Shown: piece by piece, positions 1 to 64,000 of the stretch | How the letters are laid out: each line of letters opens with the position of its first letter | Numbering within the stretch: position 1 is the first letter of the stretch | From: Thioalkalivibrio sp. ALE31 | GTDB lineage: Bacteria > Pseudomonadota > Gammaproteobacteria > Ectothiorhodospirales > Ectothiorhodospiraceae | Assembly: GCF_000377405.1 (NCBI RefSeq) | Contig: NZ_KB905020.1 | Location: 620,001-684,000 of the forward strand | Length of the DNA stretch: 64,000 bases | Reading direction: 5' to 3' | Program-made: the position numbers and the translations under genes | Notes under the pieces: model-generated | Told to the model about the DNA's origin: nothing | The model's database searches: none | What the model saw: only the letters and a program-made list of their open reading frames with translations

Positions 1-1224
1 CCAGCGCTCCACCGCATTGGCGTAACGGCTCTGCGCCTGCATCAGCTGGTCGCGCGCCTCGCGCAGGTCCTCGACCCGCCGCAGTGCCAGCCCCAGGAGC
101 TGGCCTTCCGGCGAATGTTCCCCCGGTTCCCGATCCTCCAGGGTGCGCAGGGCCTCCAGGACCTGGCGCCCCAAGTCGGTTACGGGCTCGCGCAGGACCT
201 GCGGATCCAGCCCCGAGGCATCGCTCTGGGACAGCAGAATACCGAGCGAGCGCAGGCGGCTGACCACCCCGGCCTGCGCCACGCGAAAGCGGTTGCCCTG
301 GGATTCCAGTCGATCCAGGGCGGCCCCGAGCTGCCAGCCACCGGACCATTCGAAGCTCAGGCGCTTGATCTGGCGCCCGTTCACGAGCTCGAACGCGAGC
401 ACGAAGATCGCCTGCACATCGTCGAGGGTGCACCGGGCCAGGTCGTCGGCATCGGCGGCGGAAAACAGGCGGTCCAGGAACTGGTCCACGCGGCGCACGC
501 CATCCTCCTGGGTCGGCGCCACGCCGCGCAACCGATCGCGCAGCAGGTCGGCGACCTCCGGGGCCTCGTGGTGCAGCTTCTCCAGGGCCGCGAGCCGCGA
601 ATCCTCGGTCGCGCCCACCAGATCGCCCACGCGCGAGCGCAGGCCCAGGCGGCGATAGATCTCGATCTGCTCCGCGGCAGCCGCCAGGCTGGTATCGCCG
701 GTCATCTCGCGCACCGCGACGGCCACCCCCTCGGGCGAGATATCCACCTCGTGGAGCAGCACCTCGGCCGCCTTGCGCCGGCGCATGTCCGGTGCGAGCT
801 CGCTCATGGCCAGATCGCGGGTCACGAACAGCAGGTCCGGCAGCAGGTCGATCGTGTTGCGCAGCTGGTCGCGCGACTGTTCCTGGCGTTTGCCGCGGGT
901 GGCATCGGCGACAAAGCGCGCCACCAGGCCGATCACCCCGAACAGCAGGGTGTAGACGGCGAAGAAGATGAAGTTCTGTGCCGGGGCGGCATGCCCGAAA
1001 CCGAGAAAATACCCGCCCTGCATGGCCAGGAACGTGACCGGTCCCGCCGCCCACAGCAGCTGGAGGAAATTGAGCGACCAGGGGACGCGCCGCGCGGTGG
1101 CCGCCACCTCGGTGATGCGGCTGCGGCCGGCCGCCTCGATCAGGACGTTCTCCTGCGACGGCCCGACGGCCTGCGGGTCTTCCTGACCCGGTGCCTCCCT
1201 GCGTTTACGAAAGCGACCGAACAC
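1..1224 (-). CDS. Unrecognised two-TM membrane protein (partial)
   Basis: I do not recognise the family. 408 residues are visible and the gene runs off the left edge, so the C-terminus is missing. The start is a GTG at 1224-1222 with GGAG about ten bases upstream; the in-frame stop further up limits other choices. Two hydrophobic stretches at about residues 50-68 and 85-105 suggest two membrane helices with a short loop. The rest is charged and probably cytoplasmic, ending in a helical, Glu/Arg/Gln-rich segment that may be a coiled coil. Codon use and the absence of stops over 1.2 kb support a real gene. Function unknown. Confidence 0.7.
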   Translation of the reverse strand, partial: MFGRFRKRREAPGQEDPQAVGPSQENVLIEAAGRSRITEVAATARRVPWSLNFLQLLWAAGPVTFLAMQGGYFLGFGHAAPAQNFIFFAVYTLLFGVIGLVARFVADATRGKRQEQSRDQLRNTIDLLPDLLFVTRDLAMSELAPDMRRRKAAEVLLHEVDISPEGVAVAVREMTGDTSLAAAAEQIEIYRRLGLRSRVGDLVGATEDSRLAALEKLHHEAPEVADLLRDRLRGVAPTQEDGVRRVDQFLDRLFSAADADDLARCTLDDVQAIFVLAFELVNGRQIKRLSFEWSGGWQLGAALDRLESQGNRFRVAQAGVVSRLRSLGILLSQSDASGLDPQVLREPVTDLGRQVLEALRTLEDREPGEHSPEGQLLGLALRRVEDLREARDQLMQAQSRYANAVERW

Positions 1225-1355
1225 GCGCCCCTGCTCCGGAATGGATGGTCACCGCCGGCATGGCCGCAACGTCCCCATTAGTGTAGGGAAAGTACGTTCG
1301 GTTCGCGCGCTCCGGGCCCCGTTTTCGCGCCGTTCCCGGCGCATTCGGCCACCCC

Positions 1356-2594
1356 TCAGGCCGCGTTGCTGCGCCGTGCCTGGGCCTCGCCGGGCGGGAT
1401 CGAGACCACCTCGGAGGCATCGTCGCGATAGAGGTAGTCGCGCGTCAACGGCACCGCGTCCTGCTGCTTGGCCATCTGCACGTGGAAGACCACCTGTCCC
1501 CACCAGCGGAAGGTCCCCTCGCAACTGGCCAGATAGAACTCCCACATGCGGCAGAAGCGCTCGTCAAAGCGCGTCACGGCCTCGGCTCGGACCTTCTGGA
1601 AGCGGCGGTACCACTCAGCCAGTGTCTCGGCATAGTGCAGCCGCCAGAACTCGATGTCCGTGGTGTACAGCGGGGTGGGTTCCAGCGCACTCATCACCTC
1701 GGACAGCGCCGGGGTGTACCCGCCCGGAAAGATGTATTTGCTGAGCCACGGGTTGGAGGTGCCCGGCGGCTCCTGCCGCCCGATGGTATGCAGCACGGCG
1801 ATGCCGTCGGGCGTCAGGAGGTCGTGTACCCGCTGGAAGAACGTACCGTAGTTGGGTGTGCCGACATGCTCGAACATGCCGACGCTGACAATCCGGTCGT
1901 ACTGGTCCTCGTGCTCGCGGTAGTCCTGGTAGAGAAACCGCACCCGATCCTCCAGCCCGCGTCGCCCGGCCTCCTCCCGGGCCACCCGCAGCTGCTCCCG
2001 GGACAGCGTCACGCCGTCGACCTGCACGTCCGCGTGCTCGGCCAGATGGAAGGCCAGGCCGCCCCAGCCGCAACCGATATCAAGGACCCGCATGCCGGGT
2101 TCCAGGCGCAGCTTCCTGCGCAGCATCGCGCACTTGGCCTGCTGCGCTTCCTCCAGCGTCATATCGGGCCGCTCGAAGTAGGCACAACTGTAGAACATGC
2201 CCTCGTCCAGGAACTGGCGATAAAGCCACTCGTCGACATCATAATGATGGGCGATGTTCTGATAGCAGCGCGCCACCTTGTTGCCCTGCTCGATCAGCGC
2301 CCGGAGCATACGCACCGCCGGATTGACACGCTGCTGGAACATCGGCGCGAAGTTGCGCATAGCCACATCCAGGAACACCTGCAGGCCCTCGGGGCCAGGC
2401 GACCACATGCCGTTCATGTAGGTCTCGCCCAGCTGGAACCCCGGATCGCGACCGATCTTGCGCAGCGCCGCCCGGTCATGCAGCTGCATCGTGATCTCCG
2501 GCGTACCGCTACCGAAACGCTGCTCGCGGCCATCCGGGTGCCGCAGCACAAAGGTCCCGTAGCGCATGTATTGCTCGAGTAACCGCTCGATCAT
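1356..2594 (-). CDS. cfa: Cyclopropane-fatty-acyl-phospholipid synthase
   Basis: Transfers a methylene group from S-adenosylmethionine to the cis double bond of membrane phospholipid acyl chains, acting at the inner face of the membrane. The 412-residue length is normal. The N-terminal part (about 1-110) is the lipid-binding region; the Rossmann methyltransferase follows, with the SAM-binding loop VLDIGCGWGGLAFH near residue 170 and the family segment SVGMFEHVG further on. It stands alone, divergent from fnr, and its ATG lies about 280 bases from that gene. Family assignment is firm; substrate range is inferred. Confidence 0.93.
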   Translation of the reverse strand: MIERLLEQYMRYGTFVLRHPDGREQRFGSGTPEITMQLHDRAALRKIGRDPGFQLGETYMNGMWSPGPEGLQVFLDVAMRNFAPMFQQRVNPAVRMLRALIEQGNKVARCYQNIAHHYDVDEWLYRQFLDEGMFYSCAYFERPDMTLEEAQQAKCAMLRRKLRLEPGMRVLDIGCGWGGLAFHLAEHADVQVDGVTLSREQLRVAREEAGRRGLEDRVRFLYQDYREHEDQYDRIVSVGMFEHVGTPNYGTFFQRVHDLLTPDGIAVLHTIGRQEPPGTSNPWLSKYIFPGGYTPALSEVMSALEPTPLYTTDIEFWRLHYAETLAEWYRRFQKVRAEAVTRFDERFCRMWEFYLASCEGTFRWWGQVVFHVQMAKQQDAVPLTRDYLYRDDASEVVSIPPGEAQARRSNAA

Positions 2595-2873
2595 CTTGAC
2601 CCCTGTCCTTGTCTCGGCGGCCCGTGCGCAACGCGTGGGTTCCAGGCCGTTGCCGCGCCACCCAATGTAAACTGAGTCTAAATATTGTTATCTCGCGTTG
2701 TCCATGCCTGATGCCGCGCGCGGTGAAGTGGGCGGCCGGCGCCGCTTCGAGACCCGTAATAACCCCGACCCGAATCACCTGCATTCCACAGGGACAGTAG
2801 CGCATTCCCGAGCGTGATGGCAGACCCCGAAAATCCCTTTCCCCAATTCCGAAAAAACGGCTACCCTGCACTC

Positions 2874-3608
2874 ATGACGCTACGACCCACCCAAGCCTGT
2901 CAGCACTGCACCCTGCGCCAGCTCTGCCTGCCGGTCGGCCTGCCGCAGGACGAGCTCTGGCAGCTCGACGAGATCGTCCAGCAGCGCCGGCCGATCGCCA
3001 AGGGCGCGGCCCTGTTCACCATGGGGGCCAAGTTCGACGCGCTGTATGCGGTCCGCACGGGGGCGCTGAAGACGGTGCTGATCTCCGATGACGGCACTGA
3101 ACAGATCACGGGCTTTGCCCTGGCCGGCGACCTCCTGGGACTGGACGCGATCCATTCGGGCAAGCACCCGGTGAGTGCCGTGGCCCTGGAATCCACCAGC
3201 GTCTGTGCCGTGCCCTACGGGCATGTCGACGACCTCGCCGGGCGCCTGCCCACGTTCCGCCAGCACATGATGAGCGTGATGAGCCAGGAGCTCGCGCAGG
3301 ACGAAAGCCTGCATGCGCTGCTTGCCCAGCGCACGGCCGAGCAGCGCCTGGCGACATTCCTCGTGGGGCTGTCGGAACGCCAGCGCACTCGCGGCCTGTC
3401 CCCCGAGCGGTTCTACCTGCCGATGTCGCGCGCCGACATCGCCAACCACCTGGGCCTGACCCAGGAGACCATCAGCCGACTGTTCACCCAGCTGCGCAAC
3501 CAGGGCGTAATCAGCCTGCACACCCGCGACCTCGAGATCCTGGAGCCCGAGAGTCTGCGGAACACCGCCGGGGTGACGTTCACCTCCTCCGCCGCGAGCA
3601 GTGCCTGA
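2874..3608 (+). CDS. fnr: FNR/Anr-type oxygen-sensing transcription regulator
   Basis: Crp-Fnr family activator of anaerobic or microaerobic genes that senses O2 through a [4Fe-4S] cluster. With the ATG at 2874 it has 244 residues, and the cluster cysteines Cys9, Cys12, Cys18 (CX2CX5C) and Cys111 match E. coli FNR Cys20, 23, 29 and 122 with a constant offset of 11. The cAMP-type beta barrel contains DGTEQITGF and LAGDLLG. The C-terminal HTH recognition helix has ETISRL, the FNR specificity pattern for TTGAT-N4-ATCAA sites. An in-frame ATG at 2817 is possible, but the intervening bases are AT-richer and neither start has a good ribosome site. The stop overlaps the next gene by eight bases. Confidence 0.92.
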   Translation: MTLRPTQACQHCTLRQLCLPVGLPQDELWQLDEIVQQRRPIAKGAALFTMGAKFDALYAVRTGALKTVLISDDGTEQITGFALAGDLLGLDAIHSGKHPVSAVALESTSVCAVPYGHVDDLAGRLPTFRQHMMSVMSQELAQDESLHALLAQRTAEQRLATFLVGLSERQRTRGLSPERFYLPMSRADIANHLGLTQETISRLFTQLRNQGVISLHTRDLEILEPESLRNTAGVTFTSSAASSA

Positions 3609-4092
3609 ATCCGGAGGCACCCCGGAGGAGCCGTCGACGGGCTTCGAGGCCTTCTGGAGCTTCGCCGGAACCCTCTGGGCCGCCCCCGATGCACGCGCGC
3701 GTCTGATGCGCTGGCAGGAGGAATTCGGGGTGGATGTGATGCTGGCGCTGTTTGCCCTGTGGTACCCCCGACCGCTGACGACCTCTCAGTGGCAACGGCT
3801 CGCGCAAACCGCCCGCCGCTGGCAGACCTCAGCCACCGGACGCATCCGCGCCCTGCGCCGCCAGTTGCACACCCCCGAGCGCGACACGCTCTACCGCGCG
3901 GTACTCGCGCTCGAACTCCAGAGCGAGCGCCTGGCGGGCCTGCAACTGCTCGCGCAGGCCCGCCAGCTCTCGACGCCGGATAGCCGGTCCCACGCCGTGA
4001 ACCACCGGCGCCGACTGCACACGCTGTTCCCCGCATTGCCGGAGGCCGAGATCCGCGACGCGCCACACACTCCGGATCGGTGTTCTCAATAG
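3601..4092 (+). CDS. TIGR02444 family protein (DUF2390)
   Basis: Conserved proteobacterial protein of unknown function, 163 residues. The signature is the N-terminal FWSFAGTLWAAP followed by a region ending in GVDVMLALFALWY, which fits the TIGR02444/DUF2390 pattern (aromatic start, GxDVN-LLFxLWL). The rest is predicted helical and Arg/Leu-rich. The GTG start lies inside the end of fnr (eight-base overlap), implying translational coupling and co-transcription. No catalytic motif is visible. Confidence 0.75.
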   Translation: MPESGGTPEEPSTGFEAFWSFAGTLWAAPDARARLMRWQEEFGVDVMLALFALWYPRPLTTSQWQRLAQTARRWQTSATGRIRALRRQLHTPERDTLYRAVLALELQSERLAGLQLLAQARQLSTPDSRSHAVNHRRRLHTLFPALPEAEIRDAPHTPDRCSQ

Positions 4093-4189
4093 CGTGTCCA
4101 CGCAGGGACGTACGTAGCGGCATGCCGGCTGCATGCGCTGGCGGTTCCGGCTATCCTCCCCGGCATACAGACCCTACACGGCAGGATTC

Positions 4190-4759
4190 ATGTCCGACGA
4201 TCTGCGCACCCAGCTCCTGAAGACGGGGCTGGTGGACGAAAAACAGGTTCGCAAGGCCAAGGCGCAAAAGCATCAGGCGCAAAAGGGCAACGCGAAAAAG
4301 AAGAAGGACCGCAAGACCGGCCCCGAGCCCGGCGTGGCCGAGGCGCGCAAGGCCGAGCAGGCCGAACGCTCGCGGCAGAAGAACCGCGAACAGCAGGAGC
4401 GTGCCGAACGCCGCGCCCGCCACGCGCAGATCCGCGAGCTGGTCAGCACCCACCTGGCGCCGATCCCCACGGGCGATGCGGCGCTGGACTATCACTTTCA
4501 GCAGGGGGGACAGATCCGCCACCTACCGGTGACAGCGGATCTGCAAAAGCGCCTCGCCGACGGGCGCGCCGCGATTGCGGGGCTGGATATCCGGCCGGAG
4601 AAGGGCTTCCGGGTCATCCCGCGGGAGACAGCGAACCGCATCCGCGAGCGCGATCCGGAATGGCCACTGGTGATTCCCGCCGAGGATGATGCGTCGTCCG
4701 AGCCCGACCCGGACGACCCCTACAAGGATTACGTCGTCCCCGATGACCTGATGTGGTGA
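4190..4759 (+). CDS. DUF2058 family protein
   Basis: 189-residue conserved gammaproteobacterial protein of the DUF2058 (YaiL-like) family, no established activity. It begins SDDLRTQLLKTGLVDEKQ, the family N-terminus, followed by a very Lys/Arg/Gln/Glu-rich helical segment (about 20-90) and a compact C-terminal domain with ALDYHFQQGG and IRHLPV. The basic helix could bind nucleic acid; that is inference. The ATG at 4190 was chosen because the family N-terminus starts there; an upstream GTG would add unrelated residues. It ends in an acidic tail. Confidence 0.82.
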   Translation: MSDDLRTQLLKTGLVDEKQVRKAKAQKHQAQKGNAKKKKDRKTGPEPGVAEARKAEQAERSRQKNREQQERAERRARHAQIRELVSTHLAPIPTGDAALDYHFQQGGQIRHLPVTADLQKRLADGRAAIAGLDIRPEKGFRVIPRETANRIRERDPEWPLVIPAEDDASSEPDPDDPYKDYVVPDDLMW

Positions 4760-4799
4760 GGGCAAGGGGCACGCACGGACCGGCGGCCCCGCGGGTCCG

Positions 4800-5021
4800 T
4801 CAGTCCGTGGTGCGCTTCACGTCCGCGGCCGGCATGCCGGACTGCTGCGGACGCCGGGCCTCGTCACTGGACATATCCTGAGGGGTTAGCCCCCCCTCCC
4901 CCAGACTCTGGGGTGCACCCACCGACTCCTCCTCCGGCGCGCCGTTGCCACAGCCCAGGGCCAGCAGGCCCACGGCGGTCAGTCCGATCACCAGGGGGGT
5001 CGCTCGCTGAATCTCTCGCAT
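4800..5021 (-). CDS. Small putative lipoprotein
   Basis: 73 residues. A short basic start (MREIQR) is followed by a hydrophobic stretch and LLALGC, which resembles a lipobox with Cys24 as the lipidation site, though Leu before Gly is not ideal. The mature part is acidic and Pro/Gln-rich without a recognisable fold. It lies downstream of the carbamate kinase on the same strand, separated by 124 bases. I cannot assign a function. Confidence 0.5.
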   Translation of the reverse strand: MREIQRATPLVIGLTAVGLLALGCGNGAPEEESVGAPQSLGEGGLTPQDMSSDEARRPQQSGMPAADVKRTTD

Positions 5022-5145
5022 CGCTATCGCTCTCGGGTGTTTTCAGGTCAAAGCGTGCAAGCCCACGGCCCGTCGCGCAAGCGCCGGCGTGAAGATCACG
5101 GGCTTGGCACACGCCCTTGAGACCCACCTGGCTGCGGATTCGCTG

Positions 5146-6051
5146 TCAGACGGTCCCGACCGGCAGGATGCGGGTCCCGGCCTGGCCGTCCAGGATATCA
5201 GCGGCATGCCCCAGCGCACCGATCCCGACCCGGATGCCGCCTTGCGCCGCGCGCCGCGCCGCCTCCATCTTCGGGCCCATGGAACCCGCGGGGTAGGCCG
5301 CCGGCTCCACGGCCGTGACCAGCAGGGCCTTCAAGCGCCGAGCGTCCGGCGTGCCCCAGTCCATATAGACGCCGTCGACATCGGTCAGCATCAGCAGCCA
5401 GTCGGCCTCGACATGCGCGGCCAGACGGGCGGCCGTCAGGTCCTTGTCGACCACAGCCTCGATGCCCTGCAGGCGCCCGGCCGCGTCGCGCACGACTGGC
5501 ACACCCCCGCCACCGGCGCAGATCGCGACAGCGCCACTATCCACCAGGGAGCGTACTGCCTCCATGCCCAACAGGCGCTGCGGCTCGGGCGAGGCTACCA
5601 CGCGCCGCCAACCCTCGCCGTCGGGCGCGATATCCCAACCGCGCTCGTCGGCCAGCGCACGAGCACGGGCCTCATCCCAGGTGGGGCCGATGAATTTCTC
5701 CGGATGGCCAAAGGCCGGATCGTTGGGGTCGACCTCGGTCTGCGTCAGCAGGCTCGCCACCCGGTCATGCCCCAGTGCGTTGTGCAGCTCGCGCGCCAGG
5801 ATGTAGCCGATCATGCCGTGGCTCTCGGCGCCGACAACGTCCAGCGGCCAGGCGATGCGATCGCACTCCGCCTGATTGGCCAGCAAGCCAACCTGCGGCC
5901 CGTTCCCGTGGGTGACGACCACCTCGTGCTCGCGCGCCACGGCGGCAATCGCCTCGGCGGCCTGTTGCGCGTTGCGCTGCTGGGCCTCGGCCGAGGGCGT
6001 CTCGCCGCGTTGCAACAGGGCGTTGCCGCCCAGCGCGATCACGATGCGCAT
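5146..6051 (-). CDS. arcC: Carbamate kinase
   Basis: Catalyses carbamoyl phosphate + ADP to carbamate + ATP in the cytoplasm. 301 residues, normal for the family, starting MRIVIALGGNALL at the ATG 6051, which has GGAGG eight bases upstream. Diagnostic segments are HGNGPQVG, AICAGGGGVPV, EAVVDKDL, LLMLTDVDGV and the C-terminal GSMGPKMEAA. No arginine deiminase or ornithine transcarbamylase gene is nearby, so the classical arginine deiminase pathway is not indicated here. In sulfur oxidisers using cyanate or thiocyanate it could harvest ATP from carbamate; that is speculation. It follows dcd closely. Confidence 0.93.
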   Translation of the reverse strand: MRIVIALGGNALLQRGETPSAEAQQRNAQQAAEAIAAVAREHEVVVTHGNGPQVGLLANQAECDRIAWPLDVVGAESHGMIGYILARELHNALGHDRVASLLTQTEVDPNDPAFGHPEKFIGPTWDEARARALADERGWDIAPDGEGWRRVVASPEPQRLLGMEAVRSLVDSGAVAICAGGGGVPVVRDAAGRLQGIEAVVDKDLTAARLAAHVEADWLLMLTDVDGVYMDWGTPDARRLKALLVTAVEPAAYPAGSMGPKMEAARRAAQGGIRVGIGALGHAADILDGQAGTRILPVGTV

Positions 6052-6079
6052 GGCGGTCCTCCGGGGGATTTGGTGGGTG

Positions 6080-6646
6080 TCAGGTCCGCGGCAGGGTGAC
6101 GCCGCGCTGCCCCTGGTACTTGCCGCCGCGATCCTTGTAGGACGTCTCGCAGACCTCGTCGGACTGCAGAAACAGCATCTGCGCCACACCCTCGTTGGCG
6201 TAGATCTTGGCCGGCAACGGCGTGGTGTTGGAGAACTCCAGCGTCACGTGGCCCTCCCACTCGGGCTCCAGCGGGGTCACGTTCACGATGATGCCGCAGC
6301 GGGCATAGGTGGACTTGCCCAGGCAGATGGTCAGCACGTCGCGCGGGATACGGAAGTACTCCACCGTGTGCGCCAGGGCAAAGGAGTTGGGCGGGATGAT
6401 GCAGACATCCGACTGCACATCCACGAAGCTGCCCTCGTCGAAGCCCTTGGGATCGACGATGCTGGAATTGATGTTGGTGAATATCTTGAAATGATCCGAA
6501 CAGCGCACGTCGTAGCCGTAGCTGGAGGTGCCGTAGGACACGATCCGCTCCTCGTCGCGGTAGCGGATCTGGCCGGGCTCGAAGGGCTCGATCATGCCCT
6601 GCGTCTCGGCCATCTCCCGGATCCAGCGGTCCGACTTGATGCTCAT
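6080..6646 (-). CDS. dcd: dCTP deaminase
   Basis: Deaminates dCTP to dUTP, feeding dTMP synthesis; homotrimeric, trimeric dUTPase fold. 188 residues, as usual. Recognisable parts are the N-terminal [13 protein letters not shown], the SYGYDVR segment, [11 protein letters not shown], the catalytic region [19 protein letters not shown] with the glutamate before GHVT, and the C-terminal nucleotide-covering tail [12 protein letters not shown]. It sits between apbC and the carbamate kinase in a leftward run, 31 bases after apbC. Confidence 0.96.
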
Positions 6647-6677
6647 TGGCCCTGTCCCTGGTCGGCGGTTCGCCGGA

Positions 6678-7769
6678 TCAGTTGTTCTGAATCACGATAT
6701 TGGGGAACTTGCTGCTGTAGTCCTTGGACTGCTCCGCCAGCTTGGCGCCGGTGCGCCGCGCGATTTCGCGATAGATCTCGGTAATGCGGCCATCCGGGTC
6801 GGCGATCACGGTGGGCTCGCCGCCATCGGCCTGTTCGCGGATGCGGATGTCCAGCGGCAGGGCGCCCAGCATATCCACGCCGTACTCCTCGGCCATGTTC
6901 TCCGCCCCGCCCTGGCCGAAGATGTACTCTTCGTTGCCGCACTTCGAGCAGATGTGGATGCTCATATTCTCGATGATGCCCAGCACTGGCACCTCGACCT
7001 TCTCGAACATGCGCAGGCCCTTGCGGGCGTCCAGCAGCGCGATGTCCTGCGGCGTGGTCACGATCACCGCGCCGGACACCGGAATCTTCTGCGACAGCGT
7101 CAGCTGGATGTCGCCGGTGCCCGGCGGCAGGTCGATGATCAGGTAGTCCAGATCCTTCCAGTTAGTCTCGTTCAGGAGCTGCTCCAGCGCCTGGGTCACC
7201 ATCGGGCCACGCCAGATCATCGGCGTGTCCTCCTCGATCAGGAAGCCGATGGACATCGCCTGTACGCCGTGGCGCTCCAGCGGCTCCATGCTCTTGCCGT
7301 CCTTGGACTCCGGGTTGCCCTTGATGCCCAGCATGCGCGGCTGGCTGGGGCCGTAGATGTCCGCATCCAGGATGCCGACCTGCGCGCCCTCGGCCGCCAG
7401 GCCAAGCGCCAGATTCACTGCGGTGGTGGATTTGCCCACCCCGCCCTTGCCGGAGGCCACGGCGATGATGTTCTTGATCCCCGCCATCGGCTTGAGACTC
7501 TTTTGCACCGCGTGCGTCGTGACCTTGGTGTTGATGGTCACTTCCGAGGATTCCAGCCCGGCGACACCGGCCAGCGCCCCCTGGATGGCTGCGCGGAGCT
7601 CGTCGTGATAGCCGTTCGAGGAGTAACCCATCTCGATGGCGATGGAGGCGCGCGCGCCGTCCACCTGAATGTCCTTGACCGCGCCGGCGGCCACCAAATC
7701 CTGCTCCAGGTACTTGTCCTGAACAGTCTTCAGGGCGTTTTCGATCTGCTCGCGCGAGAGTTCGGCCAT
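6678..7769 (-). CDS. apbC: Mrp/ApbC iron-sulfur cluster carrier ATPase
   Basis: Cytosolic P-loop ATPase that binds and transfers [4Fe-4S] clusters to apoproteins. 363 residues from the ATG at 7769. The N-terminal ~90 residues are a DUF59/FeS-assembly-P domain; then a deviant Walker [17 protein letters not shown], near residue 105, and the DLPPGTGD and [12 protein letters not shown] motifs of the Mrp family. CSKCG near residue 275 is the CXXC that bridges a cluster across the dimer. Divergent from metG, as in other gammaproteobacteria. A TTG seven codons upstream is unlikely to be the start. Confidence 0.95.
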
Positions 7770-8228
7770 GGTGTTCGTTCCATCCAGCAATTGAAGGGTG
7801 ACCGCGCGATTCTACTGGCACCGGTACGGCACGCCAATGGCACCACGCAGTGCCAGTCCTTTCCCGGGGCCCAAACATGCTCATCCGGCCGGGTGTCAAG
7901 CCTTTCGCATCGGTTTTATGCACAAACATGGCGCATACGGGGAAGACAGGCCTAGATAGCCGCACAAACGTCCAAACCGCTGCACAATAGTTTTCCAACT
8001 TGCTGTTTTATTGGATTTCTTTTGGGTTGGTCGATTTTTAACCAATTTGTCATGCACCCTTGTGTGGCAAGGGGTAGCGACCGATTCCACCGGGTTTCCC
8101 ACAGACTTATCCACAGCTTCTGTGGACAAGCGGGCCCAGCCCGCGCTGCGCCTCGACAAGCCGCCGGACACACCCGACAATAGCGCCCCTGCACCCGCGG
8201 CCCGGCGCCGCCCATCACGAGCCAAGCA
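7770..8228. promoter_or_regulatory. AT-rich apbC-metG intergenic region with DnaA boxes
   Basis: This 459-base gap holds no convincing gene but must contain the divergent promoters of apbC and metG. It has three DnaA-box matches: TTATGCACA at 7916-7924 and TTATCCACA at 8107-8115 (both fit TTATNCACA exactly), and TTGTCCACA on the minus strand at 8121-8129. The last two face each other five bases apart, forming a dyad. Between the outer boxes, about 7988-8056 is strikingly AT-rich for this genome. That arrangement resembles a DnaA-controlled region, possibly an origin; which one is not decidable here. Confidence 0.55.
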
Positions 8229-10277
8229 ATGACCGACACCCCGCGCAAGATCCTCGTCACCAGCGCCCTGCCCTACGCCAACGGCCCGATCCATCTCGGA
8301 CACCTGGTGGAATACATCCAGACCGACATCTGGGTGCGGTTCCAGCGTGCGCGGGGCCACGAGGTGATCTATGTCTGCGCGGACGACGCCCACGGCACGC
8401 CGATCATGCTCAAGGCCCGTGCCGAGGGCATCGAACCCGAGGAACTGATCGCGCGGGTGCGCCAGGAACACGAGGCCGACTTCAGCGAATTCCTGATCGG
8501 CTTTGATCACTACCACTCGACGCACTCCGACGAGAACCGCGAGCTGGCCGGCCATATCTACAAGGCCCTGCGCGACGCCGGGCACATCGAGATCCGCACC
8601 ATCGACCAGGCCTATGACCCCGAAGCCGGGATGTTCCTGCCGGATCGCTTCATCAAGGGCACCTGCCCCAAATGCGGCGCGCAGGAGCAGTACGGCGACT
8701 CCTGCGAGGCCTGCGGCGCGACCTATAGCCCGATGGACCTGAAAGACGCGGTATCGGCCATCAGCGGCGCGCGCCCGGAGTCACGCGCCTCGGAGCACTA
8801 CTTCTTCAAGCTGGGCGACTTCGAGGCCTTCCTGCGCGACTGGACCCGCTCCGGCCGTCTGCAGGACGCGATCCGCAACAAGCTGGACGAATGGTTCGAG
8901 ACCGGCCTGAGCGACTGGGACATCTCCCGTGACAAGCCCTACTTCGGCTTCGAGATCCCCGACGCCCCGGGCAAGTACTTCTACGTGTGGCTGGACGCCC
9001 CGATCGGCTACATGGCGAGCTTTCGCGCCTTCGCCGAGCAGCAGGGCCTGGACTTCAACGCCTGGTGGGGCGCGGACTCCGACGCCGAGCTGTACCACTT
9101 CATCGGCAAGGACATCGCCTACTTCCACACCCTGTTCTGGCCGGCCATGCTGCATGGCGCGGGCTTTCGCACCCCGTCGGCGGTCTTCTGCCACGGCTTT
9201 CTGACGGTCAACGGCCAGAAGATGTCCAAGTCGCGCGGGACCTTCATCCGCGCCCGCGACTACCTGGACCACCTGAACCCCGAATCGCTGCGCTACTACC
9301 TGGCCGCCAAACTGGGGGACGGGGTCGACGACCTGGATCTGAACCTGGACGACTTCGTGCAGCGCGTGAACTCGGACCTGGTCGGCAAGGTGGTCAACAT
9401 CGCCAGCCGCTGCGCCGGCTTCATCCACAAGCGCTTCGACGGCCAGCTGGCCGCGGAACTCCCGCGCCCGGACCTGCACGACGCCTTCGTCGCCGAGGGC
9501 GAGGCGATCGCGGCGGCATTCGAGCGGCGCGAGTTCGCCCAGGCGATGCGCCGCATCATGGCGCTGGCGGATCAGGCCAACCAGTACATCGACGAGGCCC
9601 AGCCCTGGGTGCTGGCCAAGCAGGAAGGTCGCGAGGCCGAGGTGCAGGCCATCAACACCCAGGGGCTGGACCTGTTCCGCATCCTGATTGTCTATCTCGC
9701 CCCGGTGCTGCCGAAGCTGGCGGCCGACGCCGCCGCGTTCCTGAACCTGGACGACACCCGCTGGGCGAACCGCGAACCCCTGATCGGACGTTCCATCCAG
9801 AAGTTCAAGCCGCTGATGACGCGCATCGAGCCGGAGACCATCGAAAAGCTGCTGGAGGCCTCGAAGGCCACTCTGGCCGCCCGCGAGACCGCCAGCCCCG
9901 ACAACGCGGCCCCTGAACAGGCCACGGAGGCGAACGTGGACCCGATTGCCGAGACCATCGACTTCGATACCTTTGCCCGGGTCGATCTGCGTATCGCCCG
10001 CATCGCCAATGCCGAGCACGTGGACGGCGCCGACAAACTCCTGAAACTCACCCTGGATATCGGTTCCGAGACGCGCCAGGTATTCGCCGGCATCAAGTCC
10101 GCCTACGCCCCGGAGGACCTGATCGGCCGGTATACCGTGATGGTCGCCAACCTGGCCCCGCGCAAGATGCGCTTCGGCGTCTCCGAGGGCATGGTGCTGG
10201 CCGCCGGCCCGGGTGGGTCGGAGCTCTACATCCTGAACCCGGATGACGGGGCCCGCCCCGGCATGCGCGTCAAGTGA
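8229..10277 (+). CDS. metG: Methionyl-tRNA synthetase
   Basis: Charges tRNA-Met with methionine. 682 residues, the long form with a C-terminal tRNA-binding domain. Class I signatures: the HIGH equivalent in [11 protein letters not shown] (about 15-25) and KMSKS at 331-335. The zinc knuckle has Cys146, Cys149, Cys159 and Cys162, giving the one-knuckle type of E. coli. The last ~110 residues (from [14 protein letters not shown]) form the OB-fold dimerisation/tRNA-binding domain, joined by an Ala/Glu-rich linker. ATG start; no clear Shine-Dalgarno. Confidence 0.98.
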
Positions 10278-10378
10278 TGCCCACCGCAACCGACGAGAAC
10301 GGCATGGAACGCGCGCGGCCCATGGATTTGCACCCGAGCCTCGCGTAAGCTGCCGCTCTTTTGTCGACACCCGGACGC

Positions 10379-10999
10379 ATGGAACAAAGCCCCGAATTCA
10401 AAGCGCAGGTTCGCCTGCTGGCCGAAGCCGGACGCGAACTCGCGGACCGCGGCTGGCTCCCCGCGCGCACCGGGCACTTCTCCGCGCGTCTGGACGACCG
10501 GCATATCGTGATTACCGCCCCGGGGCGCAGCAAGGACCTGCTGGACGCCCACGACTTCATGGTGGTGGATCTCGAAGGGCATCGGGTCACCGGCAGCGGC
10601 GAACCCGGCCCCGAGACCTTCCTGCACATCATCATGTACCGCCGCGACGCGCAGCTCGGCGCCGTCCTGCATACGCACAGCGTGCAGGGTACCGTGCTGT
10701 CGCGGCAGGTCACGGGCTCACTGCTGCTGCGCGACTACGAGGCCCTGCGCGAACTCCCCGGCTGCGAACACCCCGCGCGCGGCATCCGCATCCCGGTGTT
10801 CGCCAACGAGCCGGACATGCAGCAGCTGGCCGCCCGGGTCGACGCCGCCATGGACCGCGACCCGGCACTTGCCGGTTACCTGATCGGTGGTCACGGGCTC
10901 TACACCTGGGGCGAGACGGTGGAACGGGCCATGCAGCGCACCGAGGCCTTCGAGTTCATGTTCGAATGCGAAACGCTGGCCCGCCAGCTACCCCTATGA
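10379..10999 (+). CDS. mtnB: Methylthioribulose-1-phosphate dehydratase
   Basis: Methionine salvage enzyme of the class II aldolase/adducin family that dehydrates methylthioribulose 1-phosphate. 206 residues from the ATG at 10379; a TTG six codons upstream is less likely. Visible family features are the N-terminal GWLPARTGHFSARLD, TAPGRSKDLL, zinc-binding HTHS in LHTHSVQGTVLS, and GGHGLYTWG. The stop overlaps the start of the next gene (ATGA), so the two are translationally coupled. mtnA and mtnD are not in the window. Confidence 0.9.
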   Translation: MEQSPEFKAQVRLLAEAGRELADRGWLPARTGHFSARLDDRHIVITAPGRSKDLLDAHDFMVVDLEGHRVTGSGEPGPETFLHIIMYRRDAQLGAVLHTHSVQGTVLSRQVTGSLLLRDYEALRELPGCEHPARGIRIPVFANEPDMQQLAARVDAAMDRDPALAGYLIGGHGLYTWGETVERAMQRTEAFEFMFECETLARQLPL

Positions 11000-11703
11000 C
11001 CCCGACCTCCGCTCACCCCGCCCCCCAGGCCGTCATCCTGGCCTTCGAGGGGGTCCTCGCCCCGTCCGGCGTGCTGCGCGATACGCTGGAACCGCACGCC
11101 CTCGAGGCGCTGCCGGACTTCCTCGAGCGTCACGCCGAGTCCACCGCGGTCCAGCGGACGCTGACGGACATCCTCGCCTACTCCGGGCGCGAGCTGGACG
11201 TGGACGGGCTGCTGTCCCAGATCCGCGCGTGGATCCGTGGCGGGCAGGACATCACGCCGGTGCGCCAGCTCCAGGGGTTGGTCTGGGCCGATGCGCTGGA
11301 GGCCGGGGCCCTGCAGCCACAACTCTCCCGGGAAACCGCCGCGACGCTGGACCGGCTGCACCGCAGCGGAGTGGCCCTGTACAGCTTCGGCGCGACCCCG
11401 GCACCGGTACAGCGCGACTGGCTGCGCCACGGCCCGCACCCGGAGGTCGAACAACACCTGACCGGACTGTTCGACACCCGCATCGGTGGCCGCCGCGATG
11501 CCGGCAGCTACCGTCGTCTCGCGGAGGAGATCGGCCTGACGCCGGAGACCGTGCTGGTGCTGTCCACCCGCCGTGACGAGCTGGACGCCGCCCACCAGGC
11601 CTGGCTGCTGACCGCTCGCCCGGCCGCGGACCCCCAGGCCGAGGACGACCATCCGGTGCGGCCCTTGACCTCGCTCATCTCCGACACCGCCGACGGGCAC
11701 TAA
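10996..11703 (+). CDS. MtnC-like enolase-phosphatase, catalytic residues lost
   Basis: 235 residues, aligning over its full length with the HAD enzyme enolase-phosphatase E1 (MtnC), which dephosphorylates an acireductone precursor in methionine salvage. Position after mtnB, length, and segments such as LYSFGATPAPVQ, SYRRLAEEIGLTPETVL and DELDAAHQAW support the family. However, HAD motif I, normally D-I/L-E-G, reads ILAFEGVLAP: the nucleophilic aspartate is alanine. Motif II lacks its usual SSGS, the motif III lysine is arginine, and the motif IV aspartate is threonine (LVLSTRRDELDA). The frame is intact, so it is probably expressed but inactive as a classical phosphatase, or repurposed. Confidence 0.75.
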   Translation: MTPTSAHPAPQAVILAFEGVLAPSGVLRDTLEPHALEALPDFLERHAESTAVQRTLTDILAYSGRELDVDGLLSQIRAWIRGGQDITPVRQLQGLVWADALEAGALQPQLSRETAATLDRLHRSGVALYSFGATPAPVQRDWLRHGPHPEVEQHLTGLFDTRIGGRRDAGSYRRLAEEIGLTPETVLVLSTRRDELDAAHQAWLLTARPAADPQAEDDHPVRPLTSLISDTADGH

Positions 11704-11740
11704 TCTGACTCGACATTCCCGGCCTCGGCCACGCGCCGGA

Positions 11741-12014
11741 CTAGGGAGACGCTGATTGAATCGCACGTCCGCGTTGGTGCCCCCTGTTTTCCGAGACAAG
11801 GCGCGTCGTGTAGCGGGTAGTGGTTCTACCCGCAAGCGGCGCAACGCAGGATCGGGAAACAGGGGGTACCAACCCCGAAGGGGCTCGGCCGCTTTTGCGC
11901 GCGCACGGCGTTGCGGCTCCCTTGTGCAGAATGACTGCACGGCAGTCACCGCGCCTTGTTCGCACGCAAAAGCGACTCGAGCGCGGACGTGCGATTCAAT
12001 CAGCGTCTCCCTAG
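11741..12014. repeat. Long-hairpin repeat element, copy 1
   Basis: 274 bases bounded by perfect 33-base inverted repeats (11741-11773 and 11982-12014), beginning and ending in CTAG, so either CTAG or TA could be the target duplication. Inside is a second inverted pair, 11773-11792 against 11854-11873, plus a small hairpin (GCGGGTAG...CTACCCGC) and complementary pieces ACAAGGCGCG and CGCGCCTTGT. No transposase fits inside. Copy 2 at 23912-24229 has the same layout with different arm sequences. Mostly non-autonomous or structural; fills most of the 412-base gap between mtnC and rnfA. The rest of the gap (12015-12115) should hold the rnf promoter, but no clear -35/-10 pair was recognised. Confidence 0.85.
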
Positions 12015-12115
12015 GTTTCGCGCCCGGAAAGGGCAATCGCCCCGCCGCGGGAAGGGTTGAGCGGGCACCGCCCGTCGCCGATACTGTGTTGTTGACCTGA
12101 CGACTCGGATTTTTC

Positions 12116-12694
12116 GTGGAATACGTCCTGATCCTCATCAGTACGATCCTCGTGAACAACTTCGTACTGGTGAAGTTTCTGGGCCTGTGCCCGTTCATGG
12201 GGGTCTCGCGCAAGGTCGAGACGGCCACCGGCATGGGCCTGGCCACGACCTTCGTCCTGACGTTGTCCGCCGTCAGTTCCTACGTGATCAATGAATACCT
12301 GCTGACCCCGCTCGGGCTGGAATACCTGCGCACCATCGCCTTCATCCTGGTAATCGCGGCGGTGGTGCAGTTCACCGAGCTGGTGGTGCGCAAAACCTCG
12401 CCCCTGCTCTACAACGTGCTGGGGATCTTCCTGCCGCTGATCACCACCAACTGCGCGGTGCTGGGCGTCGCCCTGCTCAACGTCCAGGAGGCACACAATT
12501 TTGTCGAGTCGGCCCTGTACGGTTTCGGTGCCGCAGTCGGTTTTTCGCTGGTGCTGATCCTGTTCTCCGCGATCCGCGAGCGCATCGCCGTGGCCGATGT
12601 GCCGGTGATGTTCCGCGGCAGCGCCATCGCCATGGTCACCGCCGGGCTGATGTCGCTGGCGTTCATGGGCTTTTCCGGGCTGGTGCGGCTGTGA
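12116..12694 (+). CDS. rnfA: Rnf complex subunit A
   Basis: Integral membrane subunit of the Rnf ferredoxin:NAD+ oxidoreductase, which couples electron transfer to Na+/H+ movement (RsxA in E. coli, also linked to SoxR reduction). 192 residues and six predicted membrane helices, the first starting [25 protein letters not shown], with conserved cysteines in LGLCPF and TTNCAVLG that bind the membrane [2Fe-2S] cluster with RnfE. Starts at GTG 12116. First gene of a tightly overlapping rnfABCDGE operon. Confidence 0.96.
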
Positions 12695-13287
12695 GCGTGC
12701 TCTACGCCATCCTCGCGATCGGCGGCCTGGCCGCTGCATTCGGGCTGATCCTGGGGTTCGCCGCGCAGCGCTTCCGGGTCGAGGCCGACCCGGTGGTGGA
12801 CCAGATCGACGCCCTGCTGCCGCAGACCCAGTGCGGCCAGTGCTCCTACCCCGGCTGCCGGCCGTATGCCGAGGCCATCGCCGCCGGCGAGGCGGACATC
12901 AACCGCTGCCCGCCCGGCGGTCAGGCCACGGTCCAGGCCCTGGCCGACCTGCTCGACCGCGAGCCCACCCCGCTGGAGGAAGAAGAGCAGGAGAAGGCCG
13001 TCGCGATCATCGACGAGAACATCTGCATCGGCTGCACCCTGTGCATTCAGGCCTGCCCGGTGGATGCCATCCTCGGCGCCGCCAAGCAGATGCATACCGT
13101 GATCGAGGAGGAATGCACCGGATGCGAGCTGTGCATCGAGCCCTGTCCGGTCGACTGCATCACCATGGTTCCGGTCGGCACCGACATCACCGAATGGCGC
13201 TGGTCGGAACCGGAACCCTCGCCCATCGAGCAGCCCATCAAGCGGCCCATCCACGCCATCGCGGACGGTTCGGGGGCTTCCGACTGA
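12691..13287 (+). CDS. rnfB: Rnf complex ferredoxin-type subunit B
   Basis: Iron-sulfur electron-transfer subunit. 198 residues, GTG start overlapping the rnfA stop by four bases. An N-terminal membrane anchor (about 3-25) precedes a [4Fe-4S] domain with Cys48, Cys51, Cys56 and Cys73, then two ferredoxin clusters: Cys112/115/118/122 and Cys142/145/148/152. It receives electrons and passes them toward RnfC or the membrane subunits. A short acidic/Pro-rich tail follows. Confidence 0.96.
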
Positions 13288-13319
13288 GTCGGATGTCCGC
13301 AAACCGTTAGAATACGCTT

Positions 13320-14969
13320 ATGCAGCTGCATCGCTTCCACGGGGGCCTGAAACTGGCCGACGAGACCGAAGCCAGCACCCGCGATCCGGTGCTGGTGATG
13401 GGCGTGCCTCCGCAGCTGATCGTCCCGCTGGGCCAGCACATCGGCGAGGCCGCGGAGCCCTGCGTGGCGGTCGGCGACTACGTGACCAAGGGTCAGCGCA
13501 TCGGCCAGTCCAAGGGATATATCGCCGCCCACGTGCACGCCCCCAGTTCCGGGGAGGTGATCGAGATCGCCCCGCACGCGGTGCCCCATCCCTCCGGTCT
13601 GGACGCCCCCTGTGTGGTCATCCAGACCGACGGGCGCGACGCCTGGGGCGACACCCGCATGGAACCCTGGCTGGACTGGGATACCCGCGAGCCGCGCAAG
13701 CTGCGCCAGCGCATCCGCGACGCCGGCATCGTCGGGCTGGGCGGGGCCGCCTTTCCCACCGCGGTCAAGCTCAACCCGCGCGCCGGTCAGCGCATCCATA
13801 CATTGATCGTGAACGGGGCCGAGTGCGAGCCCTACATCAGCGCCGATGACATGCTGCTGCGCACCGCCCCGGAGGCGGTGTTCGAGGGCATTCGCATCGT
13901 CGCCCACCTGCTGGACGTCGAACGGGTGCTGTTCGCGGTGGAAGACAACATGCCCGAGGCGATGCGGGCCCTCACCGAAAACCTGCCGGGCGAACTGCGC
14001 GAGCTGATCCAGCTGGTCTCGGTCCCCTCCCTCTACCCCACCGGCGGCGAACGCCAGCTGATCAAGGTGCTGACCGGCCAGGAGGTCCCCAGCGGCGGTC
14101 TTCCGGCCGATATCGGGATGGTCTGCAACAATCCCGGCACCTTCAAGGCGGTCTGCGACGCGATCATCCAGGGGCGCCCCCTGCTGTCGCGCATCGTCAC
14201 CGTTACCGGGCCGGGCGTGCGGCACCCGCGCAATGTCGAGGCCCTGCTGGGGACCCCGTTCGCCGACGTCATCGCCGCGACCGGCGGTTACGCCGATGGG
14301 GTGGATCGCCTGGTGATGGGCGGCCCGATGATGGGTTTCGCGGTCCACGACGACGCCATACCCGTGATCAAGGGCACCAACTGCCTGCTCGCCACTCGCC
14401 CCCAGGACACCCCGCCCCCGGGGCCGGTGATGCCCTGCATCCGCTGCGGCGAGTGTGCGGCCGCCTGCCCCGCCCAGTTGCTGCCGCAGCAGCTCTACTG
14501 GCAGGCCAAGGCCAAGGACTTCGACGCGATCCAGGGCTACGGCCTGTTCGACTGCATCGAGTGCGGCTGCTGCGCGCATGTCTGCCCCAGCAATATCCCG
14601 CTGGTGCAGTACTACCGCTACGCCAAGAACGAGATCTGGGCGCGCGAGAAGGAACGGCAGAAGTCCGACATCGCCCGCGAACGCTATGAGTTCCGCCAGG
14701 AGCGCATCGAGCGCGAGGAACGCGAGAAGGCCGAGCGCATGGCCAGGAAGAAGGCGGCGGTAAAGAAGAAAGAGGGCGAGGAAGGCGCCGACGACGACAA
14801 GCAGGCCGCCATCCAGGCCGCGCTGGAACGCGCCCGCGCGCGCAAGGCCGCCAAGGCCGGACAAACTGCCGAGACCACCGGGGACGGACAGGACAACGCG
14901 GGCACCGCGGAGGCCGGCGCATCCAGCGAATCCGGCCCACGCGATTCCACGGACTCGGGCGGCCGCTGA
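13320..14969 (+). CDS. rnfC: Rnf complex NADH-binding subunit C
   Basis: Peripheral subunit resembling the NuoF/Nqo1 fold, carrying FMN, the NADH site and two [4Fe-4S] clusters. 549 residues. The glycine-rich GLGGAAFPTAVKL and NGAECEPY segments mark the flavin/NADH domain. Cluster cysteines are at 373/376/379/383 and 412/415/418/422. After about residue 440 comes a long Lys/Glu/Ala-rich tail, of the variable kind common in gammaproteobacterial RnfC. Its TGA overlaps the next ATG by one base. Confidence 0.96.
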   Translation: MQLHRFHGGLKLADETEASTRDPVLVMGVPPQLIVPLGQHIGEAAEPCVAVGDYVTKGQRIGQSKGYIAAHVHAPSSGEVIEIAPHAVPHPSGLDAPCVVIQTDGRDAWGDTRMEPWLDWDTREPRKLRQRIRDAGIVGLGGAAFPTAVKLNPRAGQRIHTLIVNGAECEPYISADDMLLRTAPEAVFEGIRIVAHLLDVERVLFAVEDNMPEAMRALTENLPGELRELIQLVSVPSLYPTGGERQLIKVLTGQEVPSGGLPADIGMVCNNPGTFKAVCDAIIQGRPLLSRIVTVTGPGVRHPRNVEALLGTPFADVIAATGGYADGVDRLVMGGPMMGFAVHDDAIPVIKGTNCLLATRPQDTPPPGPVMPCIRCGECAAACPAQLLPQQLYWQAKAKDFDAIQGYGLFDCIECGCCAHVCPSNIPLVQYYRYAKNEIWAREKERQKSDIARERYEFRQERIEREEREKAERMARKKAAVKKKEGEEGADDDKQAAIQAALERARARKAAKAGQTAETTGDGQDNAGTAEAGASSESGPRDSTDSGGR

Positions 14970-16030
14970 TGCGCTTTCGCACCGAATCCTCGCCGCACAT
15001 GATCCCGGCCCACTCGGTGGGCGGGGTCATGCAGCAGGTCCAGATGGCCCTGGTACCCGGCACCCTGGCCATGGCCTGGTTCTTCGGCTGGGGCGTCCTG
15101 GTCAACGTGGTCCTGGCGGTGCTGTTCGCCGTGGCCTTCGAGGCTGCGATCGTGGCGGCCCGCAAGCGCCCGGTCATGGCCACCCTGAGCGACAACTCGG
15201 CCATCGTGACCGGCTGGCTGTTCGCCCTTGCCGTACCGCCGCTGACGCCGATCTGGGTCACCCTGATCGGTATCGCCTTCGCGATCGTGGTGGCCAAGCA
15301 CCTGTATGGCGGGCTCGGCTACAACCCGTTCAACCCCGCGATGGTCGGCTACGTGGTCGTGCTGGTCTCGTTCCCGCGGGAGATGGCCCTGTGGCCCGCG
15401 CCGGACACCCTCTCCGACCTGTCGCTGGGCCTGGGCCAGACGCTGCAGACCGTGCTCACTGGCAGCCTCCCGGCCGCACTCGAGTGGGACACGATCACCC
15501 GCGCCACGCCCCTGGACGCCATGCGCGAGGGCCTGGGGGCCGGGCGGACCGTCAGCGAGGTCACCGCGAGCCCGCTGTTCGGCAGCTTCAGCGAGACCAG
15601 CTGGGAGTGGATCGGCAACTTCTTCCTCCTCGGCGGCCTGTACCTGCTGTTCCGGCGCATCATCCACTGGCATATCCCGCTGGCGGTGATCCTGGGCGTG
15701 GCCATCCCGGCCGGCTTCTTCTGGATGCTGGACCCGGACTCCTTTGCCTCGCCGGCGTTCCACGTCTTCAGTGGCGCGGTCATCATCGGCGCCTTCTTCA
15801 TCGCCACCGATCCGGTCTCCGCCTCCACCACGCCGCTGGGTCGCATCCTCTACGGCGCCGGCATCGGCGTGCTGATCTTCATTATCCGCACCTGGGGCGG
15901 CTACCCGGATGCGGTCGCCTTCGCCGTGCTGCTGATGAATATGGTCGCCCCGACCCTGGACCACCTGACGCGGCCGCGCATCTTCGGGCGCTCGCGCCGC
16001 GGACCGCCGCCGGGGGACGGGCATGCTTGA
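14969..16030 (+). CDS. rnfD: Rnf complex membrane flavoprotein subunit D
   Basis: Integral membrane subunit with covalently bound FMN. 353 residues, about nine membrane helices. The flavin-attachment motif appears as TRATPLDAM; Thr180 is the likely FMN-linked residue. A further conserved segment, FIATDPVSASTTPLGR, lies near residue 275. The N-terminus RFRTESSPHM is typical. Overlaps rnfG by eight bases. Confidence 0.95.
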   Translation: MRFRTESSPHMIPAHSVGGVMQQVQMALVPGTLAMAWFFGWGVLVNVVLAVLFAVAFEAAIVAARKRPVMATLSDNSAIVTGWLFALAVPPLTPIWVTLIGIAFAIVVAKHLYGGLGYNPFNPAMVGYVVVLVSFPREMALWPAPDTLSDLSLGLGQTLQTVLTGSLPAALEWDTITRATPLDAMREGLGAGRTVSEVTASPLFGSFSETSWEWIGNFFLLGGLYLLFRRIIHWHIPLAVILGVAIPAGFFWMLDPDSFASPAFHVFSGAVIIGAFFIATDPVSASTTPLGRILYGAGIGVLIFIIRTWGGYPDAVAFAVLLMNMVAPTLDHLTRPRIFGRSRRGPPPGDGHA

Positions 16031-16718
16031 CCTGAAGCCCCGCGACATCCTGCTGGCCACCGCCCTGCTCGCCGGCTTTGCGGCCGCCGGGGCGGGGATC
16101 GTCGCCCTCGTCCAGGGCACGACCGAGGCCCGCATCGAGGAGAACCGCATGGCGGTCAACCGCAACCGCATCGCGGAGCTGACCGGCGACCTGGATTACC
16201 GGAACGACCCCGTGCACGACACCATCGATCTCGGCCATGACCTCCTGGGCGGTGACCACCTGCCGGCCTGGTTCGCCCGCGATGCCGATGACGAAGTGGT
16301 CGGCATCGTGTTTTCCGCGATCGCGCGCGATGGCTACAGTGGCGACATCCACCTGCTGATCGGCGTAGATCGCGACGGCGAGCTCCAGGGGGTGCGCGTC
16401 TCCGCGCATCGCGAGACCCCGGGTCTGGGAGACGCCATCGAGGCCGAGCGCTCCGACTGGATCCACGACTTCGACGGCCGCTCGCTGGGGAACCCCCCGG
16501 CCGAGGACTGGCACGTGCGCAAGGACGGCGGCGTGTTCGACCAGTTCACCGGCGCCACCATCACCCCGCGTGCGGTGGTTCGCGCCGTTTATCGCACGCT
16601 GCAATACTTCGACGAACACCGCGAGGAGCTGCTGGCGACCCGGCCCGACGACGCCCGCTCCATGGCGGAACCGCTCCCGCAGCCCGAGGACCACGGGGAC
16701 GACGAGGCAAGCCGATGA
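16023..16718 (+). CDS. rnfG: Rnf complex flavoprotein subunit G
   Basis: Single-pass membrane subunit with a periplasmic FMN-binding domain. 231 residues. One helix at about 10-30, then the FMN domain with the attachment motif [12 protein letters not shown]; Thr179 would carry the covalent [12 protein letters not shown] is the conserved motif ahead of it. The C-terminus is an acidic Asp/Glu/Pro-rich tail. Overlaps rnfD and rnfE by a few bases, so coupled translation is expected. Confidence 0.95.
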
Positions 16719-17416
16719 ACCCGACCCTGACCGACATCATTCGCGACGGCCTGTGGCACAACAACCCCGGGCTGGTGCAGCTGCTGGGGCTGTGCCCCCT
16801 GCTGGCGATCTCCGGCACCATGGTCAACGCGATCGGCCTCGGCATCGCGACCACCCTGACCCTGCTGCTGTCCAATGTGCTGGTCTCGCTGATCCGCAAC
16901 CACGCGCGCCCGGAGATCCGCATCCCGGTGTACGTGCTGATCATTGCCTCCATCGTCACCGCGATCGAGCTGGCGATGAATGCCTGGTTCCACGGGCTGT
17001 ACCTGATCCTCGGGATCTTTATCCCGCTGATCGTCACCAACTGCGCCATCATCGGTCGCGCCGAGGCCTTCGCCTCGCGCAACTCGGTGCCGCGCGCCGC
17101 CCTGGACGGCCTGATGATGGGACTGGGCTTCACCGGCGTGCTGATCGCCCTGGGTGCGCTGCGCGAGGTCCTTGGCCAGGGCACGCTGATGGCCAATGCC
17201 CACCTGCTGTTCGGCGAGTGGGGGCACGGGATGACCCTGCAGCTCTATCCCTCCGAGCACGGCTTCCTGCTGGCCCTGCTGCCCCCGGGCGCCTTTATGG
17301 CCATGGGCCTGCTGATCGCCGCGAAGAACTGGATCGACAGCCAGTTCGAGCCGGAGCCGACCGCCAGCCGCGACGAGAGCGCCACCGAATCCGAAGCCGC
17401 CCCCGACAACGCCTGA
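16715..17416 (+). CDS. rnfE: Rnf complex subunit E
   Basis: Integral membrane subunit paired with RnfA around a [2Fe-2S] cluster. 233 residues, six predicted helices; cysteines in LLGLCPLLA and [11 protein letters not shown] are the cluster ligands. ATG overlaps the rnfG stop by four bases. C-terminal Glu/Ala-rich tail. Last rnf gene; nth, its usual neighbour, follows after one extra gene. Confidence 0.96.
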
Positions 17417-17524
17417 ACCGAACCGGCCTTGATTCCTGGCCGTCAGCCGGTAAACTTCCGGCGCCACGAATCCGTTCTACCGGGGCCGCGCGCCCCGGAC
17501 ACTCAAACGTCCCAGGAGATTGGC

Positions 17525-17962
17525 ATGGCTGGACATTTCCCGTTTGCTGGCAAGCGCGGCACGCGCTACGGCCTCGCCCCGCGCGGCACGATCGCCGCCT
17601 TTTTCGAGAACCACGGGTTCAACGACGACCTGCAGGAGAAGTACTACAAGTGGTGGTACGACTGGGCCAAGGACTTCGTCGAGAAGGACAGCGACCTGTC
17701 CTACACCATGATCCGCAAGTTCGACAGCTACCCGATGGGCACCCACGCCCACCACTCGTTCCACCTGAACGACAAGTACTGGCCGAGCTGCCTGGACGAA
17801 CTGGGTTCGTTCATCCGCGACGTCATCTTCCCGAAGCTGGACGAGAAGGCGATGCATGATCTGGAAGAGAAGCACGCCAAGCTGATCAAGGATCTGGAGA
17901 AGGAAGCCGAATCCAACCCGCGCGACGCCGCGCCGGATGTCGGCATGTTCCGCCACGTCTGA
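17525..17962 (+). CDS. Unknown 145-residue protein between rnfE and nth
   Basis: I do not recognise the family. The ATG at 17525 follows AGGAG by about eight bases. The protein is soluble, rich in aromatic, Lys and Asp residues (YYKWWYDWAKDF), and has a histidine cluster THAHHSFH near residue 75 that could bind a metal. The C-terminal third is a charged helix (about 105-130). It sits 108 bases after rnfE and ends at a strong terminator, so it may be co-transcribed with rnf. Function unknown. Confidence 0.75.
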   Translation: MAGHFPFAGKRGTRYGLAPRGTIAAFFENHGFNDDLQEKYYKWWYDWAKDFVEKDSDLSYTMIRKFDSYPMGTHAHHSFHLNDKYWPSCLDELGSFIRDVIFPKLDEKAMHDLEEKHAKLIKDLEKEAESNPRDAAPDVGMFRHV

Positions 17963-17983
17963 GCAACGCCACTACGCGAGTTG

Positions 17984-18013
17984 CCGGCCCCGCGAAGCGG
18001 GGCCGGTTTGTTT
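17984..18013 (+). terminator. Rho-independent terminator
   Basis: Ten-base-pair GC stem CCGGCCCCGC / GCGGGGCCGG with a three-base loop, followed by TTTGTTT. Ends the rnf-side transcript just upstream of nth. Confidence 0.85.
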
Positions 18014-18028
18014 GGAGCCTCCGCATCC

Positions 18029-18676
18029 ATGAACGCCGCAAAGCGAGAAGCCATCTTCGAGCACCTGAAGGCGGCGAATCCCGAGCCGACCACCGAGCTC
18101 GAGTACGACACCCCCTTCGAACTCCTGATCGCGGTCATTCTGTCGGCCCAGGCCACGGATGTCGGCGTCAACAAGGCCACCCGCCGCCTCTACCCCGTCG
18201 CCAACACCCCCGAGGGCATCCTCGAACTGGGCCTGGACGGGCTGAAGGAACACATCAAGACCATCGGCCTGTACAACGCCAAGGCCGAGAACGTGATCAA
18301 GACCTGCCGCATCCTGGTCGACCAGCACGGCGGCGAGGTTCCACGCGACCGCAAGTCGCTGGAGGCCCTGCCGGGTGTGGGCCGCAAGACCGCCAACGTC
18401 ATCCTCAACACCGCCTTCGGCGTCCCCACCATCGCGGTGGATACCCATATCTTCCGGGTCGCCAACCGTACCGGGCTGGCCAGGGGCAAGACCGTGCTCG
18501 AGGTGGAGAAGCGCCTGATGCGCCTGACCCCGAAGGCCTACTTGCAGGACGCCCATCACTGGCTGATCCTGCACGGCCGCTACGTCTGCAAGGCGCGCAA
18601 GCCGGAGTGCTGGCGCTGCCCGATCGCCGACCTGTGCGAATACAAGGCCAAGACCCCGCCGCCCGCGGGCGCCTGA
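18029..18676 (+). CDS. nth: Endonuclease III (DNA glycosylase/AP lyase)
   Basis: Base-excision repair enzyme removing oxidised pyrimidines and cleaving abasic sites. 215 residues from the ATG at 18029. The helix-hairpin-helix LPGVGRKTANV carries catalytic Lys120, with Asp138 in VDTHIFRV. The [4Fe-4S] cluster is CX6CX2CX5C at Cys187, 194, 197 and 203. All positions coincide with E. coli Nth. Location after rnf is the classic gammaproteobacterial arrangement. Confidence 0.97.
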   Translation: MNAAKREAIFEHLKAANPEPTTELEYDTPFELLIAVILSAQATDVGVNKATRRLYPVANTPEGILELGLDGLKEHIKTIGLYNAKAENVIKTCRILVDQHGGEVPRDRKSLEALPGVGRKTANVILNTAFGVPTIAVDTHIFRVANRTGLARGKTVLEVEKRLMRLTPKAYLQDAHHWLILHGRYVCKARKPECWRCPIADLCEYKAKTPPPAGA

Positions 18677-18702
18677 CACCCCCAACTCCGAGGACAACCC
18701 GC

Positions 18703-19128
18703 ATGTACGGCAACCGCGACCAGATCCGTACCCAGTTCGTCGACGCCTGGCAGAAGGCGCAGGCCGGCGAGCCAGTCACCGACCTGGAGCAGCAACTGGT
18801 GGACGTGATCTCGGAACACCCCGAGTACCACGAATACCTGAAGGACCGCGAGACCGCGCTGACCGGCGAGTTCCCGCCCGAGCTGGGCACCTCCAATCCG
18901 TTCCTGCACATGGCGATGCACCTGAGCCTGCGCGACCAGGCGCGGACCGACCGGCCCGCGGGCATCCGCGAACTGCACCAGGGCCTGTGCGCCCGGTTTG
19001 GCGTGATGGACGCCGAGCACCGCATGATGGAATGCCTCGGCCAGACCCTGTGGGAGGCCCAGCGCAGCAACAGCGCACCGGACGAGAACGCCTACCTCGA
19101 GTGCCTCAAGCGCCTGGCGAGCCGGTAG
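18703..19128 (+). CDS. DUF1841 family protein
   Basis: Conserved proteobacterial protein of unknown function, 141 residues. The family segment is TSNPFLHMAMHLSLRDQARTDRPAGI, with a conserved His-Met-His pattern. All helical by appearance. ATG at 18703 follows GAGG ten bases upstream and lies 26 bases after nth. Its 3' end overlaps the convergent RND gene by 23 bases. Confidence 0.85.
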   Translation: MYGNRDQIRTQFVDAWQKAQAGEPVTDLEQQLVDVISEHPEYHEYLKDRETALTGEFPPELGTSNPFLHMAMHLSLRDQARTDRPAGIRELHQGLCARFGVMDAEHRMMECLGQTLWEAQRSNSAPDENAYLECLKRLASR

Positions 19129-22100
19129 CCGACTGTTCGGCCGGCGCCGGCTGCCGGTCCAGTCCCAGCCGATCCAGCAGCACCAGCATCGCGGGGGTGA
19201 ACAGCAACGTCAGCGGCGTGGCAATGAACAGCCCCCCGGCGATCGCGGTCGCGAGCTGCACCCAGAAGCCGGTCACCGGCGCCCCGACGTAGAAATCCCT
19301 TCCGGCGAAGTCCACGGTCCAGGCCAGCACCATCGGCATCAGGCCGAGGATGGTGGTGATCGCGGTCAGCAGCACCGGCCGCATGCGCTGGGCCGCCGCG
19401 CGCAGGGCCGCCTCCAGGGCATCCAGCCCGCGTCGACGCTGCTCGTTGTAGGTGTCGATCAGCACGATGTTGTTGTTCACCACGATCCCGGCCAGCGCCA
19501 GCACCCCGATCCCGCTCATCACGATGCCGAATGGCTCCCCGCGCAGCAGCAGGGCCAGTAGCACCCCGGCGGAGGAGAACACGATCGCCGACATCACCAG
19601 CAGCGCCTGCGAGAACCGGTTGAACTGGGTAACCATCATCGCGAGCATCAGGAACAGCGACAGCGCAAAGGCCGCGAGCAGGAAGCGCGCCGCCTCGGCC
19701 TGCTCCTCGGCCTGGCCGCGAAACCGCAGCTGCACCTCCGGGTCCAGGTCCATGCCGGCGATGCGCGCCTCCAGCGCGCGCTGGCGCTCGTCCACCAGGT
19801 AGCCACTGGCCGCATCCGCCTCGAGGCTGTAGGCGCGATCGCCGTCGCGGCGCTTGATCAGACCGGTGGCCGGTACCGGCACCAGTTCCGCGAAATGCGC
19901 CAGCGGCACCAGCCCGGTCGCGCCGGGCAGGTTCAGGGTGGCCAGTTGCTGCAGGTGGCGCTGCTCCGCCGGCAGGCGCAGGCGGATATCCACCTCCTCG
20001 TCGCTGTAGTCCGGGCGGTAGCTGCCGAGCTGGATGCCGCGGGTCAGCAGCTGCACCCCCTCGCCCAACAGCGGCACGTCCACGCCGAAGCGCGCCGCCT
20101 GCTCACGATCGAAGCGCACCTCCAGCTCCACCCCGGGCAGTGGCAGGTCGTCGGTCACGTCCTCGAAGCCGCCCAGCTCGTCCATCGCACTGCGGATCTC
20201 GCGGATCACCGGCGCGATGCGGTCAGCCTGGCGGCTGGAGGCCTCGACCACGATCGGCCGGCCCTCGCGCGGCCCGCGTTCCTGGGCGCGAAACTGCAGG
20301 CGGATGCCCGGCAGGTCGGCGGTACGCTCGCGCAGGTCCTCGATGATCGCGGCCGCCGGCGGGCGCTCGCGCCAGGAGATCAGTTCCAGCTGGATCAGGC
20401 CGACCAGGTCTTCCGGGTAGTCGCCCTGCAGCCGCCCGAGCTGGGTACCGATGGTCCGCGCATAGACATGCTGGATCTGCGGCACCCCCTGCAGGCGCCC
20501 CTCCACCTGTCTCACCAGGGCGTCCGCCTCCCACACCGACAGGTCGCCGCGCGCCTGTACCTGCACCTGCACGAAGTCGGGCTCCACCTGCGGGAAGAAC
20601 TCCACCCCGCGCCCCTGCTGGGCATACAGCGCATAGGCGGCGGCGACCAGCGCCAGCGTGCCCGCGAGCGTCCAGCCGGGGCGACGCACCAGCGGCTGCA
20701 GCAGGCGGATGTAGGCGCGGGTCAGGCCCTGCAGTTCGTCATAGCGACCATCCTCGGCCGCGCGCACGTAGCGCGTCTGGGCCGCGTTGATCGGGTGGCT
20801 CTGGCCGATCACCGACCCCAGCGCCGGAATAAATACCAACGCCATCGCCAGCGAGGCGATCAGGGTCACAATCACCGTGGCCGGCAGGTAGACGATGAAC
20901 TCACCGACCATGCCGGGCCACAGCAGCATCGGCGCGAACACCGCCAGCGTGGTCCCGATCGCGGTGGTGATCGGCCAGGACATGCGCTGCGCCGCGGCGC
21001 GGAAGGCCTCCCGCCGCGGCATGCCCTCGGCCACATAGCGGTCAGCCAGCTCCACCACCACGACCGCGCCATCCACCAGCATGCCGACCACCAGAATCAG
21101 CCCGAACAGCACCACCACATTGAGCGTGAAGCCCATCAGATAGATCGCCAGGATGCCGCCGAGGAAGGCCCCGGGGATGGCCACCCCCACCAGCAGGGCC
21201 GCGCGCGCGCCCATCATTGCCAGAATCACCAGCGCCACGATCAGCACCGCAGCGATCACGCTGTTCTCGAGATCGCCCAGCAGGTCGTCGACATCGCGCG
21301 CCATGTCCTGCAGGTAGGTGACCTCGACCGTCTCCGGCCAGTCGGCCCGCGCCACCTCGATGGTCGCGCGCGCGGCCGCCACCACCTCCAGGATGTTGGC
21401 CTCCGAGGCCTTGCGGATCTCCAGCGACACCGAGGGCTGGCCGTCGATGCGGGTGAAGCCTTCCGGGTCCAGATAGCTCTGGCGGACCTCGGCGACATCG
21501 CGCACTCGCACCACCGCGTCGCCCTCCACCCGGATCGCGGTATCCAGCACGTCGTCGACGTCATCGATGGTGCCCGGCACCCGCAACGGGATGCGCCCGG
21601 CGCCGGTATCCAGCGCCCCGGCCGCAACCAGACGGTTGTTGCGTTCGATCGCCCGGGTCAGCTCGTCGAACGACAGCTCGAAGGTCTCCAGCACCAACGG
21701 ATCGACCAGCACCTCCATCTGCTCCTCGCGATCGCCGCCGACATCCGCCTCCAGCACCCCGGGGATCGCCTCCACGCGGTCGCGCAGGTCGCGCGCCAGA
21801 CGCACCAGCGTGCGCTCGTCCAGCGGCCCGGACAGGTTCAGCGTGAGCACCGGGAACAGCGACAGGTCGACCTCGGAGACGCTCGGGTCCTCGGCCCCGG
21901 CGGGCAGTTCCGGGCGCACCTGGTCGACCTCCTCGCGCAGGTCCGACAGGGCCCGGCGGTTGTCCCAGCCGGGCTCGAAGTCCAGCCGCACCAGGGCAAA
22001 GCCCTCGCCGGCCCAGGACTGCATCTCGTCCACCCCGGGCAGGGTCTGCAATTCGCGCTCCAGCGGGCGCAGCATCAGGCGCTCGGCATCCTCCGGACTG

Positions 22101-22264
22101 ACCCCCGGATAGGGCACGGACACGAAGAAGATGGGGATGTCGATCTCGGGGGCCGCCTCCTTGGGCACCACCTGGTAGGCGGTCGCGCCCAGCACCAGGA
22201 TCAGTAGCAGGAACAGCAGCACCGTCCGGGCGTGCTCCACCGCCCAGGCGATCAGGGCTTTCAC
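19106..22264 (-). CDS. RND efflux inner-membrane transporter
   Basis: Proton-driven AcrB/MdtB-like (HAE1/HME) pump subunit, 1052 residues, with twelve predicted membrane helices in two repeats and two large periplasmic loops. The first helix is followed by EAAPEIDIPIFFVSVPYPG, a family hallmark; VVVGMLVDGAVVVVE in helix 4 holds the acidic proton-relay residues. Substrate cannot be told from sequence. It follows its membrane-fusion partner with a four-base overlap. No outer-membrane channel gene is nearby, so a TolC-like protein elsewhere is presumably used. Confidence 0.93.
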   Translation of the reverse strand: MKALIAWAVEHARTVLLFLLLILVLGATAYQVVPKEAAPEIDIPIFFVSVPYPGVSPEDAERLMLRPLERELQTLPGVDEMQSWAGEGFALVRLDFEPGWDNRRALSDLREEVDQVRPELPAGAEDPSVSEVDLSLFPVLTLNLSGPLDERTLVRLARDLRDRVEAIPGVLEADVGGDREEQMEVLVDPLVLETFELSFDELTRAIERNNRLVAAGALDTGAGRIPLRVPGTIDDVDDVLDTAIRVEGDAVVRVRDVAEVRQSYLDPEGFTRIDGQPSVSLEIRKASEANILEVVAAARATIEVARADWPETVEVTYLQDMARDVDDLLGDLENSVIAAVLIVALVILAMMGARAALLVGVAIPGAFLGGILAIYLMGFTLNVVVLFGLILVVGMLVDGAVVVVELADRYVAEGMPRREAFRAAAQRMSWPITTAIGTTLAVFAPMLLWPGMVGEFIVYLPATVIVTLIASLAMALVFIPALGSVIGQSHPINAAQTRYVRAAEDGRYDELQGLTRAYIRLLQPLVRRPGWTLAGTLALVAAAYALYAQQGRGVEFFPQVEPDFVQVQVQARGDLSVWEADALVRQVEGRLQGVPQIQHVYARTIGTQLGRLQGDYPEDLVGLIQLELISWRERPPAAAIIEDLRERTADLPGIRLQFRAQERGPREGRPIVVEASSRQADRIAPVIREIRSAMDELGGFEDVTDDLPLPGVELEVRFDREQAARFGVDVPLLGEGVQLLTRGIQLGSYRPDYSDEEVDIRLRLPAEQRHLQQLATLNLPGATGLVPLAHFAELVPVPATGLIKRRDGDRAYSLEADAASGYLVDERQRALEARIAGMDLDPEVQLRFRGQAEEQAEAARFLLAAFALSLFLMLAMMVTQFNRFSQALLVMSAIVFSSAGVLLALLLRGEPFGIVMSGIGVLALAGIVVNNNIVLIDTYNEQRRRGLDALEAALRAAAQRMRPVLLTAITTILGLMPMVLAWTVDFAGRDFYVGAPVTGFWVQLATAIAGGLFIATPLTLLFTPAMLVLLDRLGLDRQPAPAEQSATGSPGA

Positions 22265-23388
22265 CGCAGGGCCTCGCCCACCGGTTCCGGCCCGGCCGCG
22301 CCCGTCGATGCCTCCATGGGCCGGGGCTGCACGGTCTCGCCCGGGGTCACGAAGCCGTGGCCGATGGTGATCACCCGCGCGCGCTCCGGCAGCCCGGTAA
22401 CCCAGACGCCGTCGGTGGCGGCACGGATCACCTCGACCGCGTGGAAGACCACCCGGTCGTCGTCATCCACCGTCTTCACCCCGACCCGGCCGCTGTCGTC
22501 CAGCCCCATCCAGGCCGGCGACAGCTTGTGCGCCGCGACCGTCTCGGTCGGGATCTCGACCCCGGCGCTGATCCCGGAGGGCAGCGCCTCGTCGGCATTC
22601 GGGACCTCCACCTCCACGCGGAAGGTCTGGGTGCCGGACTCGGCGACCCGCGAGACGAACCGCACCTCGCCCTCGGCGCGACGCCCGTCGAGGAAGCGAA
22701 TACGCGCCGCCTGGCCCGACTCCACCCGCCCGATCTGGTGCTGCGGCACATGCACCACCGCCAGCAGCGGGTCGTTGTCCACGATCTCCGCTACCGGGTC
22801 TCCACGGGCCACGAAGTCGCCCCGTTCCGCCAGACGCTGATTCACCACCCCGGCCACCGGCGCGATGATGCGCGTGTTGCGGATATCCAGCTCGATTGCC
22901 TCCAGCTCCGCGCGGGCGGCCTCGCGCTCGGCCTCGCGGGCCTCCAGCTGGGTGCGCGACACATGGCCCTGATCGTGCAGCCGCTGGGCGGCCTCGAATT
23001 CGCTCTCGGCGCCGCGCAGCCGGGCAATGGCCTGGCGCCGGCGCGCCTCGCGGTCATCCATGCGCAGCCGCGCCAGCGGCGCGTCGGCCGCCACGCGTGC
23101 CCCGCGGGCCACCTCCCACTCGGCCACCTGGCCGGCGGTCTCGGCGCGCACCAGCACGCGCAGATCCGGCTCCACCCGCCCCTGCAGCACCAGCAGGCGC
23201 TCCACCGGCTCCGCCTCCAGCGCGGTCACGGCCACGGCCATCGGCTGCGGCTCGGCCGCCCGCGGCGCCTCGTCGGCCTCGCGCCCGAACATCCCCGAGG
23301 CGATCCAGAGGATCACCAGCAGCAGGATGCCCAGCGCGATCAGCACGCGCGCCTGCCCGCGCAGGCGCTGCCACCAGGAATCAGCCAT
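22261..23388 (-). CDS. RND efflux membrane-fusion (periplasmic adaptor) protein
   Basis: HlyD/AcrA-type adaptor linking the pump to an outer-membrane channel. 375 residues: an N-terminal membrane anchor (about 14-33), lipoyl half-motifs around VLVRAETAGQVAEW and APVAGVVNQRLAERGD, an Arg/Glu/Ala-rich coiled-coil hairpin (about 95-155), and a beta-barrel domain. No lipobox, so a transmembrane anchor. ATG at 23388 follows GGAGG. Confidence 0.9.
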   Translation of the reverse strand: MADSWWQRLRGQARVLIALGILLLVILWIASGMFGREADEAPRAAEPQPMAVAVTALEAEPVERLLVLQGRVEPDLRVLVRAETAGQVAEWEVARGARVAADAPLARLRMDDREARRRQAIARLRGAESEFEAAQRLHDQGHVSRTQLEAREAEREAARAELEAIELDIRNTRIIAPVAGVVNQRLAERGDFVARGDPVAEIVDNDPLLAVVHVPQHQIGRVESGQAARIRFLDGRRAEGEVRFVSRVAESGTQTFRVEVEVPNADEALPSGISAGVEIPTETVAAHKLSPAWMGLDDSGRVGVKTVDDDDRVVFHAVEVIRAATDGVWVTGLPERARVITIGHGFVTPGETVQPRPMEASTGAAGPEPVGEALR

Positions 23389-23418
23389 CGCCGCGCCTCC
23401 GCTGGGTACCGGTGGTAC

Positions 23419-23877
23419 TCATTTCGCCCCGCCGAACAGACGCTGCCACCAGCGCCGGCGGCTCCCGGTCGGCGGCATCGCCGCCTCCAGGTCCACCGGC
23501 GGCACGCGCGACAGCACCCAGCCCGGCAGCACCCGCAGCCCCGAGGAGCCGCAGCTGGAGCCGAGGTTGTTGGGGTCGAAGATCTTCACGAATTCCGGCG
23601 CCTCGCGGTCATCGACGTAGACGATCCCGCAGTAGTCCTCGTCGTGATCCTGCCGCAACAGGGTGTCGACCTCGTCGATGAAACGCCGGAAATCCTCTGC
23701 GGAGACCGGTTCCACGGGCACGGTATCCCCTACCGCGTAGACGTACCAGCCGCCATCGGCGCGGTCGCGCAGCAGCGTCCACAGCCGCTCCAGCTGCTCC
23801 CAGTACAGGATGCCGGTGGAACCGGCCTCGAAACGTTGCAGGAAGTCGGGCACGGGCCCTTGGGACGCTGGATTCAT
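23419..23877 (-). CDS. Unrecognised 152-residue protein upstream of RND genes
   Basis: I do not recognise a family. Soluble and acidic, rich in aromatic residues (GILYWEQLERLWTLL, GGWYVYAVGD), with a cysteine pair in LGSSCGSSG and a basic Trp-containing C-terminal tail (RRRWWQRLFGG) that might contact the membrane. It precedes the adaptor gene by 30 bases on the same strand and is probably co-transcribed, so it may be an accessory or regulatory factor; that is inference. Confidence 0.7.
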   Translation of the reverse strand: MNPASQGPVPDFLQRFEAGSTGILYWEQLERLWTLLRDRADGGWYVYAVGDTVPVEPVSAEDFRRFIDEVDTLLRQDHDEDYCGIVYVDDREAPEFVKIFDPNNLGSSCGSSGLRVLPGWVLSRVPPVDLEAAMPPTGSRRRWWQRLFGGAK

Positions 23878-23911
23878 ACGGAGATCCGTTTATCCGGAAA
23901 AGACCCTTATC

Positions 23912-24229
23912 CTAGGGAAACACTGATCAATGTACACACTCGCGTTGGCACCCCAGGTTCTTCGAGACCAGGCGCGTCGTGCGGCGGGTAGTGGTTCTAC
24001 CCGCCCGTTTTCGATGGATTCGGGGCGCAACGCAGGATCGGGGAACCTGGGGTGCCAACCCCACAACCTATTGAACGAAGGGGCTCGGCCGCCCGTTGTT
24101 GACAAAAACGGGCGCGGGAACGGCGTTGCGGCTCCCTTGTGCAGAATGACTGCACGGCAGTCACCGCGCCTTGTTCGCACGCAAAAGCGACTCGAGCGCG
24201 AGCGTGCACATTAATCAGTGTTTCCCTCG
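23912..24229. repeat. Long-hairpin repeat element, copy 2
   Basis: About 318 bases, same organisation as the element at 11741-12014. Outer inverted ends are 23912-23944 and 24197-24229 (nearly perfect; CTAG left, CTCG right). The inner inverted pair is 23944-23963 against 24040-24059. Relative to copy 1 it carries two short insertions in loop regions (near 24003 and 24062-24110). The shared, strongly conserved part is the segment around 24120-24195. Fills most of the 462-base gap between the 152-residue gene and the SRPBCC gene. Confidence 0.83.
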
Positions 24230-24258
24230 GGAAACAGCGGTGAATGTACACGCTCGTG
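24226..24258 (+). repeat. Solo left end of the hairpin element
   Basis: A third copy of the outer end, in the same orientation as the left end of copy 2, abuts copy 2 and shares its CTCG. It matches the left end of copy 2 at roughly four of five positions. No matching right end follows before the SRPBCC gene, so this is a remnant or a target site. Confidence 0.6.
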
Positions 24259-24339
24259 TAGTTCCCGCATGGCTTGCAGGGAACCCCCGACCGGGGCCAG
24301 GCTCTTAAACGGAAAGCCTTTAGCCAAGAAGACTGCGCC

Positions 24340-24771
24340 ATGCGAACCATCTCCCACGCCACTTCCCTGCGCGCCGAGCCGGAACGGGTCTTCGAGTTGC
24401 TGAGTCACGTGCCCAACTTTGTCGACCTGTGCGACCACGTCGAGCATATCGAGTGCCTGGGTGACGACTGCTATCGCTGGACCATTCGGGCCGCCGGGAT
24501 GCGCATGGATTTCGATGTCGAGGTCTGCACCGCGATCGCGCCGGAGCACTTTGCCTGGCGCTCCATCCGCGGGGTGCAGAACCGGGGCAGCTACCGCCTG
24601 AGCCCCGAGGGCGAGGACCGCACGCGCGTGGAGTTCGAACTGGAGTACAAGCTGAACCCGCTGCTCGACGCGGCCGTGCGGCGCGCGGCCCAGTCGCTGG
24701 TCGACCGGGTGTCGGGCCAGCTGATGGAACGGGCCCAGCAGCGGCTGGACGCCGAGGCGGCCCGTTCCTGA
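24340..24771 (+). CDS. SRPBCC (START/Coq10-like) lipid-binding-fold protein
   Basis: 143 residues with the helix-grip SRPBCC fold: an N-terminal strand and SLRAEPERVFELLSHVPNFVDLCDHV, then alternating strands ending in TRVEFELEYKLNPLLD and a long C-terminal helix. The family includes Coq10/RatA proteins and polyketide-cyclase-like domains that hold a hydrophobic ligand. No catalytic residues are evident. ATG at 24340 has a weak ribosome site. Monocistronic; convergent with the YihY gene. Confidence 0.75.
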   Translation: MRTISHATSLRAEPERVFELLSHVPNFVDLCDHVEHIECLGDDCYRWTIRAAGMRMDFDVEVCTAIAPEHFAWRSIRGVQNRGSYRLSPEGEDRTRVEFELEYKLNPLLDAAVRRAAQSLVDRVSGQLMERAQQRLDAEAARS

Positions 24772-24801
24772 CCCCAAACCTGGCCCCAGCGTGGCCGGGT
24801 G

Positions 24802-26166
24802 TCAGGCGGTCTCCGCCGCGGCGCTGGCATCGGGGCGCGCCAGCAGGTCGCGCAGGGTGCGCCCGTTCAGGCGCTCCTCGCGCGCCTGATCCACCTCTTT
24901 CAGCGTCGTCTCCACACTCAGGCTGCCGCGCAGACGACGAATGGCGTGATCATCGCTGTCCTCGCGCAGCGCATCCAGGATTTCGTCCACGCGGATCGCG
25001 TCCAGGTCGCGGGCCGGTACCAGATGCTGGCCCTCGCTTCCCGCCTTCAACAGCAGACCGGCTTCTTCCAGCCGGCGCGCCGCATCACCCAGGGCATTGC
25101 CCGGCACCGCCAGGGTCGCCGCCACCTCGTCCAGGGTCGGTGCCGGGCGCCCGTCGTGGAAGCGCTGGCCAACCTGCTGCATCAGGTGCAGCCCCATGCG
25201 TTCGCGTGCCGCCCCGGACAGGCGCAGGCGGATGCCGCGCACGTTCATGTACTCCGGGTGCTGGACGAAGAAGGCGACATTGGCCCCGATCAGCAGGATC
25301 AGCCAGGCGAGGTAGATCCAGATCAGCAGCATGATCATGATGGCGAAGCTGGAATAGATCGCCGCATAGCGCGTTGAACCCGCCACCATGTTGGCGAATA
25401 CCCAGCCCACGCTCTGCCACAGGAAACCGGCCACCACCGCGCCGATCAGCGCCGGGAGGATCTTGACCCGGGTGTTCGGCACGAACACGTAGATGAACGC
25501 GAACGCGGAGATGATCAGGATGTACGGCACCAGCCGCGAGATCTCGGTAATCAGCATGCCGAAGGGTTCGACCCCGGCAATCGCCTGCATCGCGGCCGAT
25601 GACATCACCGTGGCGGTCAGCCCCAGCGCCGAGACCACCAGCACCGGACCAATCAGGATCACCGACAGGTAGTTGGAAAAGCGCTGGGCCAGGCTGCGGC
25701 TGTTCTCTACCCGCCAGATGGTGTTGAAGGCCAGCTCGATCTTCTGCACCAGTGCGATCACGGTGTACACGAGGAACAGCAGGCCCACGAAGCCGAGCAC
25801 GCCCACGCGCATATTGTCGACAAAGTCGAGCACGTTGTGGGCGATCTCCACCCCCTGCTCGCCCAGCGGCTCGAGCACGCCCAGCAGGAACGGCTCCACC
25901 GCATTGTGGGCACCAAAGGCCTTGAGCACCGAGAACGACAGCGCCAGCAGCGGCACCATCGACAGCAGCGTGGTGTAGACCAGACTCATCGCCCGCAGCG
26001 TCAGCTGGCCCTCGGATACCTCGCGGACCAGGCCGAACAGGCCCCGCACGACACCCAGCGGGACCGCCTTCCACCAGGGCAGCGCCGACAGGTCTGTGTC
26101 CTGGACCAGCTCGATCAGCTGGCGCCGGCGGGCATCCAGGCGTTCGGCCCAGGCTACGCCCGCCAC
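24802..26166 (-). CDS. YihY/BrkB family inner-membrane protein
   Basis: 454 residues. The family core (about 45-310) contains six membrane helices, with SLVYTTLLSMVPLLAL in the first and NTIWRVENSRSL in a loop, both typical of YihY. The C-terminal ~140 residues are a soluble extension with a winged-helix look (ALGDAARRLEEAGLLL), seen in the longer members. Often mis-annotated as ribonuclease BN; the real function is unknown, perhaps transport. Confidence 0.88.
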   Translation of the reverse strand: MAGVAWAERLDARRRQLIELVQDTDLSALPWWKAVPLGVVRGLFGLVREVSEGQLTLRAMSLVYTTLLSMVPLLALSFSVLKAFGAHNAVEPFLLGVLEPLGEQGVEIAHNVLDFVDNMRVGVLGFVGLLFLVYTVIALVQKIELAFNTIWRVENSRSLAQRFSNYLSVILIGPVLVVSALGLTATVMSSAAMQAIAGVEPFGMLITEISRLVPYILIISAFAFIYVFVPNTRVKILPALIGAVVAGFLWQSVGWVFANMVAGSTRYAAIYSSFAIMIMLLIWIYLAWLILLIGANVAFFVQHPEYMNVRGIRLRLSGAARERMGLHLMQQVGQRFHDGRPAPTLDEVAATLAVPGNALGDAARRLEEAGLLLKAGSEGQHLVPARDLDAIRVDEILDALREDSDDHAIRRLRGSLSVETTLKEVDQAREERLNGRTLRDLLARPDASAAAETA

Positions 26167-26204
26167 GCATCACTCCCCTGGGTATGTGGCCCCGTCACCA
26201 GGCC

Positions 26205-26834
26205 CTACTTCTGCCGCCACTGGCCGTTACGGTCCTGGTACCAGTAGCCCGCCGGGGCCTCTTCCACCCAGACACGGGCAAAGGTCTCGCGGATCTGGCG
26301 TTCCCAGTCCGGGCGATCATTGGCGCGCGCGATCTCGCGGTAGAGCGAATCGCGGTCGGAGTTCTCCTCGCTGACCAGGCGCTGTACGGTGCTGCGGTCC
26401 CGCAGCGGCACCTCGGAGAGGTCGCGGATCACCACGTCGCCGTTGTTGCCGAACCCGATCGCCCCGCTGCGGAAATGCGGCGCCAGCTGCGGCGCCCGCT
26501 CGCGCATCGAGGCCCGGATGCGATTGATCGCCGGGGTCTCGATCTGCAGGTCCGGGCTCTGCGCCGCGGCCGGGCTGACCAGACGCTCCAGCACCCAGGC
26601 CAGCACCGGCGTGCTGCCCGTCGCGGCCCCGGCATGACGCGGCTGGGCCGGAAGCTGCGCGCCGGACTCGGACTGCGGCGCGGCCTCGCTGTCCGGCACC
26701 TGCAGCGCGTCGCGCACGATGGCGCGCGCCGCCTCCTCCGCCGCGGCGGTGGGGAAGTAGATATTGATGGTCACGCAGCCGGCCAGCAGGGCAAACACCA
26801 GCGCCAGTCCCGGAACACTCCACAAAGCCTTCAT
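26205..26834 (-). CDS. ydbL: YdbL-like lipoprotein (DUF1318)
   Basis: 209 residues from the ATG at 26834, which has AAGGG nine bases upstream. A signal peptide ends in the ideal lipobox LLAGC; mature protein starts CVTINIYFPTAAAEEAA, the DUF1318 N-terminus. The C-terminal part ends GYWYQDRNGQWRQK, matching the end of E. coli YdbL. A long low-complexity linker (about 45-85) lies between. It follows the YdbH-like gene with 89 bases between, consistent with the YdbH-YnbE-YdbL envelope lipid-transport group. No separate ynbE fits. Confidence 0.8.
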   Translation of the reverse strand: MKALWSVPGLALVFALLAGCVTINIYFPTAAAEEAARAIVRDALQVPDSEAAPQSESGAQLPAQPRHAGAATGSTPVLAWVLERLVSPAAAQSPDLQIETPAINRIRASMRERAPQLAPHFRSGAIGFGNNGDVVIRDLSEVPLRDRSTVQRLVSEENSDRDSLYREIARANDRPDWERQIRETFARVWVEEAPAGYWYQDRNGQWRQK

Positions 26835-26923
26835 GCCTGTCATCCCTTGTTCGAGCGGGTCCGTCCCGCATGTGCCCAATCTACACCATCATCCTGAATG
26901 GCAACCAAACGCTGAATGCGTGG

Positions 26924-28999
26924 TTACTGCACCACCGGGCCCTCGCCCGCCTGGATCGTGGCCAGGCGGTTGATCAGCTCCGGCCAGTCGACCCGCCGGT
27001 TGTACCCGATCACCTGGATCTGCGGCAGCCCGCCACCCTGGACCAGTACGAACCCGTCATCGGGGCGATCCGCGACGCCGGAGGCGGTGCATACGTCCCC
27101 GCGCAGCTCGCAACGGAAACCCAGGCGGCGATAGCTGAAGTTCTCGAAGAAGCGCAGAAAGATCGACGACGCCGCCGCCTGGATCCCGCCGCCCAGCTCG
27201 GTGATGTTTTCCACCGCGCGCTGGCTGATGCGCCGCCGCCCCGGCGCGTCCATCGGCGTCATCAGCTCCAGATCCATATGCACCGGCGACCAGTCCACCA
27301 TCACCAGGTCGTTCACGTGGCCCGACAGACGGCCCTGGATACGCCCGAAATCGAAGGCACGGGTGACCAGTTCCAGATCCAGGCGCTGAATCTGCGTCGA
27401 CAGCCCCAGCTCCGGGGCGTAGCCGAACAGATCGTGGATGTAGACATCGCGCAACACCACCTCGCCGTCAAACACCTGCACCAGCAACCGCCCGTCCACG
27501 TTCAGGTCGCCATCCTCCAGGCGGACGCGCGGGATCATTCCCGCCACCTGCCCGGAGAACCGGGGCCATCCCAGCACCTCGGTCAACGGCTCCAGGCTGA
27601 TGGCCCGGATGCCGCCCTGAAACTGCACATCCGGCCCGGTCTCCGTCTGCTGCAGACTGAAGGCCCCGACCCGCAGCCCACCATCGAGGATCGGGATCTC
27701 GGTCGCCTCCAGTAACTCCAGTCCCTGTGGCCGCGCCCGCACCTGCGCGCTGAAGGCATCGAACGGGAGCCCGTAGAGATGGGCGGCATCCACTTCGATG
27801 CGCCCCGGACCGCCCGGCACCGTGTCCGACCAGTCGAGACCACCCCGCGCCCCACTGAGACCGAAGCGTCCCCGGCGATCCTGCGCCTCCACCCCGGACC
27901 ACTCCGCACGCATGTAACGCGGCATGGAATCCTGCAGTTCGATCTCGCCCGCCAGGTGACCCGCGACATCCAGCTCGCCCAGCGGGGTCCCCACCAGCCA
28001 GGGCGACAGCAGGGTGTCGTAGATCACCCCCAGCGCCGCGATCTCCGCCTGGACCCGGCCCTCCAGCCCGCGCCCGGGCGCGAACGCCAGGTCCTGCCCC
28101 TGCAGGGCCGCCGCCGCCCCATAGTCCAGCGAGAGCAAATCCGTGCGCGCCGAGCCGTTGTCGGCGTCCGCCACCAGGCCACGGGCCTCCAGCACGACCG
28201 GCCCCTCGGCGTCGAGATCCACGAACCAGGGATCCACGAACACCACGCCTGCCGTCACGGCCGCCTCCACATCCCAGCCGTTCGCGTCCCCCGCGACCCA
28301 CAGTCGCGCATCCAGCTCCTCGCCCGCCTGGAGCCCAAGGTCATCGCTGAAGGCGAGGTCATGGACCCGCAGGGTGCCTTCCGAACGGCCGCGTTCACGC
28401 CAGCGCAGCGCGACATCCGCCCGGCCCTGGCCAAGGTGCACGGGCAGCTCCATCGGCAGGCGCGGGGAGGCGGCCAGCGCCGCCAGATCAATGCCGTCGA
28501 GATCGGCCCGCACATCCCAGCCGCGCGCCGGGTCGCGGTGCACACGAACATCCCCGCTGGCCCCGAACCAGCCCGGCCAGGCGCCCGCCAGGGTCAGCTG
28601 ACCGCTCTCGCGGCCCCAGACCAGGCGCACCCGCGCGCCGCGCAGGTCCAGATCCCCGGCATCCCCCCAGAGTCGGGCGGCCTCGCAGCGGACCTCGGTA
28701 CGGCCGAGCCGCAGGTCGCCACATTCCACCCGCAGTCGTCGCAGGGTCCCGATCGGGGCGGGAAGCTCGACGCGTTCCGCGCGGATTTCCAGCGACAGGC
28801 CTTCGCGCGTCCATTGCACCCGCGTGCTCAGCCCACGGGCATCGAGATCCTCGCGCAGCAGGGATTCGATCTGCAGGTCGAGCTGGATACCGCCGCCAGC
28901 CGATGCGGCCTCGGAGGCCATCACCGACCCCGCCAGCAGGAAAAACACCAGCCCGGCCGCCGCGGCAATCCCGCCCGGTGCACCGCGCCGCGCGTGCAT
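26924..28999 (-). CDS. ydbH: YdbH-like AsmA-family envelope lipid transport protein
   Basis: 691 residues. An N-terminal signal/anchor (about 8-30) is followed by a long run of beta-rich repeats, consistent with the groove-forming AsmA-like proteins (YdbH, TamB, YhdP) thought to move phospholipid between membranes. The C-terminal region contains NDLVMVDWSPVHMDLELMTP and FRCELRGDVCTASGV, as in the YdbH (dicarboxylate transport, DUF748-like) family. The ATG at 28999 overlaps the upstream stop (TGATG). Followed by ydbL. Confidence 0.8.
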   Translation of the reverse strand: MHARRGAPGGIAAAAGLVFFLLAGSVMASEAASAGGGIQLDLQIESLLREDLDARGLSTRVQWTREGLSLEIRAERVELPAPIGTLRRLRVECGDLRLGRTEVRCEAARLWGDAGDLDLRGARVRLVWGRESGQLTLAGAWPGWFGASGDVRVHRDPARGWDVRADLDGIDLAALAASPRLPMELPVHLGQGRADVALRWRERGRSEGTLRVHDLAFSDDLGLQAGEELDARLWVAGDANGWDVEAAVTAGVVFVDPWFVDLDAEGPVVLEARGLVADADNGSARTDLLSLDYGAAAALQGQDLAFAPGRGLEGRVQAEIAALGVIYDTLLSPWLVGTPLGELDVAGHLAGEIELQDSMPRYMRAEWSGVEAQDRRGRFGLSGARGGLDWSDTVPGGPGRIEVDAAHLYGLPFDAFSAQVRARPQGLELLEATEIPILDGGLRVGAFSLQQTETGPDVQFQGGIRAISLEPLTEVLGWPRFSGQVAGMIPRVRLEDGDLNVDGRLLVQVFDGEVVLRDVYIHDLFGYAPELGLSTQIQRLDLELVTRAFDFGRIQGRLSGHVNDLVMVDWSPVHMDLELMTPMDAPGRRRISQRAVENITELGGGIQAAASSIFLRFFENFSYRRLGFRCELRGDVCTASGVADRPDDGFVLVQGGGLPQIQVIGYNRRVDWPELINRLATIQAGEGPVVQ

Positions 29000-29790
29000 C
29001 AGGCCGGGTCGCCCCGCTCCGGCAGGCGATCGCGCAGCGGGCGCGCCAGACGCGCCACCCACTCGCGCAGGGCGAAGCGGGAGGTCTCCAGGGCGTCCAG
29101 TCGCGGCAGGAAGTCCTCGACCCGCATCGGGTCGCCGGTCGGGCCGCGAAAGCCGGCCGGGGCCGGGTCGGCGGCCAGTCCCGCGCGCTCGAAGCAGGCC
29201 AGTGCACGCGGCAGATGCAGCGCCTGGGTCACCACCAGTACCCGCTGCACATCACTGTTCTGGAGTCGCTGGCGGGTGTGGGAGGCGTTCTCGCAGGTGT
29301 TGCGCGAGGTGTTCTCCAGCCAGCGCACCGGCACCCCCAGATCGCCCTGCAGGCTCGCCGCCATCAGCTCGGCCTCGGAGCGCCGGCCCGGCAAGGCACC
29401 CGGACGCCCGCCGGAGACCAGGATCGGCAACCCGGTATCGCGGTGCAGCCGCGCCGCATGTCGCAGGCGCTCGTGGGTCCGCGGGTTCAGGGCGTCACGC
29501 CCGCCGTCCTCGGCGCGCCCGGGCCAGCGGCCACCCCCCAGCACCACGATGGCATCGGCCCGGCCCACCGCGATCACGCCGTCGCGCAGGTCACGCTCGA
29601 TGCTGTGGGCCAGCGGCTGGGCCACGATGTTCAGGCTCGGCAGCACCAGCGCCAGCAGGCCCAGGGCGAGCAACGCCCGCCCGCCCCGCCAGTCGGCCCA
29701 CCACAAGGCCACGCCCACAAGGGTCAGCGTGATGCCCAGACCGGGCGGCAGCAGCAGGTGCTCGGCGATCGTCTGCAGGGTGGCGAGCAC
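28999..29790 (-). CDS. DUF218 (YdcF/ElyC-like) membrane protein
   Basis: 263 residues, GTG start at 29790. Two N-terminal membrane helices (about 15-30, 38-55) precede a DUF218 domain: DAIVVLGGG, LPILVSGG, EAELMAASL, ENTSRNTCENA and VTQALHLPRAL, the standard motif series. Relatives (ElyC, SanA, YdcF) affect envelope integrity or lipid carrier use; the exact reaction is unknown. Likely first gene of the ydbH-ydbL transcript. Confidence 0.88.
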   Translation of the reverse strand: MLATLQTIAEHLLLPPGLGITLTLVGVALWWADWRGGRALLALGLLALVLPSLNIVAQPLAHSIERDLRDGVIAVGRADAIVVLGGGRWPGRAEDGGRDALNPRTHERLRHAARLHRDTGLPILVSGGRPGALPGRRSEAELMAASLQGDLGVPVRWLENTSRNTCENASHTRQRLQNSDVQRVLVVTQALHLPRALACFERAGLAADPAPAGFRGPTGDPMRVEDFLPRLDALETSRFALREWVARLARPLRDRLPERGDPA

Positions 29791-29814
29791 GAGAGTCTCC
29801 GCCCGCGACCGGGG

Positions 29815-30297
29815 TTACTTCTTGCCCGGGGAGTAGAGATAGTGGGCGTAGGTGGCCACGTCCTCGGAGACCCGGCGGATCAGGTGATCCAGGCTGATGA
29901 TGGCAAACTCGAGCAGGTTCACCGCGATGTACGGCTGCTCGACGCGCAGGCGATCATACATGGAGCGCGACAGGCGCAACAGGCGGGTATTGTCGCTCAG
30001 GGCACGCATGCGCACGCCGCGCGGCACGCGGTCGAAGAACGACATGGACCCGGCCAGTTCGCCGGTCTGCATGCGACCGACCTCGATCTCCTGGCTGCCG
30101 TCATCGTGGTACAGCGCGGCGGTCCCGCTGACCACGAAGAACAGCGACTCCCCGACCTCGCCGATGTCCGCGATCACCTGCTTGTGATGGGTCTCCACCA
30201 CTTCCAGGTACTCGAGCAGGACTTCGACCTCGGCCGGCGTCAGGGACGCCGAGATCGGGTGCTTGGAGAGGAATTCGGTCAGCAGTTCCTTGGACAT
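29815..30297 (-). CDS. Cyclic-nucleotide-binding-domain protein without HTH
   Basis: 160 residues. The cNMP-binding beta roll is clear (VIADIGEVGESLFFVVSGTAALYH, GELAGSMSFFD, PRGVRMRALSD), then a helical C-terminus with no DNA-binding domain. It may act as a sensor or partner of another protein rather than a regulator by itself. GGE..GS replaces the canonical GE-A-L...R phosphate cassette, so cAMP binding is uncertain. Confidence 0.82.
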   Translation of the reverse strand: MSKELLTEFLSKHPISASLTPAEVEVLLEYLEVVETHHKQVIADIGEVGESLFFVVSGTAALYHDDGSQEIEVGRMQTGELAGSMSFFDRVPRGVRMRALSDNTRLLRLSRSMYDRLRVEQPYIAVNLLEFAIISLDHLIRRVSEDVATYAHYLYSPGKK

Positions 30298-30408
30298 GGA
30301 GAGGGTTCCTTCTGACGGGTCCGCGGTAGAAGTGAGAGTGCTTTAGAGTATAACGAACACGGCCCCGGGACGGGGCCGACACGCCACGGAACGCCGGGGA
30401 GGTAGCCC

Positions 30409-30867
30409 TTGATCGACATCGACGTCCTGCGCCGTAACCTGCCGCGACGCCTGCGCGAGGGGCGCACCCTCCTGCTGGTCGCCGCCCCTGAGACCACGGA
30501 CAGTCCACCGGATGTGGAGCAGGAAACGGTGGCAGCGTTTCTCGAGCATCCGCCCGAGCCACGAGTGCCGCTGGTCCTGCTCCCGGACACCCTCAGCGCG
30601 CTGGATGTGACCACCGGACAACAACTGCTGGGCGGCCTGCGCGACCGCTGGGCCGACGAGGTGCTGATTCTGCATCGGCTGGACGACCAACGCTGGGACC
30701 TGAACGACTTCCTGGCGCTCGGATTCCGGCGCGACCCCGAAGCCGAGACCGCCGCGCCGGATCACGCGGTCTATCGCACCAGCCTGTACGACTACAAGCT
30801 CACTCCCGACTGGCTGAACGCCCGGTTCTGGGCCAACCCCGAGATGTGGGACAAGGCCCGCTGGTAA
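30409..30867 (+). CDS. DUF6231-like small protein
   Basis: 152 residues, TTG start at 30409 chosen because GGGGAGGT lies just upstream and no ATG or GTG is suitable. The C-terminus YDYKLTPDWLNARFWANPEMWDKARW resembles gammaproteobacterial proteins I recall as DUF6231. The central part looks like a Rossmann-type strand order (TLLLVAAPE, VPLVLLPD, DEVLILHRLDD), but no ligand motif is visible. Divergent from the cNMP protein gene. Confidence 0.6.
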   Translation: MIDIDVLRRNLPRRLREGRTLLLVAAPETTDSPPDVEQETVAAFLEHPPEPRVPLVLLPDTLSALDVTTGQQLLGGLRDRWADEVLILHRLDDQRWDLNDFLALGFRRDPEAETAAPDHAVYRTSLYDYKLTPDWLNARFWANPEMWDKARW

Positions 30868-30897
30868 CGCTGTGCCGGGCGAATCGCGACGCGGGGA

Positions 30898-32217
30898 CTA
30901 CTCGTCGCGGGGGTTCAGGCGCGGATGCGTCTCGTCACCCCACCACCAGACCAGCGCACCGGATGCAAACATCGCGATCACCACGAACCAGAAGCCCCAG
31001 ATCACCGAGCCGCCCAGGTGGGCCACGATGCCCAGGCCCAGGGCCCCAACGCCGTAGCCGAGATCGCGCCAGAAGCGGTAGGTACCGATGGCCGAGCCGC
31101 GCCAGTTCGGGTGCGCAATGTCCGCCACCGCCGCACTGAGGTTCGGGTACAGCAGCGCCATGCCGAACCCGGTCACCGCCGCCGCGAAGGACCACCACAG
31201 TACGCCCTCGCCGAGCAGGGTCAGGGCGACCCCGCCGCCACAGATCCACATCCCCCAGATGATCGGCTGGCGTCGCCCCACGTGATCGGACAGACGCCCG
31301 GTAAGGAACTGCGAACCGCCCCAGACGAAGCCGTAGATCCCGACGACCCAGCCGATCGCCGCCAGACTGAGCCCCTGCTGATACAGGAACACCGGGTAGA
31401 ACACCCAGACCAGCGCATCCACGAACTTCTCCACCAGCCCGGCCTGGCTGAACGCCGCCATGCGCCGGTCACGCCAGGACATCAGGGTGAACACCTGCCA
31501 GGTCGTCGGCGTGTCGGGGATATTCGTCGGGTAACGCGGCACCGGGCCGGTGGACTGACCGGCCGCATGCCGGGCACCCTCGGCCTTTGCCCAGTCGAGG
31601 GTCTCGCGCACGAACACGGCGGTCATCACGATCGCCAGGGCGATCACCACCAGGCCGAAGATCAGCAGGCCCCAGCGTGGCCCGAACGCGGCCGCCATAT
31701 AGCCGGTCACGATCCCCGCCACGGCAACCCCGACATACCCGGAGAACTCGTTCATGCCCATGGTGAAACCGCGCTCGTCGGCGCGGGTGATATCCATCTT
31801 GGCGGTCTGCGTCATCGACCACGCCAGCCCCTGGTTCACGCCCAGCAGGACGGTCGCCGCGACGATCCAGCTCCAGGACGGTGCGTAAAGGATCATGAAG
31901 GGGATCGGGATGGCCGCCACCCAGCCCAGCATCAGGACCGTCTTGCGCCCCAGCCGCTCGGACAGGCGCCCGGCAACGAAGTTGAGCGCCCCCTTCACGA
32001 CCCCGAAGGCGACCACGAACGCGGTCAGCAGCATGAACGAGCCCTCGGCCACACCGAACTCGCTCTCCGCCAGCGCCGGCACGACCGTGCGCATCATCCC
32101 GATGGTCAGACCAACGAAGAAGACCTGGATCAACTGCTGACCGAACTGCCCGAGGTTCTCCCGAATCCCGTGCGTCAGATGGGCGTAGGCCTCCGCGGCC
32201 TTGTGATGGTCCGTCAT
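30898..32217 (-). CDS. Major facilitator superfamily transporter
   Basis: 439 residues from the ATG at 32217, twelve predicted membrane helices. The loop 2-3 signature appears as GRLSERLGRKTVLMLGW, and a second copy GRLSDHVGRRQPIIWG follows helix 8. The substrate cannot be deduced. It follows the persulfide dioxygenase gene by 22 bases, so transport of a sulfur compound is conceivable but unproven. Confidence 0.88.
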   Translation of the reverse strand: MTDHHKAAEAYAHLTHGIRENLGQFGQQLIQVFFVGLTIGMMRTVVPALAESEFGVAEGSFMLLTAFVVAFGVVKGALNFVAGRLSERLGRKTVLMLGWVAAIPIPFMILYAPSWSWIVAATVLLGVNQGLAWSMTQTAKMDITRADERGFTMGMNEFSGYVGVAVAGIVTGYMAAAFGPRWGLLIFGLVVIALAIVMTAVFVRETLDWAKAEGARHAAGQSTGPVPRYPTNIPDTPTTWQVFTLMSWRDRRMAAFSQAGLVEKFVDALVWVFYPVFLYQQGLSLAAIGWVVGIYGFVWGGSQFLTGRLSDHVGRRQPIIWGMWICGGGVALTLLGEGVLWWSFAAAVTGFGMALLYPNLSAAVADIAHPNWRGSAIGTYRFWRDLGYGVGALGLGIVAHLGGSVIWGFWFVVIAMFASGALVWWWGDETHPRLNPRDE

Positions 32218-32239
32218 GAAGAGTCCCTCTGCTCTCGGA

Positions 32240-32974
32240 TCAGGAGGCGATATTCGCCGCGACGTAGGCATCCATTCCCACCGGGCGCGGGGGGATGTTC
32301 TGGGTCAGAAAATCGACGAACGCCTCCCGCTCACCGATCGCAAGCCCCGGGTTGAAGCGCTTCTCGAACCCGAGCGTCGACGACGGCTTCCCGGACAGCC
32401 CCGCGCCGCAGGCACTGCCGGCATAGTGACCGGGATAGATCTCCAGTTCGTCCGGAAGGCCCAGGAGGCGCTCGTGAAGGCTGTCGAACAACCGTCCCGC
32501 CATCTCGCGCTCCCGCCCGGCCAGATCGGGGCGTCCAACACTGCCGATGAACAGCGTATCGCCCGTAAGAACGAACCAGGGCTGGTCCCCGCGGCGTTTG
32601 TCGGTCACCAGAAGACACAGGCTGTCCTCCGTGTGACCGGGGGTATGGATCACCTCGACCTCGACGTTGCCGACCTCGAGCCGATCGCCATCCTCCAGCG
32701 CATGGAAGTCGAACTCCACCACCGAACGATCCGACGCATGCAGGCAATACTCCGCCCCGGCACGTCGGGCCAGGTCACGGCCACCGGAATAGTGATCGGC
32801 ATGCACATGCGTGTCGATCACATGCGTGATGGCAACACCCGCCTCGGCGGCCCGCTCCAGGAACCATTCCTGGTCCCCGTCCACGACATCCACCGCGATG
32901 GCCTTGCCCAGCGATCCACAGCCGAACAGGTAGGACAGCGACGACTCCCGGGTGGGCAATTGATGAAAAAACAT
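32240..32974 (-). CDS. Persulfide dioxygenase-like MBL-fold protein
   Basis: 244 residues from the ATG at 32974, with GGAGGAG six bases upstream. Metallo-beta-lactamase fold of the ETHE1/Blh type: THVHADH metal motif, HTPGHTEDS, and TGDTLFIGSVGRPD, which identifies the persulfide dioxygenase branch rather than glyoxalase II. It would oxidise glutathione persulfide to sulfite with O2 using mononuclear Fe. Pairing with the ArsR-rhodanese regulator upstream strongly supports a role in sulfide/persulfide handling. Confidence 0.85.
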   Translation of the reverse strand: MFFHQLPTRESSLSYLFGCGSLGKAIAVDVVDGDQEWFLERAAEAGVAITHVIDTHVHADHYSGGRDLARRAGAEYCLHASDRSVVEFDFHALEDGDRLEVGNVEVEVIHTPGHTEDSLCLLVTDKRRGDQPWFVLTGDTLFIGSVGRPDLAGREREMAGRLFDSLHERLLGLPDELEIYPGHYAGSACGAGLSGKPSSTLGFEKRFNPGLAIGEREAFVDFLTQNIPPRPVGMDAYVAANIAS

Positions 32975-32993
32975 GACACTCCTCCTGGACCGT

Positions 32994-33695
32994 TCACCGG
33001 TCGCGTTCTTTTTGTCGGTTGTCCTCATCGGCGCTCACGGGCAGGCCGTGGTAGCGCCACTCCGCGATGCCGTCCTCGAGCCGGCTGGCCCGGATGCCGT
33101 GCCGGCCCAGGATCTGGACGGCCTCGCTGGCCATCAGGCAGTACGGTCCTCGGCAGTACGCCACCACCGGGCGGTCAGTCGGCAATTCGCCCAGCCGGTC
33201 GCGCAATTCGCTGACGGGGATGGATCGGGCATAGGGGAGATGGGCCCTGGCGTATTCCATGCCCGGACGTACGTCGAGCACGATCACCTCGCCGCGCCGC
33301 GCCCGCTCGAGTAGCTGTTCGCCCGCCATGGGGGCCAGATCGCCCGCACCCTCGGCGATCTCTCGAGTGGCGGCCTGCAGCTCCAGCAGCCGTTCTTCGG
33401 CCAGTGTTCGCAGCATCACCCAGAAATCGGCGACATGCCGATCGACCAGGCGGTAGAACATGTACCGGCCTTCGCGCCGGGCCTCCACCAGCCGCGCAAG
33501 GCGCAGCTCCTTCAGGTGGGCACTGGCCAGCTTCACACTGATCTCCGCGTCCGACGCCAGTTGTTCGACGCTCTTCTCCCCCTGCACGAGGATCTCGATC
33601 AGCTCCAACCGCTTGGGACTGGCGGCCGCGCGGGCAATGCGGGCCACCTGTTCGTACAGGAGGTCTTTGAGTTCGCGTCCGGACACCGCACACAT
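32994..33695 (-). CDS. ArsR-family regulator fused to rhodanese domain
   Basis: 233 residues. The N-terminal winged helix (about 8-105; SPKRLELIEILVQGEKSVEQLA, SVKLASAHLKELRLARLV) is followed by a rhodanese domain (about 120-225) with active-site loop YCRGPYCLMAS. Apart from Cys2, the HTH half has no cysteine, unlike BigR/SqrR-type persulfide sensors, so sensing may rely on the rhodanese cysteines. ATG at 33695; a GTG three codons later is possible. It probably represses the divergent or downstream sulfur genes through the dyad overlapping its start. Confidence 0.85.
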   Translation of the reverse strand: MCAVSGRELKDLLYEQVARIARAAASPKRLELIEILVQGEKSVEQLASDAEISVKLASAHLKELRLARLVEARREGRYMFYRLVDRHVADFWVMLRTLAEERLLELQAATREIAEGAGDLAPMAGEQLLERARRGEVIVLDVRPGMEYARAHLPYARSIPVSELRDRLGELPTDRPVVAYCRGPYCLMASEAVQILGRHGIRASRLEDGIAEWRYHGLPVSADEDNRQKERDR

Positions 33696-33716
33696 TCCAA
33701 TATTCGTTGGAATATA
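33693..33716. promoter_or_regulatory. Candidate operator of the ArsR-rhodanese regulator
   Basis: Inverted repeat ATTCCAA-N6-TTGGAAT lies across the start codon and 5' leader of the regulator gene. Its size, AT-rich character and position fit an ArsR-type operator for autoregulation. No binding data are implied. Confidence 0.5.
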
Positions 33717-33810
33717 AGCTAACCAACGCGCGCCGCCAACGCAAGCCCTGCTTGCGCACCCGCGCGGGACCGGACCCTCCGGTTTTTGGGGCATTCTGGC
33801 GAACGCAGTA

Positions 33811-33887
33811 ATTCCTGAGTACGGTACTCGGGAACTTCAATTAGAAGTTGCTTACTAACTGAATGACTATCCCGTGCCCACGGGCAC
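33811..33887. promoter_or_regulatory. Cluster of dyads upstream of the barrel-fold gene
   Basis: Three further symmetrical sequences occur in the intergenic region: GAGTAC-G-GTACTC near 33814-33826, AACTTC-AATTA-GAAGTT at 33833-33849, and GTGCCC-AC-GGGCAC near 33874-33887. The second lies in an AT-rich stretch that probably contains the promoter of the rightward gene; the third would form a hairpin in its leader. Confidence 0.4.
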
Positions 33888-33912
33888 CCTTCCCCTGCAA
33901 AAGGAGGACGTC

Positions 33913-34362
33913 ATGAGCCAGCTGATCAACAACTTCCCGGCCGACGGCGTGGTCACCATCAACCGCGTGATCCTGAAGCCGGAGTACACCATCGACGACC
34001 TGCAGGAGCGTGTCGCGGTCCTCTGCGAGAACGTGAAGACCTACCACTCGGATACCGGCTTTGTCGGCGGCTTTGTCGCCCTGAACTCCGGCGCGGTCTC
34101 CAACGAGGGCTCGACGATCGGCCAGGCGGTCGAGAGCCCGATGAAGGACAAGGAAGCGCTGATCATTACCTTCTGGAACAGCTTCGAGGAACACGAGGCG
34201 TCGCATCAGAGCGAGACCTTCCAGCCCCTGTTCCAGCAGGTCCTGGAACTTTGCGAGAACGGGAACGAGGAGATCGCCTACGAGATGCTCTGGTCCGGCG
34301 CGGCCTACGACCCGGAACAGGCCAAGGCCGCCCGCCAGGCCAAGGAAACCCACGCGGCCTGA
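33913..34362 (+). CDS. Small barrel-fold protein, possibly ABM/EthD-like
   Basis: 149 residues; ATG at 33913 with AAGGAGG six bases upstream, a very strong ribosome site that predicts high expression. The order of elements (NRVILKPEYTIDDLQERV, TGFVGGFVAL, KEALIITFWNSFEEHEASHQ) resembles dimeric alpha+beta barrels such as antibiotic-biosynthesis-monooxygenase domains, with the aromatic FWNSFEEHEAS motif. No catalytic residues can be named. It faces the persulfide genes and ends at a terminator. Role unknown; family call tentative. Confidence 0.5.
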   Translation: MSQLINNFPADGVVTINRVILKPEYTIDDLQERVAVLCENVKTYHSDTGFVGGFVALNSGAVSNEGSTIGQAVESPMKDKEALIITFWNSFEEHEASHQSETFQPLFQQVLELCENGNEEIAYEMLWSGAAYDPEQAKAARQAKETHAA

Positions 34363-34427
34363 CAGCTGCATGCCGGGAGCGATCCCGGAACAAGGAACTG
34401 TCGTCTCTCCAACGACTGTACCCATTG

Positions 34428-34453
34428 CCGGGGCCTAACGCCCCGGCTTTTTT
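34428..34453 (+). terminator. Rho-independent terminator
   Basis: Stem GCCGGGGC / GCCCCGGC with a short loop followed by seven T. Ends the transcript of the barrel-fold protein. Confidence 0.9.
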
Positions 34454-34486
34454 GTCGGCCGCCCTGGTCGCGCCTCCATAACGCCC

Positions 34487-34565
34487 TGCAGGAGCCTGCT
34501 TGCAGGCGAATTCCCCTGACCACGTCTGACTTTGGCAGGGGCTTCGCCTGCGAGCAGGCTCCTGC
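34487..34565. repeat. REP-like palindromic unit, type 1
   Basis: Inverted arms 34488-34510 and 34542-34564 (core GGAGCCTGCTTGCAGGCGAA) with a second inner pair CCCCTG / CAGGGG. A close relative is at 49326-49408. Typical intergenic palindromic repeat, able to form a long hairpin. The rest of the 415-base gap (34566-34716) shows no gene. Confidence 0.8.
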
Positions 34566-34716
34566 GATTTTCGGGGTGTGCTGAACCGGGGGTCATCTCA
34601 AGCATCCGGGCTCTTGCTGACGCCGGAGATCCCGGCTCTGCGCTTCACCCCGGCCGGGTGACCGCATGGCCTCCGAACGCAGATGGGTGTCCTCTCGCGC
34701 CGGCCGCGCCGGCCCC

Positions 34717-34748
34717 AAACGAACGAACCCCGCGGCATGGCCACGGGG
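34717..34748 (-). terminator. Terminator of the mrp operon
   Basis: Read leftward: stem CCCCGTGGC / GCCGCGGGG (one G-U pair) with a three-base loop, then TTCGTTCGTTT. Lies 30 bases after mrpG. Confidence 0.7.
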
Positions 34749-34777
34749 CTCGCTGGGTATACCGAAAAGCATCGGTC

Positions 34778-35173
34778 TCAGCGCGATGCGTCGTCCCGAT
34801 CCTCGGGCTCGTGCATCTCCGGCGGCGAAGACAGGGTGTGAGTCTTCTCGTCGTAGCGTCCCTTCAGCTCGTCGGTCTTGCTGTGTTCCCACAGCGGGAC
34901 ACCGACGAAATAACCCGCGCGCCCGATCGCATGGGCGGCCACCGGCGCGGTCAGCAGCAGGAAGCCGATCACCGCCACCGCGCGCGTGGTCACGCCGCCG
35001 TCACCGAAGTACACCGCGACCCCGACCATCATCAGGCCAGCCCCCAGCACGCCCGCCTTGGTGGTCGCGTGCAGGCGCATCGGCAGGTCGGGCATGCGCA
35101 CCAGGCCCAGCGCCGCCACGACCATGAACGCCGCACCCACCACCAGAAACAGCCCCGTGAAGAACTCAGTCAT
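34778..35173 (-). CDS. mrpG: Mrp Na+/H+ antiporter subunit G
   Basis: 131 residues, three membrane helices, MnhG/PhaG family (MRLHATTKAGVLGAGLMMVG). A soluble acidic tail of about 35 residues extends beyond the family core. The ATG at 35173 overlaps the end of mrpF by eight bases. Last gene of the operon. Confidence 0.92.
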   Translation of the reverse strand: MTEFFTGLFLVVGAAFMVVAALGLVRMPDLPMRLHATTKAGVLGAGLMMVGVAVYFGDGGVTTRAVAVIGFLLLTAPVAAHAIGRAGYFVGVPLWEHSKTDELKGRYDEKTHTLSSPPEMHEPEDRDDASR

Positions 35174-35447
35174 CGTCGCGATGCCCCCCTTTCTCCAGGT
35201 AACGGGCAAAGCCGACCGCCGCGAGGAACGCGGTCAGCGCCAGCACCATCGCCACGTCGATGAACGGGGTGCGGCCGCTGGAGATTACATACACCGCGAT
35301 AAAGCCGATCGTCAGCGATGCGATCAGTTCCAGCGCGACCACGCGATCGGGCAGGGTCGGCCCCAGATACAGCCGCCAGAACCCCAGCAGCAGGGCGATA
35401 CTCAGCAGCACATTGGAAGCGATGATGGCGATATCGAACATCTGCAT
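35166..35447 (-). CDS. mrpF: Mrp Na+/H+ antiporter subunit F
   Basis: 93 residues, three membrane helices, with GPTLPDRVVALELI, the MrpF hallmark carrying a conserved Asp in the membrane, and TPFIDVAMVLALTAFL. Starts nine bases after mrpE. Confidence 0.94.
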   Translation of the reverse strand: MQMFDIAIIASNVLLSIALLLGFWRLYLGPTLPDRVVALELIASLTIGFIAVYVISSGRTPFIDVAMVLALTAFLAAVGFARYLEKGGHRDDD

Positions 35448-35456
35448 CCCCTGCGC

Positions 35457-35930
35457 CTAGCGCAGGACCTCCAGCGCGCGGTGTTCCAGGTACTTGATGG
35501 AGCGGATCACCTCGTCCCGATCCTCGATGTACATCACGTGGATGTACAGCACCTTCTTGTCGGTGGACACGTCGAGGCTCAGCGTTCCCGGGGTCAGCGA
35601 GATCAGGTTGGCGACGATGGTGATCTCGCCATCGGTCCTGGCATCCAGGGGGAAGGCGATCACGCCCGGCACCATGTGGTGGGTCGGCGTCATCACGTCA
35701 TACGCCACCTTCAGATTGGACAGGAACAGCTCCCAGAGGAAGTAGCCAATAAAGGCGATGAACTTCGGCACCCGCCGCGCGTAACTCGAAAACCCGGGCT
35801 TGTCGCGCAGCGCAAACGCCAGCAGCACGTAGCCGAGGAAGAAGCCTACCAGCAGGTTCCCGGTCGTAAACGTCCCGGTCAAAAAGACCCAGATCAGGGC
35901 CAGCGCGATATTCCAGGTCAGCGCGATCAT
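35457..35930 (-). CDS. mrpE: Mrp Na+/H+ antiporter subunit E
   Basis: 157 residues; two or three N-terminal helices then a soluble domain (ISLTPGTLSLDVSTDKKVLYIHVM), the MnhE signature. ATGA overlap with mrpD. Confidence 0.94.
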   Translation of the reverse strand: MIALTWNIALALIWVFLTGTFTTGNLLVGFFLGYVLLAFALRDKPGFSSYARRVPKFIAFIGYFLWELFLSNLKVAYDVMTPTHHMVPGVIAFPLDARTDGEITIVANLISLTPGTLSLDVSTDKKVLYIHVMYIEDRDEVIRSIKYLEHRALEVLR

Positions 35931-37426
35931 GGGCGGCTCTCCCCGAGGACCGCTTCAATATACTGCGACGGATCCAGCAGCTGTTCGGCCGACATCAGGG
36001 CCATCTGGTAGATCGGCTCGCCGTACAGGCCAATGGCCACGGTCATCAGCGCCAGCATGATCACCGGGAGCCACATCCAGATCATCGGACCGGAGGTCAC
36101 GTCATCGGTCTCCACGCCTTCCGGCTGCGCCTTCCAGAATACCTCGGCCCAGATCTTGATCATCGAGTAGAGCGTCAGCAGCCCCACCACCAGCGCGACC
36201 GCCACCACCCAGTAGGCCTCGGCCTCGATGCCCGCGCGGATGATGATGAACTTCGCGAAGAACCCGGACAGCGGCGGCAGCCCTGCCAGCGACAACGCCG
36301 GGATCAGGAACAGCACACCCAGCATCGGATTCGTGCGGTAGATCCCGCCCATCTGCTTCAGCTCGTGGGTGCCCTTCATCACGAAGGTGATCCCGCTGAT
36401 CAGGAACAGATTCGCCTTCACGATGATGTGGTGCATGATGTAGAACACCCCGCCGACCAGCGCCAGCGGCGTAAACAGCGCCAGCCCCATGATCATGTAG
36501 CCGATCTGGCTGATGATGTGGAACGACAGGATGCGCCGGAACTCGTAATGCGCCGCCGCCCCGAGCACGCCGGTCAGCATGGTCGCGGCCGCGACCCACA
36601 GCAGGATCTCGTGGGTGTAGTCCACGTCCTGATTGAAGATCAGCGTGAACACGCGGAACAGCGCATATACCCCGACCTTGGTCAGCAGACCCGCGAACAG
36701 CGCGGATACCGCGACCTTGGGCGTGTGATAGGAGGCCGGCAGCCAGAAGAAGAACGGGAACGCCGCCGCCTTCACCCCGAAGGCGACCAGGTACAGCATC
36801 GCGATCACGGTGATCAGCCCGGTGTCCTCCACCGTGGCCAGCTTGTCCGCGATGTCGGCCATGTTCAGCGTGCCGGTCAGACCATAGGTCAGGCCGATCG
36901 CGGTCAGGAAGATCATCGACGACAGCAGGTTCAGGGTGACGTACTTGATCGCCCCCTCCATCTGCGCGCGTTCCCCGCCCAGGATCAGCAGGGCGAAGGA
37001 CGCGACCAGCATCACCTCGAACCACACGTAGAGGTTGAAGATGTCGCCAGTCAGGAAGGCGCCGTTTACCCCCGCCAGCAGCAGGTGCAGCAGCGGGTAG
37101 TAGCCGAACTTCTCCGACATCTTGCCGATGCCGGAGAGCGAATACAGCGCGGTGGCGAAGCCGATGATCCCGGTCAGCACCACCATGATCGCGGCCAGCA
37201 TGTCGGACACCAGCACGATCCCGAACGGAGCGGGCCAGGAGCCCATCTCCATCACCACATGGCCGTGCTCCCAGGTATCCGCCAGCAGCCAGACGGAGAC
37301 TGCCAGCATTGCGCCGGTGCCGAGCACGCCAAGCGAGCGCTGCGCGAAGTGCGAGCGCCAGAACATTACGGACAATGCGCCGAACAGCAGCGGCAGCACG
37401 ACCGGAAGGGCTACCGACATCATCAT
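35927..37426 (-). CDS. mrpD: Mrp Na+/H+ antiporter subunit D
   Basis: 499 residues, about fourteen helices, homologous to the NuoN/M proton-pumping subunits of complex I. Conserved membrane charges include the Glu in [13 protein letters not shown] and the Lys in [18 protein letters not shown]. Overlaps mrpC by four bases. Works with MrpA in Na+ for H+ exchange. Confidence 0.95.
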
Positions 37427-37770
37427 CGATCGGTGTCCTTCATCTGATCCATGTCATCGGCCTGCACCACCTCGTAGGCGCGGTGAATCAGCACCACGGC
37501 GAATGCCAGCACCCCGAACCCGATCACGATCGCGGTCAGCACCACGGCCTGGGCCAGCGGATCGGCGGATACGCCCTCGGGCACCGTGTCGCCCGGCGCG
37601 ATCAGCGGCGGCGCACCGGAGGTCATGCCGGCCACGGTGAAGATCAGCAGGTTGGCGGCATTCGACAGCAGTACCAGCCCGATCACCAGCTTCACGATCG
37701 AGCGGCGCAGCATCATGTAGATGGCCGCGGCATACAGGCCGCCCACCACAAAGGCCATGACGACTTCCAT
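37423..37770 (-). CDS. mrpC: Mrp Na+/H+ antiporter subunit C
   Basis: 115 residues, three helices, NuoK-like ([49 protein letters not shown]). ATG at 37770 overlaps the mrpB stop (TGATG). Confidence 0.94.
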
Positions 37771-38195
37771 CAGTCTTCCGCCTCCGCGAGGTTCAGCATG
37801 ATGGTCAGCACGGACCCGATTACCACCAGGTACACCCCGATATCGAAGATCAGCACGGTGGAGAGCTTCATCTCGCCGAACAGCGGCGCGGTGAACTCCC
37901 ACCACTGGGCGGTGAAGAAGGCCTCCCCGCGGAACACCCCGGGGATCGCGCTGATCACGGCCAGCACCATGCCAACGCCCAGCACGTCGCGCGGGTCCAC
38001 GCGCAGCACCTTGCGCGCCGACTGGATATCCATCGAGAACAGATACAGCACGATCGCCGCGGCCGCGACCAGGCCGCCGATGAAGCCGCCTCCCGGTTCG
38101 TCATGACCGCGCAGCAGCAGGAACACGGAGAACAGCAGCAGCAGCGGCAGCAGGAAATGCCCCGCGGTGCGCAGGATCAGGGAATGCATGTTCAT
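37770..38195 (-). CDS. mrpB: Mrp Na+/H+ antiporter subunit B
   Basis: 141 residues, four helices, MnhB family: [19 protein letters not shown] is the signature. Separate from mrpA although mrpA itself ends with a related domain. Overlaps mrpA by four bases. Confidence 0.94.
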
Positions 38196-40492
38196 CGGCG
38201 GTCCTCCGCGCGGAAACGCAGCATCGCGTACACCCCGATCGCCGCCAGCGCCAGCACGAAGATCTCGCCCAGCGTATCCAGCGCACGGAAGTCCACCAGG
38301 ACCACGTTGACGATATTGCGGCCATAGCCGGAGGGCACCGACTCGTCAATGAAGTACTGCGAGATCGACGGGAACAGGCGCGCATCCAGGGTGCTCAGGA
38401 TCAACAGCGTGATCATGCCGCCCATCACCAGCGCGATCCCGGCATCGCGCACCCGCAGCGCGGTGGACGACAGGTTCAAGAAACCCGGCAGGCGGAACAG
38501 CACCAGCACCAGCAGGATCACGGTCAGGGTCTCGACGAGCACCTGGGTAATACCGACATCCGCCGCGCTGTAAAGCACGTAGACCAGGGCCACGGTAAAG
38601 CCCAGCGACCCCAGCGCCGCCACCGCCCCCAGACGCGAGCGCGTCAGCACCGCGAACAGCATCGAGGCCACCAGGATCGCCAGGATCGCGACCTCGTGGA
38701 TCTTCAGCGCGGCCCAGTCGAGGCCGCCCACGCCGACGTCGAACAGCTGCGCCGTCACCCCGACCAGGCCCGCGGTCATCGCGACGATCACGATCACGTA
38801 ATAGCGCAGATAGCCGTTCTGCAGCACGCGGGTCTGCCACTCCGACAGTGCCACCAGGCCGTCCATCATCTTGAAGTAGCCCTTCTCCGGGCCGTATTCG
38901 GCCGCGCGATCCACCCACGCCAGCGCGCGGCGCGCCTGCTCCCAACGCCAGTACAGCACCCCACCGGCCACCAGGCTGAACGCGGAGATCGCCAGCGGCC
39001 AGTTGATCCCGTGCCACAGCGCCAGGTAGCCATCCACCGGCGCGCCCTGCACGCTGGCCGCCGCGGCATTGATCAGGCCTTCGTCCGCCAGTCCCGGGCC
39101 GAGACCGAAGATCAGCCCCAGACTCGCAAGCACCGCCGGGCCGGCGAGCATGGCCACTGGAGCGTCATGGTGCGGCGTCTTCGGTGTATCCACCTTGGGC
39201 CCGAACCACGGGCGAATACCGACGATCGCGGCCACCGCGACCCCCAGGATCGCGGTCAGCACCGCCAGCAGCGCGAGGATGCCGCCCAGGCTCGGGGCAT
39301 CGAGCACGGCCTCCAGCATCAACTCCTTGGCGACGAACCCGAACAGCGGGATCACACCCCCCAACGACAGCGCCGCGAGAATCGCGAACGCGGCCGTGAC
39401 CGGCAGCGCGCTGCGCAGCCCCCCGGTCTGCAGGAAATCCTTGGCACCGGCCTCGTGATCGAGGATACCGGCGACCATGAACAGCGCGCCCTTGTACAGC
39501 GAGTGCGCCAGCAGGAAGGCCATCGCCGCCAGCAGCGCGGTCTCGGTGCCGATCCCGATCAGCATGGTCAGCGTACCCAGGGCCATCACCGTGGAGTACG
39601 CCAGCACCTTCTTCACGCCCGTGGAGCGGAACGCCAGGAACACACCGGTAAACATGGTGACCGCGCCGAACAGGGCCAGCGTGGTGAACCAGATGTCGGT
39701 GCCGCCCAGCGACGGGTTCAAGCGCGCCAGCAGGTAAACGCCGGCCTTCACCATGGTCGCGGAATGCAGATAGGCCGAGACCGGCGTCGGCGCGGCCATC
39801 GCGCGCGGCAGCCAGAAATGGAACGGGACCTGCGCCGATTTGGTGAAGGCGCCGATCAGGATCAGCAGCAACAACGGCAGGTACAGCGCATGCTCGCGCA
39901 CCACGTCGCCGTTGTTGAGGATCTCGGACAGCTCCCAGGAACCACCGGCCATCGCCAGCATGATGATCCCGGCCAGCAGCGCCAGACCGCCGCCCACGGT
40001 GACGAACAGGCCCTGCAGGGCGTACTTCCGGGCGTCCGCGTTCTCGTGGTTGTAACCGATCAGCAGATAGGACGTGATGCTGGTCAGCTCCCAGAACACG
40101 AACATCGCGACCAGGTTGTCCGCCAGCACCAGCCCCAGCATGGAGCCCATGAAGGCCAGGATGATCACATAGAAGCGCCCGAGGTCACGGTCCCCCTCGA
40201 GGTAGCGCCCGGCGTAGGTGACGATGAAGAAGCCGATGCCCGAGATCAGCAGCGCGAACAGCAGCGACAGCCCGTCCACCAGGAACGAGAGCTGGATATC
40301 CAGCCCCGGCAGCCAGGGCCAGGCCAGCACGATGGACTCGCCACTGGAGACCGCCGGCAGAAAGCTCAGGAAATAGACGAACAACGCGGCCGGCAACAGA
40401 CCCAGCACCCAGCCACTGGCACGGCCGGTCAGGCGGTGCACCGCGGGGGCGGCTGCCGCCAGCAGGAACGTTGAGAGAATTGCGTAGAGCAT
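38192..40492 (-). CDS. mrpA: Mrp Na+/H+ antiporter subunit A
   Basis: Largest subunit of the seven-part Mrp antiporter, which expels Na+ in exchange for H+ and keeps the cytoplasm near neutral in alkaline, salty habitats. 766 residues. The N-terminal ~500 are NuoL-like ([49 protein letters not shown]); then DUF4040 and MbhE-like regions ([32 protein letters not shown]). First gene of mrpABCDEFG; the 203 bases upstream should hold the promoter but none was recognised. Confidence 0.95.
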
Positions 40493-40695
40493 CCGGCCAG
40501 CTCAGTCCTTTTGGTTCCGGGCCAAGGACGCGGCCCGCGGCCACGCGTACAAATCGTTCCGTCGCAACCGAGACAGGCCGGCACCGACCGGCGCATGCCC
40601 GTCTCGAACGGTCGCGGAAGCCTACTGACTTGGGTGGGACCGCGCAAGAAACGTGATGTTCCTCGCGCGGACCGTTCCGGGAAACGCGCTGCCGG

Positions 40696-41379
40696 TCAGA
40701 CCCAGTCGCTGCGCCGCCTGCGCGTGGGGATGCGCGTCAGGATAATGCCCAGGATCACCGAACCCACGGTGACCAGGGCCCCGGTCATGAACCACTTGCG
40801 CTGGCTGTCGGCCTGCATCACCTCGACCTGACGCCGATACTCGTCGGCCGAATCGCGGGACTCGATCAGTTCCTGCTCCAGCCGGCGGTTCTCGCGTTGA
40901 ATCTCCTGCGGCCGCTCCGCGATATCCCGCAGCTCTTCCAGTTCCGACTCCATATCCGCGATCCGGGCCTGGAGTTCATCTCGCTCGGTCGTCAGTTCGT
41001 TGCGCCGGTCCAGCAACTCCGCGATCCGGCCCTCCTGATCATCCGCACCGGAACGGATCTCGGCCAGCTCGGCCTCGACCTCGGCCAGGCGCTCGCGGGA
41101 GTGCGGCTCGTCCTGCAAATAGCGGGTCAGGATCCACGCCTCGTTGCCACTGGGCAGCCGCACCCGGCTCCAGCCGTCACCGGACTGTTCCATCACCGTG
41201 ACCGGCTGCCCGGCGCGCACCGCACTGACAATGCGGTTCTGGTTCGAGGGGCCGCCGCGCACGCCGACCTCGAGTTCCTCACTGACATAGCGCGTCTGCT
41301 GCGCGGCCGCCCCGCTCCAGGCCACCAGCATCACGCTCCCCAGAACCAGCGCCATCACGCGCATCGACCACCGTTTCAT
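40696..41379 (-). CDS. TIGR04211 family SH3-domain membrane protein (YgiM-like)
   Basis: 227 residues from ATG 41379 (AGCGGAA six bases upstream; ATGs two and six codons earlier are possible). Signal peptide ending near GAAAQQ, then a bacterial SH3 domain (TRYVSEELEVGVRGGPSNQNRIVSAVRAGQPVTV..., about 30-95), a long coiled coil (about 100-195) and a C-terminal membrane helix followed by RRRRSDWV. Matches E. coli YgiM in layout. Envelope protein of unknown role. Confidence 0.88.
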   Translation of the reverse strand: MKRWSMRVMALVLGSVMLVAWSGAAAQQTRYVSEELEVGVRGGPSNQNRIVSAVRAGQPVTVMEQSGDGWSRVRLPSGNEAWILTRYLQDEPHSRERLAEVEAELAEIRSGADDQEGRIAELLDRRNELTTERDELQARIADMESELEELRDIAERPQEIQRENRRLEQELIESRDSADEYRRQVEVMQADSQRKWFMTGALVTVGSVILGIILTRIPTRRRRSDWV

Positions 41380-41505
41380 CGTCATTTCCGCTGCCATCTC
41401 TTGATTCGCCGGGATCTCCGGCGCCGCATTCTACAGGGGGCAGAAAGCAGCGCACGCAAAGCCGTACCGGGGGTTGATCGAGTTCACATTCCGGCTTCCT
41501 GACAC

Positions 41506-42855
41506 TTACACGAACCGCTCGCGCACGGCCCGCGAGGGGAACGTGATCAGATCAAATGCCACCGGAAGCAGACGCCGCACTTGCGCCGCCGCGACCGCCA
41601 GCAGGTACAGGATACCCGCTAGCACCGCCAGCACGAGCGTCAGCAGGCCGCCCAGAATAACCCGGGTCGCCTGTAGCACCCCCACCAGCCAGATCGGCGC
41701 CAGCGCAACGATCAGGGGTACCAGAAGGCCCAGAACCGCGCCCACCGACTGCTCGAACAGGTTCAGGGTCGGCGGCAACGCGTCGCCCCCGGCCAGCAGG
41801 GTATCCATCAACTCCTGACGATACGCCACCCACTCCAGATGAAAGCCGCCCAGCGCGGAGATCAGCGCGAGCACGGCCAGCGCAACGCCTGCCACCACCA
41901 CCAGCGCCCGGCGCACGCCCTCACTACCATCCATCATCGCCTGCGGCAGCAGACGGGACACGCCGCGGGCCTCGGCCAGCAGCCAGCCGGAGACCGCCGC
42001 GGCCCCCAGCAGGGTCGCCACCACCAGATCCGGGAAGGCCACCCCGCCGGCCTCCAGCGAGGCCGGAAACTGCGTCCCCAGGGCCGGATCGAACAGCCGC
42101 TGGTACACCACCACGGCCACCGCGGTCAGCACCAGCCCGGCCGCGCCCAGCAGCCACTGACTGCCGGCCTGGGCATACGCGGGCAGGTGCCGCTGCGCCG
42201 GATGGTCCCGGTTCTCGCAGTTCGCCAGACCGTTATCCAGGCGCTCGCCCTGGCGTTGCAGGTCGGCCAGGCGCCGTTGTACCTGCTCCAGGCGCCCGGT
42301 CAATTCGTGCAACGGGGCTTCCAGGCGTCGCCGCGCCGACAGCAGGCCACGCGCCATCTGTCGGTGCTCCTCCATGCCGAGCCGTGCAATCCGCAACACC
42401 GTTTCCTGAATGTCCTGCGCCAGGCGCTGCCCCTGCGGGCTTTCACTTACCGGCGTACTGACCAGCGCCTCCAGCCGGCTGACCCAGCCCGGCTCGGCGG
42501 ACAGGCGCCCCTCGTCGCGGACATAGGCATCTTCCAACTCTCGCAGGGTCTCGTGAACCTGCTGGCGCAGATCGGGGATCTCGGCCAGATCGTGGCCCAC
42601 CAGGCGAGCGTAACGCCGCTCCAGGGCATGGACCGCCACATGAACGCGTTCGGCCTCCAGCCGGGCCAGGTGGGCGTGGTGCCAGCGCTGGGTCGCGTCG
42701 CGCAGATGCAGCACCTGCCGCCGCAGGGCACACGTCAGGCGCGTCACGCCGCCGGTCAGCCCCACCAGCAGGCGGCGCAAGGGCCGCCGTGCCAGGTCCA
42801 GCACCACGATTGCGACCACGATCCCCAGCACCCACAGCATTACAGTGACGGCCAC
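41506..42855 (-). CDS. Unrecognised coiled-coil membrane protein
   Basis: 449 residues, GTG start at 42855. One N-terminal helix (about 3-22), then some 200 residues of Arg/Glu/Leu/Gln-rich coiled coil, then at least five helices in the second half (about 230-435). No family recognised. The layout resembles large proteins that sense or shape the membrane, but no motif supports a function. Confidence 0.7.
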
Positions 42856-43044
42856 GACTCCCCCTCGCTTGTTGTTCTTTCAGGCATGGTCCGCGCCCGC
42901 CACCTCGGGCGCAACTCCGGGCCCCACCAACCGGTTGCCTGATTATGTCGAATCGTTCCGGTTCCCGTCTCCACGCCGGGCCAATCACGCTCAAGTTTGC
43001 CGCGCCCGCGCCGATACCCGGATTAAATCCCCGGAGACCTCGCG

Positions 43045-43359
43045 ATGCTCAGCCTCGACCTCATGCCGGCACCCGAACCGGCCCGCACCGAGAACCCCGC
43101 CTGGCTCGACGCCGGCTTCACCGCCGGCTGGCTCCCGGCCTTCCGCAACCGCCGCACCGGCGAGGTTCGCGCCAGCCACCTGGAAGACGGGCGCCTGGCC
43201 TGTGCCCACATCCTGGATACGGTCCCGACCGCGTGGGTGGCCGAGCACGACGATCAGGGCCGCCCCGGCGCCCTGATCGCCGACATCCAGGCCGGCTACC
43301 TGCGCGGCGACCGCTTCTTCACCCTCGCGGAACTGCTACGGTATCCCTCCGACGCCTGA
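43045..43359 (+). CDS. Small hypothetical protein
   Basis: 104 residues, ATG at 43045 with GGAGA eight bases upstream. No family recognised. Soluble; [21 protein letters not shown] and the C-terminal [14 protein letters not shown] are the notable segments. Isolated gene upstream of fabA, same strand. Confidence 0.6.
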
Positions 43360-43383
43360 TCCGGGGCACGCAGAGCTCTCGAC

Positions 43384-43414
43384 AGGTTGTCCCAGGACGT
43401 TCCGAGGACAACCT
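43384..43414. promoter_or_regulatory. Perfect 9-base dyad upstream of fabA
   Basis: AGGTTGTCC and GGACAACCT separated by 13 bases, about 105 bases before the fabA start. No T tract follows, so it is unlikely to be a terminator; a regulator-binding site for fabA is possible. Confidence 0.35.
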
Positions 43415-43520
43415 AATCAGCCCCACCCCGGGACCATCGGCACACCGCCGAATCCCGTCGCAATTGCTTTTGGGCGCGGGTTTCGGTCCAATACCGGCCT
43501 TTTCCCCGAGCGGCGCTCCC

Positions 43521-44033
43521 ATGCAGAAGAACCAGTACGATCGCGACGAACTCCTGGCCTGTGGCTACGGCAACATGTTCGGCCCGGGCAACGCCCAGTT
43601 GCCGGTCCCCAACATGCTGATGATGGACCGGGTCCTGGAGATCAACAGCGACGGCGGCCAGTACGGCAAGGGCGAGATGATCGCCGAGCTGGATATCAAT
43701 CCCGACCTCTGGTTCTTCGCCTGCCACTTCCCCGGCGACCCGGTGATGCCCGGCTGCCTCGGCCTCGACGCCATGTGGCAGCTGGTCGGCTTCTACCTCG
43801 CATGGCTCGGCAATCCGGGACGCGGGCGCGCCCTGGGGGTGGGCGAGGTCAAGTTCACCGGGCAGGTCCTGCCGACGGCCAAGAAGGTCACCTACCATAT
43901 CGACATGAAGCGCGTGATCTCGCGCAAGCTGGTCCTCGGCATCGGCGACGGCATCGTCAAGGTCGACGGCCGGCCGATCTACGAGGCCCACGACCTCCGC
44001 GTCGGCCTGTTCACCTCCACCGAAAACTTCTAG
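43521..44033 (+). CDS. fabA: 3-hydroxyacyl-ACP dehydratase/isomerase
   Basis: Dehydrates 3-hydroxydecanoyl-ACP and isomerises the product, starting unsaturated fatty acid synthesis. 170 residues. Catalytic His69 in [13 protein letters not shown] and Asp83 in GLDAMWQ correspond to E. coli His70 and Asp84. fabB, its usual downstream partner, is absent here: a terminator and a repeat region follow. Its products feed the substrate pool of cfa. Confidence 0.96.
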
Positions 44034-44038
44034 GCCCA

Positions 44039-44077
44039 CCGGCTTCCGCCATCGCTAGCGCGGGAGCCGGTTTTCTT
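44039..44077 (+). terminator. Terminator after fabA
   Basis: Stem CCGGCTTCCGC / GCGGGAGCCGG (one wobble pair) followed by TTTTCTT, starting five bases past the fabA stop. Confidence 0.85.
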
Positions 44078-44122
44078 CGGGTTCCTACCTTTCCTTGCTT
44101 TCTACCCGCCGCCTGCCTCGTG

Positions 44123-44879
44123 GTGGCTGGTCCTGGTTCGGCATCCGGTGTTTACGGTGCCTTCGGTCCACATACTGCCCGGCGCTGACTCGCCAGCGCG
44201 CCCCGAGGTACTTCTTTGCTCGTGCAAAGAAGTACCCAAGAAACACGCCCGACTGCCGCGACCCCGGCCCGCTGTGCGGGCCGGGGTTTCCCTCGCTCCG
44301 AGGCTTTTCGCGGGCGGCGCTGAACTCGCTGCGCCTGCGGCTCCGCTCAGACATCCAGCGCCTCTAATCCCGCGAAAACCCTCTCCGCTCGGCGCGACGA
44401 CAACGGGGGGGGGGGTCAAGGTCAAGACAACAGCGGTCCCTACGTGCGCGTTATTGGTTGGGGGCTCGCTGTTCCGACATCTGGGCACGCTCGGCCTTTG
44501 GCCGTTGCGTGCCGCGCCCGCGAGCGGGCGCCGGGGGCTTTCGGACGGCGATGCCTATGGTTAGGCGCAAACGTGGGGATATGTTCGGTTTTGACCTTCG
44601 CTTCCCGTATGGAGCCCCTTGCGGAAGGGTTCTCGGGCCGGGAGAAGGCGCTGGGTGTCTGAGCGAAGCGCAGCATAGCGAGTTCAGCGCCGCCGGCCCG
44701 AGGACCCTGGAGCAAGGTTCCCGGGCGAAATCCGGGTGCCCTTCTTTGGGTGCTTTCTTGGGCAAGCAAGAAAGCCAGTTGTTGATCAAAAACGGGCGGG
44801 GCGCGCTGGCGAGTCAGCGCAAGGCAGTATGTGGACCGGAGCCACCGTAAACACCGGAGGACGAACCAGGACCAGCCAC
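44123..44879. repeat. 757-base inverted duplication
   Basis: The ends are 80-base inverted repeats (44123-44202 and 44800-44879) differing at about six positions. The similarity continues inward with more changes, e.g. a segment ending TTCAGCGCCGCC on the right matches the complement of the left, and the two halves meet near 44490. So the unit is two diverged copies of a ~370-base sequence head to head. An 11-G run at 44405-44415 lies near the centre. Short frames inside show no gene-like features. This explains most of the 952-base gap; 44880-44985 shows nothing. Confidence 0.8.
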
Positions 44880-44985
44880 AGAAAGGCATGCGGCTGAACG
44901 AAGTCCCCGTATACACCCGATGCCGAACCGAGGTCTTGATGGGGCCGGGCAACCGAGGCGCTCGGCCAACGGCGGACAAGCCGCG

Positions 44986-46584
44986 TCACCCGTCCACTTT
45001 GGATGACGCACCGAACGCGTCGCGCAGCCAGCCTCGCAGGGCATCAAACCCTTCTTCGGCAGACTCGGACGGCGGCTGCATCCCCGACACAAAGCCGCGC
45101 GCGCGGAACGGCTCCAGCAACTCTGGATCGCCCGAGATCACATGCACCGGCACCGCCCAACTGGCGTCCTGCCCGGTGATCAACGCCGCCGGCTGATGAT
45201 CCCCCAGCAGGAAAAACAGCGTGTCCTCGTCCGCATAGCGTGCCGCATAGTCCCCAGTCACCTCCAGCGAATAGCGCACCGACTCCGCGTAGAAATCGCG
45301 CACCCGGTCGAAGTCGCGCCAGAGCACCTCCGGCTCCGGCCCCTTCCCCGCCCACTCGTGGAACCGTTCACCATCCCCGATGCCCTCCCAGTCCTCCAGG
45401 ACCGGCAGGATGGGGGTCCACGGCGCATGCGAACTGACCAGCGCGAGCATCGCGAACACCGGTGCATCGGAAGGCGACCGAACCTGCTGTTCGAAGAACG
45501 ACCAGGTGTACTGGTCCGGCATGGTCACCCAGAAGAACGGCGGGCCGGCGTAGTCAAAGCCATGCTTGTCTACGATCCGATCCCAGCCGAACCAGCGTCC
45601 CTCGGGCCAGTCGAGCTGGATGGCCGGGGACAGCATCGCCGTGTGGTGGCCGGTCGCCTGGAAGTCCTGCACCAGGGTGTCGCGCGACGTGTCCTGCAGC
45701 GCCTCGTAATGCCCGGCGTAGCGCACCTGCAGGCCGGAGAGCAGGGAGGCATGGGCCAGCCAGGACTGGCCGCCGGCGATCGGCGCCTCCAGTACGCCGC
45801 TCACCACGTGCAGGTCCGCGGCCTCCAGGTCCCCTTCCAGCCGGTCGAGCGCGGGAACGATGACCGGCGCGTAGCGCGCGTCGAAAACGGCGGAGACGCC
45901 ATAAGACTCCACCAGCCCGAGGATCACGTCGACCTCCGCGAGCCCCGGAAGGGCTGCCGCAGAGGCCTCTTCGCGGGTCGCCTCCAGACGGGCACGAAAG
46001 CGCTGGTTCTCGGCAAGGGCCGACCGCCCCGCCGCGACCTGCTGCTGGATCATCGCCATACCCGGCGCAGCCGTTCCCGGGGGTGCTGCTCCGCGCTCGG
46101 CGGCCAGCACGCCCCCCAGACCGACGCCAAACGCCCCGATGGCGATGGCCAGCGGAACACGACGACCGCCCCCCGCAGGCGCCGCGAGGGCACCGAGCCC
46201 CCGCCCGGCTCCCCAGATGACCGCCACCAGCAGGGTCACCAGGAAAACCCCCAGCAGCCCGGTCGCCAGCGCGCCCAAGTTGCCGGTCACCAGGCGGTAG
46301 ACGGCGTCCAGCAGCACCCAGTCCTGCACCACGTTCAACGGTCGGGACAGGCTCGCGCGGGTCAGGGCATCGAACAACGCCAGCACCACCAGGATCAGGA
46401 GCACCGAAGCAACGAGCCAGGCCAGCCCCCGCGCAAGCCGGCCCGCCGGCAACAGTGCGAACAGGCCGACCAGCACGAAGGCCTCCCAGGCCAGCCCGTA
46501 CGGCGCGAGCCCCGCATGACGCGGAATCTCCAGCCCCAGAAGGACCGCGTTCAGCGCCACCAGGGTCAGCAGCCACCGCGTCAT
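44986..46584 (-). CDS. Sulfatase-fold membrane enzyme (LtaS/phosphotransferase-like)
   Basis: 532 residues from ATG 46584. Four or five N-terminal helices, then a periplasmic alkaline-phosphatase-superfamily domain from about residue 205: LGLVESYGVSAVFD, GGQSWLAHASLLSGLQ, and the metal-binding FFLLGDHQPAALI near the end. Relatives move phospho-groups onto envelope glycans or lipids. The threonine usually acting as nucleophile is not obvious; Ser in GGQSW is the nearest candidate. Thirteen bases after the cytochrome gene, so co-transcribed. Confidence 0.75.
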   Translation of the reverse strand: MTRWLLTLVALNAVLLGLEIPRHAGLAPYGLAWEAFVLVGLFALLPAGRLARGLAWLVASVLLILVVLALFDALTRASLSRPLNVVQDWVLLDAVYRLVTGNLGALATGLLGVFLVTLLVAVIWGAGRGLGALAAPAGGGRRVPLAIAIGAFGVGLGGVLAAERGAAPPGTAAPGMAMIQQQVAAGRSALAENQRFRARLEATREEASAAALPGLAEVDVILGLVESYGVSAVFDARYAPVIVPALDRLEGDLEAADLHVVSGVLEAPIAGGQSWLAHASLLSGLQVRYAGHYEALQDTSRDTLVQDFQATGHHTAMLSPAIQLDWPEGRWFGWDRIVDKHGFDYAGPPFFWVTMPDQYTWSFFEQQVRSPSDAPVFAMLALVSSHAPWTPILPVLEDWEGIGDGERFHEWAGKGPEPEVLWRDFDRVRDFYAESVRYSLEVTGDYAARYADEDTLFFLLGDHQPAALITGQDASWAVPVHVISGDPELLEPFRARGFVSGMQPPSESAEEGFDALRGWLRDAFGASSKVDG

Positions 46585-46597
46585 CGGTATGCCGGGA

Positions 46598-47182
46598 TCA
46601 GGATCGGCCTCGCCCAAAGGTCATGCGCTGCATCACCCCGTCGCGGCGAATACGCCAGTGGTAGAGCGCGGCAACCACATGTCCCGCCACCAGGATCAGG
46701 GTCACCCGACCCAGGGCCTGATGCCAGGCGAACAGCGTCTCCGACAATGCCTCGTTCTCCGGGAACAGGCCCGGCAGGATCAGCGGCCCCAGTTGCACCG
46801 GGTAGCCACCGGCCGCGGTCGCCCACCACCCGATCACCGGCATCAGGATCAGCAGGACGTACAACAGCCCGTGCACGGCCTCGGAACCCATCCGCTGCCA
46901 GCGAGCCAGCGCGACCGCATACCCCGGCTTGCCGCGCCGCAGGCGCAGTCCGATCCGCACCAGCATCAAGACCAGAATCAGCACCCCGAAACTCTTGTGC
47001 CAGGTATAGAGCGTGTTGGTCGCCGCCTCGCCAAAGCGCGCCTGCAGACCCTCGAAGCCGAACCAGCCAATGGTCCCGCCCAGCCCCAGCGCCCCCAGCA
47101 CCAGCACAGCCACCAGCCAGTGCAACACCCGCTGCGCGAGGCTGTAGCGCGGCCAGACGGCCGCATCCCCTTGCTGTCGCAT
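46598..47182 (-). CDS. Cytochrome b561-type diheme membrane protein
   Basis: 194 residues, ATG at 47182 with GAGGAGG upstream. Four membrane helices with histidines placed for two b hemes: LAQRVLHWLV, LYTWHKSFGVL, EAVHGLLYVL, LVAGHVVAALYHW. Prokaryotic cytochrome b561 family, moving electrons between quinol and a periplasmic acceptor; E. coli relatives dismutate superoxide. The partner is unknown. Confidence 0.9.
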   Translation of the reverse strand: MRQQGDAAVWPRYSLAQRVLHWLVAVLVLGALGLGGTIGWFGFEGLQARFGEAATNTLYTWHKSFGVLILVLMLVRIGLRLRRGKPGYAVALARWQRMGSEAVHGLLYVLLILMPVIGWWATAAGGYPVQLGPLILPGLFPENEALSETLFAWHQALGRVTLILVAGHVVAALYHWRIRRDGVMQRMTFGRGRS

Positions 47183-47312
47183 CCCGAACCACCTCCTCGA
47201 GTCGGCTTTGCTGTCCGAAGGAAACACCCTATCAGTCCGCCACGCCCGAAGTATCCCCAACGACATCGGCCATATAACCGCTGCGTGCGGTGCCCGCGCT
47301 ACCCTTGCGTGG

Positions 47313-48059
47313 ATGAACCGTTCCCCCATCAGCGGACCGTCCCGGTCACATCCACTCGACCCGACCCGCATCCGCTGCCTGACGTTCGACCTCGACGACA
47401 CCCTGTGGCCGGTGATGCCGGTCATCCACCACGCCGAGGCGCGCTTCTACGCCTGGCTGCGGGAACAGGCCCCCGCGGTCTGCGAACGCTTTGATCCAGA
47501 CGCCCTGATCCAGTCCCGCACGGCCTTCATGCGCGCGGCCCCCGACCACGAGCGCCACGACCTGACCCGCCTGCGCAAGCGCTGGCTGCGCGAACTGGCC
47601 GAGACCTGTGGCTGCTGCCCGGAGCGTCTGTCGGGTGAAGGCTTCCAGGTGTTCTGGGAGGCGCGCAACGAGGTCACGCCCTACCCCGAGGCCGCGGGCG
47701 TGCTGACTACCCTGGCCCGCCACTTCCGTCTGGGCGCAATCAGCAACGGCAATGCCGACGTATTCCGCACCCCCCTCGGGCGGCAATTCGACTTCGCCAT
47801 CGCCGCAGGCGAAGCGGGTGCGGCGAAGCCCGACCCGCGCATCTTCCACCAGGCCCGCGAGCAGGCCGGAGTCGAACCCGACGCCATCCTGCACGTTGGC
47901 GACGACAGCACCGCGGATGTCCTCGGTGCCCTGCAGGCCGGCTTTCGCGCCGCCTGGTTCAACCCGGCGTCCCTGCCCTGGGAGCACGGCCAGCCGCGCC
48001 CCTGCCTGACCCTCGGGCGTCTCGGCCAGCTACCCCGGCAACTCGGCATCCCCACCTGA
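47313..48059 (+). CDS. HAD-family phosphatase, YigB-like
   Basis: 248 residues. HAD motif I FDLDDTLWPV (nucleophile Asp), motif II AISNGNAD, motif III lysine in GAAKPDPRIF, motif IV HVGDDSTADVLGA. Closest to YigB, a phosphatase acting on the riboflavin precursor ribitylaminouracil phosphate and other small substrates. The weak ribosome site makes the exact start uncertain. Confidence 0.88.
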   Translation: MNRSPISGPSRSHPLDPTRIRCLTFDLDDTLWPVMPVIHHAEARFYAWLREQAPAVCERFDPDALIQSRTAFMRAAPDHERHDLTRLRKRWLRELAETCGCCPERLSGEGFQVFWEARNEVTPYPEAAGVLTTLARHFRLGAISNGNADVFRTPLGRQFDFAIAAGEAGAAKPDPRIFHQAREQAGVEPDAILHVGDDSTADVLGALQAGFRAAWFNPASLPWEHGQPRPCLTLGRLGQLPRQLGIPT

Positions 48060-48075
48060 CCCTGCACCGCCCCAC

Positions 48076-48143
48076 CCTGTAGGAGGCCAGCCCCCTGGCC
48101 GATTCGGTGTTCATCAGCGCCCCATCGGCCAGGGGGCTGGCCT
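48076..48143. repeat. REP-like palindrome, type 2, split by the IS110 insertion
   Basis: Left arm 48076-48102 (core GGAGGCCAGCCCCCTGGCC) and right arm from 48125, which is cut after GGGGGCTGGCCT. The missing end, CCTACAGG, is found at 49303-49310 beyond the insertion sequence. Joining the two restores a perfect 27-base arm. Confidence 0.9.
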
Positions 48144-48173
48144 TGTATGTTTACCCGTGGCAGGCCTAGAAAG

Positions 48174-48330
48174 GGTCTGTCGGGGTGGAGGGACGAGGCT
48201 GGCATCTGGCCTGTGGCACAGACGGTAGGAGAGTTCGTCCCACCCCTCACCTTAAACGCCGATAAGGAATCGATCGGCTCGGGACCGACGATAGATGGCA
48301 AGCCAGCGTTCGGTGAGGCCCCGACAGACC
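48174..48330 (+). ncRNA. Bridge RNA candidate of the IS110 element
   Basis: Outer closing stem GGTCTGTCGGGG (48174-48185) pairs perfectly with CCCCGACAGACC (48319-48330). Inside, a first stem GGGACGA (48190-48196) / TCGTCCC (48235-48241) encloses a loop with GGCTGGC (48197-48203) on its 5' side and GTAGGAG (48225-48231) on its 3' side. These match the left and right halves of the insertion site GGCTGGC-CT-CCTAC, as target guides should. A second stem AACGC (48255-48259) / GCGTT (48306-48310) encloses a donor-loop candidate with GGAATCG (48266-48272) and GGCAAG (48297-48302), which can pair with the element's own joined ends when G-T pairs are allowed. Its place upstream of the transposase is that of IS621-type bridge RNAs. 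Confidence 0.8.
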
Positions 48331-48358
48331 ACTCCAAGCTAGCTCGGGAGGTGTGATG

Positions 48359-49297
48359 ATGGCAACGCATCGGATCGGGGTCGATGTCGGCAAGGCCGAG
48401 TTGTGGATCAGTATTGACGGTGAAACCGCACAGCCGTGTCCCAACGAGCTCCCGGCGATCCGTCGCTGGGTCCGTAGCCTGGAGGGTCCGGCCGACTTCG
48501 CCCTGGAAGCCACCAACGACTATCACCTGGCCCTGGCGCTGGAGGCTCATCATCAGGGCCACCGGGTGTATCTGGTCAATGGCTATCGCCTCAATCGCTA
48601 CCGCGAGAGCATCGGTGGCCGGGCCAAGACCGATGCCGGGGATGCCCGGCTGCTGGTGCGTTATCTGCAACGCGAGCAGGACGAACTGCGCCCCTGGACA
48701 CCGCCGCCCGAGGGTTACCGGACCCTGCAAAAGCTGTTGCGCCGGCGTGCCACGCTGGTGCGGGCACGGGTCATGCTGGAGCAGAGCCTGCGAGGCGTAC
48801 CCGAACTGCAGTCCAACCTGAAGGATCTGCTCCGGGAGATCGGCCGGCTGGATGCCGTCCTCCAGCGTGTGCTGCGCGAGACGGTCGGTCGCGCCGGCTG
48901 GTCGGATCACGCCCGGCGCTGCCAGCAGATCGAGGGCGTCGGTCCGCTCACCGCGGCAGGCCTGACCATGGCGTTCCAGCGGGGGGCCTTCCGCAACAGT
49001 GATGCGTTCGTCGCCTTCCTGGGGCTGGATGTCCGCATCCGCGACTCCGGCACAAAACGGGGGCAGCGCAAACTCACCAAACAGGGCGATCCAGAGTTGC
49101 GACGGCTGCTCTACCTGGCCGCGATGCAGGCCAAGTCCACACCCGCCTGGAGCGACTACTACCAGCGCTGCCTGGACCGTGGCCTGGCGACGACCCAGGC
49201 GCTGAATACCTTGGCTCGCAAGCTGGCCCGCGTCGCCTTCGCCCTGATGAACAATCAGACCGATTACCAACCTAAGACCCCTTGTGGAGAGACATAG
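48359..49297 (+). CDS. IS110-family transposase (bridge-RNA-guided recombinase)
   Basis: 312 residues; ATG 48359 has GGAGG seven bases upstream (an ATG one codon earlier is also possible). The N-terminal RuvC-like DEDD domain shows GVDVGKAELW, FALEATNDYH and KTDAGDARLL; the C-terminal domain has QIEGVGPLTAAGL and DSGTKRGQRKLTKQGDPELRRLLY, holding the catalytic serine. Intact, no frameshift, so the element may be active. Confidence 0.95.
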   Translation: MATHRIGVDVGKAELWISIDGETAQPCPNELPAIRRWVRSLEGPADFALEATNDYHLALALEAHHQGHRVYLVNGYRLNRYRESIGGRAKTDAGDARLLVRYLQREQDELRPWTPPPEGYRTLQKLLRRRATLVRARVMLEQSLRGVPELQSNLKDLLREIGRLDAVLQRVLRETVGRAGWSDHARRCQQIEGVGPLTAAGLTMAFQRGAFRNSDAFVAFLGLDVRIRDSGTKRGQRKLTKQGDPELRRLLYLAAMQAKSTPAWSDYYQRCLDRGLATTQALNTLARKLARVAFALMNNQTDYQPKTPCGET

Positions 49298-49325
49298 AAT
49301 CTCCTACAGGGGGGACACCACCACA

Positions 49326-49408
49326 CCCGTGGGAGCCTGCTTGCAGGCGAAGCCCCTGCCCGCGCCCGACTCTGGCAGGGGCTTCGCCTGCAAGCAGGCT
49401 CCCACGGG
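49326..49408. repeat. REP-like palindromic unit, type 1, perfect arms
   Basis: Arms of about 34 bases (49327-49360 and 49374-49407) are fully complementary around a 13-base spacer. Core GGAGCCTGCTTGCAGGCGAA is shared with 34487-34565. A small separate hairpin, AGCCAATCC (49425-49433) / GGATTGGCT (49443-49451), follows before the nuclease gene. Confidence 0.85.
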
Positions 49409-49506
49409 GCAGAACCGATGAAGGAGCCAATCCTGCGATCCGGGATTGGCTTTGCCCCGCGATTCTTCCAAACTGCCGCCATGATCCCGACTGCCTCCCT
49501 GCGCCC

Positions 49507-50787
49507 ATGAAGCTCCTGTGCGTGGGCGACATCCACCTGGGCCGCCAGCCCTCGCGCATCCCGCCAGCGGTCGATGACGCGGTCGGCATTGCGGCGCTCG
49601 GCCCCGCGGCGGCCTGGCGGCGCAGCGTCGACTACGCACTGGAACAGCCGGTCGACGCCGTCCTGCTGGCCGGCGACGTGGTGGAACAGGAGGACGACTT
49701 CTTCGAGGCCTACCGCGACCTGCGCGAAGGCGTTCAGCGCCTGACCACTGCCGGCATCCGCGTCCTCGGGGTCGCCGGCAACCATGATGTCCAGGTGCTC
49801 CCGCGCCTCGCAAAGGCCCTGCCGGCGTTCGAGCTGCTGGGCGCCGGTGGTCAGTGGGAGACCCGCGAGCTTCAGGGCCGCGAGGGCGGCCGCGCGCGTA
49901 TCGCGGGCTGGTCATTCCCGCAGGCGCGCGTCAGCGAAAGCCCGCTGGAGGCCGGCTTTCCCAAGCCCGTCGACTGCCCCACCCTCGGTCTGCTGCACTG
50001 CGATCGTGACCAGGCGCGCAGCCCGCATGCACCGGTGCGCAGCAGCGCGCTGGAGGCGGCCCCGGCGGAGGCCTGGCTGCTCGGCCATATCCACCGCCCC
50101 GACGCCCTCGCCGCGCCGCGCCCGATGGGCTACCTCGGCTCCCTGACCGGCATGGACCCGGGCGAGCCCGGGCGCCACGGCCCCTGGCAGCTGGAACTGG
50201 CCGCGAACGGCACGCTCGCCATCCAGCAGGTTCCGCTGGCACCGCTGTACTGGGACACCCTGGAGATCCCGGTCGACGGCCTGGACGTCGCCGCGGACAT
50301 CCATCACCGCGTAACCGAGGCCCTGGAACGCCTGCACACCGAAATCGAGCAATGGCCGCAGCGGCCACGGGCGGTCGGCTGCCGGCTGCGATTCACCGGC
50401 CGCAGCGACCAGCGCGCGGCACTGGAGCGCGTCCTGAATGCGGACGATCCGCGTGCCACGGTGCAGACCCTGGGGGATCGCCTGTACTTCGTCCACGACT
50501 GGCGCCTGGAGGCCCAGCCGGCCGTGGACCTCGAGGCGCTGGCCGCGGGGAGTGACCCGGCCGCCCTGCTCGCGCGCAAGCTTCTGCTGCTGCAGGGGGC
50601 GGACAGCGAGGCGCGCCGCGCCCTGCTGGACGCCGCGCGCGAGCCCCTCGCCGAGATAACCCGCGCCCCGCACTACCGCGCGCTGGGGCGCGAGGCTCCG
50701 GATGACACCGCGCTCGCGGCGACCCTGGAGGCCGCGGCCCTGCACGCACTGGACCGCCTGCTGCTGCAGCGCGAGGGCGACCAGTGA
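49507..50787 (+). CDS. SbcD/Mre11-like DNA exonuclease (YhaO type)
   Basis: 426 residues from ATG 49507. Calcineurin-like phosphoesterase motifs in order: GDIHLGR, AGDVVEQ, GNHD, LLHCD and GHIHRPD, giving the two-metal nuclease site. The C-terminal ~150 residues form a helical domain that likely docks on its ATPase partner. Coupled by ATGA to the next gene. Expected to act on DNA ends in repair; biochemical role inferred from the family. Confidence 0.88.
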   Translation: MKLLCVGDIHLGRQPSRIPPAVDDAVGIAALGPAAAWRRSVDYALEQPVDAVLLAGDVVEQEDDFFEAYRDLREGVQRLTTAGIRVLGVAGNHDVQVLPRLAKALPAFELLGAGGQWETRELQGREGGRARIAGWSFPQARVSESPLEAGFPKPVDCPTLGLLHCDRDQARSPHAPVRSSALEAAPAEAWLLGHIHRPDALAAPRPMGYLGSLTGMDPGEPGRHGPWQLELAANGTLAIQQVPLAPLYWDTLEIPVDGLDVAADIHHRVTEALERLHTEIEQWPQRPRAVGCRLRFTGRSDQRAALERVLNADDPRATVQTLGDRLYFVHDWRLEAQPAVDLEALAAGSDPAALLARKLLLLQGADSEARRALLDAAREPLAEITRAPHYRALGREAPDDTALAATLEAAALHALDRLLLQREGDQ

Positions 50788-53700
50788 AGCTGGAATCCCT
50801 GGACATCCAGCGCCTCCCCGGCATCCATCCGGGCTTCCGGCTGGAGGCCCTGGGACCGGGCGTGAACGTCGTGGTCGGCCCCAACGCCTCGGGCAAGTCC
50901 AGCCTGCTGCGCGGCCTGCGCGCCGCCCTCTATCCACAGGAACAGCGCAACAGGGGCGTGCAGGTCGCGGCCCGTTTCAACGACGCACAGGGCAGCCTCG
51001 AGGCGCAGCGCGTCGGCACCGACCTGTACTGGCTGCGCGACGGGCAGCGCGGCGATCCGCCGCCGCTGCCGGATCATCGTTTCATCGACTGCTACACCCT
51101 GCACATCGAGGACCTGCTGGCCGCGGACCACGCGACCGAACGGGCGATCGGCGACTGGCTGGCGCGCGAACTGGCCGGCGGCTACGACCTCCCCGCCCTG
51201 CGCGCGGACCCCGCCCTGGCCCTGAAGACCACTCATGCCCGCAGCGAAGCACAGGCCCTGGCCACCGCCGAGCAGGAGCTGCGCCAGCGCACGCGCGAAC
51301 AGCGCGCCCTGCAGGAGGACGAACAACGCCTCGCCGAACTGGAGACGCAGCGCCAGGACGCGCAGCGGGCCAGCGACGCGGCGGCCCAGTACGAACGCGC
51401 CCTGGAGCTGCTGGAGGCCCGCCGCGAACGCCAGTCCCTGGAGACCCGGCTGGCGGCCTTCCCGGACGGCCTGGCCCGGCTGCGCGGCGACGAACTGGAC
51501 AGCCTGGAACAGCTGCGCAAGACGCTGCGCCGCCTCGACCACGAGCGCCAGCAGGCCCAGGCCCGGCTCGATGCGGCCCGCGACCAGCTGGATACCAGTG
51601 GACTGTCCGAAAGCCCCCTGGAAGCCGCCGCGTTCGACGACCCGCGCGCCCGCGTACGCGAACTGCAGGGACTGGAGAGCCGCGCCGACCAGGCCGCACG
51701 CGAGCTGCAGTCCGCCCGTTCGGCCGTCGCCTCGGCAGCTGACGCTCTGGGCGCCGACCCGGCTGCCGTCCCGACGCTGGACCCGACCGCGGTCCACACG
51801 ACGGAACAGGCCCTCGAAACCCAGCGCCAGCTGCAGGCCGCGATCCGCCGCCGCGAGGACGAACTGGCCGGCCTGCCCGCGGCCGACCCCGACCGGCCCG
51901 ACCCGGAGGCGCTGCGCCGCGCACGGGACGAACTGCTGCACTGGCTCGGCGCCCCGCGCCCGCCGGCGAACTCCGTCCTGCACCGAGCGGCGCGGATCAC
52001 GGCCCTGGCCGCAGCTGCGGCGGCCATCGGGAGTGCGGCCCTGTGGGTCCACTGGGGCTTCCTCGTCCTGGCGCTCCCCGTGGCCTGGTCGGGCTGGATA
52101 CTGGCACGACCGAACCACGACGCCGTCCCGCGCCAGGCGGCCGAGGCGCGTTACCGCGATACCGGCATCGAGCCACCCTCGGCCTGGACGCCGGAGGCGG
52201 TGCGTGAACGCCTGGAGGCCGTGGAACGGGAACTGCGCGCAGCCGAGGCCGACCGCCACGCGGCCGAACGCCGCACCCGGCTGGAGCGTGAACTGGAGGA
52301 GAAGCACGACGCGCTGGCAGCTGCTCGGGAACAACTGCGCCAGACGGCCACGGCGGTCGGCTTCGACCCCGAGTGTCTGGATGCCTCGTTGCAGCGCTGG
52401 ATCCACCTGAGCGCGGAACTGGACCGCGCCCGTCGCGACGAGGCCACGGCCCGGGGCGAGCAGGAGCAACTGACGGCCCGTATGGACGAACTGCGCACGG
52501 CCCTGGTGCGGTTCCTGGACGCGTACGCGGCCGCCCCGGAGGACGCGCAGCCCACGGCCGACGCCCTGGCGCAGCGTCTGGAACGGCTGGCCCGCCGCCT
52601 GCAGGATCGGGACGAGGCACGTCGCGAACAGCACGAGGCGCAGCGCGAGCTCGAGCGCCTGGAGGTCGAGGCCGACACCACGCGCGCGCGCGTCACCGAA
52701 CTGTACGCCCGGGCCGGGCTGGAAGAGGATGACGAAGCGGGACTGCGCGAACACCTGCGGCTGCGGCCGGAATGGCAGCGCCTGCAGGATGAGCTGCGCG
52801 ACGTCCGCGCCCGCGAAGGCGATCGCAGCCGTCACCTTGAGGCACAACCGGACCTGCTGGCGCTGGTCGATCAGGACGCCGAGGCGGCGCTGCGCGAAGC
52901 GCTGGCCGAATGCGAACACCAGGCGCAGCAGCGCGACGAGCTCACCCGCGAAATCACCCGCATCGAGACCGAGATCGACCGCGCCGGACGGGATCGCGCA
53001 CTGGAGACCGCGCGCGCCCGGTGGGCCCAGGCCCGCGACGCCCTGGACACGCGTCTGGACGAGGCCCTGTTCGCCACCGCGGGCCAGTTTCTGCTGGACC
53101 AGGTCACTATCGAACACGAAGAGACCGCGCAGCCCGCTGCCCTGCGCCGGGCACGTGACTGGTTTCAGCGTTTTACGCGCCATCAATACGAGCTGCTGTT
53201 CAGCCCCGGCGAGACGGCCACGCCATTTGGCGCGCGCGAGACCGCCAGTGGCGACACCCGCGGCCTGTCGGAACTCTCCAGCGGCACCCGCATGCAGCTC
53301 GTGCTGGCCGTGCGCATCGCCTTCGCGCTGGAGGCCGAACGCGGGCGCACGCCCCTGCCACTGTTCCTGGACGAGGCCCTGGGCAACGCCGACCCCGAGC
53401 GCTTCCGCGCGGTCGCCGAAAGCCTCCAGCTACTGGCACAGGAGGATGATCGGCAGGTCTTCTATCTTACGGCCCAGCCCGAGGATGCGCGCTACTGGTC
53501 CGCCCGGGACGCCACGGTGCGGATCATCGACCTGCCGGCCGTGCGCGGCGCCCAGCACGCCATCACCGATGCCGGTGACCTGGCCCTGCCCGAACGCCTG
53601 GCGATCCCGAGCCCGGGCGACGCCCGCCCCGAGGACTACGCCACCACGCTCGGCGTGCCCGCGATCGACCCGTGGCAGGATGCGGCGCGGATCCACCCGT

Positions 53701-54236
53701 TCCATCTGCTGCGCGACGACCTTGACGCCCTGCACCGGCTGCTCACCCTGGGGGTGGACAGCATCGGCACGCTGGAGACCGTCCTGCGCGGGCCCGATGC
53801 CGAACTCCTGGGGGACCCGGCGCAGCGCGAGCAGCTTGCGGCCCGGGTCGAGGGCGCGCGCGCCTGGCTGCGCGCCTGGCGCCAGGGCCGCGGGCGCCCC
53901 GTGGACCGTGCCGCGCTGGAGGGCTCCGGCGTGATCAGCGATACCTTTATCGAAGCAGTCAGTGAACTGGCCACGCAGGTGGACGGAGACGCCGAGGCCC
54001 TGGTCCGGGAACTGGAACAGGGCGCGGTCAAGCGCTTCCAGAGCGCGACGCGCGAGCGCCTGGAGGCATGGCTCGGCGAGCACGGCTACATCGACCCGGA
54101 ACCGACCAACAGCGACACCACCCTCGAGCACCGGGTGATCGCCACACTGCAACCCTTCAGCCCATCCCCGGACGCCGCGACCCGCGACGGCCAGGCCCTG
54201 GCGCGCAGCATGCAGGCGGGCCTGCGCTCGAACTGA
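50784..54236 (+). CDS. SbcC/Rad50-like ATPase (YhaN type)
   Basis: 1150 residues. N-terminal Walker A GPNASGKSS near residue 35, long coiled-coil arms (about 150-370 and 450-800), and C-terminal signature SELSSGTRMQLVLAVRIAFALE with Walker B PLPLFLDEALGNAD. Between the arms lie two hydrophobic segments (about 395-440), as in YhaN relatives, instead of the Rad50 zinc hook. An extra ~200-residue domain follows the ATPase lobe (after about 940). Forms a complex with the preceding nuclease. Confidence 0.88.
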   Translation: MKLESLDIQRLPGIHPGFRLEALGPGVNVVVGPNASGKSSLLRGLRAALYPQEQRNRGVQVAARFNDAQGSLEAQRVGTDLYWLRDGQRGDPPPLPDHRFIDCYTLHIEDLLAADHATERAIGDWLARELAGGYDLPALRADPALALKTTHARSEAQALATAEQELRQRTREQRALQEDEQRLAELETQRQDAQRASDAAAQYERALELLEARRERQSLETRLAAFPDGLARLRGDELDSLEQLRKTLRRLDHERQQAQARLDAARDQLDTSGLSESPLEAAAFDDPRARVRELQGLESRADQAARELQSARSAVASAADALGADPAAVPTLDPTAVHTTEQALETQRQLQAAIRRREDELAGLPAADPDRPDPEALRRARDELLHWLGAPRPPANSVLHRAARITALAAAAAAIGSAALWVHWGFLVLALPVAWSGWILARPNHDAVPRQAAEARYRDTGIEPPSAWTPEAVRERLEAVERELRAAEADRHAAERRTRLERELEEKHDALAAAREQLRQTATAVGFDPECLDASLQRWIHLSAELDRARRDEATARGEQEQLTARMDELRTALVRFLDAYAAAPEDAQPTADALAQRLERLARRLQDRDEARREQHEAQRELERLEVEADTTRARVTELYARAGLEEDDEAGLREHLRLRPEWQRLQDELRDVRAREGDRSRHLEAQPDLLALVDQDAEAALREALAECEHQAQQRDELTREITRIETEIDRAGRDRALETARARWAQARDALDTRLDEALFATAGQFLLDQVTIEHEETAQPAALRRARDWFQRFTRHQYELLFSPGETATPFGARETASGDTRGLSELSSGTRMQLVLAVRIAFALEAERGRTPLPLFLDEALGNADPERFRAVAESLQLLAQEDDRQVFYLTAQPEDARYWSARDATVRIIDLPAVRGAQHAITDAGDLALPERLAIPSPGDARPEDYATTLGVPAIDPWQDAARIHPFHLLRDDLDALHRLLTLGVDSIGTLETVLRGPDAELLGDPAQREQLAARVEGARAWLRAWRQGRGRPVDRAALEGSGVISDTFIEAVSELATQVDGDAEALVRELEQGAVKRFQSATRERLEAWLGEHGYIDPEPTNSDTTLEHRVIATLQPFSPSPDAATRDGQALARSMQAGLRSN

Positions 54237-54251
54237 GTCCGCGGGCGGGGA

Positions 54252-55019
54252 TCAGGCGCGGGCGCGCCCGGACAGGAAGGCGTCGACGCGGTCCAGGTCT
54301 TCCGGGGTATCGACGCCGGGCGGATGGGCCTCGGCACGGCGGCCGACCTGGATCCACGCGCCCATGTCGAGGGCGCGCAGCTGCTCCAGCTGCTCCAGTT
54401 CTTCCAGCGGGGCCGGCGGCTCGGCGCTCATACGCCGCAGGAACCCGGCGCGGTAGGCATACAGGCCCAGGTGGCGGGTGGCCTGCTCTACGGCCGGCAC
54501 CTGCCCGGCGCGGTGGGCCTCGCGATCCATGGGGATCGGGGCACGGGAGAAGTACAGCGCCCGACCGCTGCGGTCGGTCACCAGCTTGACCTGATTGGGG
54601 TCCGCCAAATCCTGGGCACAGCGGATCGGCACGCCGAGGGTGGCCATATCCGCCTGCGGGGTCTGCGCCAGCAGGGCCGCCAGGTCATCCAGCAATGGTC
54701 CCGGAGTCAGCGGCTCATCGCCCTGCAGGTTGACCACGATGGACTCGTCCCCCCAGCCCTCGGCGGCCGCGACCGCGGCGATGCGGTCGGTGCCCGAGGG
54801 CAGCGCGGGATCGGTCAGGAAGGCCTCGGCCCCGCACTGGCGCGCGACCGCGAGGATGCGGTCGTCATCCCCGGCCACGATCACGCGGCCCGCGGCACTC
54901 TCCTGCGCCCGGCTGATCACATGCGCGATCAGCGGGCGCCCGGCGACCGCCGCGAGCGGCTTGTCCGGCAGCCGGCTGGAGGCCATGCGGGCCGGGATCA
55001 CCACGACGAAGCCCGTCAT
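54252..55019 (-). CDS. kdsB: CMP-KDO synthetase
   Basis: Activates KDO as CMP-KDO for lipopolysaccharide core. 255 residues; nucleotidyltransferase motif [20 protein letters not shown] at the N-terminus, then [13 protein letters not shown] and HLGLYAYR. Last gene of the leftward exbB-to-kdsB cluster; convergent with the YhaN-like gene, 15 bases apart. Confidence 0.96.
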
Positions 55020-55027
55020 GCGGCGAC

Positions 55028-55222
55028 TCAGGCCTCGCGCCAGCGTTCCTTCTCGTCCTCGGAGAGCACGCGGGCCTCGTCCTCCAGCATGACCGGGATG
55101 TCGTCGCGGATCGGATAGGCGAGACCGGCGGAGACCGAGATCAGCTCCTGGTTCTCGCGGTCATATTTCAGCGGACCCTTGGTGACCGGGCAGACCAGAA
55201 TATCGAGCAGACGCTTGTCCAT
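55028..55222 (-). CDS. Trm112/YcaR family small protein
   Basis: 64 residues: [18 protein letters not shown], then [19 protein letters not shown], the YcaR/Trm112 pattern. Bacterial members lie between lpxK and kdsB just as here; only one cysteine remains of the zinc set. Function unknown. Confidence 0.92.
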
Positions 55223-55225
55223 GCA

Positions 55226-56248
55226 TTACCCCAGGTGTTTGAGCCGACTGACGGTCTCCAGACGCGCGAGCAGCGCCGGCTCGAAAGTGGTTGGCAACCG
55301 GGCCGCGATCGGCCAGTACCAGTGATTGTCCTGCGCAAACGACCGGCATTTTACGGCATCCTTCTCGGTCATCAGAACCGGCAACTCGTCATCGAAGCGG
55401 ATCTGGTGCGGCAGGAAGCGATGATGGTCGGGAAACGGATGTCGAATGATACCGATCTTCGCCGCCTCCAGGGTACGGAAGAAGCGCTCCGGATCGGCAA
55501 TACCGGCGATGGCGTGGGCATCGCGCCGGGCAAACCGGTGGGGCTTGCGTGACTCGTCGGCCCCATCCACCCGCAGCAGCCGGCTGGCCGGGACCAGTTC
55601 CATCGGAATCTCGCCGGGGCCGGCTTCGCCCCCGGTCACGATCACGAAATCCGCCCGCTCGCGCGCCCGCCTGGGCTCGCGCAGCGGCCCCGCCGGCAGG
55701 CACAGCCCGTTACCGAAGCGGCGCTTGCCGTCGACCATCAGGATGGTGATGTCGCGCGGCAGGCGGTGATGCTGCATGCCGTCATCGGCGATGACCACGT
55801 CCACCCCCTGCTCGGTCAGGGCCCGCGCGCCGCGAACCCGGTCGCGGTCCACCTGCACCGGCACCCCGGTGCGGCGCGCGATCAGCAGGGGTTCATCCCC
55901 CACCACCACCGGATCGGAATCGGGGGTCACCGCAATCCCGGCGACGTCCCCGCGCCCGCCGTAGCCACGGCTGACAATACCCGGCCGATACCCGGCGGCA
56001 CGCAGACGCTTGGCCAGCCAGACGGTCATCGGCGTCTTGCCACTGCCACCCAGCGTGAGATTCCCCACCACGATCACTGCCTTGGCCGGGATGGTGATGT
56101 CGCGCCGCAATTGTTCCTGGCGCTGACGGTTCCACTCGGCCAGCCCGGCATACACCAGCGACAGCGGAAACATCGCCGCCGCGAACGGCCCGCGCTGGCT
56201 CCACTGATCCCACAGCCGGGCACCAAACCATGCCTGCAGCGAGCCCAT
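55226..56248 (-). CDS. lpxK: Tetraacyldisaccharide 4'-kinase
   Basis: Phosphorylates the 4' position of the lipid A precursor at the inner membrane. 340 residues; an N-terminal membrane-associated helix, Walker A VGNLTLGGSGKTP near residue 62, SRGYGG, and VVGDEPLLIARRTGVPV, all family marks. Next to the KDO and msbA genes. Confidence 0.95.
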   Translation of the reverse strand: MGSLQAWFGARLWDQWSQRGPFAAAMFPLSLVYAGLAEWNRQRQEQLRRDITIPAKAVIVVGNLTLGGSGKTPMTVWLAKRLRAAGYRPGIVSRGYGGRGDVAGIAVTPDSDPVVVGDEPLLIARRTGVPVQVDRDRVRGARALTEQGVDVVIADDGMQHHRLPRDITILMVDGKRRFGNGLCLPAGPLREPRRARERADFVIVTGGEAGPGEIPMELVPASRLLRVDGADESRKPHRFARRDAHAIAGIADPERFFRTLEAAKIGIIRHPFPDHHRFLPHQIRFDDELPVLMTEKDAVKCRSFAQDNHWYWPIAARLPTTFEPALLARLETVSRLKHLG

Positions 56249-56250
56249 GG

Positions 56251-57384
56251 CTACCAGTCCCAGACCTGCTGCAGTACGGCGTCGAAATTTGCATCCACCT
56301 GGCGTCGCTCCTCCCAGAAGCGTCGGCGGGCCGCATCACCCTGCTGGCGCCGCGCAGCCGGGTCGTCCCGCAGTGCCTGCCAGGCCGCCAGCACCGCGGC
56401 CGGCTCGCCCAGCACCGGGCAGGGCACCTCCGCGGCCGGCGCCTCGCCCAGGCTCACGGCCGCCCCGCCAGCCAGGCCCTGCCACAGGGCCTGGCGATCC
56501 GGCGCGGCCAGATGTACTGCATGGGCGGCACTGGCCGCGGCCGCGAACCAGCGCCGATCATCCAGGTGCAGGATGGTCCCCGGCGGCAACGCCGACCGGT
56601 CCCAGCCCGAGACCACCTGATCGGCACCCGGCAACGGGGCGGCGTCCGTCTCCCCGCGCAGGCTGGCCAGCAGGATGTCGGTCTGACCCCAGCCGGAGGC
56701 CTCCCAGGCCGCCCGCCAGGCCGGCCACTGCGCCGGCGTGCCATGCCACCACCACAGGCGTTCCACCCCGCCCCCAACCAGCGAGCGCAGCACCACATCG
56801 GCCTGCGCCTCGACGAACCGGGCCTGGGGGTCGGCCGGGTCCAGCGCCCGAACGCGGGCGGCCGGCCAGCCATCGGCGGCGACAGGATCGACGGGCCAGT
56901 GGCAGGCCACCGGGGACATGGCCCCGGTAGCCGGCGCGGTGTTCACCGCGATCACCGGCGCCTCGGTCGCCTGCAACAGATGGACCGGCGCCCGGCCACC
57001 GGCCAGCAGGATGCCGTGGGGCTGAAAGCGCCGCAGCACCCGGCGCACCACCCGCGGCCGGTCACAGGGACCATAGCCCACCCCGACCTTGCGAAACGGC
57101 TGCATGTGGCGCTCGAAGAGCTCCGGGTAATCCTGTTCGAAGGTCAGGACGATGCGCACGTCCTGGCGCTTGTCGCGCACCGCACCCAGCAGCTCGATCC
57201 CCAGGCGCACGTCCTCGGGGCTGCCGCCGGCCTTGATCCAGATCAGCCGACCGCGATCCACGGGCGGGGTGAGGAAACCCCGCCGGGCGCGTGCCCGGCT
57301 GCCATCGCCGCGGCGGTAATCCCGCCAGGTCGCGCGCCAGACCGGGAGCGGACGATCCCCGTAGCCCCCGGCATCAGCCCCCAT
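56251..57384 (-). CDS. KdtA/WaaA-related glycosyltransferase-like protein
   Basis: 377 residues, ATG 57384 with AGGAGG upstream. The N-terminal half (RGRLIWIKAGGSPEDVRLGIELLGAVRDKR, then RFQPHGILLAGG) resembles the acceptor domain of KDO transferases, and location between msbA and lpxK fits lipopolysaccharide assembly. The C-terminal half is poorly conserved: the usual ENTLGEM-like donor motif is not visible. May be a diverged or accessory KDO transferase. Family call is by eye. Confidence 0.5.
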   Translation of the reverse strand: MGADAGGYGDRPLPVWRATWRDYRRGDGSRARARRGFLTPPVDRGRLIWIKAGGSPEDVRLGIELLGAVRDKRQDVRIVLTFEQDYPELFERHMQPFRKVGVGYGPCDRPRVVRRVLRRFQPHGILLAGGRAPVHLLQATEAPVIAVNTAPATGAMSPVACHWPVDPVAADGWPAARVRALDPADPQARFVEAQADVVLRSLVGGGVERLWWWHGTPAQWPAWRAAWEASGWGQTDILLASLRGETDAAPLPGADQVVSGWDRSALPPGTILHLDDRRWFAAAASAAHAVHLAAPDRQALWQGLAGGAAVSLGEAPAAEVPCPVLGEPAAVLAAWQALRDDPAARRQQGDAARRRFWEERRQVDANFDAVLQQVWDW

Positions 57385-59155
57385 CCCCCGCCTCCTCGCG
57401 GAACTGCAGGCGGTGCAGGTGGGTGTAGACCCCGCCTCGGGCGATCAGCTCCTCGTGCCGCCCGCTCTCCACGATGCGGCCGTTGTCCATCACCAGGATG
57501 CGGTCGGCGCCCTCAACCGTGGAAAGGCGGTGGGCGATGACCAGCGTGGTGCGCGTGCTCACCAGCGCATCCAGCGCGGCCTGCACCTGGCGCTCGGATT
57601 CGTTGTCCAGGGCGGAGGTGGCCTCGTCCAGGATCAGGATCGGGGCGTCCCGCAGCAGGGCGCGGGCGATCGCCAGACGCTGGCGCTGCCCCCCGGAGAG
57701 ACGGGTACCGTTTTCCCCCACCAGGGTCTGCATCCCGTCGGGCAGGCGCTCGATGAATTCCAGTGCATGCGCGGCGCGCGCCGCCTCGCGGATCTCCGCC
57801 TCGGTCGCCTCGGGGCGCCCATAGGCGATATTGGCGGCGACGGTGTCCGCGAACAGGGTGACGTTCTGGCCGACATAGGCAATCTGCCGACGCAGGTCGC
57901 GCAGGCGGATGGTCTCGAGGTCGTGGCCGTCCAGCAGGATGCGCCCCTCGGTCGGGTGATAGAAACGCGGCAGCAGATTGACCAGCGTGGTCTTGCCGCT
58001 GCCCGAGCGCCCGACCAGGGCCACGTTCTCGCCTGGCTCCACCGCGAAGGAGATGGCCTTCAGCACATCCGGGCCGTCCGCGCTGTAGCGAAACGCCACG
58101 TCCTCGAATGCCAGCTGGCCCTCGGCGCGGTCCAGCGGCACGTGGCCGGTGTCGCGCTCCGGCGTCTCGTCCAGCACCGCGAAGATGTTCTGCCCGGCCG
58201 CGATACCGCGCTGCAGGGTCGCGTTGATCATCGACAGCCGGCGGATCGGGCTCAAAAGCAGCAGCATGGCGGTCAGGAAGGAGACGAACGTGCCGGCCGT
58301 GACCGTGTCGTCGCCGAAATCCGAGGTCGCGACCCAGATCACGAAGGCCAGTACCGCCGCGACCAGGAACTGGATGGTCGGGGTATAGGCGGCCTTGATG
58401 CCCTCCATGCGCATATGCAGCCGGCGGTTGCGCTCGTTGATGTCCTCGAAGCGCCCGCGCTCGTAGGTCTCGCCGCCGAAGATGCGCACCACCCGGTGGC
58501 CCTCGATCACCTCCTGGGTCACGTGGGTGACATCGCCCATGTTGTACTGCAGGCGGTGCGAGATGCGGCGAAAGTGCTTGGTGACGACGCGCACCAGCAC
58601 GGCCAGCACCGGGGCGATGATCAGGATGGTCAGGGTCAGGGTCGGCGTCAGCCAGAACATCCAGGCCAGCAGGGCGATGATCGTCAGGGTGTCGCGTACC
58701 AGGGTACTGAAGCCGTCGGTCGCGGCCGTCGCCACCTGCTCCACGTTGTAGGTCACGCGCGAGATCAGCTCGCCGCTGCTCTGCTCCTGAAAGCGCTGCA
58801 CCGGCATGTGCAGCAGCCGCTCGAACAGCTCCTCGCGCAGGCGCTTGACCACCTGCCGCCCGACATAGCGCATCGCATAGACGGACCCGAACTCGGCCAC
58901 GCCGCGGACCAGAAACAGGCCGATCAGGGCCAGCGGAATCCACGCCACCAGGGGATGGCCCTCGCCCTCGGCGAAGGACTCGTCCATCAGCGGCTTCATC
59001 AGCGCGGCGAAGCCCGCCTCGGTCGCCGCCATGCCCAGCATCGCGACCGTGGCAATCGCCAGCAATGGCCAGTAGACGAAGGCATAGCTCAGCAGGCGAC
59101 GGTAGACCGTCCAGCCGGAATCGAAGTGCTGCGGGTGCTGCTCGTCAGTCGTCAT
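57374..59155 (-). CDS. msbA: Lipid A export ABC transporter MsbA
   Basis: Homodimeric ATP-driven flippase of lipid A-core. 593 residues: six N-terminal helices with SSGELISRVTYNVEQV, then the nucleotide-binding domain with Walker A GRSGSGKTTLVNLLPR, signature LSGGQRQRLAIARALL, Walker B ILILDEATSALD and H-loop AHRLST. Context with lpxK and kdsB supports lipid A rather than drug export. Overlaps both neighbours. Confidence 0.95.
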   Translation of the reverse strand: MTTDEQHPQHFDSGWTVYRRLLSYAFVYWPLLAIATVAMLGMAATEAGFAALMKPLMDESFAEGEGHPLVAWIPLALIGLFLVRGVAEFGSVYAMRYVGRQVVKRLREELFERLLHMPVQRFQEQSSGELISRVTYNVEQVATAATDGFSTLVRDTLTIIALLAWMFWLTPTLTLTILIIAPVLAVLVRVVTKHFRRISHRLQYNMGDVTHVTQEVIEGHRVVRIFGGETYERGRFEDINERNRRLHMRMEGIKAAYTPTIQFLVAAVLAFVIWVATSDFGDDTVTAGTFVSFLTAMLLLLSPIRRLSMINATLQRGIAAGQNIFAVLDETPERDTGHVPLDRAEGQLAFEDVAFRYSADGPDVLKAISFAVEPGENVALVGRSGSGKTTLVNLLPRFYHPTEGRILLDGHDLETIRLRDLRRQIAYVGQNVTLFADTVAANIAYGRPEATEAEIREAARAAHALEFIERLPDGMQTLVGENGTRLSGGQRQRLAIARALLRDAPILILDEATSALDNESERQVQAALDALVSTRTTLVIAHRLSTVEGADRILVMDNGRIVESGRHEELIARGGVYTHLHRLQFREEAGDGG

Positions 59156-59573
59156 CGGCAGCCTCGCCCAGCGTGGCGATCGACACGGACGTAATGCCCA
59201 GGCGGCCCACCACGTCCAGGGCGCGCACGACCGACTGATGGCTGGCGTTGGCGTCGGCGCGGATCAGCACCGGGTCATCCTCGCGACCCTCGCGCGCCTC
59301 GGACAGCACACGCTCCAGGGTCTCGGCGCGGCGATTGATCAGCTCCTGGCCATTGATGAAGTAGTTGCCGTTGGCATCCACCACGATATCGATCCAGGCG
59401 CGCTCCACCGCTTCGGCCTCGCGGTCGGCCGAGGGCAGGGTCAGCTCGATGTCCGCGTGCTGGTCAAAGGTCGTGGAGACCATGAAGAAGATCAGCAGCA
59501 GGAAGACGACGTCGATCAACGGCGTCAGGTTGACACCCGGTTCCTCCTGGCGGCGTGGCGCGCGGAAGTTCAC
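59145..59573 (-). CDS. exbD: ExbD/TolR-family energy-coupling protein
   Basis: 142 residues, one N-terminal helix with the proton-carrying aspartate in NLTPLIDVVFLLLIFFMV, then a periplasmic domain. Works with ExbB to transmit the proton-motive force, normally to TonB; no tonB is nearby. ATGA overlap with exbB. Confidence 0.93.
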   Translation of the reverse strand: MNFRAPRRQEEPGVNLTPLIDVVFLLLIFFMVSTTFDQHADIELTLPSADREAEAVERAWIDIVVDANGNYFINGQELINRRAETLERVLSEAREGREDDPVLIRADANASHQSVVRALDVVGRLGITSVSIATLGEAADDD

Positions 59574-60208
59574 GCCTGCGCCCCGCCCTCGGCCGCGCCG
59601 GCCGCGCGCTCGCCGTGGATCACCTCGACCAGCTTGGTGGCCTCCTGCTCCATCTCCAGCACCAGCTCGTCGATATGCCCGCGGAAGTAGCGATGGAAGG
59701 CCAGCGCCGGGATCGCCACGCCGATACCGGCGGCGGTGGTGATCAGGGCCTGGGAGATCCCCCCAGCCAGATCGCGCGGGCTGCCCACGCCGATCTCGGT
59801 GATCACGGTGAACACCTCGATCATCCCGACCACGGTGCCGAGCAGGCCCAGCAGCGGAGTGATCATCGCGATGGTGCCCAGCGTGTTCATGTAGCGCTCG
59901 AGCTCATGCGCAACGCGCCGGCCGGCCTCCTCGATGCTCTCCTGCGTGATCTGTCGGGCCCGGTCATGGGTCGCAAGCCCCGCCGCCAGGATCGCGCCCA
60001 GGGGCGAGCCGGCCCGGAGGCGCTGGATATCGTCGAGCTTGAGCCCCTGGGTGCGCATCTGCTCCCACACCGAGGTCAGCAGGCGCGGCGGGACCACGCG
60101 CGAGCGGCGCAGCGTCCACAGCCGCTCCAGCACGATGGCGACGGCCAGTACGGAACACAGCAGGATCGGCAGCATCAGCCAGCCGCCCGCCTGTACGATC
60201 TCCAGCAT
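59570..60208 (-). CDS. exbB: ExbB/TolQ/MotA-family proton channel
   Basis: 212 residues, three helices. MLEIVQAGGWLMLPILLCSVLAVAIVLERLWTL at the N-terminus; GTIAMITPLLGLLGTVVGMIEVF holds the family pore residues. First gene of the exbBD-msbA-lpxK-kdsB cluster. Confidence 0.93.
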   Translation of the reverse strand: MLEIVQAGGWLMLPILLCSVLAVAIVLERLWTLRRSRVVPPRLLTSVWEQMRTQGLKLDDIQRLRAGSPLGAILAAGLATHDRARQITQESIEEAGRRVAHELERYMNTLGTIAMITPLLGLLGTVVGMIEVFTVITEIGVGSPRDLAGGISQALITTAAGIGVAIPALAFHRYFRGHIDELVLEMEQEATKLVEVIHGERAAGAAEGGAQA

Positions 60209-60243
60209 TCGGTCTCTCCCTCTTGGCTCGTCGGGCCGGCGCG

Positions 60244-61584
60244 TCAGTCGCGCCGGAACACGGCCATGGATTCCACATGGGCGGTATGCGGGAACATGTC
60301 CATGATCCCGGCCCGCTCCAGGCGATAGCCATGATGATGCACCAGGCGCTCGGCGTCACGGGCGAGCGTGGCCGGGTTGCAGGACACATACACCATGCGC
60401 TCGATCCGCTGCGGCGCCAGGGCCTCGATTACCGCAGCCGCGCCGGTACGCGGCGGGTCCAGCAGTACGCGTTCAAAGCGTTCGGCCAGCCATGCGGCGT
60501 TCTTCAGGGCCTCGACGTCATCCAGATCGGCGCGTTCGTAGCGGGTGTTGGCGATGCCCTGGTCGCGGGCATTGGCGCGCGCCCGTGCCAGCATCGCGTC
60601 GTCCACCTCGACGCCAACTACTTCGCCGACCACCTCGCCGTTCGTCACGCTGCGCGCCAGCGGCAGGGTGAAGTTGCCCAGCCCGCAGAACAGATCCAGC
60701 ACCCGCTGGCCCGGCTGCAGGTCCAGCGCGGCCAGCGCCTGCGGGACCATCTTGCGGTTGATGCCGGCATGCACCTGGATGAAGTCCGTGGGCATGAACG
60801 GGACCGACACGCCGTAGTCCGGGTGGCGATAGACCAGTGGCTCGATCGGCCCGGCCAGCGGTTCCACCGTCTCCGGGCCGCCGGGCTGCAGATACACCTG
60901 AATGCCCTCGCCCTCCGCCCAGGCGGACAGGCGCGCGCTGTCCGCCTCCGACAGCAGATCGAGGTTGCGGAAGATCAGCGCCACGCGCTCGTCGTCATCC
61001 ACCGCCACCTCGATCTGCGGCAGGCGGTCGCGCGCCTCGAGGCCACCGATCAGCTCGCGCAGGGCCAGGATGCGCTGCCCCACGGCCGGGTGCAGCACCT
61101 CGCAATGGGTCATCTCGGCCAGATACGGGCTGCCGCGCTCGCGAAAGCCAACCAGCACCCCGCCCTTCTTCGGCACGTACTTCGCCCCCAGCCGCGCGGT
61201 GCGGCGGTAGCCGAGGGTGGTGTCGGTCAGCGGCTCGAAACGGGCCTCGGGGGTCACGTGGCCGATGCGCTCCAGGGCATCGAACAGGGCCTGCTCCTTG
61301 ATCGCACGCTGGGTCTCGATCGATGCATGCTGCAGCTTGCAGCCGCCGCACAGGCCGAAAAACTCGCAGGGCGGTTCGACCCGACCCGGGGCCGGATCCA
61401 GCACCTCGACCACCTCGGCGGAATCGAAACGGCGCTTGCGCCCGGTCTGCCGGGCCATCACGCGCTCGCCCTTCAGCGCCCCGTGGATGAAGCAGGCCTT
61501 GCCCTCGCGGCGGATCACGCCCTGGCCATCCAGCGTGACCTCCTCGATGGTGGCCTCGAAGGGGGTCTTGTCAATGCGTGCCAT
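60244..61584 (-). CDS. rlmD: 23S rRNA (uracil-5-)-methyltransferase RlmD
   Basis: Methylates U1939 of 23S rRNA using SAM. 446 residues from ATG 61584. An N-terminal TRAM domain (about 5-60), then the Fe-S cysteines in PPCEFFGLCGGCKLQH (the fourth further on), SAM motif VLDLFCGLGNFTLPLA, and catalytic YVSCNPATLARD. The start codon overlaps the exonuclease stop. Confidence 0.95.
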   Translation of the reverse strand: MARIDKTPFEATIEEVTLDGQGVIRREGKACFIHGALKGERVMARQTGRKRRFDSAEVVEVLDPAPGRVEPPCEFFGLCGGCKLQHASIETQRAIKEQALFDALERIGHVTPEARFEPLTDTTLGYRRTARLGAKYVPKKGGVLVGFRERGSPYLAEMTHCEVLHPAVGQRILALRELIGGLEARDRLPQIEVAVDDDERVALIFRNLDLLSEADSARLSAWAEGEGIQVYLQPGGPETVEPLAGPIEPLVYRHPDYGVSVPFMPTDFIQVHAGINRKMVPQALAALDLQPGQRVLDLFCGLGNFTLPLARSVTNGEVVGEVVGVEVDDAMLARARANARDQGIANTRYERADLDDVEALKNAAWLAERFERVLLDPPRTGAAAVIEALAPQRIERMVYVSCNPATLARDAERLVHHHGYRLERAGIMDMFPHTAHVESMAVFRRD

Positions 61585-62390
61585 CAGTCCGCGCGTCCGG
61601 CCGGCTGCCAGGCGTCGAGGAATTCGCAGTGGTGTGCGGCACCGCTGGCCTCCAAATACTCGGCCAGCTGCTGCTGCCGGCTGGCCAGGGCCGCGTCGGT
61701 CAGATTGCCGCGCATGTACTCGAAGCGCAGCCAGACCAGATAGGTGTTCAGCACGTCGTGCTCCACGTAGTCGTGGATCTCGCGGGCGCGGCCGTCGCGC
61801 CAGGCCGGCCAGACCTTGGAGCCGTCCATGCCCAGCTTGCCGGGGAAGCCGAGCAGGCTCGCCATCATGTCGAGGCTCGCGACCGCACGGCCCTGGAACC
61901 CGGCCAGCACGTCCATCAGGTCCACATGGCGCCAGTGGAAACGCGACAGGTAGTTGTTGTAGCGAAACTCGCGGTCGTCGTCGCCCTGCTCCCAGTAGCG
62001 CGGGGCCTGCACGCCATTGACCAGCGCGCGGTAGTGCAGCACCGGCAGGTCGAAGCCGCCGCCGTTCCAGCTGACCAGCTGCGGCGTGCGCTTGTCGATT
62101 ACATCGAAGAACTGGCGCAGCAGCTCGGCCTCGGTCGGCGCCTGGCCATCCTCGCCCTCGCGCCCGAAGGCGGAGAGCTTCAGCGCGTCGCCGCCCTGGT
62201 AGAGCACGCCGATGGAGACGATGCGGTGCAGCGGGTGCTTCAGGAACTCCGTGCCGGCCTGCGCGCGGCGCAGGGCGAACAGCGCCTCCGCCACCTCGTG
62301 ATCGTCGAGGCCGTCGAAGTCGTGCAGGCGCCGGGCGCCGTCGATGTCGGGGACGGTCTCGAGATCGAAGATCAGGACCGGGGCACTCAT
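61584..62390 (-). CDS. PolB-like 3'-5' exonuclease
   Basis: 268 residues, DEDD-family exonuclease. Exo I LIFDLETVPD, Exo II LVSWNGGGFDLPVLHYRAL and Exo III HDYVEHDVLNTYLVWLRF give the metal-binding Asp/Glu set. Stand-alone relatives of the DNA polymerase B proofreading domain, often annotated as a predicted exonuclease. Between cysM and rlmD with short overlaps. Confidence 0.88.
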   Translation of the reverse strand: MSAPVLIFDLETVPDIDGARRLHDFDGLDDHEVAEALFALRRAQAGTEFLKHPLHRIVSIGVLYQGGDALKLSAFGREGEDGQAPTEAELLRQFFDVIDKRTPQLVSWNGGGFDLPVLHYRALVNGVQAPRYWEQGDDDREFRYNNYLSRFHWRHVDLMDVLAGFQGRAVASLDMMASLLGFPGKLGMDGSKVWPAWRDGRAREIHDYVEHDVLNTYLVWLRFEYMRGNLTDAALASRQQQLAEYLEASGAAHHCEFLDAWQPAGRAD

Positions 62391-63298
62391 GACGGGAACA
62401 CGCCGGTGGAGATGTAGCGGTCGCCGCGGTCACAGATGATCGCGACGAAGGTCCCGCCCTCGGTCGCGGCCGCAAGCTTCAGGGCTGCGGCCACGGAACC
62501 CCCGGACGAGACCCCGGCGAAGATACCCTCCTCGGCGGCCAGCCGGCGCATGGTGTCCTCGGCCTCCTCCTGGGTCACGTCCACGGTCTGGTCCACCCGC
62601 GAGGCCTCGAAGATGGTGGGCAGGTACGCCTCCGGCCAGCGCCGGATACCGGGGATGGACGATCCCTCGGTGGGCTGCACGCCGACGATCTGCACCTCCG
62701 GGTCGCGCTCCTTCAGATAGCGCGACACGCCCATGATGGTGCCGGTGGTCCCCATCGCCGAGACGAAGTGGGTCACCGTACCCTCGGTGTCGCGCCAGAT
62801 CTCCGGGCCGGTGCCGATGTAGTGGGCCTCGGGGTTGTCCGGGTTGCCGAACTGGTTCAGCACCCGGCCCTTGCCCTCGGCCTCCATGTGGTCGGCCAGG
62901 TCGCGCGCGCCCTCCATACTCTCCTCGCGCGAGACCAGCACCAGTTCGGCGCCAAAGGCCTTCATCGAGGCGCGGCGCTCGGCGGACATGTTGTCCGGCA
63001 TCACCAGGATCATGCGATAGCCCTTCATCGCCGCGACCATCGCCAGCGCGATGCCGGTATTGCCGCTGGTCGCCTCGATCAGGGTATCGCCGGGCTGGAT
63101 GTCGCCGCGGCGCTCGGCCGCCTGGATCATGTTCAGCGCGGGCCGGTCCTTGACCGAACCGGCGGGATTGTTGCCCTCGAGCTTCACCAGCACGGTGGAC
63201 GGCAGGTCGGCCGCCATGCGCTGCAGGCGCACCAGCGGCGTGTTGCCGACAAAGTGCTCGAGGGTCGGGAAGGATTCAGGGTGCAGGCGTTTCTTCAT
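62387..63298 (-). CDS. cysM: Cysteine synthase B
   Basis: PLP enzyme that makes cysteine (or S-sulfocysteine from thiosulfate) from O-acetylserine. 303 residues from ATG 63298. Lys50 in NNPAGSVKDRPALN binds PLP; EATSGNTG and GTTGTIMGVSRYLKE bind substrate and phosphate. The short length and Arg/Gly pattern match CysM rather than CysK. Start confirmed by the family N-terminus. Confidence 0.93.
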   Translation of the reverse strand: MKKRLHPESFPTLEHFVGNTPLVRLQRMAADLPSTVLVKLEGNNPAGSVKDRPALNMIQAAERRGDIQPGDTLIEATSGNTGIALAMVAAMKGYRMILVMPDNMSAERRASMKAFGAELVLVSREESMEGARDLADHMEAEGKGRVLNQFGNPDNPEAHYIGTGPEIWRDTEGTVTHFVSAMGTTGTIMGVSRYLKERDPEVQIVGVQPTEGSSIPGIRRWPEAYLPTIFEASRVDQTVDVTQEEAEDTMRRLAAEEGIFAGVSSGGSVAAALKLAAATEGGTFVAIICDRGDRYISTGVFPS

Positions 63299-63367
63299 GC
63301 GCGCAGAGTATAACGACCGGGCCCCGTCCCTGCCCACGCTCGCGACGATCCGGCGTCGGGGCTTCCC

Positions 63368-63456
63368 ATGGAGATTGCTTCGTCGCGTTGTTCCTCGCAA
63401 TGACGCGAAGGGGGCACCGTCATCGCGAGGCGCGCAGCGTCGTGGCGAGCGGTATG
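63368..63456. repeat. Palindromic repeat, type 3
   Basis: Arms GGAGATTGCTTCGTCGCG...CCTCGCAATGACG and CGTCATCGCGAGG...CGTGGCGAGC are imperfect inverted repeats, related to the widespread intergenic repeat with core GTCATTGCGAGG. Lies in the 219-base cysM-marC gap, which must also hold both divergent promoters. Confidence 0.7.
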
Positions 63457-63517
63457 ACCCGACCACCTGCGCGAGCCTGCCTCGCAACCTTGCGGGTTCC
63501 GGCCTAAGCTCGAACAC

Positions 63518-64000
63518 ATGCTTGTGTTACTCGAATACCTGGTCGTTACCTTCCTGGCGGTGTTCGTGATCGTGAACCCGCTGACCACGGCGTTCATCTT
63601 CACGGCGATGCTGCCGCGCGCATCGGAGGAGAAGCGCCGGGCGATCGCGCTGCGCTCGGTCAAGGTGGCCACCTCCCTGCTGTTCGCCTTCGCCCTGCTG
63701 GGCGGGGTGATCTTCCAGCTGTTCGGGATCACCCTGGCGGCGTTTCGTATCGCTGGCGGGATCATCCTGTTCGGTATCGCGATCGGCATGATCCGGCAGA
63801 AGGGGGCGACCGAGAAGGAGACCGCCGAAGAGGTGAAGGCCGACAAGGGGCACGTGACCGAGGACATCTCGGTGATCCCGCTGGCGATCCCGTTCATGAG
63901 CGGCCCAGGCGCGATCGCCACGGTGATGATCCTGACCAGCGAGGCCCCGACGGTCTACCACACGGGGCTCGTGTTCCTCGGCGTGCTGGCCTGCATGGTC
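63518..64000 (+). CDS. MarC family membrane protein (partial)
   Basis: 161 residues visible; cut by the right edge. Hydrophobic with several helices: LVVTFLAVFVIVNPLTT, AFRIAGGIILFGIAIGMI, and the family signature DISVIPLAIPFMSGPGAIATVMIL. MarC/YhgN family, function unknown. ATG at 63518. Confidence 0.88.
   Translation, partial: MLVLLEYLVVTFLAVFVIVNPLTTAFIFTAMLPRASEEKRRAIALRSVKVATSLLFAFALLGGVIFQLFGITLAAFRIAGGIILFGIAIGMIRQKGATEKETAEEVKADKGHVTEDISVIPLAIPFMSGPGAIATVMILTSEAPTVYHTGLVFLGVLACMV

Follow-up and report, generated by a model that had tools for sequence, protein, structure and literature searches.

An IS110-group insertion sequence in a REP-like palindrome

We have analysed an insertion sequence of the IS110 group lying in the window, by which we mean the whole 64-kb stretch of DNA under study. 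Both ends of the element are intact. The left junction, GGCTGGC-CT-TGTATG, has its core CT at 48142-48143; at the right junction, GAAT-CT-CCTAC, the core CT is at 49301-49302. The coordinates of the features are collected in Table 1.

Table 1. The insertion sequence, its leader and guides, and the palindrome into which it is inserted
Feature	Position	Strand	Basis
First arm of REP-like palindrome, intact, CCTGTAGGAGGCCAGCCCCCTGGCCGAT	48076..48103	+	reverse complement is the reconstructed insertion site
Second palindrome arm, up to and including CT core 48142-48143	48124..48143	+	resumes past the element at 49303
Left target GGCTGGC	48135..48141	+	
IS110-group insertion sequence, 1,159 bp with one copy of the CT core	48142..49300	+	junctions; homologues with the same ends
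Bridge-RNA-like noncoding leader	48174..48330	+	closing stem 48174-48185 with 48319-48330
Left target guide GGCTGGC	48197..48203	+	covariation with flanks
Hairpin separating the two target guides	48206..48221	+	consensus structure
Right target guide GTAGGAG; AG pairs with core CT	48225..48231	+	flank comparison
Left donor guide AAGGAATC	48264..48271	+	GAATC is the right end GAAT followed by the core C
Probable right donor guide GATAGATGGCAAG	48290..48302	+	by eye
IS110 transposase, 314 aa	48353..49297	+	Pfam PF01548, PF02371; NCBIfam NF033542; ISCro4 alignment
Possible -35 TTGTGG	49282..49287	+	sequence reading alone; weak
Second CT core copy, right target and palindrome end, CCTACAGG	49301..49310	+	

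The transposase is taken to start at the GTG at 48353, although an ATG at 48356 or 48359 could also serve. It contains the PF01548 and PF02371 domains (E = 1.5e-20 and 2.2e-19, each passing the curated cut-off), and matches NF033542 ('IS110 family RNA-guided transposase') with 195.5 bits against a cut-off of 140. Two solved relatives were found, the transposases of ISCro4 and IS621. On alignment with the former, residues D11, E52, D94, D97 and S232 fall opposite its D, E, D, D and S; a DEDD set and a serine are the catalytic residues according to the passages on catalysis in PMC11208160 and PMC11208158. The noncoding left end is long, with 211 bp ahead of the start codon, and the right end extends just 3 bp past the stop codon. 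These domains, the DEDD and serine residues, and the long left and short right ends place the element in the IS110 group. We also considered the IS1111 group and rejected it, since this requires a guide-RNA region downstream of the gene, whereas here the leader lies upstream and 3 bp separate the stop codon from the core.

The reverse complement of CCTGTAGGAGGCCAGCCCCCTGGCCGAT is ATCGGCCAGGGGGCTGGC-CT-CCTACAGG, i.e., 48124-48143 joined to 49303-49310. The two arms thus form an inverted repeat of 28 bp, and the element has inserted into the second of them. We inspected the orthologous place in seven relatives. In Thioalkalivibrio sp. AKL19 (locus L168) the palindrome is uninterrupted between the same two genes, with GGCTGGCCTCCTACAGGGG. 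Three genomes (G021, G022 and G024) have a GTGGGAG-type repeat instead of the first REP, there is no REP at this place in G008 and G002, and in G026 the upstream context differs. Shortly after the downstream end of the element, at 49331-49414, there is a second REP-like palindrome, this one of the GTGGGAG...CTCCCAC type; L157 and L169, which are without the first REP, have it at the orthologous position too.

Sequences of the GGCTGGCCTCCTAC type are REP-like repeats. This 14-mer has 36 exact occurrences in the host genome, and is several-fold less common in G010, G021, G022 and G026 (6, 8, 6 and 8 exact occurrences, respectively); the reversed control pattern gave 0 in all five genomes.

The leader as a structured RNA

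The leader upstream of the transposase had been read from its letters as a bridge RNA closed by a perfect 12-bp stem and containing two internal loops. The stem is indeed perfect, GGTCTGTCGGGG (48174-48185) pairing with CCCCGACAGACC (48319-48330). Of the two loops, the target loop is well supported in a consensus of 11 homologous leaders, while the donor loop is resolved only in part. Folding of 48174-48329 gave z = -3.06, and 0 of 200 shuffled sequences folded as well. Conserved structure across homologues, on which the sequence-only reading had staked its case, is found: at 6 of the 36 consensus pairs one or more sequences have both bases changed, with a small covariation term of -1 out of -38.8 kcal/mol. 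A scan of the whole 64-kb window against Rfam at gathering scores gave 0 matches.

Within the leader, GGCTGGC at 48197-48203 is identical to the left flank at 48135-48141, and GTAGGAG at 48225-48231 is complementary to CTCCTAC at 49301-49307, both as had been claimed. The further claim that these two matches are unlikely to arise by chance was borne out by dinucleotide shuffling of the leader. GGCTGGC appeared in 216 and GTAGGAG in 402 of 20,000 shuffles, and both together, in the right order and near each other, in 1 of 20,000.

We also examined the joined ends for a promoter. On formation of a circle TTGTGG would be 17 bp from TATGTT (48146-48151). Inspection by eye of the right ends of the Alcanivorax elements revealed no -35 resembling TTGTGG, and we therefore do not rely on this promoter.

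Relatives and their distribution

The nearest named transposase records are those of Thioalkalivibrio sp. ALE14 (97% identical) and AKL19 (96%). Copies of the element are carried by these two genomes (G021 and G010), both of the genus of the window; those of AKL19 are broken at contig ends in the assembly used. The host genome has one copy, with no further match found. In the plasmid collection, the best places of all 2,248 records matching the transposase were below 60% identity.

A covariance model built from the 11 leaders was run on 369 genomes sampled from the class and matched 10 of them, including the window genome and G082 (whose copy is identical to L044), both already in the model. 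In the genus of Alcanivorax sp. DG881, 6 of 17 genomes gave matches; five were already in the model and the sixth is G440. This genome has 13 leaders (L129, L132, L134 and L136-L145) of two guide types, found in 2 and 11 copies, and is well suited as a natural test of whether guides agree with their targets. Several contigs of G145 and G110 carry short pieces that encode no more than about 30 C-terminal residues of a related transposase; where these lie at contig ends, assembly has probably broken the copy.

The right target guide and the donor guides

The right guide matched at 7/7 positions in 27 of the 31 insertions with a right flank, the remaining four having GTGGGAG facing CTCCTAC with a pair of the G-T type. 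In a wider table the match was 7/7 in 29 of 32 rows, the others being two G-T cases and L005; this figure is descriptive, as the motifs were chosen after viewing the loci of distant genomes. Five right-guide sequences were observed, GTAGGAG, GTGGGAG, CGACGAG, CGATGAG and AGCCGAG. The two copies in G086 have CGACGAG and CGATGAG, each facing CTCATCG (6/7 and 7/7, respectively), and the AGCCGAG of G338 faces CTCGGCT (7/7). Thus the right guide has been rewritten in these two distant genomes, with an exactly matching flank in two of the three copies.

In all 29 scored rows of 36 (7 being unscored), the left donor guide agrees with the right end of its own element. The right end is GAAT in 27 and GGAT in two (L041 and L122). 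The concordance therefore depends on a single varying base, at which two rows depart from the usual state, and the search pattern presupposed A or G at that base. The right donor guide is probable, and was identified by eye from discontiguous complementarity of CAAG to CTTG and ATA to TAT. Its partner TTGTATG is invariant in the rows, and was the anchor of the search.

Covariation of the left target guide with the flanking DNA

We next compared the left guide with the flanks. Taking one row for each of the 16 distinct left guides among 33 distinct insertions, with seven positions in the standard register, 78 of 112 positions match the element's own flank. Shuffling the pairing gave a mean of 49.6, and 0 of 20,000 shuffles reached 78. 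Shuffling ignores relatedness, however, so that narrower comparisons matter. Within one guide group (17 rows, scored in the better of two registers) there were 93 matches compared with 74.5 on shuffling (0 of 20,000). A second guide group of four rows exhibited no excess over shuffling (25 compared with 23.5; 6,660 of 20,000).

The narrowest comparison is that of the window with its ALE14 sister. Their leaders differ only at 48200, 48201 and 48344, of which the first two lie inside the left guide, changing GGCTGGC to GGCCCGC, and the elements adjoin different REP-like sites, GGCTGGC-CT and AAGCCCG-CT. In the standard register the ALE14 flank matches the ALE14 guide at 6/7 positions and the window guide at 4/7; in a register slipped by one base the window flank matches the window guide at 7/7 and the ALE14 guide at 5/7. 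The change of guide clearly accompanies the change of flank, in keeping with the bridge-RNA interpretation that the sequence-only reading had proposed, and the pair offers a clear example of RNA-guided retargeting in nature.

Multiple copies within one genome can be compared similarly. In G440 each copy's own guide beats the other guide type in 13 of 13 left flanks, the weakest two by 3 to 2 in the standard register. Copies with the same loop thus lie in matching flanks, as the proposed check on homologous copies had anticipated. Between the two G086 copies a C/T difference in the left guide is mirrored in the flank (TTCCCTGG and TTCCTTGG), and both guides match at 7/7.

Across the 36 rows, the left guide matches at 5/7 or better in 26 in the standard register, rising to 32 when the better of two registers is taken for each row. 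The four that fall below this in either register are L004 (3/7) and L038, L043 and L122 (4/7). The table merges insertions that share the last 20 bases of left flank and the guide (e.g., L111 and L112 with L108), and misses L120, which was described by eye. Cross-pairing guides and flanks from 32 of the rows generated 954 mismatched pairs, of which 104 reached 5/7 and 24 reached 6/7 in the standard register. Because relatives share bases, mismatched pairs can also reach 5/7, and a single match at this level proves little. With its 16 left guides and five right-guide sequences, the subfamily is a natural collection of bridge RNAs directed at REPs.

A one-base displacement of the left guide

The arms and orientations of the two guide matches had been taken as those required by the IS621 mechanism, with the core included in the right guide. 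The right guide does match both bases of the core; the left match, measured against the guide position in most homologues, lies one base off. In the register of most relatives the window guide matches its flank at 2/7 positions, compared with 7/7 when displaced. The guide base facing the C of the core is then A, so that the left side matches the T only.

A small number of other insertions behave similarly. One AKL19 copy reaches its match of 6/7 only when slipped, while the other AKL19 left junction (5/7) and ALE14 (6/7), whose loops are almost identical, are in the standard register; the AKL19 guide has one mismatch to the target of the C14 copy and two to that of the C17 copy. L139 and L141, both in G440, match at 5/7 displaced and 3/7 in register, and L119 at 5/7 and 0/7. 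Of the G440 copies with one guide, nine are in register (6/7 or 7/7) and two fit better slipped (5/7 compared with 3/7). In the displaced register, only 3 of the 954 mismatched pairs match at 6/7 or better, and two of these are pairs of the window and AKL19, which have a common target.

Comparison of these few insertions suggests true slippage of the left guide. We propose tentatively, and at rather less than even odds, that the position of the left guide with respect to the core can shift by one base, in which case a single loop might serve two types of REP whose stems are offset by one base. It is also possible that the displaced matches mark insertions made under an earlier guide. Slippage, if true, would make the geometry looser than the published IS621 pairing, and would bear on the specificity of engineered bridge RNAs.

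Interpretation and alternatives

Observation of the locus and its relatives provides the anatomy of the element, covariation of guides with targets and of the left donor guide with the element's end, a conserved leader, and an uninterrupted REP at the orthologous locus. We consider it highly probable (approximately 0.93), on comparison of sequences, that this is an autonomous IS110-group element whose leader acts as a bridge RNA with guides that target the REP of its host. Upon excision, the right and left ends would meet at the CT core of a circle, from which the leader RNA would be transcribed, to be bound by the transposase. In the target loop the left guide would read the variable stem of the REP palindrome and the right guide its conserved end CTCCTAC, while the second loop would hold the element's own joined ends. 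Exchange at the CT core would insert the element into one arm of the REP, in an orientation set by the guides. Transcription from the circle, the RNA-protein complex and strand exchange are carried over from the published work on IS621, and would apply here by analogy.

Could the transposase recognize the REP unaided, with the 7-mers of the leader incidental, perhaps as a captured piece of REP? The repeat is abundant in the host (the 36 exact copies of GGCTGGCCTCCTAC), and GGCTGGC did arise in 216 of the 20,000 shuffled leaders. Yet transposases that are 96-97% identical adjoin different left targets, with the guides of ALE14 and the window differing accordingly, and in two distant genomes rewritten right guides face rewritten right flanks. 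Moreover, the ALE14 copy lies in AAGCCCG-CT-CCTAC despite 8 exact occurrences of GGCTGGCCTCCTAC in that genome, where GCCCGCTCCTAC has 2 exact occurrences compared with 5 for the reversed control; the choice of site is not obviously explained by abundance. We find recognition by protein alone very improbable. We give equally little credence to a leader that is solely regulatory, as a structured mRNA leader or the target of an antisense sRNA controlling transposase translation. There is a precedent in the REP-inserted ISPpu9, for which PMC8450116 describes a structured 5′-UTR and two sRNAs that affect tnp expression, but a purely regulatory role would not lead one to expect loop bases that track both the flanking DNA and the right end of the element. 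The regulatory and guide roles are not exclusive.

An explanation of a different kind is that the mechanism is as proposed but that this copy is no longer mobile, its guide match being the relic of one old insertion. This is compatible with a REP-targeting bridge RNA, and the single copy in the host genome is consistent with it. However, the reading frame is intact with its catalytic residues present, the ends and leader are nearly identical to those of the ALE14 and AKL19 elements at other loci, and AKL19 has two different left junctions. We therefore regard an immobile copy as unlikely.

Relation to known elements

In its noncoding leader within a long left end, with two loops carrying target and donor guides, its CT core taking part in pairing, its transposase with RuvC DEDD and Tnp serine residues, and its REP target, the element resembles IS621 of E. 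coli as described in the relevant sections of PMC11208160 and PMC11208158. It differs from IS621 in that the transposase is only distantly similar (E = 7.3e-19), the left guide in many relatives faces the core with CA, matching the C only, and in the window the left guide matches one base out of place. Seven bases including the core are matched by the right guide here, where the IS621 analysis, in the sections that treat it, used four; these sections also note right guides longer than four bases in some IS621 orthologues.

Insertion into REPs is known for the IS110-family elements IS621, ISPpu9, ISPpu10 and ISPa11, from the relevant parts of PMC1525189 and PMC11208160. Our element is likened to ISPpu10 and ISPpu9 of Pseudomonas putida, IS110-family elements within REPs, by their published descriptions and not by sequence. 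Each was inserted in a REP in 7 of 7 copies in the account given in PMC1525189, and a section of PMC11208160 gives predicted base-pairing for an ISPpu10 bridge RNA. As described in parts of PMC11187229, the IS110-type seekRNA of ISEc21 is likewise an upstream noncoding RNA in which the bottom-strand match lies 5′ of the top-strand match, although ISEc21 is a different element with a shorter, more abundant RNA form of 74 nt. The same source contains natural reprogramming in ISEc11 and ISXne4. Published work thus already covers bridge RNAs, the targeting of REPs, natural retargeting and wide covariation of guides with targets. The element was absent from the titles and abstract openings among the papers listed by literature searches, of incomplete coverage, on Thioalkalivibrio IS110, on bridge RNA with IS110 or REP, and on bridge RNA since 2025. 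Thioalkalivibrio, Alcanivorax, register and offset are words that occur nowhere in the main text of PMC11208160, and register likewise has 0 occurrences in PMC11208158.

Finally, the host genome has two matches to the Y1 transposase family PF01797 (G000:C1:522181-522513 and G000:C1:536825-537034), and G010 and G021 have five each. From their family assignment these may be REP-associated transposases, which could possibly mobilize the REPs.
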